Shown in pieces: positions 1 through 23,951 of a DNA stretch of 23,951 bases. The DNA is from a virus. Within the stretch, counting starts at the first letter, position 1, and each line of letters opens with the position of its first letter. Under the pieces are notes generated by a model. It was not told the DNA's origin. It worked only from the letters and a program-made list of their open reading frames with translations, and ran no database searches. The stretch covers positions 1 to 23,951 of the IMG/VR virus record IMGVR_UViG_3300026533_000018. One strand, 5' to 3'. The position numbers and the translations under genes were made by a program.

Positions 1-2885
1 TCTATATTAGTTTTAATGCTTTTATCTGTTACTTCACTAGAATCGTAGTAGATACTATTGTTTTCCTCTGTTTTATCTGAGCTTGAAATCATAGTAGATA
101 AACTGTTTTCTTCTTTAGTAGTAAGACCTCTCATAATTTTTTTGTCTTTAGCTGGCGCAGGATTATTAGAACTAATGCTATCTGAATCTTTAGTTTTTGC
201 ATTTATTTCATTAAGCATTTCTTGATTCAATACAAATTCATTTTTGTGAACAACACCAGCAACTTCATCGTCCTTACCGTCTCCAGTCCATCCACCATTA
301 GCAAAAGAAGAACTATTACCTTTCGCTGAGTCAGAACCAAATAAAGCCTCTGTGACTGATTTGGTTTTTTTAGAATCTTTAAGGTTTAATTCGTCACTTT
401 CAGGAGTTCCTTTGGCTGTCGCAATCTTAATGGTAGTTTCAGCTATGCTTTTTCTTAGAATCTCTTGATATACTTTATTATTGGGCATATTAATCAAGGC
501 TTTTTCGAGATTAATTTCTTGCATTTCCTTTCTCTTCTCGAGAGTTTTAATAAGTTCAATGTTAGCTTCATTTTTTATTTTTAAGGATGTTTTTTGAGCT
601 AGTTCTTCAAGCTTTTCGTCTGTAATAACATTATTTTCAGTATTGTATTCGGTTATTTTATTTTCAGTTTCTTTGATACTAAGAGATATTATTTCTAGTT
701 GTCTAGTCAAATTCGATAGTTCAACTGTTGAACCAGCGGAAGGGTTAGATTTAATCTGTTCTATTCTTTCAGATGTTCTAACTTTGCCTATTTTTAAAGA
801 GTTCAGTTTTGTATTATTTTTTTGGTACTGAATCTCTTCTTGTTCTTCTTTTGGCAAAGCTTTGAATTCCTGCTCTTTTTGCTTCTGTTCCTTGATTTCT
901 TTTTCTTTAATAATAGCATTTGCTTTATCTACTTTTCTTTGGTTGTTTGCTTTTACTTTTTCAATAGTATCTAAGACAATTTGATTATCTTCCTCATTGA
1001 AATAACCTTTATTGATTATTCTTCTTAGGGCTTTAACTGGTAGAAGTTCTAATTTTGCTTTATTTTCTATCTTTTCTTTACCGTAAGACTCTTTATTTAG
1101 AATCCCTAAATCTGCTAGTTGGTCTTTGAACTTGTCTTTATCTGAACTAAAATTGGTTTTTTCTATTTTTTGAGTCAATTCAGTAGTTTCTTTTTCGTCT
1201 AATTTTTGAGTTCCAAACATTCCATTTGATTTATCATAAATAAAATCTTGTAAATCATCCCATATATTTCCTATGATTGTAAAAATATTATCTTTGAACT
1301 CAAAGAATTTTACTTTTAAATCTGATATAATAGGGTCTAATGCTGTTGATATTTTATCAGTAACGAATTGAACTGCTTTCCCTAGACCTTTTACTACTTT
1401 TATGATTAAATCAGGTCCGAAGTCCTTAACTGAATTATATAGGAATTTACTAACATCTATAAAAGCTGTTAATTCCATTTTTAGTAATTTAAAGTAACCT
1501 TTCAATCCTGCTGTTACTGCTCCTATAACATTATCCACTATACCAGGACCGTAGTTTTCTACTTTTTCTATAACATAATCTATCGCTGTTGTGAGTCCTC
1601 TTTTTACATCAGCCATTATATTAGGTCCGTATTCTTTCACTTTATCAATAACGAATTGGACTGCTGTTTGTAAACCACCAAATACTTTATCACTTAGGTT
1701 TTTTCCTGCATCTGGAGATGAAATAAAATCAAGTACAAAATCAACTGCTTTCCCAAAACCATCTTGTATTTTGGTGAGTAAATCAGGACCATATTCTTTC
1801 ACTGCTCCGATAACAAAATCAACTGATGAATAAATTCCATCTCTGATAAGTCTTAGTACATCTGGACCATATTTAATAATAGCATCAACTGTATCATTTA
1901 AAACTGCACTAATTCCATCCCATAACATTTTTAGAATTTTAGGTGTGTATTCAACCAATAAAGGAACTGCTACTTTAATAAGACCTTTAAACCCATCCCA
2001 TAACATAGTTCCTACTTCCGGTCCGTATTTTACTATTCCAGCAAGTAAAGAAGAACTCAAATCACTAAATGCTGTGGTCATCATAGAAATAAGACCAGGT
2101 CCGTACTCTAGAACCCCGTTCATTATAGATGCCCCTACTGTTGCTAATCCTTTAGTCACATTTTTCAGAAGCCCAGGTCCGTACTCCAGAACCATATTCA
2201 TCAAATCAGAAGTGGTATCTTTAACCATATCCCACACTTGTGATAGAATAGGAGGCATATTGTCAGCCATCCACTCGACAAAGTCACCCAATTTTTCTTT
2301 TATTTGAGGCCAGAACTTCTTAATTAAAATCCCCAAACCTAAAATTTTACCAAAGAGGCCTATATTATCTTTAACACCAGAAGCAACTTTACCTAATCCA
2401 TTTCCTGCACCCTTGACTAACCCTAAACCCATAGATTTTGCTTTTTCTTTTAGTGAAGTTTTTCTATTATGTTCACTTCTGTACTCTGCTTCTTTCTGCT
2501 CTTCAAGTTGCTCTTTCTGTATGATTAATTCTTTCTTGAGTATCTCTAGCTGTTCTTTTTCTACTTTTAAAAGCTCTAAATCAGTGCCATTATTTTCTTT
2601 TTCAGTTATTTTTTTGTCTAATAAATCTACTTTATCTTCAGTTTCTTCAATTCTAATCTCAGATGTGGTTTGAGAATTCTGTATCTCAGTAAGGGGAGAC
2701 TCTAAATTTTCTGATTTTTCATCTTCTATTATTTTAGTTTCTTTTGCTCTAGATTCCTTGCTCAGGTCTTCTGATTTATAGTCTTTAGGGTTTGTTGATT
2801 CGTTGTTTTGTTTTGGTTTTTTGATATTTCCCCCAAGAGGTTTGGGTTTTCTTACTCCGTTTTTGCTTCCTTTAGGTCTCCCCAT
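1..2885 (-). CDS. Tape-measure-like tail protein, C-terminus outside window
   Basis: One open frame of 961 codons runs from an ATG at 2885 through the left edge without a stop, so the gene is partial. It begins with a basic stretch (MGRPKGSKNG), then a charged coiled-coil-like segment (about residues 45-140). Residues about 235-500 hold degenerate 26-residue hydrophobic repeats, each marked by Y-G-P (EYGPGLL, KYGPDVL, EYGPDLL). A second Glu/Lys-rich helical region follows. Near residues 858-890 is FANGGWTGDGKDDEVAG followed by VVHKNEFVLNQE, a motif typical of C-terminal parts of tape-measure proteins. Length, helical repeats and position just after the gp26-like genes support a tape measure, functionally like T4 gp29. 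Tape measures set tail length and fill the tube lumen. AGGAG precedes the start, and a TATAAATA late promoter lies 20 nt upstream. Functional class is fairly sure; orthology to gp29 is inferred. Confidence 0.72.
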   Translation of the reverse strand, partial: MGRPKGSKNGVRKPKPLGGNIKKPKQNNESTNPKDYKSEDLSKESRAKETKIIEDEKSENLESPLTEIQNSQTTSEIRIEETEDKVDLLDKKITEKENNGTDLELLKVEKEQLEILKKELIIQKEQLEEQKEAEYRSEHNRKTSLKEKAKSMGLGLVKGAGNGLGKVASGVKDNIGLFGKILGLGILIKKFWPQIKEKLGDFVEWMADNMPPILSQVWDMVKDTTSDLMNMVLEYGPGLLKNVTKGLATVGASIMNGVLEYGPGLISMMTTAFSDLSSSLLAGIVKYGPEVGTMLWDGFKGLIKVAVPLLVEYTPKILKMLWDGISAVLNDTVDAIIKYGPDVLRLIRDGIYSSVDFVIGAVKEYGPDLLTKIQDGFGKAVDFVLDFISSPDAGKNLSDKVFGGLQTAVQFVIDKVKEYGPNIMADVKRGLTTAIDYVIEKVENYGPGIVDNVIGAVTAGLKGYFKLLKMELTAFIDVSKFLYNSVKDFGPDLIIKVVKGLGKAVQFVTDKISTALDPIISDLKVKFFEFKDNIFTIIGNIWDDLQDFIYDKSNGMFGTQKLDEKETTELTQKIEKTNFSSDKDKFKDQLADLGILNKESYGKEKIENKAKLELLPVKALRRIINKGYFNEEDNQIVLDTIEKVKANNQRKVDKANAIIKEKEIKEQKQKEQEFKALPKEEQEEIQYQKNNTKLNSLKIGKVRTSERIEQIKSNPSAGSTVELSNLTRQLEIISLSIKETENKITEYNTENNVITDEKLEELAQKTSLKIKNEANIELIKTLEKRKEMQEINLEKALINMPNNKVYQEILRKSIAETTIKIATAKGTPESDELNLKDSKKTKSVTEALFGSDSAKGNSSSFANGGWTGDGKDDEVAGVVHKNEFVLNQEMLNEINAKTKDSDSISSNNPAPAKDKKIMRGLTTKEENSLSTMISSSDKTEENNSIYYDSSEVTDKSIKTNI
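1400..2240 (-). repeat. 78-bp (26-residue) repeats inside the tape-measure gene
   Basis: YGP-type motifs are coded near plus positions 2177, 2099, 2021, 1943 (YTP), 1865, 1787, 1625, 1547 and 1415 (FGP). Five successive intervals are exactly 78 bp, the 1787-1625 gap is 162 bp (two units plus 6), and 1625-1547 is 78 bp again. The units are degenerate in DNA but regular in protein: x-Y-G-P, then about 22 mostly hydrophobic residues. Repeated helical units are a usual way for tape measures to change tail length. Confidence 0.7.
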
Positions 2886-2904
2886 AATAATCTCCTTTTA
2901 AAAA

Positions 2905-2912
2905 TATTTATA
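2905..2912 (-). promoter_or_regulatory. T4-type late promoter for the tape-measure gene
   Basis: Read on the minus strand this is TATAAATA, an exact match to the T4 late-promoter octamer. It sits 20 nt before the tape-measure start and ahead of an AGGAG ribosome-binding site at 2892-2896. In T4 such promoters need the gp55 sigma factor and the sliding clamp; those genes are not in this window. Confidence 0.65.
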
Positions 2913-2932
2913 GAAAGGAGATTAAAGAGAGA

Positions 2933-3634
2933 TTAAATCCAGAGGAAGTTAGGAATGTTTTCGTAAGTTTTTGTTTCTTTTGCTGAGCAATTAGGGCAAG
3001 TCCCAGCAAATTTTAATTCTAAAGAATCAACCATTAATTGATATTTTTCAAATACTTCATCAAAAATTCTAGAAGGAAGTGAATCCATGAAATTAGTTAG
3101 TTCTTTATAAGATATTTTTTCTGTTAATTTTCCATTAATTTCTACAGAGTGAATATGCAAAATAAAATCAGTGAAAATATAGTTAATTATACCATCATCA
3201 ATAATTAATTTTTCTTTCTCTTTGTTGGTTCTGATAGGACCTATATTAAAAATCATATTATTCTCTTCATCTTGAACTTGAACTTTTGAATATTTTGCTT
3301 CTTCAAAAGTGCAAATATCTTTGATTTTAATATCTAATGTTTGCTCTTCCTCGCACTCAGAGCAGATTATTTTATCTTTGAATGTTTCACCTATAGATTT
3401 TATTCTAATTTCAATAAGTAATAACTTCTGTTCTTGTACTGATAAAACTAGTTTTTTATTTTCAATGGCAGGGAGAACAAGTAGATCGAAAATAACTTTA
3501 TCTGTTATTTTAGTGTCTTTATCTTCGATAGCTTCAAGATAAAGTCTTTCTTCTTTGGCTGTCCATTCTTTAAATTTAATTTCTTTTTGACCTATTTGTG
3601 CTGTATGTTTATAACTTGATTTATATTTTAACAT
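2933..3634 (-). CDS. gp26-like baseplate hub/tail chaperone protein, copy B
   Basis: The protein has 233 residues if started at the ATG at 3634; the frame stays open back to 3724, but the internal MLKYK start aligns exactly with the neighbouring paralogue (also 233 residues) and has AAAGGA just upstream. It resembles the T4 gp26 family (T4_baseplate). Two CxxC pairs at C91/C94 and C213/C216 suggest one four-cysteine zinc site, and the C-terminus is IPNFLWI. In T4, gp26 is needed for hub assembly but is not prominent in the mature baseplate, so a chaperone role for the tape measure is likely. The gene lies between a 51-residue PFER protein and the tape-measure gene, the place where tail assembly chaperones usually sit. 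Family assignment is moderately sure. Confidence 0.65.
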   Translation of the reverse strand: MLKYKSSYKHTAQIGQKEIKFKEWTAKEERLYLEAIEDKDTKITDKVIFDLLVLPAIENKKLVLSVQEQKLLLIEIRIKSIGETFKDKIICSECEEEQTLDIKIKDICTFEEAKYSKVQVQDEENNMIFNIGPIRTNKEKEKLIIDDGIINYIFTDFILHIHSVEINGKLTEKISYKELTNFMDSLPSRIFDEVFEKYQLMVDSLELKFAGTCPNCSAKETKTYENIPNFLWI

Positions 3635-3650
3635 TCTTTTTCCTTTGTTA

Positions 3651-3806
3651 TTATTTATTTTGTTCTTCGATTGTTTTTTGAAGCAACCCGAAGTAGATGT
3701 CCCTTTCAAAAGGAAGCATTTCATCTACTTCATTTATGGTGTAATGACCAAAATACTTCATATTACTATAATACTGATATAATGTACTAAGGTTACTCTC
3801 TATCAT
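3651..3806 (-). CDS. 51-residue PFER-motif protein, putative gp51-like tail chaperone
   Basis: This short gene starts at the ATG at 3806, which overlaps the stop of the upstream gp26-like gene as TAATG, a classic coupling arrangement, and ends with TAA at 3651. It codes 51 residues including YYSNMKYFGHYTINEVDEML followed directly by PFERDIYFGLLQKTIEEQ. The hydrophobic-aromatic start followed by a P-F/I-E-R-D/E-I-Y motif recurs in tiny proteins placed beside gp26 homologues in T4-like phages, often annotated as gp51-like hub assembly proteins; that naming is from memory and tentative. Its place between two gp26-like genes and before the tape measure resembles the lambda G/T chaperone pair. It ends 17 nt before the next start. 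Confidence 0.6.
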   Translation of the reverse strand: MIESNLSTLYQYYSNMKYFGHYTINEVDEMLPFERDIYFGLLQKTIEEQNK

Positions 3807-4507
3807 TACTTCCACAAAAAATTTGGGATTTTCTCAAAGACTATATTGTTTTCAGTATTGCATATCATACAGTTTGTTTTAAGATTGAAGTTAAGGGTTG
3901 ATTTCATTTTCCTGAACTCTTTAAATACTTCATCAAAAATAAAAGTAGGTAATTCTTCGATGAAGTCTTTTAGTTCATCGAAAGTAAAAGTATCCTCTAA
4001 TTCACCTTGCAATTCTATACTTTGAATATGCAATAAAAATTCAGTAAATGAATATTCAACACTATTTTTGGTATCATCTAACTTACTTCTTAGACGTTCA
4101 GAAGCTATATCTCCGAAATTAAAAATTATATCTTCATTGTTTTCATCTTTAGTTGTTACACTCTTAAATTCATCAGGAGTGAAATTAACCATCATATCAA
4201 AATTAATATCTATATCGTTTACTTGTTTGCAATCAGTGCAGGCATATCTCATTGAAAAAGTAGCACCTATTGACTTTTTTCGTATCTCTATAATAAGCAT
4301 TTTTTGTTCATTAGGACTAAGAACCACATCTTTATCTTCTAGACAAGGTCTAATTAGTAAATCAAAAAGTTTTTTATCTGTAATTTCTGTCTCTGATTCT
4401 ACTGCAATTAAATAATCTTTTTCATTTTTAGTATTCCAAGGTTTGAATTTATATTCTTTGGAACCTATCTTGGCAATATTATTGTATTGCACTTTATATT
4501 TTAACAT
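3806..4507 (-). CDS. gp26-like baseplate hub/tail chaperone protein, copy A
   Basis: A 233-residue protein clearly paralogous to copy B: both begin MLKYK, share EQKMLIIEIRKKSIGATF/EQKLLLIEIRIKSIGETF-type segments, LPTFIFDEVF/LPSRIFDEVF, and end IPNFLW plus one residue. C90/C93 and C213/C216 keep the same zinc-type spacing as copy B. It belongs to the T4 gp26-like family and probably helps tail hub or tape-measure assembly. AAGGAAGGA precedes the start, and the TATAAATA octamer at 4539-4546 makes it the first gene of a leftward late operon. Its stop overlaps the start of the 51-residue protein. Whether the two copies act together or on different partners cannot be told from sequence. Confidence 0.65.
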   Translation of the reverse strand: MLKYKVQYNNIAKIGSKEYKFKPWNTKNEKDYLIAVESETEITDKKLFDLLIRPCLEDKDVVLSPNEQKMLIIEIRKKSIGATFSMRYACTDCKQVNDIDINFDMMVNFTPDEFKSVTTKDENNEDIIFNFGDIASERLRSKLDDTKNSVEYSFTEFLLHIQSIELQGELEDTFTFDELKDFIEELPTFIFDEVFKEFRKMKSTLNFNLKTNCMICNTENNIVFEKIPNFLWK

Positions 4508-4538
4508 TTTTATCCTTCCTTTATTATTAATCTAAAAA

Positions 4539-4550
4539 TATTTATAAATT
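4539..4550. promoter_or_regulatory. Overlapping divergent late promoters
   Basis: Minus strand 4546-4539 reads TATAAATA (exact late octamer) and plus strand 4543-4550 reads TATAAATT (one mismatch at the last base). They overlap around the perfect palindrome ATTTATAAAT at 4540-4549. The minus copy faces the gp26-like gene starting at 4507; the plus copy faces the gene at 4571, 20 nt away. One shared site could thus drive both tail operons, possibly exclusively of one another. Confidence 0.6.
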
Positions 4551-4570
4551 AAACAAAAAAGGAGAATTTT

Positions 4571-5071
4571 ATGTCAGGTAGTATGAATACTTTAACAAAA
4601 AGCCTAAGTTGGCAAGACCCTAGTAAGTTCAGGATATCCATGACTGGACCTGGTTCAGGAGAACTAGATTTGCCTAAGGCTGAAATACTTAGTTCAGCCT
4701 GTCAGAGTATCCAGGTAGCAGATATAACCCAGACTCCTATACAAGAATTTATAGGCGAGCAATGGAGATTCGCTAGTGGTAGATTAGAGAATTATCAGAT
4801 AGGTATAACATTCAAGGATTATAATAATTTCGAGCTTTATAGGAAGTTCGCTGATGGAATTCAAGATTTCTCTAGAATGTATCCTGATGACCAAAATATA
4901 AATCTAGAAATATATACTTCAGGCACTTTTGATGTAGATAAATTTACTAAAATAGCAGAGTTCAAAGATTGTTTGTTGATTGCTGTTAGTGGTCCTACTC
5001 TTGATAATAGTAGTGTGGCTTCTGTGGCTGAGTTCACCATTCAGTTAAAAGCAAGTTATGTAAAAACCTAA
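4571..5071 (+). CDS. Small tail-tube-like structural protein
   Basis: A 166-residue protein preceded by AAAAAAGGAG and the plus-strand late octamer. It does not match gp19 closely, but the layout is tube-like: an N-terminal FRISMTGPG strand, a central QWRFASGRLENYQIGITFKD segment equivalent to the strand pair that carries N-x-G-R-x-x-x-x-G-D in gp19, a helix (ELYRKFADGIQD), and a final AEFTIQLKASYVKT strand. It lies immediately before two true gp19 copies. A role as a tube-baseplate adaptor, like the T4 tube initiators gp48/gp54, is plausible, though those are about twice as long; a minor tube protein is the alternative. The gene ends 10 nt before the next start. Confidence 0.5.
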   Translation: MSGSMNTLTKSLSWQDPSKFRISMTGPGSGELDLPKAEILSSACQSIQVADITQTPIQEFIGEQWRFASGRLENYQIGITFKDYNNFELYRKFADGIQDFSRMYPDDQNINLEIYTSGTFDVDKFTKIAEFKDCLLIAVSGPTLDNSSVASVAEFTIQLKASYVKT

Positions 5072-5081
5072 GGAGGTAAAT

Positions 5082-5594
5082 ATGGGAGTAATAGATGAAT
5101 TAAAATCAACCCTAGGAATGGGGGCTAGAGCCAACAAATACAGAGTTATTATTAATGGGGTAGCAGGAGGACCTAGTGGTCCAGAGGTAGATACTTTAAC
5201 AAAATCAGCTTCAGTTCCAGGAAGAAGTTTTAACGAAATAGAAGTATGGAATCAAGGAAGATTAACAGTTATAGCAGGAGAAGCTGATTTTGGAGGTACT
5301 TGGTCTGTTACTTTTATGGATGATGAAAAACATACTTTAAGAGGGAAGTTCATAGCCTGGATGGAGTTCATAGATTCAGTAGCAAAACATTCTTCGGATG
5401 CTTCATCTCATGAAGATTATGTAACTACTTCAGAACTTCACCAACTCAGTACGGTAGATAACAAACCAACTGCAAAATACAAGTTCAACGATATATGGCC
5501 TAAGTCTATTTCAGATTCGGCGATGTCAGATGAATCTTCTGAGATGATAGAATTCACAGTTGAGTTCAATTATACTTCGTGGGAAAAAATATAA
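5082..5594 (+). CDS. 19: Tail tube protein gp19, copy 1
   Basis: A 170-residue protein close in length to T4 gp19 (163). Shared features: N-terminal NKYRVIINGV strand, the region SASVPGRSFNEIEVWNQGR with the following AGEADFGGTWSVTFMDDEKH, which matches gp19 PVGFMNRKINVAGDRTFDDW in layout, then KFNDIWPKSIS (T4 IKGLWPTNVG) and the C-terminal FTVEFNYTSWEKI (T4 FEVTLALDYWE). gp19 hexamers stack to form the inner tube through which DNA passes. AGGAGG lies 7-12 nt before the start. The next gene is a paralogue with a nearly identical N-terminus (MGVIDELKSTLGMGAR vs MGVLEELKTTLKMGAR). Its stop overlaps the late promoter of that paralogue. Confidence 0.85.
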   Translation: MGVIDELKSTLGMGARANKYRVIINGVAGGPSGPEVDTLTKSASVPGRSFNEIEVWNQGRLTVIAGEADFGGTWSVTFMDDEKHTLRGKFIAWMEFIDSVAKHSSDASSHEDYVTTSELHQLSTVDNKPTAKYKFNDIWPKSISDSAMSDESSEMIEFTVEFNYTSWEKI

Positions 5595-5597
5595 ATA
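5590..5597 (+). promoter_or_regulatory. T4-type late promoter before tube copy 2
   Basis: Exact TATAAATA on the plus strand, overlapping the stop codon of tube copy 1. It lies 61 nt before the start of tube copy 2, giving a leader of roughly 50 nt. A dedicated promoter here would let copy 2 be expressed far above copy 1. Confidence 0.65.
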
Positions 5598-5658
5598 ATT
5601 AAAATAGATAGAGTCCACAAGGATGTGTCTATGAATACTAAAACGGGAGGTACACAAA

Positions 5659-6177
5659 ATGGGTGTATTAGAAGAATTAAAAACTACTTTAAAAATGGGA
5701 GCTAGAGGTAACAAATATAAAATTATGTTAGCGGCTCCGGTTGGTGCAACTGATGATTTCTTAATTGATACGGTAGGTAAAGGTGGAGCAATTCCAGCGA
5801 AAACAATAGGTCAAATAGAAATATGGACTCAAGGTAGAAAATTAGTTGTTGCTGGAGATGCAACTTACGAAAATGCTTGGCAACTTACATTCTGGAATAC
5901 TCAAGACCACGCTCTTAGAGATGGTTTCGATAAATGGTTACTTTTCATTGATGATATGGATAACCACTCTAGAACTGCTACTGACCACGCTTCTTATATG
6001 ACTGAAGGTGCTAAAATTCAGCAACTTAACACTACTGATAATTCAGTTATGGCAACTTATAATTTTTATAACTTGTGGCCTACTGGTATCAGTGCTATTG
6101 ATATGGCTGATGACCAACAAGATACGATAACCGAATTTAGCGTAGACTTTGCTTATTCTCACTGGGTTAAATCTTAA
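5659..6177 (+). CDS. 19: Tail tube protein gp19, copy 2, probably the major tube subunit
   Basis: A 172-residue gp19 homologue: NKYKIMLAAPV near the N-terminus, GQIEIWTQGRKLVVAGDATY in the middle (T4 MNRKINVAGDRTFDDW), HALRDGFDKW (T4 HDARQKFVDW), FYNLWPTGIS (T4 GLWPTNVG) and FSVDFAYSHWVKS at the end. The match to T4 gp19 is stronger than for copy 1. It has its own late promoter, a GGGAGG ribosome-binding site, and fuller use of GCT, GGT and CAC-type codons than neighbouring genes, all consistent with very high expression as the main tube protein. It is followed after 15 nt by a hairpin and then the homing endonuclease gene. Confidence 0.87.
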   Translation: MGVLEELKTTLKMGARGNKYKIMLAAPVGATDDFLIDTVGKGGAIPAKTIGQIEIWTQGRKLVVAGDATYENAWQLTFWNTQDHALRDGFDKWLLFIDDMDNHSRTATDHASYMTEGAKIQQLNTTDNSVMATYNFYNLWPTGISAIDMADDQQDTITEFSVDFAYSHWVKS

Positions 6178-6192
6178 ATTAAGCTTTTCTTT

Positions 6193-6224
6193 ATCCTTTT
6201 TTAGTATAATAGCTAAAAAAGGAT
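6193..6224 (+). promoter_or_regulatory. Hairpin hiding the endonuclease ribosome-binding site
   Basis: A perfect 12-bp inverted repeat (6193-6204 and 6213-6224) surrounds an 8-nt loop reading TATAATAG. The right arm contains AAGGA at 6219-6223, the best-spaced Shine-Dalgarno for the ATG at 6231, so transcripts from upstream would have the site paired. The loop resembles the late octamer TATAAATA imperfectly; a transcript started there would lack the left arm. There is no clear T-run after it, so a terminator is less likely. Confidence 0.55.
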
Positions 6225-6230
6225 TTAAGG

Positions 6231-7937
6231 ATGACCAAAACCTTCATAGAAGAGAATCTTCTAAATAAATCAGGTAAATTAATCCACCAAAAACTACATC
6301 TTACAACTCTCACAAAAGAAGAACTTTATCTTATCTTACACGAAACTGAACCTTTAAAATGCACTAAATGCAACGAAAATCATAGATTTGTTTCTTTTAC
6401 TTCAGGTTACTACCCTAAATGTTCTAATAGAAAATGCAACTTAAAAAAGAGGGATATTTCTGAATTCACCAAAGAACAAATTAAAAAACAGATAAATGAA
6501 AAAGGAATCAACTCTACTTTTACTGTTGGTATCTCTAATTCAGTACAAGAAATATACAATCATTATTATTCACTAAAGAATCCTATTTGTCCTAAATGCA
6601 AAGAACCTTTTGGGTTTGATTCTTTCAGTAAAGGATATTCTACTAAATGTAGAACTAAAGATTGTATAGTGCAACAAAGGAAGGAAACCACATTAAAAAA
6701 CCACGGAGATGAGAACTTCAACAACAGACCCAAAATGTTCAAGACCAAACTAAAGAACCACGGAGACCAGAACTTCGTTAATTCCAAAAAAGCAAAAGAA
6801 ACAAAACTAAAAAACCACGGAAATTCTAATTTTGTTAATATAGAAAAGAGACTAGAAACAATAAAGGAAATGAAAAAATGTTTTATTTCGAGGAATAAAA
6901 AATATCCTAAGTACAATCTAGATAAATTAACAAAAGAATACATAGAGCAGAACTTCATAGAAGAAGGTATTCTACAAAAGGATGAATTTATGAAGTTCTA
7001 TAACTGCAAGGATAATTGGATGAATGTAAATCTAAGAAACCTAGGTGTTGAACTAAAAAGAGATAAAGTAGAAGAGAGAATAAATGCTTTATTCGATAAT
7101 CAGTTTATTCTCCGAGATAAAAACCTAATCAAACCCTTAGAAATAGATTTATTAAACGAAGAGCATAAATTCGGTATTGAATATAATGGTCTTATGTGGC
7201 ATTCAGAGGGTGAATCTAAGTACCCTATGTTCAACAACAAAAATTTAAGAAAGAATCACCTCAATAAAACAAATCTAATGGAAGATAAAGGATATTCACT
7301 GTTTCATATATTCGAGAATGAGTTCCTAGACCAGAACAAAAAGGAAATATGGATTTCAGTAATTAACGACAGGTTAAATCTTAATACTAAAATAGGAGCA
7401 AGAAAATGTTCAGTAAAAGAAGTACCAACACAAGAAGCAAGAGATTTCATCAACGAAAACCATCTTCAAGGATATAATAATGCTAGTGTAAAAATAGGAC
7501 TTTATTATTCTGGTCAGCTTTATTCCATAATGACATTCGGGAAATCAAGATTCAACAAGAAATATGATTATGAACTTATTAGATTTTGCACTAAGAAGGG
7601 TTATACAGTACAAGGAGGCGGTTCTAAGCTACTTTCTTACTTTGAACGAACATTTGCACCAAAAAGCCTTATTTCGTATGCCAACAGGAGATGGTCACAA
7701 GGTAATTTTTATGTTAAAGCAGGATTTGATTTCATAGAAAACACTCCACCTAACTATTTCTATTTTAAAGAGAATTCACTTGAGTTAAAATCTAGAAATC
7801 AGTTTCAAAAACATAAATTAAAAGGAATCCTTAAAGACTTCTATCCTGAACTTACTGAAACACAAAATATGTTCAACAACAATTATAGAAAAATATACGA
7901 CTCAGGAAATAAAGTATTCATCAAAAGTTATAAGTAA
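6231..7937 (+). CDS. Free-standing homing endonuclease, Vsr-like (EDxHD) type
   Basis: A 568-residue DNA-binding nuclease set between two tail genes. Residues 44-69 and 120-145 each form a C-x2-C...C-x4-C zinc motif. Residues 154-203 hold three repeats of the (T)KLKNHGDxNFVN type, common in phage homing endonucleases. The likely nuclease core is LEIDLLNEEHKFGIEYNG (residues 303-320) followed by MWH at 322-324, giving acidic and histidine residues in the pattern of the Vsr-like EDxHD family (e.g. I-Bth0305I). Residues 394-515 form the C-terminal domain seen with many such proteins (NENHLQGYNNASVKIGLYYS, ELIRFCTKKG, PPNYFYFK). It cuts DNA lacking the gene so that repair copies it. No intron is visible. 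AAGGA precedes the start but lies in a hairpin. Confidence 0.78.
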   Translation: MTKTFIEENLLNKSGKLIHQKLHLTTLTKEELYLILHETEPLKCTKCNENHRFVSFTSGYYPKCSNRKCNLKKRDISEFTKEQIKKQINEKGINSTFTVGISNSVQEIYNHYYSLKNPICPKCKEPFGFDSFSKGYSTKCRTKDCIVQQRKETTLKNHGDENFNNRPKMFKTKLKNHGDQNFVNSKKAKETKLKNHGNSNFVNIEKRLETIKEMKKCFISRNKKYPKYNLDKLTKEYIEQNFIEEGILQKDEFMKFYNCKDNWMNVNLRNLGVELKRDKVEERINALFDNQFILRDKNLIKPLEIDLLNEEHKFGIEYNGLMWHSEGESKYPMFNNKNLRKNHLNKTNLMEDKGYSLFHIFENEFLDQNKKEIWISVINDRLNLNTKIGARKCSVKEVPTQEARDFINENHLQGYNNASVKIGLYYSGQLYSIMTFGKSRFNKKYDYELIRFCTKKGYTVQGGGSKLLSYFERTFAPKSLISYANRRWSQGNFYVKAGFDFIENTPPNYFYFKENSLELKSRNQFQKHKLKGILKDFYPELTETQNMFNNNYRKIYDSGNKVFIKSYK

Positions 7938-7956
7938 TAAAAAAAGGATTACTTAT
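7929..7956 (+). promoter_or_regulatory. Translation-start hairpin and late-promoter-like octamer before gp15
   Basis: A perfect 9-bp stem pairs 7930-7938 (in the endonuclease stop region) with 7948-7956, which includes the first two bases of the gp15 start codon. The 9-nt loop holds the AAAAAAAGG part of the ribosome-binding site. The left arm overlaps TATAAGTA at 7929-7936, one base away from the late octamer. Transcripts beginning from this promoter would lose the left arm and be free for translation; read-through transcripts would fold unless ribosomes finish the endonuclease gene. Confidence 0.5.
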
Positions 7957-8704
7957 GGCTTATTACCACTCCTCTATAAAAAACTACACGATAGCTCTTC
8001 TAGACTTATTTAACGACATTCACATACTCAGACATTCAGAAGATGGTTCTGTAATAAAAGATATACAAGTCCCTATTAAATTCGGTAATAGGGACAAAGC
8101 TTTTATGATGCAAGAACACGATTTAGAGAACCTTAATTCAGGAAACATTAATTCACTTCCTAGGATGGTTCTTGCATTTGATGGAATGTCTAAAGCACCT
8201 CAAAGAGACACCAACAAACTAGCGAAGATGAATAAAAGATCCAAAGGTCCTGAATCTCTTATGTATGAGTTTCATTATAATGCTGTTGCTTATGATTTTA
8301 ATTTTACTGTTTTTGTTGCTACTAGGACATTCACCGATGCTACTATTATTATAGAACAAATAGCTCCTTTATTCAGACCAGATATAACACTAAAAATAAG
8401 AGAATTGGATATACAAGATAAACCAACCTCAGTTCCTGTTCAACTAGGTGATTTTAGTATTGAATTACCTGATGAAATGGCTGAAGACCAAATAAGAATA
8501 ATAGAAGTAGAGTTTCCTTTAGTTCTAAAAGGGAATTTATATTTACCTATTAAAGATGCTTCTATTATTAAAGAAATAGAATTAAATATAAAAAACATAG
8601 AACAAGAAACTTCATCTAAAGGTTTTGAGTACGAAGTAGAATATACTGATGCACAAATAACCAACGATGGAATAAAAAATATGTTACCTAAGGAGGAATT
8701 ATAA
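7955..8704 (+). CDS. 15: Tail completion and sheath stabiliser protein gp15
   Basis: A 249-residue protein matching T4 gp15 (272) across most of its length: YYHSSIKNYTIALLDLFNDI (T4 FYNSSFRRYATLMGDLFSNI), the VPIKFGNRDKAFMM segment (T4 VPITYASKEHFMM), SLPRMVLAFDGMSKAPQRDT (T4 ILPRINLHLVDFSYNAPFKT), and the MYEFHYNAVAYDF with IIIEQIAPLFRPDI region (T4 MIYELSIFTRYEDD, IVEQILPYFQPHF). gp15 caps the finished sheath and tube and joins the tail to the head. The gene directly precedes the small terminase gene, as in T4. The ribosome-binding site AAAAAAAGGA lies in a hairpin loop whose stem covers the start codon. Confidence 0.87.
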   Translation: MAYYHSSIKNYTIALLDLFNDIHILRHSEDGSVIKDIQVPIKFGNRDKAFMMQEHDLENLNSGNINSLPRMVLAFDGMSKAPQRDTNKLAKMNKRSKGPESLMYEFHYNAVAYDFNFTVFVATRTFTDATIIIEQIAPLFRPDITLKIRELDIQDKPTSVPVQLGDFSIELPDEMAEDQIRIIEVEFPLVLKGNLYLPIKDASIIKEIELNIKNIEQETSSKGFEYEVEYTDAQITNDGIKNMLPKEEL

Positions 8705-8705
8705 T

Positions 8706-9242
8706 ATGGAAGATGAAGTACTAAGAGATTCAAAGAAATTTTTATCTCTGTGTGAAGCATTTGATATTAATGCAGGAAATATGGAAGAAAATATGCAGAA
8801 TGAAAAAAAGAAAATAATAGATTCACTAACTACATCTGACCTGCAGAATGTAGATGTAGAAAATGTTAATACTAGCATAATTGAAACTGAAGATTTAATG
8901 AAGGATTTTTCATTCATAAGAAAGAATCTAAGAGCAAATATAGATTCTACTTCAATTCTCTTAGAGAAATTCGGTAATGATTTATCTGCTAGTCACGCCG
9001 AGGATGTTAGTGGGCAGATGTTGCTTGGTTATTCGGAGCTTATAAAATCATCCAATACTTCTATGAAACTTTTAATTGAAAGTTATAGTTCAGTATCTAA
9101 AACTCAAAATGAAATTAAAAAGCTCATACAAGAAAACAAAACCATAGAATCAGAACAATCTCAAATAGATAATTCAGTTACTAATGTTGTTAATTTTGTG
9201 GGAACTCCTTATGAGATGCTAGAGAGTCTTAAAAAGGGATAG
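8706..9242 (+). CDS. 16: Terminase small subunit gp16
   Basis: A 178-residue mostly helical protein. The region DFSFIRKNLRANIDSTSILL...SASHAEDVSG...SELIKSSNTSMKLLI (residues 67-124) parallels T4 gp16 DYGVVRRNMHFQQQML...ADSPRHMEVF...GQMTTTNREILKL, and the C-terminal VVNFVGTPYEMLESL matches T4 ATVFMGSPTELMDEI. gp16 forms a ring that recognises DNA and regulates the packaging motor gp17. AGGAGGA lies just upstream; the start is one base after the gp15 stop, conserving the T4 15-16 order. The gene 17 product is not found; instead the next gene converges with a 14-bp tail-to-tail overlap, so gene 17 has been moved elsewhere. Confidence 0.82.
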   Translation: MEDEVLRDSKKFLSLCEAFDINAGNMEENMQNEKKKIIDSLTTSDLQNVDVENVNTSIIETEDLMKDFSFIRKNLRANIDSTSILLEKFGNDLSASHAEDVSGQMLLGYSELIKSSNTSMKLLIESYSSVSKTQNEIKKLIQENKTIESEQSQIDNSVTNVVNFVGTPYEMLESLKKG

Positions 9243-9858
9243 ATTTAATTTTAGATAAAATATCATTTTGTCTTCGTACTTCTCTAATTGCTAGAGTATT
9301 ATAAACAGTACCTATTCTATCTTCGTAATCATTTATCCAGGTTTTCTTGAATAAATTGCTGTACTCATCTAGAATATCAGAATCAATAAAATCTAGCATT
9401 TTATTGGGTTCTTTTGCTCCATTTATCTTATGTAACCACTTCAACCCAAACTCAGAATTAGTTCCTTGATAAGAAGGTTCATCTCTATCAACAAAAGAAG
9501 CAAAATTATCTCCTTTAGTAAAGAACTTATCGTGTACTTCATTAATTATTTTAGGAACAACAATATCTAAATAATACTGTTTCTCTATTCCAATATTAGT
9601 ATTTCTTAGTTCTTGATATGTTGAATCTTCTTCAGGTATATTGGATTCCAGAGCTGTTTTTAGTGCTGAAGCATAATACATTCTACCGAACATAAACAAA
9701 TCATCACTTTCATTCATAAAGAATTTTATTTTGTGTTCAGCACAAACTGAATTTATGAACTGTTTAAATTCAGTGGTGAGATAATCTACTAATTCAGTAC
9801 CTTCTAGTGATTCCAATTCAAAATCACTATCCAAATCATAAAATTCAATCCCTCTCAT
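9229..9858 (-). CDS. Unknown phage protein, 209 residues
   Basis: I do not recognise this protein. It is acidic at the N-terminus (FYDLDSDFELESLEGTE), has no clear membrane segment or signal peptide, and contains scattered aromatic-rich motifs (FMFGRMYYASALKTAL, WLHKINGAKEPNKMLDF, KKTWINDYEDRIG). Its start overlaps the stop of the upstream PTH2-like gene as TAATG, so the two are very likely translated together. Its 3' end overlaps the terminase gene by 14 bp on the opposite strand, marking the border between the rightward late block and the leftward accessory block. Confidence 0.6.
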   Translation of the reverse strand: MRGIEFYDLDSDFELESLEGTELVDYLTTEFKQFINSVCAEHKIKFFMNESDDLFMFGRMYYASALKTALESNIPEEDSTYQELRNTNIGIEKQYYLDIVVPKIINEVHDKFFTKGDNFASFVDRDEPSYQGTNSEFGLKWLHKINGAKEPNKMLDFIDSDILDEYSNLFKKTWINDYEDRIGTVYNTLAIREVRRQNDILSKIKSIPF

Positions 9859-10346
9859 TACTGAGCTAATCTCTTACTATTAATTAAAATTATAATATCC
9901 AAGTCTTCTTGTGTGAACTTAAAATCTTTTATTCTGGTTAAAAACTCCAAATCATCTTCATCTAATTCATTTTGAGGTTCAATCATAAAATTGTTAATTT
10001 CTATTTTCTTAGTTCGTATCATTAGTGCTGTTGCATAAATTTCTTCAGGTAAAATAATACTACAAGAAGTCATTAATCCTTTAAGACTAAAATCATCTTC
10101 GGAGAATGAAGCACTAGGATATTTTTCTTGAGTTAAAATCACCTTAGTATCTTCTAGATGTTCTGACACACCAGCATCTAGAAGAATTACTGTTTTGTCT
10201 TCTTTAGACCATTGATTAAGTAGTGCATTTTCTGAACCGTATTCATTAAAAAGTTCAACTGTTGAGTGCAAACCTTGTATTCCTTTAGCCATTGTAGATA
10301 ACATAAAGTGACTAAAAATATAACATCTTGTTTCTTGTGTTTTCAT
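9858..10346 (-). CDS. PTH2-like protein (possible peptidyl-tRNA hydrolase fold)
   Basis: A 162-residue protein whose first two thirds follow the peptidyl-tRNA hydrolase II layout as I remember it: a first strand RCYIFSHFML, then STMAKGIQGLHSTVELFNEY in the place of the K-x-A-x-Q-x-x-H-A helix, LLNQWSKEDKTVILLDAG for the W...K-x-V-V-L strand, and SASFSEDDFSLKGLMTS in the place of the E/D-P-D...T-A segment. The catalytic-type lysine, glutamine and histidine positions appear kept, but small residues usual after the histidine differ. It could recycle peptidyl-tRNA, or be a phage protein that only keeps the fold. It overlaps both neighbours by TAATG junctions, forming a tight three-gene unit. Confidence 0.4.
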   Translation of the reverse strand: MKTQETRCYIFSHFMLSTMAKGIQGLHSTVELFNEYGSENALLNQWSKEDKTVILLDAGVSEHLEDTKVILTQEKYPSASFSEDDFSLKGLMTSCSIILPEEIYATALMIRTKKIEINNFMIEPQNELDEDDLEFLTRIKDFKFTQEDLDIIILINSKRLAQ

Positions 10347-10693
10347 TATTTTCCTTTAATTCGTTTAATTAATTCTGATAAAAATAAAAGTCTGTGGTAG
10401 CAATACCATCTATCACTCATATAATCTAGCTCTGATTTAATACTTTCTTCTGTGAATTCACTTTCTGAAAAACTAACTTCATATTTAGAAACACTAGATA
10501 ATAAATGATTAATATGTTTTTCATTCTTTAGTAACATTTCATAGAACTTACTTAAATCTTCACTTCTTTTGTCAAACATAGTGTATATTCTATATCTTGA
10601 ATAATTAAGTTCTGGTGTTTCAAAACCGTAATTATTAGTATTAAAATATTTTTGAACTATTTTATTTCTATTATGTTTTACTGTTTTTTTCAT
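10346..10693 (-). CDS. Unknown small protein, 115 residues
   Basis: No family recognised. The protein starts with a basic stretch (MKKTVKHNRNKIVQKYF) and is rich in tyrosine, with a helical C-terminal half ending LSELIKRIKGK. It is the first gene of a three-gene unit joined by TAATG overlaps. AAGGA lies shortly upstream, next to the near arm of a 21-bp inverted repeat. A T-A-T-A-A-T hexamer on the minus strand about 55 nt upstream, inside the repeat's loop, could be its promoter. Basic charge might mean nucleic-acid binding, but this is a guess. Confidence 0.55.
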   Translation of the reverse strand: MKKTVKHNRNKIVQKYFNTNNYGFETPELNYSRYRIYTMFDKRSEDLSKFYEMLLKNEKHINHLLSSVSKYEVSFSESEFTEESIKSELDYMSDRWYCYHRLLFLSELIKRIKGK

Positions 10694-10704
10694 TTATAAA
10701 ATCC

Positions 10705-10800
10705 TTATTTTTTAATTAAGAAGACCAGACGATAAAAGTGAATTATAATATTTTAAGGTAGAAGTAACTCCTATCTTATGTCTTCTTAATTAAAAAATAA
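10705..10800. repeat. 21-bp perfect inverted repeat with 54-nt loop
   Basis: Bases 10705-10725 and 10780-10800 are perfect reverse complements. The loop has a second hairpin possibility (TAAGGTAG with CTATCTTA, one G-U pair) and, on the minus strand, a TATAAT. The element fills the gap between a terminator-like hairpin at 10804-10827 and the gene starting at 10693. A transcript from an internal promoter would carry only one arm, whereas read-through RNA would fold both. Confidence 0.6.
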
Positions 10801-10803
10801 ATT

Positions 10804-10827
10804 ATAACATTCTAAAAAGAATGTTAT
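10804..10827 (-). terminator. Probable intrinsic terminator after the 93-residue CTS protein
   Basis: A perfect 10-bp stem (10804-10813 with 10818-10827) with an AAAA loop lies 9 nt past the stop of the minus-strand gene at 10837. On the minus strand it is followed by AATTTATTTTTT, giving the expected uridine-rich tail. Confidence 0.55.
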
Positions 10828-10836
10828 TTAATCTCC

Positions 10837-11118
10837 TTAAGAAAAGATTATTCCGTGATTTAAGTAAAGTTTTTCACCTTCACTTGATATTTTTTCAGTT
10901 TTTATATTAAATTTGTATTTAGAATTTTTAAGAGAAGATTTTATTTTATTATAAATTTCATCTTCATTATCTGTTTTTGACATTATACTAGAGAAACGAA
11001 TTACTCCATCATATTTACCAAAAGTAACTTTAACTGGTAATGTTAATTTATTAAGTTTTGCTATTATATCCTCATCTGAATCTAAAGATTCAGTAATATA
11101 ATCTTTAAAATTTTTCAT
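10837..11118 (-). CDS. Putative capsid-targeted internal protein, 93 residues
   Basis: The protein begins MKNFKDYITE, which fits the T4 capsid-targeting sequence MKTYQEFIAE residue for residue in pattern (M-K-x-aromatic-x-acidic-aromatic-I-x-E). In T4 this peptide sends internal proteins IPI-IPIII into the prohead and the gp21 protease cuts after the glutamate at position 10. The rest (83 residues) has a small alpha-beta look: LPVKVTFGKYDGVIRFSS, a charged helix, then EKLYLNHGIIFS. It resembles the 103-residue protein at 11737-12048 in the order of these segments. AAGGAAAATAA precedes the start, which is 16 nt after the tRNA-Glu gene, so co-transcription with tRNAs is likely. Function inside the host is unknown. 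Confidence 0.6.
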   Translation of the reverse strand: MKNFKDYITESLDSDEDIIAKLNKLTLPVKVTFGKYDGVIRFSSIMSKTDNEDEIYNKIKSSLKNSKYKFNIKTEKISSEGEKLYLNHGIIFS

Positions 11119-11134
11119 TTATTTTCCTTTTTTT

Positions 11135-11209
11135 TGGTATCCCTAAGGAGATTTGAACTCCTATGGACGGAATGAAAATCCGTAATCCTAACCATTAGAT
11201 GATAGGGAT
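11135..11209 (-). tRNA. tRNA-Glu (UUC), copy 1
   Basis: On the minus strand a full cloverleaf can be drawn: acceptor ATCCCTA/TAGGGAT, D arm with GG, anticodon stem ACGGA/TCCGT with loop TTTTCAT giving anticodon UUC, T arm AGGAG-TTCAAAT-CTCCT, discriminator A and an encoded CCA. It reads GAA/GAG. It differs from copy 2 by a single base in the T loop. Confidence 0.92.
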
Positions 11210-11269
11210 ACATTTTTATTAAGTGTAATTTCCTAGTTTCACTATTTCTAGTTACTCAACACCACGAAA

Positions 11270-11303
11270 AGATAAACTAACTAATTGTTCTACCATCGCA
11301 TTA
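11270..11303 (-). pseudogene. Truncated tRNA-Asp copy (5' half only)
   Basis: This 34-base stretch is identical to the 5' part of the tRNA-Asp gene (11652-11728) and its upstream flank: acceptor 5' strand GCGATGG, D arm and the start of the anticodon stem. Beyond it the sequence diverges; no anticodon loop, T arm or 3' acceptor strand can be found in 11210-11269. It looks like a remnant of duplication or recombination. Confidence 0.7.
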
Positions 11304-11313
11304 TTATTTATTT

Positions 11314-11387
11314 TGGTAGGTTAAGAAGGATTCAAACCTTCGACTAATCTGTTATGATTTCAAAAAAGCCCATCGCATTATTAACCT
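11314..11387 (-). pseudogene. Scrambled tRNA-like sequence
   Basis: Acceptor AGGTTAA/TTAACCT, T arm GAAGG-TTTGAAT-CCTTC, discriminator A and CCA are intact, so the 3' half is a good tRNA. The D and anticodon region (37 bases) does not fold: the only helix is AATC/GATT around a six-base loop ATAACA. It contains AATAATGCGATGG, the tRNA-Asp 5' end with its upstream flank, suggesting an insertion by recombination. C56 is replaced by T. No identity can be assigned; it may be dead or a minimal substrate for RNA processing. Confidence 0.6.
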
Positions 11388-11391
11388 ATAT

Positions 11392-11466
11392 TGGTATCCC
11401 TAAGGAGATTCGAACTCCTATGGACGGAATGAAAATCCGTAATCCTAACCATTAGATGATAGGGAT
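11392..11466 (-). tRNA. tRNA-Glu (UUC), copy 2
   Basis: Same cloverleaf as copy 1: anticodon loop TTTTCAT (UUC), encoded CCA, T loop TTCGAAT instead of TTCAAAT. The pair brackets the truncated tRNA-Asp and the scrambled tRNA-like sequence, so the segment 11135-11466 is probably a duplication product. Confidence 0.92.
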
Positions 11467-11478
11467 GTATTCTTATTA

Positions 11479-11554
11479 TGGCTCCGGATGTTGGGCTCGA
11501 ACCAACGACTTAGTGATTAACAGTCACTCACTCTACCAACTGAGTTAATCCGGA
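11479..11554 (-). tRNA. tRNA-Asn (GUU)
   Basis: Canonical cloverleaf on the minus strand: acceptor TCCGGAT/ATCCGGA, D arm ACTC-AGTTGGTA-GAGT, anticodon stem AGTGA/TCACT with loop CTGTTAA (anticodon GUU), variable AAGTC, T arm GTTGG-TTCGAGC-CCAAC, discriminator G and encoded CCA. Confidence 0.94.
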
Positions 11555-11561
11555 ATATAAA

Positions 11562-11648
11562 TGGTGGAAACAGAAGGATTTGAACCTTCGAGAGTTTGAC
11601 CTCGCTCCCTTAGCAGAGGAGTGCAATACCAGACTATGCGATGTTTCC
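11562..11648 (-). tRNA. tRNA-Ser (GCU)
   Basis: Class II tRNA with a long variable arm (CGAGGTCAAACTCTC). Acceptor GGAAACA/TGTTTCC, anticodon stem CTCCT/GGGAG with loop CTGCTAA giving anticodon GCU, T arm GAAGG-TTCAAAT-CCTTC, discriminator A and encoded CCA. It reads AGC/AGT serine codons. Confidence 0.93.
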
Positions 11649-11651
11649 TAG

Positions 11652-11728
11652 TGGCGCGATGAATGGAATTTGCATCCACAACCTTCTCCTTGACAGGGAG
11701 ATAAACTAACTAATTGTTCTACCATCGC
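11652..11728 (-). tRNA. tRNA-Asp (GUC) with altered elbow
   Basis: Acceptor GCGATGG/TCATCGC, anticodon stem TCTCC/GGAGA with loop CTGTCAA (GUC), discriminator G and encoded CCA. The T loop is TGCAAAT (U55 replaced by G) and the D loop AATTAGTTA has A where G18 is expected, so the usual G18-U55 contact is changed on both sides. A15 faces T48, consistent with an A-U Levitt pair. Confidence 0.88.
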
Positions 11729-11736
11729 ATTACTAT

Positions 11737-12048
11737 TTATTTGGGGCTTATTACACCTCTTGTAACATAAACAGTTGATTCTTCATCATCATCGTCTAGA
11801 TAATCTGAAAGTATTTCAGTACTAACAACTAATTCAAAAGAGTTCAAACCTTCTATTTTTAATATTTGTTTTTTTATCTCTGAAGTACAATCTTCAACTG
11901 ATTCAGTTGATTTAAAACTTATACTGTCACCCTTCGAAGTAAAATGAACTAAAGTAGGATATTTTTGTCCTTTAAGTGCTTTAAAAACCTTAAGCAACTC
12001 ATCTTTTCCTTTGCTTTTTTCGTTTACGTATTCTTTAAATGTTTTCAT
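11737..12048 (-). CDS. Putative capsid-targeted internal protein, 103 residues
   Basis: The N-terminus MKTFKEYVNE is the closest match in the window to the T4 capsid-targeting sequence MKTYQEFIAE, again with glutamate at position 10 preceded by V-N (prohead protease prefers I/L-x-E). The remaining 93 residues run: charged helix KGKDELLKVFKALKG, strands TLVHFTSKGDSISFKSTES, helix TSEIKKQILKIEG, strand SFELVVSTE, an acidic run DDDDEE and a final TVYVTRGVISPK. The strand-helix order and the terminal hydrophobic-G-V/I-I segment resemble the 93-residue neighbour, so the two may be paralogues. AAAAAAGGAG lies upstream. It sits between tRNA-Thr and tRNA-Asp genes, 9 nt from the latter. No enzymatic motif seen. 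Confidence 0.62.
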   Translation of the reverse strand: MKTFKEYVNEKSKGKDELLKVFKALKGQKYPTLVHFTSKGDSISFKSTESVEDCTSEIKKQILKIEGLNSFELVVSTEILSDYLDDDDEESTVYVTRGVISPK

Positions 12049-12070
12049 TTAATATCTCCTTTTTTTATTA

Positions 12071-12146
12071 TGGTGCTGGATATCAGAATCTAACTGATGA
12101 CCTCTTCACTACCAATGAAGTGCTCTAACAACTGAGCTAATCCAGC
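12071..12146 (-). tRNA. tRNA-Thr (GGU) with swapped elbow pair
   Basis: Acceptor GCTGGAT/ATCCAGC, D arm GCTC-AGTTGTTA-GAGC, anticodon stem CTTCA/TGAAG with loop TTGGTAG (anticodon GGU), variable AGGTC, T arm ATCAG-TTAGATT-CTGAT, discriminator A and encoded CCA. G19 is replaced by T and C56 by A, which swaps the conserved G19-C56 tertiary pair for U19-A56. It lies 22 nt upstream of the 103-residue CTS gene. Confidence 0.91.
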
Positions 12147-12189
12147 TTTTATTGCTTTTTGTTGTTAATATTATACGAAGTTAATGCTT

Positions 12190-12224
12190 AAACATACATT
12201 AAAAAGAGAGATTAATGTATGTTT
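12190..12224. terminator. 13-bp hairpin after the 345-residue CTS gene
   Basis: A perfect 13-bp stem (12190-12202 with 12212-12224) and a 9-nt loop lie 6 nt beyond the minus-strand stop at 12231. There is no T-run on the minus strand after it, so it may be a weak terminator, an RNase stop or a processing site separating the mRNA from the tRNA-Thr downstream. Confidence 0.45.
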
Positions 12225-12230
12225 CTTATT

Positions 12231-13268
12231 TTATTTGTACTGAGTATATTTCATTATATAAGTTAATATTTTCTCTAACTCTTTTTCAGAATCAATTCTT
12301 GTCCAAGTTTCAATTAAATCATCTATATCTGGGTTTGTAAAACCTTCGTAACCTAAGTGATGTTTATGGTCACTATGTATAGGGTCAAAACTAACCCAAA
12401 CTCGATATTCTTTTGATTTTTTGAAATATGTAATATTAGGTTGAAAACTAGAACCTTTGTCTGGATATCCTACTATCCACAATCTCATTTTTTCTTCATC
12501 ATCAATATCTACTTTCCAAGTACCAGTTTTAATTCCATTAACTTTTAAAGAAACTCTATTGATTATTTTTAGCATTTTAGCCTTAAATTCATCTTTAGCC
12601 ATTTCTCTATCATCAGCATCTTTGTACATAGTGTATTTAATACCTGCTCTAACACCAGCGGCGAATTGCTCTAATGTTTTAAAATTTTGAGAATCATCTC
12701 TAAATTTAACATTAGGATTTTTAAATGTTTCAATACCAGCATCTCTAGGGTCAAAATACCAATCAAGATAATATTCTTTGTGACCAAAATCATACCCCAT
12801 AGTAGGTCCAAAATCACAACTATCAGGAGTGTCACCCGTATCAATAATAACTTGATGTATATTTGATTCTACTATACCCCAAGGATGTTTTTTACCAGTT
12901 AATTTTTTAAGCTCTCTTTCTACTATTTCAATCATTCTATTACCTATAGCTTCACCTTGGTCAATATAACTATTTACTTCTGAACCTGTGAATTCTAGAA
13001 CTACTTTTTTTCTATAAATTAATTCAAATCTTTTTCCGCCCATACCTTCATAAGCGTGTAATTTATATTTTGGTTTTAATGTTTTAATTTTATCAACTAT
13101 GAGTTTACCTATATTCTCTTCATCAATACCCCAATCAGCATCAATTGATTTAAATTTAGCTTCATTATTTTTGAAAGTTACTTCCCAAGTTGAAAATTCT
13201 AATTCCATATCCGAATCATCTGGGTCTGAAATTCTTGCTTCGTTTATATATTCCTTGAATGTTGTCAT
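12231..13268 (-). CDS. Putative capsid-targeted internal protein, 345 residues
   Basis: It begins MTTFKEYINE, with the same ten-residue pattern as the other candidate capsid-targeted proteins and the T4 internal proteins; cleavage after E10 would leave a 335-residue acidic protein starting ARISDPDD. No known domain recognised. It seems internally duplicated: FDP (172-174), FKNP (182-185) and KYTMYK (211-216) recur as FDP (294-296), FTNP (310-313) and KYTQYK (340-345), with an alternating strand pattern and many tryptophans and tyrosines (STWEVTF, YYLDWYF, MRLWIVGYP, YRVWVSF). It has no signal peptide or membrane segment. AAAAAGGAG precedes the start. T4 comparisons suggest delivery into the host with DNA, with an effect on host defence or DNA handling unknown. 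Confidence 0.6.
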   Translation of the reverse strand: MTTFKEYINEARISDPDDSDMELEFSTWEVTFKNNEAKFKSIDADWGIDEENIGKLIVDKIKTLKPKYKLHAYEGMGGKRFELIYRKKVVLEFTGSEVNSYIDQGEAIGNRMIEIVERELKKLTGKKHPWGIVESNIHQVIIDTGDTPDSCDFGPTMGYDFGHKEYYLDWYFDPRDAGIETFKNPNVKFRDDSQNFKTLEQFAAGVRAGIKYTMYKDADDREMAKDEFKAKMLKIINRVSLKVNGIKTGTWKVDIDDEEKMRLWIVGYPDKGSSFQPNITYFKKSKEYRVWVSFDPIHSDHKHHLGYEGFTNPDIDDLIETWTRIDSEKELEKILTYIMKYTQYK

Positions 13269-13291
13269 TTATTACTCCTTTTTATTTTTAT

Positions 13292-13534
13292 TTATTGATT
13301 AATGTAATCTGGCTCTGCTGTTTTTACTTCTTCAAAATTAGAATTTTTAGAATCTATTTTCTCAAGAAGTGAATTTTTAGCTACTCCAGCAATGTTGGTT
13401 AAAACAGATAATCGTAGAATTTCATTATCCACTATCCTAATTTCATTTAGTGATTTTTGTGATTCTTCATCAAGTGAATCCAAGTAATAACTAACACCGT
13501 TTATACTAATTTCCTGTCTTTTGACTGTTTCCAT
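13292..13534 (-). CDS. Small DUF6447-like protein
   Basis: The frame is open from 13588, but the start at 13534 is preferred: METVKRQEISINGVSYYL follows AAAAAAAGGA by five bases, whereas the upstream ATG has no such site. The 80-residue product has the shape of a common small phage family (DUF6447-like): a short strand pair ISINGVSYYLDSL, then a helix SQKSLNEIRIVDNEILRLSV, a gap and a second helix. The family has no known function. The start lies inside the end of the upstream gene (overlap 13506-13534), so expression is probably coupled. Confidence 0.5.
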   Translation of the reverse strand: METVKRQEISINGVSYYLDSLDEESQKSLNEIRIVDNEILRLSVLTNIAGVAKNSLLEKIDSKNSNFEEVKTAEPDYINQ

Positions 13535-13877
13535 CTTCATCCTTTTTTTCGTGTATGAACATATAATTTCTATGTTCAGCAAATTCATTCATAGATAAAC
13601 AATCATCTAAAATAGCACTAAAATCTATTTTTGTAGGTAAAATTCTTATCCCTATATCATCTATCCAATCAAACAAAACCCCATTCTTAATGAGGAAAGT
13701 TTCCAACCCGTATAAGAAATCTAGACTATACATCATTCTAGTATCAGTTTTAGGGTTGGAACTCCATTCCTTAAAAAGGTTATAGTGTTCATTGTTTAAA
13801 GATATTTTTTTACCTAGATTAAATATGAACTCAGCATTATAATCTACATCTTCAAGCAATACAACCCAAAGAGTCAT
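13506..13877 (-). CDS. Unknown protein, 123 residues
   Basis: No family recognised. It is an acidic, aromatic-rich protein (MTLWVVLLEDVDYNAEFIFN, MMYSLDFLYGLETFLIKNG, FDWIDDIGIRILP) with a polar C-terminal tail (EKKDEDGNSQKTGN) that overlaps the next gene's start. Its ATG follows the stop of the gene at 13878 directly (TAAATG), a coupled junction in a chain of small minus-strand genes running from nrdB. Confidence 0.55.
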   Translation of the reverse strand: MTLWVVLLEDVDYNAEFIFNLGKKISLNNEHYNLFKEWSSNPKTDTRMMYSLDFLYGLETFLIKNGVLFDWIDDIGIRILPTKIDFSAILDDCLSMNEFAEHRNYMFIHEKKDEDGNSQKTGN

Positions 13878-14168
13878 TTATCTACCTATTCGCTGAATAT
13901 TGATATGTTCAGAATCTGAGTTTCTCATAAAAGGAATAACGATTACCTTTTCGGGTGATTTAAAGTTAGCCGCGATAAGTCTATAGATATTCGCTATGTT
14001 ACTATGTAGTGAACCTTTGGTTTCATATCTAAGCATAACTTTTAATTTAGTTACTTCCTGTTCACTAAGATTAATCGCTGTTACATCTTCTAAGATTTCA
14101 GATACGAACTTATCATCTTTCTTAATTTCTTTGAACGCATTTTGTAAAGTCTCTTTTTTTGGTTTCAT
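13878..14168 (-). CDS. Unknown helical protein, 96 residues
   Basis: No family recognised. It is lysine-rich and predicted helical at the start (MKPKKETLQNAFKEIKKDDK), followed by SEQEVTKLKVMLRYETKGSL and a C-terminal part with VIVIPFMRNSDSEHINIQR. AAGGAAGAAATAA lies upstream, and the start falls inside the end of the Acb1-like gene (overlap 14122-14168). The unusually long overlap suggests that the two evolved together or that the Acb1-like C-terminus is dispensable. Confidence 0.55.
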   Translation of the reverse strand: MKPKKETLQNAFKEIKKDDKFVSEILEDVTAINLSEQEVTKLKVMLRYETKGSLHSNIANIYRLIAANFKSPEKVIVIPFMRNSDSEHINIQRIGR

Positions 14169-14598
14169 TTATTTCTTCCTTTAGATTGTAGTTTTTTATT
14201 TTTTCTTCTGTGAAATTAAGATTAAAATTTATATCTTTTAATTTACTTAAATCTATATTTTTATCCACTTTCCCTAGACTTATATGTGGTTTGTATATAA
14301 GTCTAGATTTCTTAAAATTATTTATTTTGGTTAGTTCTTTATTTCTAGCTTTCAATTCTCTTGAATTTAATTCTATTACTAAAGTATCCTTCTTAGTACC
14401 AAACAAACTGAACTTCTTGAAAGTGCAAGAAATATTAATTCTACTTTCAAGAATGAGGTTTTCCTTGAACTCAGCATCAAAAATAATAGTGCAATGCAAA
14501 TCATTATTAATCCGGCATTCTCCGAAGTGCTGACCTATTCTATTTTGTGTTTCATTACTTAATTCAGCACTGATAAAAGCTCCTGTTCTAGATTTCAT
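14122..14598 (-). CDS. 2H phosphoesterase, Acb1-like anti-CBASS candidate
   Basis: The frame allows starts at 14607 (MVGMKSRTGAF) or 14598 (MKSRTGAF); the latter is chosen because GGATGG is better spaced, but it is not decisive. With the longer start numbered 1, the two catalytic motifs of 2H phosphoesterases are H38-C-T40 and H108-I-S110, about 70 residues apart. Around them are TGAFISAELS (first strand), DLHCTIIFDAEF, an LVIELNSRELKARNKEL segment and YKPHISLGK, all in the order seen in the T4 gene 57B product Acb1, which cleaves cyclic di- and trinucleotide signals and so blocks CBASS defence. The C-terminus is lysine-rich. LigT-like RNA 2',3'-phosphoesterases are the alternative. It overlaps the nrdB end and the next gene's start. 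Confidence 0.6.
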   Translation of the reverse strand: MKSRTGAFISAELSNETQNRIGQHFGECRINNDLHCTIIFDAEFKENLILESRINISCTFKKFSLFGTKKDTLVIELNSRELKARNKELTKINNFKKSRLIYKPHISLGKVDKNIDLSKLKDINFNLNFTEEKIKNYNLKEEINETKKRDFTKCVQRN

Positions 14599-15628
14599 CC
14601 CAACCATCCAAAATCTCAGGTGATTTGTATGTCATAGAACTCACCTCAAACTGATTACTTCTATTAGAATCTTCACTATCTACAGCCGCGATTTTCTCTA
14701 AGTGCAAGTAAGGATTAATTTTTACCTCAGGAAAATCTTGTTCGAAACCAATATCTTTAAGTCTTTTGTTTGCTAGGTAATGAGTATAATCAATTATTGT
14801 TTCTTCTCTAAAACCAAGGATTTTATCTCCAAGTGTATCAATAGAAAACTTCTTTTCCCACTTCACAGCAACATTGAACATATCCTTAACCATATCTTTT
14901 ATTTCTGGTGTCCATAGTTCTTTATCTTCATCCATAGAGATTTGAATCATTCTTTTAAATGCTGAACAATGAACATTTTCATCTCTTTGAATATATCTAA
15001 TTTCAGCATCAGTAGATATCATAAGACCTCTCGAAGCTAGATTATGAAAGAATTGAAATCCGTTATAGAAGTAAAGACCTTCAAGTAAGTAGTTAGCAAC
15101 TAACATCACAACAAAGTTCTTGAATGAGTCTTCTGCTAAAGATTTTTCATAAAAATCAGTTATAATATTAATTCTATCATAAAGGACTTTATTCGTCTTC
15201 CATCTATATGTTATTTCCTGTATTTTTTCAGGGTCTTGAACTACATTATCCAAAGTATATCCATAAGATCTACTATGCAATGCTTCATCCCAAGTTTGTC
15301 TTGCTAACCAAAAAACCACTTCAGGAAGAGTAATGAAGTTAGATATATTAGGTAAATTATTGGTTTGAATACTATCTAAAAATATTAAGAAACTAATAAT
15401 TGTATCGTAGGCTTCTATTTCTTCAACTGAAAGAACATTAAAATATTGTTTTCTGTCATTAGCAAAATCTTTAACTTTCTGAGGTAACCAGTTGTTAGAG
15501 TATGCCACATTAACATACTCTATGAACTCAGGATATTTAATATTAGACATATCTAAAATATTGGTTATATTCCCACCAAATAATCTTTTCTCTGCATCAT
15601 CTCCGTTAGGATTGAATAATTTCTTCAT
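14588..15628 (-). CDS. nrdB: Class Ia ribonucleotide reductase small subunit NrdB
   Basis: A 346-residue protein that provides the tyrosyl radical for deoxynucleotide synthesis. Iron and radical residues are in place: D85 in FLDSIQ, E115 and H118 in WDEALHSRSY, radical tyrosine Y122, a glutamate in the LLEGLYFYNGF segment, and the E-x-x-H of RDENVHCSAF. The E115/H118/Y122 numbering happens to equal that of E. coli NrdB. Closest resemblance is to the E. coli class Ia type, and length is near the usual 375. It partners with NrdA, coded just upstream (58 nt away). AAAGGA precedes the start. Its last 11 bases overlap the Acb1-like gene. Confidence 0.95.
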   Translation of the reverse strand: MKKLFNPNGDDAEKRLFGGNITNILDMSNIKYPEFIEYVNVAYSNNWLPQKVKDFANDRKQYFNVLSVEEIEAYDTIISFLIFLDSIQTNNLPNISNFITLPEVVFWLARQTWDEALHSRSYGYTLDNVVQDPEKIQEITYRWKTNKVLYDRINIITDFYEKSLAEDSFKNFVVMLVANYLLEGLYFYNGFQFFHNLASRGLMISTDAEIRYIQRDENVHCSAFKRMIQISMDEDKELWTPEIKDMVKDMFNVAVKWEKKFSIDTLGDKILGFREETIIDYTHYLANKRLKDIGFEQDFPEVKINPYLHLEKIAAVDSEDSNRSNQFEVSSMTYKSPEILDGWDEI

Positions 15629-15686
15629 TGTTTTCCTTTAATTTTTTATTTCTAAGAACTCCTTAGTATAATTATTTAGTTATTCT

Positions 15687-18600
15687 TCAATTTCCACAAT
15701 CGGAGCAACCACCTTCAATAGTCATTGAATAGTAAACAGTTTTTAAATCTCCGTATAGGAAAGCATCTATTAAAGCATCTGATACTTCATTTATTTTGCA
15801 TCCTTCAGGGGTAATATTCATTTCCATAGATAAACCTGTATCTATCCACTTCTGCATCCTAGAAGTAGCATTAATAACAACTCTAGGATGATACTGAAAC
15901 TTAGTCTTGTAGTACCAATATTTTTCATTAATAAACCTAGGAAGAATAGGTAGACTCATTTCACCTAATGTTTGAACCATCTCTTTATTGTATGCTGGAA
16001 GATAGGAAGCAACTGCACCCATCAAAATACCAGTCCCTGAATTCGGAGCAAAGGCAAGTAAATAAAAGTTTCTAATTCCGTGTTCTAAAATATCTTTTTT
16101 CAACTGCACCCAATCAAAACCATTAAGTGAAAGTTCATTAAGTTCTTCAGGGTCTCTACCTAAAATTTTAGTGTAGTTTTCTTTCTTGAACAAAGGATAA
16201 GGACTATAATCTTTTGCTAACTGAATACTTGACCTATAAGCATAATAAGATAGTTTTTCAGTCATCTGTTCTAAGAAAAGTAGACCATCATCTGTATCAT
16301 AAAGTTTATTATTGTAAGCCATATAATCAGCAACCCCAACGGCTCCTAAACCCACATTTCTAATTTGTCTAGACATATTGTCAGCTTCGAGAACTGGCGA
16401 TGTTCCTTCATCTATACTAACATCCAGTGCATAAACTGCTGAATCAACTACTCCAGCAATGAACTCATCTGTTTTTCCTACTAGATTTGTCATCACAATA
16501 GAAATTAAATTGCAACTATGTGAAAGTCCGTTAGTTTCTGTTGTTATTCTGTTATCTAAATCAGATTCTTCTTTCCACTTTGTTGCTGGTTTAGTAAAAG
16601 ACCAGGACTCTTGACAGTTATGAACTAAAATTCCATTAGCAAAGAAATTATGGTTATCTTCAATGTTGATATCATATATTTTTTCTTTTGTTTTTGTTGT
16701 TCTTATTTCTTTAATTTTGGTTATAGAACCATCGACAATAAGAGTATCTGTAAGGAGTAAATCTTCTGCTAGAACATAATCTCTATCAACAGTAAAAATC
16801 TTATGGTCAGGAGTACATCTTATTGTATTTTTTAGCTCATCTTCTATTTCAATAAGTTCAGTTGAAACACCCATATCTAAGAACTCATAACAATTTTTAT
16901 ACTCTATTGCATTAGTATCAGTATTGAATGATTTAACTTGATGTCCTGGTCTTACTTCGTCTAATCTAATTGTTTTTTCTTCATCTTGTAGTTTAACTTG
17001 AACTTCTGTATCACCCGTCATACATAAATTAGCACACTTGGCTACACCTCCATCTGGGTCATACTTCATATAATTAGAAAAATTAAGTTTGTCTTTATTA
17101 CAAATATAAGCATCACCAATTTCAATCCACATCCAAAGCATATCTTTCCATAGTTTTTTTGCTGATATTTTCTTAGTGAACTTCTTGAACTTTGTTTTTG
17201 CTAGTTCTTCTATATGTTTATGAACTGCAAGAAGTTCATCTTCTATACATTCTGTAACATCAGTACCCGTTAGTTTTTTGTACTCGTAATGATTAAACAT
17301 CCAGACATCTTTATCTTCTTTAACTGCTTTTAAGAAGTGTTGATCTACAACAACCTGAGGAAATATATCGAAGGCTTTATCCCTAAGGTCTCCTTTAAGT
17401 TCAGATTTAATATCTAAGAATGAAGGCATATCTAAGTGCCACCAATCAAGTGCTAAGGTGATTGCTCCAGGTCTTGTGTTATGAACTACGTGAAATATAT
17501 CTCCATCTTTAGAACAAAAATAGTTATTATTATCTTTAACTGTAATATCAACAAAATCCTCTTCTTTTAAAGGATTATTATCTATTTTAGTTACTTGAAC
17601 TTTTTCATTAAGTGAATTAATAGTTATATCATTAATTTTTATTTCTTCTGCTTTAACATAAATGTATTCACCATTTTTATAGATTAGAGTTGGATGCCAA
17701 TTAGAAGTAATATAACTTTCTGAATCACTAAACTCTATCTTAATTTGGTCTTTATGTTTAACCTCGGGTTTAAAAGTTCCTAAGACTTCTTTAAACTCTT
17801 GTTTTTCTGTTTCTATATTAAAAGAGTTAATTAAATCTCCCTTTTGAACATCTTTAATTTCAATAGTACAAATAACAGTATCTCTAAGAACTTCAACCAT
17901 AGTATTTTTTTCAACACATCCACTCTGGTTTACTGCAACTGCAATATCATTAATTATTTTAGCCCATTTAGTAATATTATTTGATTTAACTATTTTGTAA
18001 GAGTAAGTGTCTTCGGGTCTAATTTTACCTAGGTACCAGCCTATCCCTCCTCCATTTTTAGAAATTAAAGCCATATCAGTAAATCCTTTCATTAAGGCTG
18101 TTAATGAATCAGGAGTTTCTCCTATAAAACAAGAACCAACATTTCCATCAGGTCTTCTAAGATTTCTTTTGAAAGGAGTTGCTAATGAAATATATTGATA
18201 ATGAATATCTCTGAACATTTTTTGGAATCTGTTTTTTTGTCCGTTTTCAGATTTAGTAAGAATAAGAGTATTAACAATATCAGATAAGATAGGATATTCT
18301 ATAATTCCTCTTTTGTTTTTAATAAGATATTTTGCTTTAAGCATTTCTACTTGAGCGAATGTTTGATTCCAATCATTGTTTTTTTCTTCATCTTTGATGA
18401 TTTTATCTATGAATTTAATTTCTTTTTCTGTCATTCTGTTTAAGAACTCTAGAATATCTTCTCTGTAATAGTTATTCCTAACAAGGTACTTAATATGCTC
18501 TTGCCAAGCTTCAGGTTCGAGTTTAGTTGATTTATGAACTCCACGATACAGTTGATACATATCTGCTCTACCTACTGCTAAATCCCATCTGGTGTCATTG

Positions 18601-18806
18601 ATATCTATCTTTGTTCTGCCTGAGTTAATAATTTGTTCTTGTATTAGTTTTGATTCGATAGTTTCTTTATTGGGGAAGTTAAGGATAGATTCATATTCTA
18701 TTGCTGATAAACCAGTCCCTTTAACTGCGAAATCAATTAGTCTTTGAATTTTAGACATTTGAAAAGGTTCAATATCTTCATTTCTCTTTTTTGTGTACTT
18801 AATCAT
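15687..18806 (-). CDS. nrdA: Ribonucleotide reductase large subunit NrdA with two inteins
   Basis: The 1039-residue precursor would yield a 756-residue NrdA after removal of two inteins (E. coli 761). The N-terminus (1-95) is an ATP cone (activity control). Active-site residues: C226 in VGSCFIG, the radical cysteine C731 in NLC-QE (N593 before it, E733 after it), C765 in SHSCNL, the radical-transfer tyrosines Y1025/Y1026 in LKTVYYS, and a C-terminal redox pair C1034/C1037 (GGCSDCGN). It reduces ribonucleoside diphosphates with NrdB. Intein 1 covers residues 297-443 between NQSG and TRPGA; intein 2 covers 595-730, directly before the radical cysteine. Start at 18806, followed closely downstream by nrdB. 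Confidence 0.94.
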   Translation of the reverse strand: MIKYTKKRNEDIEPFQMSKIQRLIDFAVKGTGLSAIEYESILNFPNKETIESKLIQEQIINSGRTKIDINDTRWDLAVGRADMYQLYRGVHKSTKLEPEAWQEHIKYLVRNNYYREDILEFLNRMTEKEIKFIDKIIKDEEKNNDWNQTFAQVEMLKAKYLIKNKRGIIEYPILSDIVNTLILTKSENGQKNRFQKMFRDIHYQYISLATPFKRNLRRPDGNVGSCFIGETPDSLTALMKGFTDMALISKNGGGIGWYLGKIRPEDTYSYKIVKSNNITKWAKIINDIAVAVNQSGCVEKNTMVEVLRDTVICTIEIKDVQKGDLINSFNIETEKQEFKEVLGTFKPEVKHKDQIKIEFSDSESYITSNWHPTLIYKNGEYIYVKAEEIKINDITINSLNEKVQVTKIDNNPLKEEDFVDITVKDNNNYFCSKDGDIFHVVHNTRPGAITLALDWWHLDMPSFLDIKSELKGDLRDKAFDIFPQVVVDQHFLKAVKEDKDVWMFNHYEYKKLTGTDVTECIEDELLAVHKHIEELAKTKFKKFTKKISAKKLWKDMLWMWIEIGDAYICNKDKLNFSNYMKYDPDGGVAKCANLCMTGDTEVQVKLQDEEKTIRLDEVRPGHQVKSFNTDTNAIEYKNCYEFLDMGVSTELIEIEDELKNTIRCTPDHKIFTVDRDYVLAEDLLLTDTLIVDGSITKIKEIRTTKTKEKIYDINIEDNHNFFANGILVHNCQESWSFTKPATKWKEESDLDNRITTETNGLSHSCNLISIVMTNLVGKTDEFIAGVVDSAVYALDVSIDEGTSPVLEADNMSRQIRNVGLGAVGVADYMAYNNKLYDTDDGLLFLEQMTEKLSYYAYRSSIQLAKDYSPYPLFKKENYTKILGRDPEELNELSLNGFDWVQLKKDILEHGIRNFYLLAFAPNSGTGILMGAVASYLPAYNKEMVQTLGEMSLPILPRFINEKYWYYKTKFQYHPRVVINATSRMQKWIDTGLSMEMNITPEGCKINEVSDALIDAFLYGDLKTVYYSMTIEGGCSDCGN
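16617..17024 (-). mobile_element. Mini-intein 2 in NrdA, at the active-site cysteine
   Basis: Residues 595-730 (136 aa). Block A CMTGDTEVQV, block B RCTPDHKIFTVD with the T-x-x-H motif, block F KIYDINIEDNHNFFA, and block G GILVHN followed by C+1. The +1 residue is the catalytic radical cysteine of NrdA, so unspliced enzyme is inactive. There is no endonuclease domain. All splicing residues (C1, TxxH, terminal HN, C+1) are present, so it should splice. Confidence 0.9.
17478..17918 (-). mobile_element. Mini-intein 1 in NrdA
   Basis: Residues 297-443 (147 aa) between exteins AVNQSG and TRPGAITLALDWWHLD. Block A CVEKNTMVEV, block B ITSNWHPTLIY (T-x-x-x-H variant), block F DFVDITVKDNNNYFCSKDG, block G IFHVVHN, and threonine at +1. 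No endonuclease domain, so it is a fixed mini-intein. Block B is slightly unusual because the residue before histidine is W, where D is common. Confidence 0.88.
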
Positions 18807-18819
18807 TTTTAATAGCCCT

Positions 18820-19203
18820 TTATGCTTTTATTTTAATTCCGTTAGGTTTATAATCATCTGCTAAAGTTTTAAGTAATCTAACTCTGTCTGCTTCTGTTTG
18901 TCTTTCTATATCTTCTTTTCTATCAAGATACTTTGAACTTTCAACATATTCTTCGAAGTGATTATCATAAGCATATCTATTGGTTTCATAGTCATCCAAA
19001 ATAGTTTTAATCATATTTTCTTCAGGTTTTGTGAAGTTGCACTTTTTATTTTTAATATATATTTTCTTGAACTCTTTTTTATTGTAATCAAGAATTTTAC
19101 CACCTGATGTTTCTTCTGTTTTGTATTCAAATATAATACTTCTTTTAGAGTCACTTTTTACTAGATATACTGTTTCTTTAGTTTCTTTGTTCTTATAAAA
19201 CAC
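18820..19203 (-). CDS. Unknown lysine-rich protein, 127 residues, GTG start
   Basis: No family recognised. The start is GTG at 19203 (GTG TTT TAT AAG), supported by AAAGGAAAC just upstream; no ATG is available with such a site. The protein is highly charged, with strands at the start (ETVYLVKSDSKRSIIFEYK) and a helical second half (ENMIKTILDDYETNRY, DIERQTEADRVRLLKTLADD). It ends 13 nt before nrdA. Another explanation for its place, such as control of nrdA, is not shown by sequence. Confidence 0.55.
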   Translation of the reverse strand: MFYKNKETKETVYLVKSDSKRSIIFEYKTEETSGGKILDYNKKEFKKIYIKNKKCNFTKPEENMIKTILDDYETNRYAYDNHFEEYVESSKYLDRKEDIERQTEADRVRLLKTLADDYKPNGIKIKA

Positions 19204-19221
19204 TTGTTTCCTTTTATTTTT

Positions 19222-19246
19222 CTAATAGTCCTTTTTGGACTATTAG
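19222..19246. terminator. 10-bp hairpin at the end of the 120-residue CTS gene
   Basis: A perfect 10-bp stem (19222-19231 with 19237-19246) and 5-base loop contains the stop codon of the minus-strand gene at 19243. On the minus strand no T-run follows, so it is more likely a pause or mRNA end-protecting hairpin, or a terminator acting on the plus strand, where TTTATTTTAT follows. Confidence 0.4.
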
Positions 19247-19605
19247 TTTATTTTATCTTCAATAGATTCAATAGCTGAATCTACAACCGCTCTTACACTT
19301 TTATCCACTATTACTTCATCAGCATCAAAATCTCTTTTTCCTGGATAGAATTTTTGATGCTCTTTAGCGAACTCTTCGATATAATCTTCAAAATTTAATG
19401 TTTTTGCTTTTTGAAAAATCTTCATTAAATCCTTGTAGGCTTTTGAACTTCTTTCAAAAGTAGCCCAATCTCCGTTAGAAGCTATAATCTCCATATCATA
19501 TCCACTAAGATGAATAGTGAAATCCTTGCTTGAACCTATAATTTTAGTAGGTATTACTGTTACAGAGTCAGTGGACTCTGTAATAAATTCTCTGAATGTT
19601 TTCAT
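19243..19605 (-). CDS. Putative capsid-targeted internal protein, 120 residues
   Basis: It starts MKTFREFITE, matching the T4 capsid-targeting sequence MKTYQEFIAE in eight positions by identity or conservative change, with E10 after I-T as the prohead protease prefers. The mature part would begin STDSVTVIPTKIIG and includes a strand-rich section (DFTIHLSGYDMEIIASNGDW) and acidic helices (NFEDYIEEFAKEHQKF, RAVVDSAIESIEDKIN). No domain recognised. AAAAAGAGG precedes the start, and a late-promoter-like octamer (TATAAATT) lies 20 nt upstream, unlike most nearby minus-strand genes; late expression would suit a head protein. It lies apart from the three other CTS genes. Confidence 0.62.
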   Translation of the reverse strand: MKTFREFITESTDSVTVIPTKIIGSSKDFTIHLSGYDMEIIASNGDWATFERSSKAYKDLMKIFQKAKTLNFEDYIEEFAKEHQKFYPGKRDFDADEVIVDKSVRAVVDSAIESIEDKIN

Positions 19606-19625
19606 TTTGTACCTCTTTTTATATT

Positions 19626-19633
19626 AATTTATA
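19626..19633 (-). promoter_or_regulatory. Late-promoter-like octamer before the CTS protein at 19605
   Basis: Minus strand reads TATAAATT, one mismatch from TATAAATA and the same variant as the plus-strand copy at 4543-4550. It overlaps the stop codon of the ClpP gene and lies 20 nt before the start, like the tape-measure promoter. In this AT-rich DNA chance occurrence is possible. Confidence 0.4.
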
Positions 19634-20228
19634 CTTCTGAGTCTCTCTTGCTTTTAATAATTTCATCAGCTAGACCAATTTTTAATGCTTCTTCAGGGCT
19701 TAACCATTTATCTCTATCAGTTAAAACACACATTTCATCATAAGAAGTCTTACCTTTAGTATAAGAAGATAAGTCAGTCATTAGTTTCTTTTGTAAGAAC
19801 TTAGATTCATAAAAATCAATTTCCATATCTTGAAACTTACCTTGTGTTCCTCCTGCTATTGAATGAATCATAATTCTTGAGTTAGGCATATATTTTCTTG
19901 TACCAGTTCCTGCTGAGTGAATTTGAGTTCCCATACTAGCTATCATTCCTGTACAAATAGTATTAACTGGAGTTTCGATATATCTCATTACGTCAATAAT
20001 ACCGTTACCTGCATATACAGAACCTCCACCCGAAGCAATGTACATACTAATTTCTTCACACTCTTCTTTAGAGTCAAGATAAAGGAGTTGTGCTTTAATA
20101 GTTGTGGCTAACTCATCATTAATCTCATTTTCGAGAATAATGATGTTTCCTTCGAACAATTTATCTATCATACTAAACTGTCTGTTTCCTCTTCCGTTGC
20201 TTTCTTCTACATTCGGTAAAAATATCAT
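19629..20228 (-). CDS. clpP: ClpP-family serine protease
   Basis: A 199-residue protein with the full ClpP layout: MYIASGGGSVYAGNGIIDVM (G-G-S region), the nucleophile S98 in TGMIASMGTQIHSAG, H122 in NSRIMIHSIAGG, and D171 in LTDRDKWLSPEEALKIGLAD. Length equals bacterial ClpP (about 195-207). ClpP forms two seven-subunit rings that degrade proteins fed by ClpX/ClpA; the phage one may redirect host unfoldases or act in head maturation as S14-type proteases do in other phages. No Clp ATPase is in the window. Its start overlaps the upstream gene's stop as TAATG, tying it to the 237-residue coiled-coil protein. Confidence 0.88.
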   Translation of the reverse strand: MIFLPNVEESNGRGNRQFSMIDKLFEGNIIILENEINDELATTIKAQLLYLDSKEECEEISMYIASGGGSVYAGNGIIDVMRYIETPVNTICTGMIASMGTQIHSAGTGTRKYMPNSRIMIHSIAGGTQGKFQDMEIDFYESKFLQKKLMTDLSSYTKGKTSYDEMCVLTDRDKWLSPEEALKIGLADEIIKSKRDSEV

Positions 20229-20941
20229 TACTTTCCTTCTTTTTTGTTATATAATTCTTCTAACATTTCTTGTTTTCTGTTGTACTCTTTGTTGATGTTT
20301 TTAATGAACTTTTTAGTTTCAACACCGTAATATTCTGAAAGATTTAATAGATTCTCTAAATCATCACATTCTTCTTCTAGTGTTTCAATTAAACTATCTA
20401 CTTCAGTATTTTGTTTTGGATTTAGTGCTGATTTTAATGTTTCTTCAAAAGTACTAAGTTTATCTTGAATGTCTTGAACTTTTGGTGTTTCTCTTATAAT
20501 TTTATCTTCAAGTTTAGAACCAAGTGATTTCCATAAGTCTTTAATCGGAGCTTCAAAATCACCAAGTTTATCATGAACTTCCTTAACCACTGATTCAACA
20601 CCTTTTTCTAATGTTTCTTTGTAATCCTCACCATAGAGTTTTTGCATAAAATCCTCTTTTGATGTTTTGGGAGTTTCTCCGAGTTCTTTGATTAAAACAT
20701 CAAACAAATCTTTAATTTCAGAGAATTCATTTTCTTCTTTTGGTTTGTTTTCATTTAAAGCATCATCAACTAAATCATTCCACATTTCCGGAGGAATAAA
20801 ACCTTGAACATCGTTTAACTCATTTTTAACAATAAAAACCTTAGTTTTGTTGTCATCTTTAACTTCTAAACCTACTAAATCATTCATTAGAACCATTTTA
20901 TTCGATACTTCATTTTCATTTTTAATTAATTTTACTTTCAT
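20228..20941 (-). CDS. Acidic coiled-coil protein linked to ClpP
   Basis: A 237-residue protein, no family recognised. The N-terminal 55 residues form a strand-rich domain (KMVLMNDLVGLEVKDDNKTK, VFIVKNELNDVQGFIPPEMW). The rest is Glu/Lys-rich and mostly helical (e.g. TLEKGVESVVKEVHDKLGDF, SLIETLEEECDDLENLLNLS), ending with a basic tail. Translation is coupled to ClpP by TAATG. It might be a ClpP adaptor, a scaffold-like substrate, or a host-takeover protein; the sequence does not decide. AAGGA precedes the start. Confidence 0.55.
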   Translation of the reverse strand: MKVKLIKNENEVSNKMVLMNDLVGLEVKDDNKTKVFIVKNELNDVQGFIPPEMWNDLVDDALNENKPKEENEFSEIKDLFDVLIKELGETPKTSKEDFMQKLYGEDYKETLEKGVESVVKEVHDKLGDFEAPIKDLWKSLGSKLEDKIIRETPKVQDIQDKLSTFEETLKSALNPKQNTEVDSLIETLEEECDDLENLLNLSEYYGVETKKFIKNINKEYNRKQEMLEELYNKKEGK

Positions 20942-20996
20942 TTTTAAATCCTTTTTTATTCTTATTTTTTTAAACCATCTTTATGGTCACTTTGAT

Positions 20997-21536
20997 TTAT
21001 GCTTTTTGTTTATTTAAAATTTCAATAAATGCCTTTGCTTTTACTAATGTTTTTCTATCTGGATATTTGCCTAGCAGGAACTCGTTATCATCTTCTGAGA
21101 AGTAAAAATAAGGATATGTTCCTCTGTTGGTAACAAAATGCTCTTTGTGTTCTATATCATATATGTTATAGTTTAAATCTAATAATCCTTTTTCTATTTG
21201 GTTCAACTCTTCTGCACTACTATCATCTATATTTACTGAATAGGTTTCGATTAATTTGTGATTTTTAGTGCCCAAATAATCATCTCTTGTGAAGTCAATA
21301 AACCCAAAATCAGTTAATACTGAAGAGAACTCCCTACAATCACATAACTCTTCACTGTCTATACTGAATAAAGCAACTACAACTAAATCATAAACCTTAA
21401 ATAGTTCGTTAGGTGCATCTTCTTTAGACACTAGAAGTCTTAAATTCTTTTTTGCTTCTGTTAATGTTTTATAGAGTTTATCTTCATCTGACCAGTTATG
21501 GCTTAGAATTCTAAGTTTTAATAAAGTGTTATACAT
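20997..21536 (-). CDS. Unknown protein, 179 residues
   Basis: No family recognised. The first third is helical (LLKLRILSHNWSDEDKLYKT, EAKKNLRLLVSKED). A middle CDCR pair (residues about 65-67) is too small for a clear metal site. The C-terminal part resembles alternating strands with a TYPYFYFSEDDNEFLLGKYP segment. AAAAGGA lies upstream of the start. It is separated by 55 nt from the coiled-coil gene and by 40 nt from the 117-residue gene. Confidence 0.55.
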   Translation of the reverse strand: MYNTLLKLRILSHNWSDEDKLYKTLTEAKKNLRLLVSKEDAPNELFKVYDLVVVALFSIDSEELCDCREFSSVLTDFGFIDFTRDDYLGTKNHKLIETYSVNIDDSSAEELNQIEKGLLDLNYNIYDIEHKEHFVTNRGTYPYFYFSEDDNEFLLGKYPDRKTLVKAKAFIEILNKQKA

Positions 21537-21575
21537 TTTTATCCTTTTGTTGTTGTAATTATATGTTGCAATAAC

Positions 21576-21929
21576 TTAAACTATACTTAATTCCCAAAGA
21601 GATAGTTTATAAAAATTATCCACTATAAAATACATTTTATATAACTCGTCGTACTGTTCTGAACTTAAAATAAGTTCTTCTTCTAAAGCAAAGACTAAGG
21701 TTTTCTTTCTGTTATGAATATGTTCTATATTCTTTTGCACCTTTTTAAGTGTTTTTAGGTAATGAACTAAGCAGTAATCTAATTCTATTTCTTCTTTGTT
21801 GTAGTGCTGAATTAAATTTTCATTTAATTCACTAATAAGAATAGATTCCCCATCAGTTGTATAAATTGTATCTTCATCTACCTCAAACTGAACTCCATCA
21901 TAAAACATAACATCACTATCTAAAATCAT
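21576..21929 (-). CDS. Unknown protein, 117 residues
   Basis: No family recognised. It starts MILDSDVMFYDGVQFEVDED, a short all-strand section, followed by a long helical part (YLKTLKKVQKNIEHIHNRKK) and a hydrophobic end (FYKLSLWELSIV). Its start lies 14 bp inside the end of the HAD-type gene, with AAAGGAATATTAA upstream, so it is probably co-translated with it. Confidence 0.55.
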   Translation of the reverse strand: MILDSDVMFYDGVQFEVDEDTIYTTDGESILISELNENLIQHYNKEEIELDYCLVHYLKTLKKVQKNIEHIHNRKKTLVFALEEELILSSEQYDELYKMYFIVDNFYKLSLWELSIV

Positions 21930-22395
21930 TTAATATTCCTTTTATTTTAATGAAATCCTCTTTAACCAACCCGAACTCATAATAAGGTTGATACTGAATT
22001 ATATTGCTGTTTATCTGAACTTCTTCATCTTTCAGTGATTTCCCCGTTTCTAAGAATTTTGAATTATATGAACTTAATTCATCATCAATTACTACTGAAT
22101 ATCTGTATTGCTTAGATATTTCATTCATTCTTGAAATCCACTTCTTAGTATCTCCTTTGAAGAACTTATGAACTTCTTTAGGGAAATGAGGAAGGACATC
22201 TTCTAATGTCCAGGCTGAAAAAACATAAACATCCAGGTTGAACTTTTTAATTAGCTTAGAAAGTCTTAGCACTTTCTTCCTGAAAGGATTAAATGTTGAT
22301 TGTTTATCTATTTTATATCTTCTTTTTCTTTCGTGTATGTTATACTGATTAAGAACTCCATCAACATCAAGGAATAAAGCTTTACTCAATACCAC
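21916..22395 (-). CDS. HAD-superfamily hydrolase
   Basis: A 159-residue HAD-type protein: motif I LFLDVDGVLN with nucleophile D10 and D12, motif II VFSAW (S60), a basic region TKKWISR in place of motif III, and motif IV VVIDDELSSY (D104/D105). No large cap domain is visible, so the substrate is probably exposed or macromolecular. Similar capless HAD domains occur in phage nucleotide phosphatases and in RNA-repair proteins; removal of 5'- or 3'-phosphates from nucleotides or RNA ends would fit a phage with tRNAs, but this is inference. It overlaps both neighbouring genes (10 bp and 14 bp). Confidence 0.7.
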   Translation of the reverse strand: MVLSKALFLDVDGVLNQYNIHERKRRYKIDKQSTFNPFRKKVLRLSKLIKKFNLDVYVFSAWTLEDVLPHFPKEVHKFFKGDTKKWISRMNEISKQYRYSVVIDDELSSYNSKFLETGKSLKDEEVQINSNIIQYQPYYEFGLVKEDFIKIKGILNDFR

Positions 22396-22718
22396 ATTCC
22401 AGGAAGCATTTTACCGAATAAATCTAGTGCTTTTTGAACTTTCTTTTCTTCTTTGTTGGTAAAAATTCTGTTACCATTACTCCTGATAAAAATTTCAAGA
22501 CCTTCAATTAAAGCATTATAATCTGCATTTACTTCTGACTCTATTCTTTGCAATTCTTTAATTCTAGGAAGTGAAAATTTAACTATTGTATCTCCAAGTG
22601 ACCAAAGTTCAGATGAGTCAAAACCTCTTTCTTTTCTTTGTTTTTTCCAATCTTCAGATCTACTGTCTTTACCATCTAACTCATCTAAACCATAATATCC
22701 TGTTTTAACTATTTTCAT
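22386..22718 (-). CDS. Conserved phage protein of unknown function (RGFDxSELWSL family)
   Basis: A 110-residue protein with the segment ERGFDSSELWSLGDTIVKFS followed by LPRIKEL, which I recognise as a motif common in hypothetical proteins of many tailed phages (RGFDDxETWSLDxTIAKFILPRLKRF). Function is not known. The C-terminal half is helical (ADYNALIEGLEIFIRSNG, EEKKVQKALDLFGKM) and ends LPGMWY. AAAGGAAATTAAA precedes the start, and its end overlaps the HAD gene start by 10 bp. Confidence 0.6.
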   Translation of the reverse strand: MKIVKTGYYGLDELDGKDSRSEDWKKQRKERGFDSSELWSLGDTIVKFSLPRIKELQRIESEVNADYNALIEGLEIFIRSNGNRIFTNKEEKKVQKALDLFGKMLPGMWY

Positions 22719-22719
22719 T

Positions 22720-22911
22720 TTAATTTCCTTTTTCTGTATTTTGATGTGATATATGAACTAAAGCTGTTGGTCCACCTAAAATTAAAGCAAGGAAAATAAG
22801 CCCTTTAATGAAGTCAGGAAGCAAATTAAACTTAACTAGTATTTTAAACAATAATGAATCAGACGCCAAGGCTTCTTCTCTTAAGATATCCTTTTCATTT
22901 CTCTTAGTCAT
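22720..22911 (-). CDS. Small single-span membrane protein, 63 residues
   Basis: A charged N-terminus (MTKRNEKDILREEAL), an amphipathic stretch (SDSLLFKILVKFNLLPDF), one likely transmembrane helix at about residues 36-53 (KGLIFLALILGGPTALV), and a short polar tail. No family recognised. Such small inner-membrane proteins in phages may serve in superinfection exclusion or lysis control. It overlaps the end of the HAM1-like gene by 8 bp and has GGGGGTATCAAA as a possible ribosome-binding region. Confidence 0.5.
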   Translation of the reverse strand: MTKRNEKDILREEALASDSLLFKILVKFNLLPDFIKGLIFLALILGGPTALVHISHQNTEKGN

Positions 22912-23443
22912 TTTGATACCCCCCTTCCCATTCTTTAATATCTTTAATTTTTACTCTTGAACTTGAATTGTTGGTTTTTAAGTTCATTAATGCTTTCTTT
23001 CTTGCTGAGAAGTCATCTTTTTTACCTACTGAATCCAAGTAACCTAATGAAACAGTTGAACCTTCAGGGATAAAATAAGGGTCGAAACTAAGCCCTGGGT
23101 CTTTGCTGTTTGAGTTAATAATCCCTTTGATAGAACCTTTGTACAGTTTTATTGAATTTCCATTATTGACTCCTAAAATAGTAACCCAAACACAATGAGC
23201 TGAATCTTTGTGCTTTTTTAATTCTTCTATTTTCCACTTAACATCAACCACTTCTTCACCCTGAACTATAAGAATAGTGTCTTCAACTATGGTTCCTTTT
23301 CCTGCTTCTATTGATTTGTAGATTATTACCTCTTCGTGAGTTCCATCTACCTCTCTTAAGTCTTTACCTTGAACTGCTTCTATTTCAGGAAGGATTCTTT
23401 TAAATTCTTCTAATTTTTGTTTGTTTGAAGTTACTAGTTTCAT
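22904..23443 (-). CDS. HAM1/RdgB-type nucleotide pyrophosphatase
   Basis: A 179-residue protein with the signatures of non-canonical NTP pyrophosphatases: TSNKQKLEEFKRIL at residues 5-18 (family T-x-N-x-x-K-x-x-E-F), VEDT at 53-56, and LSFDPYFIPEG at 118-128 followed by KKDDFSARKKAL at 141-152 (family GYDPxFxPxG...SHRxKAL). The enzymes hydrolyse ITP, XTP and related triphosphates to monophosphates, keeping them out of DNA; some phage or archaeal members act on other modified dNTPs. The segment after EDT lacks the usual G-L. A GAGGATAAG site precedes the start. It is the first gene of the leftward operon, with AT-rich noncoding DNA before it. Confidence 0.78.
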   Translation of the reverse strand: MKLVTSNKQKLEEFKRILPEIEAVQGKDLREVDGTHEEVIIYKSIEAGKGTIVEDTILIVQGEEVVDVKWKIEELKKHKDSAHCVWVTILGVNNGNSIKLYKGSIKGIINSNSKDPGLSFDPYFIPEGSTVSLGYLDSVGKKDDFSARKKALMNLKTNNSSSRVKIKDIKEWEGGYQND

Positions 23444-23510
23444 CTCTTATCCTCGTTTAAGTTAATGTAATAATATATATTTAAACTTAAATCTAGCTTA
23501 AACCTAAGAA

Positions 23511-23611
23511 GTTCATATATTTGATGTTGGGATTATTAGTGTAGCTTAGTGGTTCCTTGACTTAGCTCATAGCTTGAATAAAAAGTACTTAGTTCAAATA
23601 TTTGATGTTGG
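23511..23611. repeat. 20-bp direct repeat, two copies
   Basis: 23511-23530 (GTTCATATATTTGATGTTGG) recurs at 23592-23611 with one difference (CAAATA for CATATA), 81 bp apart. TGAATAAAAAGT also occurs after each copy, near 23574 and 23626. Confidence 0.75.
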
Positions 23612-23644
23612 TTAGTGTATATCACTGAATAAAAAGTTCATTAA

Positions 23645-23878
23645 TTCATAAATGAATACTTGAATGACTGGTTACTTAGTTGTGCTAAAGAGGATTAAAA
23701 TTAAATTTATTTTCGGTGTTTATTATATTAGATGTTTTTGGTTTTTGAATTAGTGCTTCAGTGGTTCAGTGCTTAAGTTCATAAATGAATACTTGAATGA
23801 CTGGTTACTTAGTTGGTTTAAAGAGGTTCTAAATTAAATTTATTTTCGGTGTTTATTATATTAGATGTTTTTGGTTTT
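23645..23878. repeat. About 101-bp direct repeat, two copies 133 bp apart
   Basis: 23645-23745 and 23778-23878 align without gaps and differ at about six bases clustered in the middle. Each begins with the near-palindrome TTCATAAATGAA, continues TACTTGAATGACTGG and ends ATTAGATGTTTTTGGTTTT. The 32-bp spacer contains GTGCTTCAGTGGTTCAGTGC, itself a short internal repeat. Confidence 0.85.
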
Positions 23879-23902
23879 AAGAAGACCAAGGCTTCACGGA
23901 CG

Positions 23903-23950
23903 CTTTATTCTAGCGAAGCGAATAAAGTAGACGTATTGCTGAAAGCAATA
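23903..23950. repeat. Two neighbouring hairpins with GAA loops
   Basis: Stem 1 pairs CTTTATTC (23903-23910) with GAATAAAG (23920-23927); inside it GC-GAA-GC (23913-23919) can form the very stable GCGAAGC mini-hairpin. Stem 2 pairs TATTGCT (23934-23940) with AGCAATA (23944-23950) around a GAA loop. They could be terminators for something beyond the window, or an RNA or single-strand DNA element. Confidence 0.55.
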
Positions 23951-23951
23951 A

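Follow-up and report, generated by a model that had tools for sequence, protein, structure and literature searches.

Four genes on the minus strand of a 23,951-nucleotide viral DNA (hereafter the window, meaning the whole stretch that was analysed) start with a common ten-residue leader that ends in glutamate, and we consider it highly probable that their products, P0001 to P0004, belong to the T4-type internal proteins, here encoded by a divergent T4-like phage, and would be packaged, trimmed after Glu-10 and injected. All four open reading frames were recovered where a sequence-only reading of the same DNA had placed them, each with an ATG start and a purine-rich ribosome-binding site (Table 1). 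This reading had likened the leader to MKTYQEFIAE of T4, and indeed T4 ipII and ipIII start with exactly these ten residues. Its further claim, that the leader targets proteins to the capsid as in T4, is supported by the sequence itself, its exact end, the bias in residues at the cleavage site, a specificity test on T4, restriction to phages and synteny of the locus with T4 ipI. It had also been suggested that the set may be undescribed, which holds for the protein families, since profile and domain searches gave no significant known-family match for any of the four, and not for the mechanism, which is known in T-even phages. The kind of system is known, and the members and the breadth of the cargo are new.

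Table 1. Features of the window discussed in the text; a slash marks the predicted cleavage site.
Feature	Position	Strand	Length (aa)	Leader/next residue	Leader codons	Remarks
gp15-type tail sheath stabiliser	7955..8704	+				Pfam T4-gp15_tss, 3e-47
P0001	10837..11118	-	93	MKNFKDYITE/S	11089-11118	
Six tRNA genes (Glu, Glu, Asn, Ser, Asp, Thr)	11135..12146	-				interleaved with P0001-P0003
P0002	11737..12048	-	103	MKTFKEYVNE/K	12019-12048	
P0003	12231..13268	-	345	MTTFKEYINE/A	13239-13268	
Acb1-like gene (anti-CBASS 2H phosphoesterase)	14122..14607	-				untagged; scores 43.5 bits, above the cut-off of 27
P0004	19243..19605	-	120	MKTFREFITE/S	19576-19605	

It is established that T4 has a capsid-targeting sequence and that gp21 removes it (Mullaney and Black 1996, cited in PMC5694885), and T-even phages carry many ip genes that are recognised by their leader (Repoila 1994, cited in PMC12373910). 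The T4 proteins Ip1-3 have only the leader in common, are injected, and each block one GmrSD Type IV restriction enzyme (PMC12373910); IpIII without its leader functions when expressed in the host (PMC9391042). In the phage described here, the leader would draw each of the four proteins into the prohead core at head assembly, the phage's gp21-type (S77) prohead protease would cut after Glu-10, and the remainder of each protein would stay with the packaged DNA and enter the host alongside it. Once injected, the proteins would act very early in infection, most likely on a host defence, in the manner of T4 IpI-III, and we think it probable that at least one of the four has a counter-defence function.

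The window proteins resemble T4 IpI-III in their ten-residue leader with Glu-10 (T4 IpI begins MKTFKEF) and in being diverse proteins with this leader in common, P0001 and P0002 being weakly similar. They differ in that no match of their mature parts to IpI-III was found, and in that P0003 has 345 residues, whereas the T4 Ips have 95-193. An N-terminal leader with cleavage after Glu-10, established in T4 and predicted in the window, is also a feature of T4 Alt, which is carried in the virion, and of gp24. The leaders of these two proteins (MELITELFDE and MAKINELLRE) are nevertheless different and gave no score with the environmental profile described below, and no match to an ADP-ribosyltransferase domain, such as Alt has, was obtained for the window proteins. 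The ejection proteins of giant phages such as SPN3US (PMC5694885) are internal head proteins that are targeted and then trimmed by a prohead protease, as is predicted from the genes for P0001-P0004; several of their propeptides exceed 100 residues, in contrast to the ten of the window leader.

In order to score the leader, a position-specific profile of residues 2-10 was built on 106 non-redundant leader-bearing (tagged) proteins of other viral contigs. These training proteins had been found via a degenerate DNA pattern drawn from the window leaders, which makes the profile partly circular, and the specificity tests therefore weigh more than the scores of P0001, P0002, P0003 and P0004 themselves (19.4, 26.9, 23.8 and 23.3 bits, respectively). 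A search for more tagged genes, suggested with the sequence-only reading, covered all 31 window genes, the fifth best of which scored -3.1 bits; inside the window proteins, none of 6,537 positions reached 19.4 bits, the best scoring 13.7. When applied to the 267 ORFs of T4, the same profile ranked gp61.1 (29.8 bits), ipIII (22.3 bits), ipII (22.3 bits) and ipI (14.3 bits) first, the fifth ORF scoring 0.9 bits, and the deposited annotation of IpII places the leader at -10 to -1. Judging by its N-terminus, gp61.1 is possibly a fourth tagged internal protein of T4. A looser leader pattern also recovers gp24 and Alt, which are known gp21 substrates.

We place the phage among the T4-like myoviruses on the grounds of its gp15-type tail sheath stabiliser, which is 25% identical to T4 gp15 in alignment and has as its closest relatives proteins of an uncultured contig (64%), of Campylobacter phages (38-39%) and of Vibrio phage Va1 (~40%). 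Other T4-type genes of the window are those for the baseplate hub (Pfam T4_baseplate, 2e-26) and for gp19-type tail tubes (PHROG 45, 2e-35); for the tail tube, close relatives were not found in viral contigs. No head genes occur in the 24 kb fragment that is the window, in which the S77 protease was not found and no Gp23 was seen; the protease is present in the gp15 relatives G075, G076 and G077. Neither the nearest relative (the one with 64% identity in gp15) nor the cultured Campylobacter phage NCTC12673 carries strong tags, a point against the favoured reading; tag use thus varies by lineage, which is what accessory cargo would be expected to show. NCTC12673, considered as a tagged cultured relative, was rejected for the same absence.

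Like T4 ipI by its Acb1 gene, P0001-P0003 lie by an Acb1-like gene and tRNA genes on one strand. The Acb1-like gene, whose product carries two HxT/S motifs (HCTI and HISL), is located upstream of the three tagged genes. In T4, too, the minus strand carries 57B (Acb1, 202.7 bits), ipI and then the tRNA region, and the order and strand in the window (Acb1-like gene, tagged genes, tRNA cluster) match this arrangement. Three small ORFs of the window separate the Acb1-like gene from P0003; three small ORFs of T4 separate ipI from the tRNAs. This synteny was unexpected, and is independent of the leader sequence. P0004 is located away from the tRNA/Acb1 locus, with a ClpP-like gene upstream and a small gene downstream. 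Upstream of the tagged genes, T4 late promoter motifs (TATAAATA) were absent, a further point against the favoured reading.

A Pfam scan of the 106 tagged proteins returned 29 families, and among the 25 listed are S-AdoMet lyase (3), ADP-ribosyltransferase, Acb1 and zeta toxin, as well as GNAT, NUDIX, nucleotidyltransferase, kinase and DPBB lytic-transglycosylase; these names are annotations by sequence match. The comparison set, 106 length-matched untagged proteins from the same loci, gave 63 families, and the 25 listed include ribonucleotide reductase, thymidylate synthase, clamp loader and terminase, together with tail, neck, scaffold and S77 protease families. Individual inspection confirmed an Acb1 domain at residues 44-145 behind MKTFKEYINE (L106), a second Acb1 with the leader MKTFLEYVTE/G, whose gene lies immediately downstream of gp23 (L137), and three tagged proteins with S-AdoMet-lyase-like domains (L004, L005 and L076). 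Among cultured phages, the Acb1 of Aeromonas phage phiWae14 starts MIRSFSEFITE/A, and a lyase-like protein of Prochlorococcus phage P-TIM68 carries the variant leader MKTYKEFIQDIQE/S; Synechococcus phage S-H34 likewise has an S-AdoMet-lyase-like gene whose leader is a variant one.

The presence of the leader elsewhere on Acb1, S-AdoMet-lyase-like, ADP-ribosyltransferase-like and zeta-toxin-like proteins speaks for the idea, raised from the sequence, that such cargo is injected counter-defence. We lean slightly towards a wider view, in which T4-type capsid targeting would be a cargo-loading code of general use in T4-like phages, both uncultured and cyanobacterial, with a leader that is swapped among many families and puts ready-made counter-defence enzymes of these kinds, and unknowns such as P0001-P0004, into the virion. 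If this were true, counter-defence cargo would act ahead of any phage gene expression, and the leader would directly list injected effectors in sequence data. The class has so far been read mainly in T-even phages; in the distant T4-like phage studied here, the leader is found on four proteins that belong to no known family. A test on ten residues of sequence could thus single out from metagenomes proteins whose fold is unknown and which are injected, probably as counter-defence. A search of open-licence full texts yielded no paper on the leader peptide itself, on its presence on Acb1 or S-AdoMet lyases, or surveying it beyond T-even phages.

The leader could instead mark parts of the prohead core, comparable to gp67/gp68, that are packaged and largely degraded or structural and are not injected effectors, a reading that we consider unlikely. 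A tagged 64-aa gene (MKTFKEFITEK..., L128) does have the portal region on one side and the S77 protease on the other, which is the gp67/68 position, and a tagged family of Gly-rich basic proteins of 52-63 aa, like T4 gp61.1, looks structural or DNA-binding and not enzymatic; T4 gp24 is likewise cut after a similar leader. The length of P0003 is, however, at odds with a core component, as are the ipI-like position of P0001-P0003 by Acb1 and tRNA genes, outside the head cluster, and the frequency of enzyme domains on tagged proteins elsewhere.

The four proteins had been described as unrelated, their downstream parts mostly so. 'Unrelated' goes slightly too far: it stands for P0003 and P0004, in which sequence comparison past the leader detected no similarity to P0001/P0002 or to one another, but not for P0001 and P0002, which align over their full length (E=2e-4 with the leader; P ~0.03 by shuffling without it) and, from this alignment, may be distant paralogs. 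A domain common to P0003 and P0001/P0002, proposed on visual inspection and on the likeness of the predicted secondary structures, was rejected, as sequence statistics gave no support for it. The paralogous look of P0001 and P0002 would fit a common 5' end derived from gene duplication or recombination, with a leader that has no targeting role; this explanation is very improbable, given that the peptide is kept in the four leaders across different synonymous codons (TTT/TTC, AAA/AAG, GAA/GAG, ATT/ATA), that P0003 and P0004 are unrelated past it, and that the same peptide is found on ~100 different proteins.

The model of P0001 (pLDDT ~81 overall) has a confident alpha/beta domain, and its leader residues 1-10 have a mean pLDDT of 50, as would fit a folded cargo with a detachable tag. 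The predicted domain is small and ferredoxin-like; a fold search returned ferredoxin-like look-alikes with Z values of 6-8.6, in the range of common arrangements, and no functional signal among them. The fold is common, and therefore says nothing on function. The predicted structure of P0003 was discarded (pLDDT 38), and no close relatives of this protein were found in viral contigs or phage records. A defence-system library gave one weak, chance-level match. Residues 1-40 of P0004 match PHROG 2667, 'internal head protein', weakly (E=0.013).

The leader DNA pattern occurred in at least 119 stretches of viral contigs, and a shuffled pattern of equal composition in none. Bacterial and archaeal genomes (257 Gb) gave 3 matches, two of which, in Lachnospiraceae (MKTFKEFVDEQLKDPEFAAE), carry one and the same protein, which by eye looks like a HigA-type antitoxin. 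Among the 106 tagged proteins, only M1 and E10, both required by the selection, are invariant, with F4 nearly so, and similarity between the proteins stops at residue 10-11. Both Glu and Asp were admitted by the pattern at position 10, where the ratio of Glu to Asp was 93:1 among the matches listed. Residue 11 had been left free, and here Ala accounts for 27% of the 106 leaders against 6.8% in the background (P ~7e-11), while Ala, Gly, Ser or Asn are present in 52/106 against an expected 27% (P ~1.5e-6); Ala and Ser are the most frequent residues at this position in the environmental leaders. The enrichment of Ala at position 11 and the presence of Glu and not Asp at position 10 are as expected for gp21 cleavage. 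Residue 11 is S, K, A and S in P0001 to P0004, and the Lys of P0002, which is not a small residue, is counter to capsid targeting of that protein. That the leader serves another use as an amphipathic N-terminal helix, for membrane contact or oligomerisation, or is a chance match, for example to HigA-type antitoxins, is hardly credible: the two Lachnospiraceae matches indicate that isolated look-alikes exist, but just the three matches were found in the 257 Gb of prokaryote DNA, the sharp stop at Glu-10 and the small-residue bias at position 11 are no helix features, and the profile picks in T4 the known internal proteins plus gp61.1.

Tagged genes also cluster. Other ORFs scoring at least 14 numbered 55 of 1,478 in tag-selected loci, whereas random viral loci had 7 among 1,489 (P ~8e-11), a difference somewhat inflated by related contigs common to the loci. 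Co-occurrence with head genes was rejected as proof of capsid targeting: the S77 protease is present in 10/24 tagged contigs of at least 20 kb and nearly as often in random contigs (9/38; P=0.16), and Gp23, found in 13/31 tagged records, has a similar random baseline (11/38) and does not discriminate. The random contigs were drawn with a 14-base pattern, an earlier 18-base pattern having yielded only 2 contigs. Neighbouring tRNA genes were seen at 11/119 tagged loci against 4/119, several loci being near-duplicates, so that a link between tRNA neighbourhood and tag at other loci is suggestive only. Plausible ends of the gp23 propeptides in tagged contigs are EFLYE/G, LNE/N and MTE/G, near the [FY][ILV]xE and following small residue of the leader; these ends are our own reading, only the site of T4 being established. 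The gp23 of a T4-like isolate among the tagged contigs has FLTE/A.

Among all T4 open reading frames, the highest score against the leader profile, which was built from leader-bearing proteins of other viral contigs, was obtained for gp61.1. This small protein resembles an environmental-phage family of small tagged proteins that are Gly-rich and Lys/Arg-tailed (for example at L044, L045, L056, L081 and L095) and, judged from its sequence, is a possible fourth tagged internal protein of T4. S-AdoMet-lyase-family members are among the commonest leader-bearing proteins of the sample (L004, L005, L076), and relatives in the cultured marine cyanophages P-TIM68 (L390) and S-H34 (L391) carry variant leaders.

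The Acb1-like protein of the window carries the HCTI and HISL motifs and is devoid of a leader; the order of its gene, the tagged genes and the tRNAs is that of 57B, ipI and the tRNAs in T4. Acb1 of T4 itself is also untagged, whereas three homologs elsewhere carry the leader, and gp23 lies directly upstream of one of their genes. The tagged gene of contig G023 occupies a position matching that of the T4 prohead core genes 67/68.

Features of the window and of compared sequences
Feature	Location	Strand	Remarks
568-aa protein	window 6231-7937	+	weak match to the Mom family; lies between the genes for tail tube and gp15
Two near-identical tRNA-Glu copies	window 11135-11728	-	
Acb1-like anti-CBASS 2H phosphoesterase	window 14122-14607	-	43.5 bits (cut-off 27)
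Ribonucleotide reductase large subunit	window 15687-18806	-	two intein-like insertions (by eye, HN/Cys junctions)
Acb1 homolog with leader	L137 2748-3197 (G038)		
Acb1 homolog with leader	L106 1442-1972		
Acb1 homolog with leader	L392 598-1095		Aeromonas phage phiWae14
Tagged 64-aa gene	L128 1227-1418 (G023)		just upstream of S77 protease
T4 gp61.1	AF158101 18966-19130 (L148)		54 aa, MKTFKEFIKED...
Variant leader-like starts	G074 51489-52295, 55285-56019 (L261)		

Leader-like starts in the relative G074, whose gp15 is 39% identical to that of the window, are shorter and variant (MTFKSEFITE and MFKEMFTE, followed after the proposed cut by K and A, respectively). HigA-type-antitoxin look-alikes with a leader-like start are a false-positive class in leader searches; two such Lachnospiraceae proteins (L244 2094 and L246 7881) start MKTFKEFVDEQLKDPEFAAE, mimicking the leader.

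Adjoining the tagged genes of the window is a recent tRNA duplication, in which the two tRNA-Glu copies are separated by truncated remnants resembling tRNA-Asp (about 11240-11310). The gene of the 568-aa protein, which has relatives close to gp15 in G073 and G074, is perhaps mobile. Inteins in the ribonucleotide reductase large subunit are likewise annotated in Campylobacter phage IBB_35.
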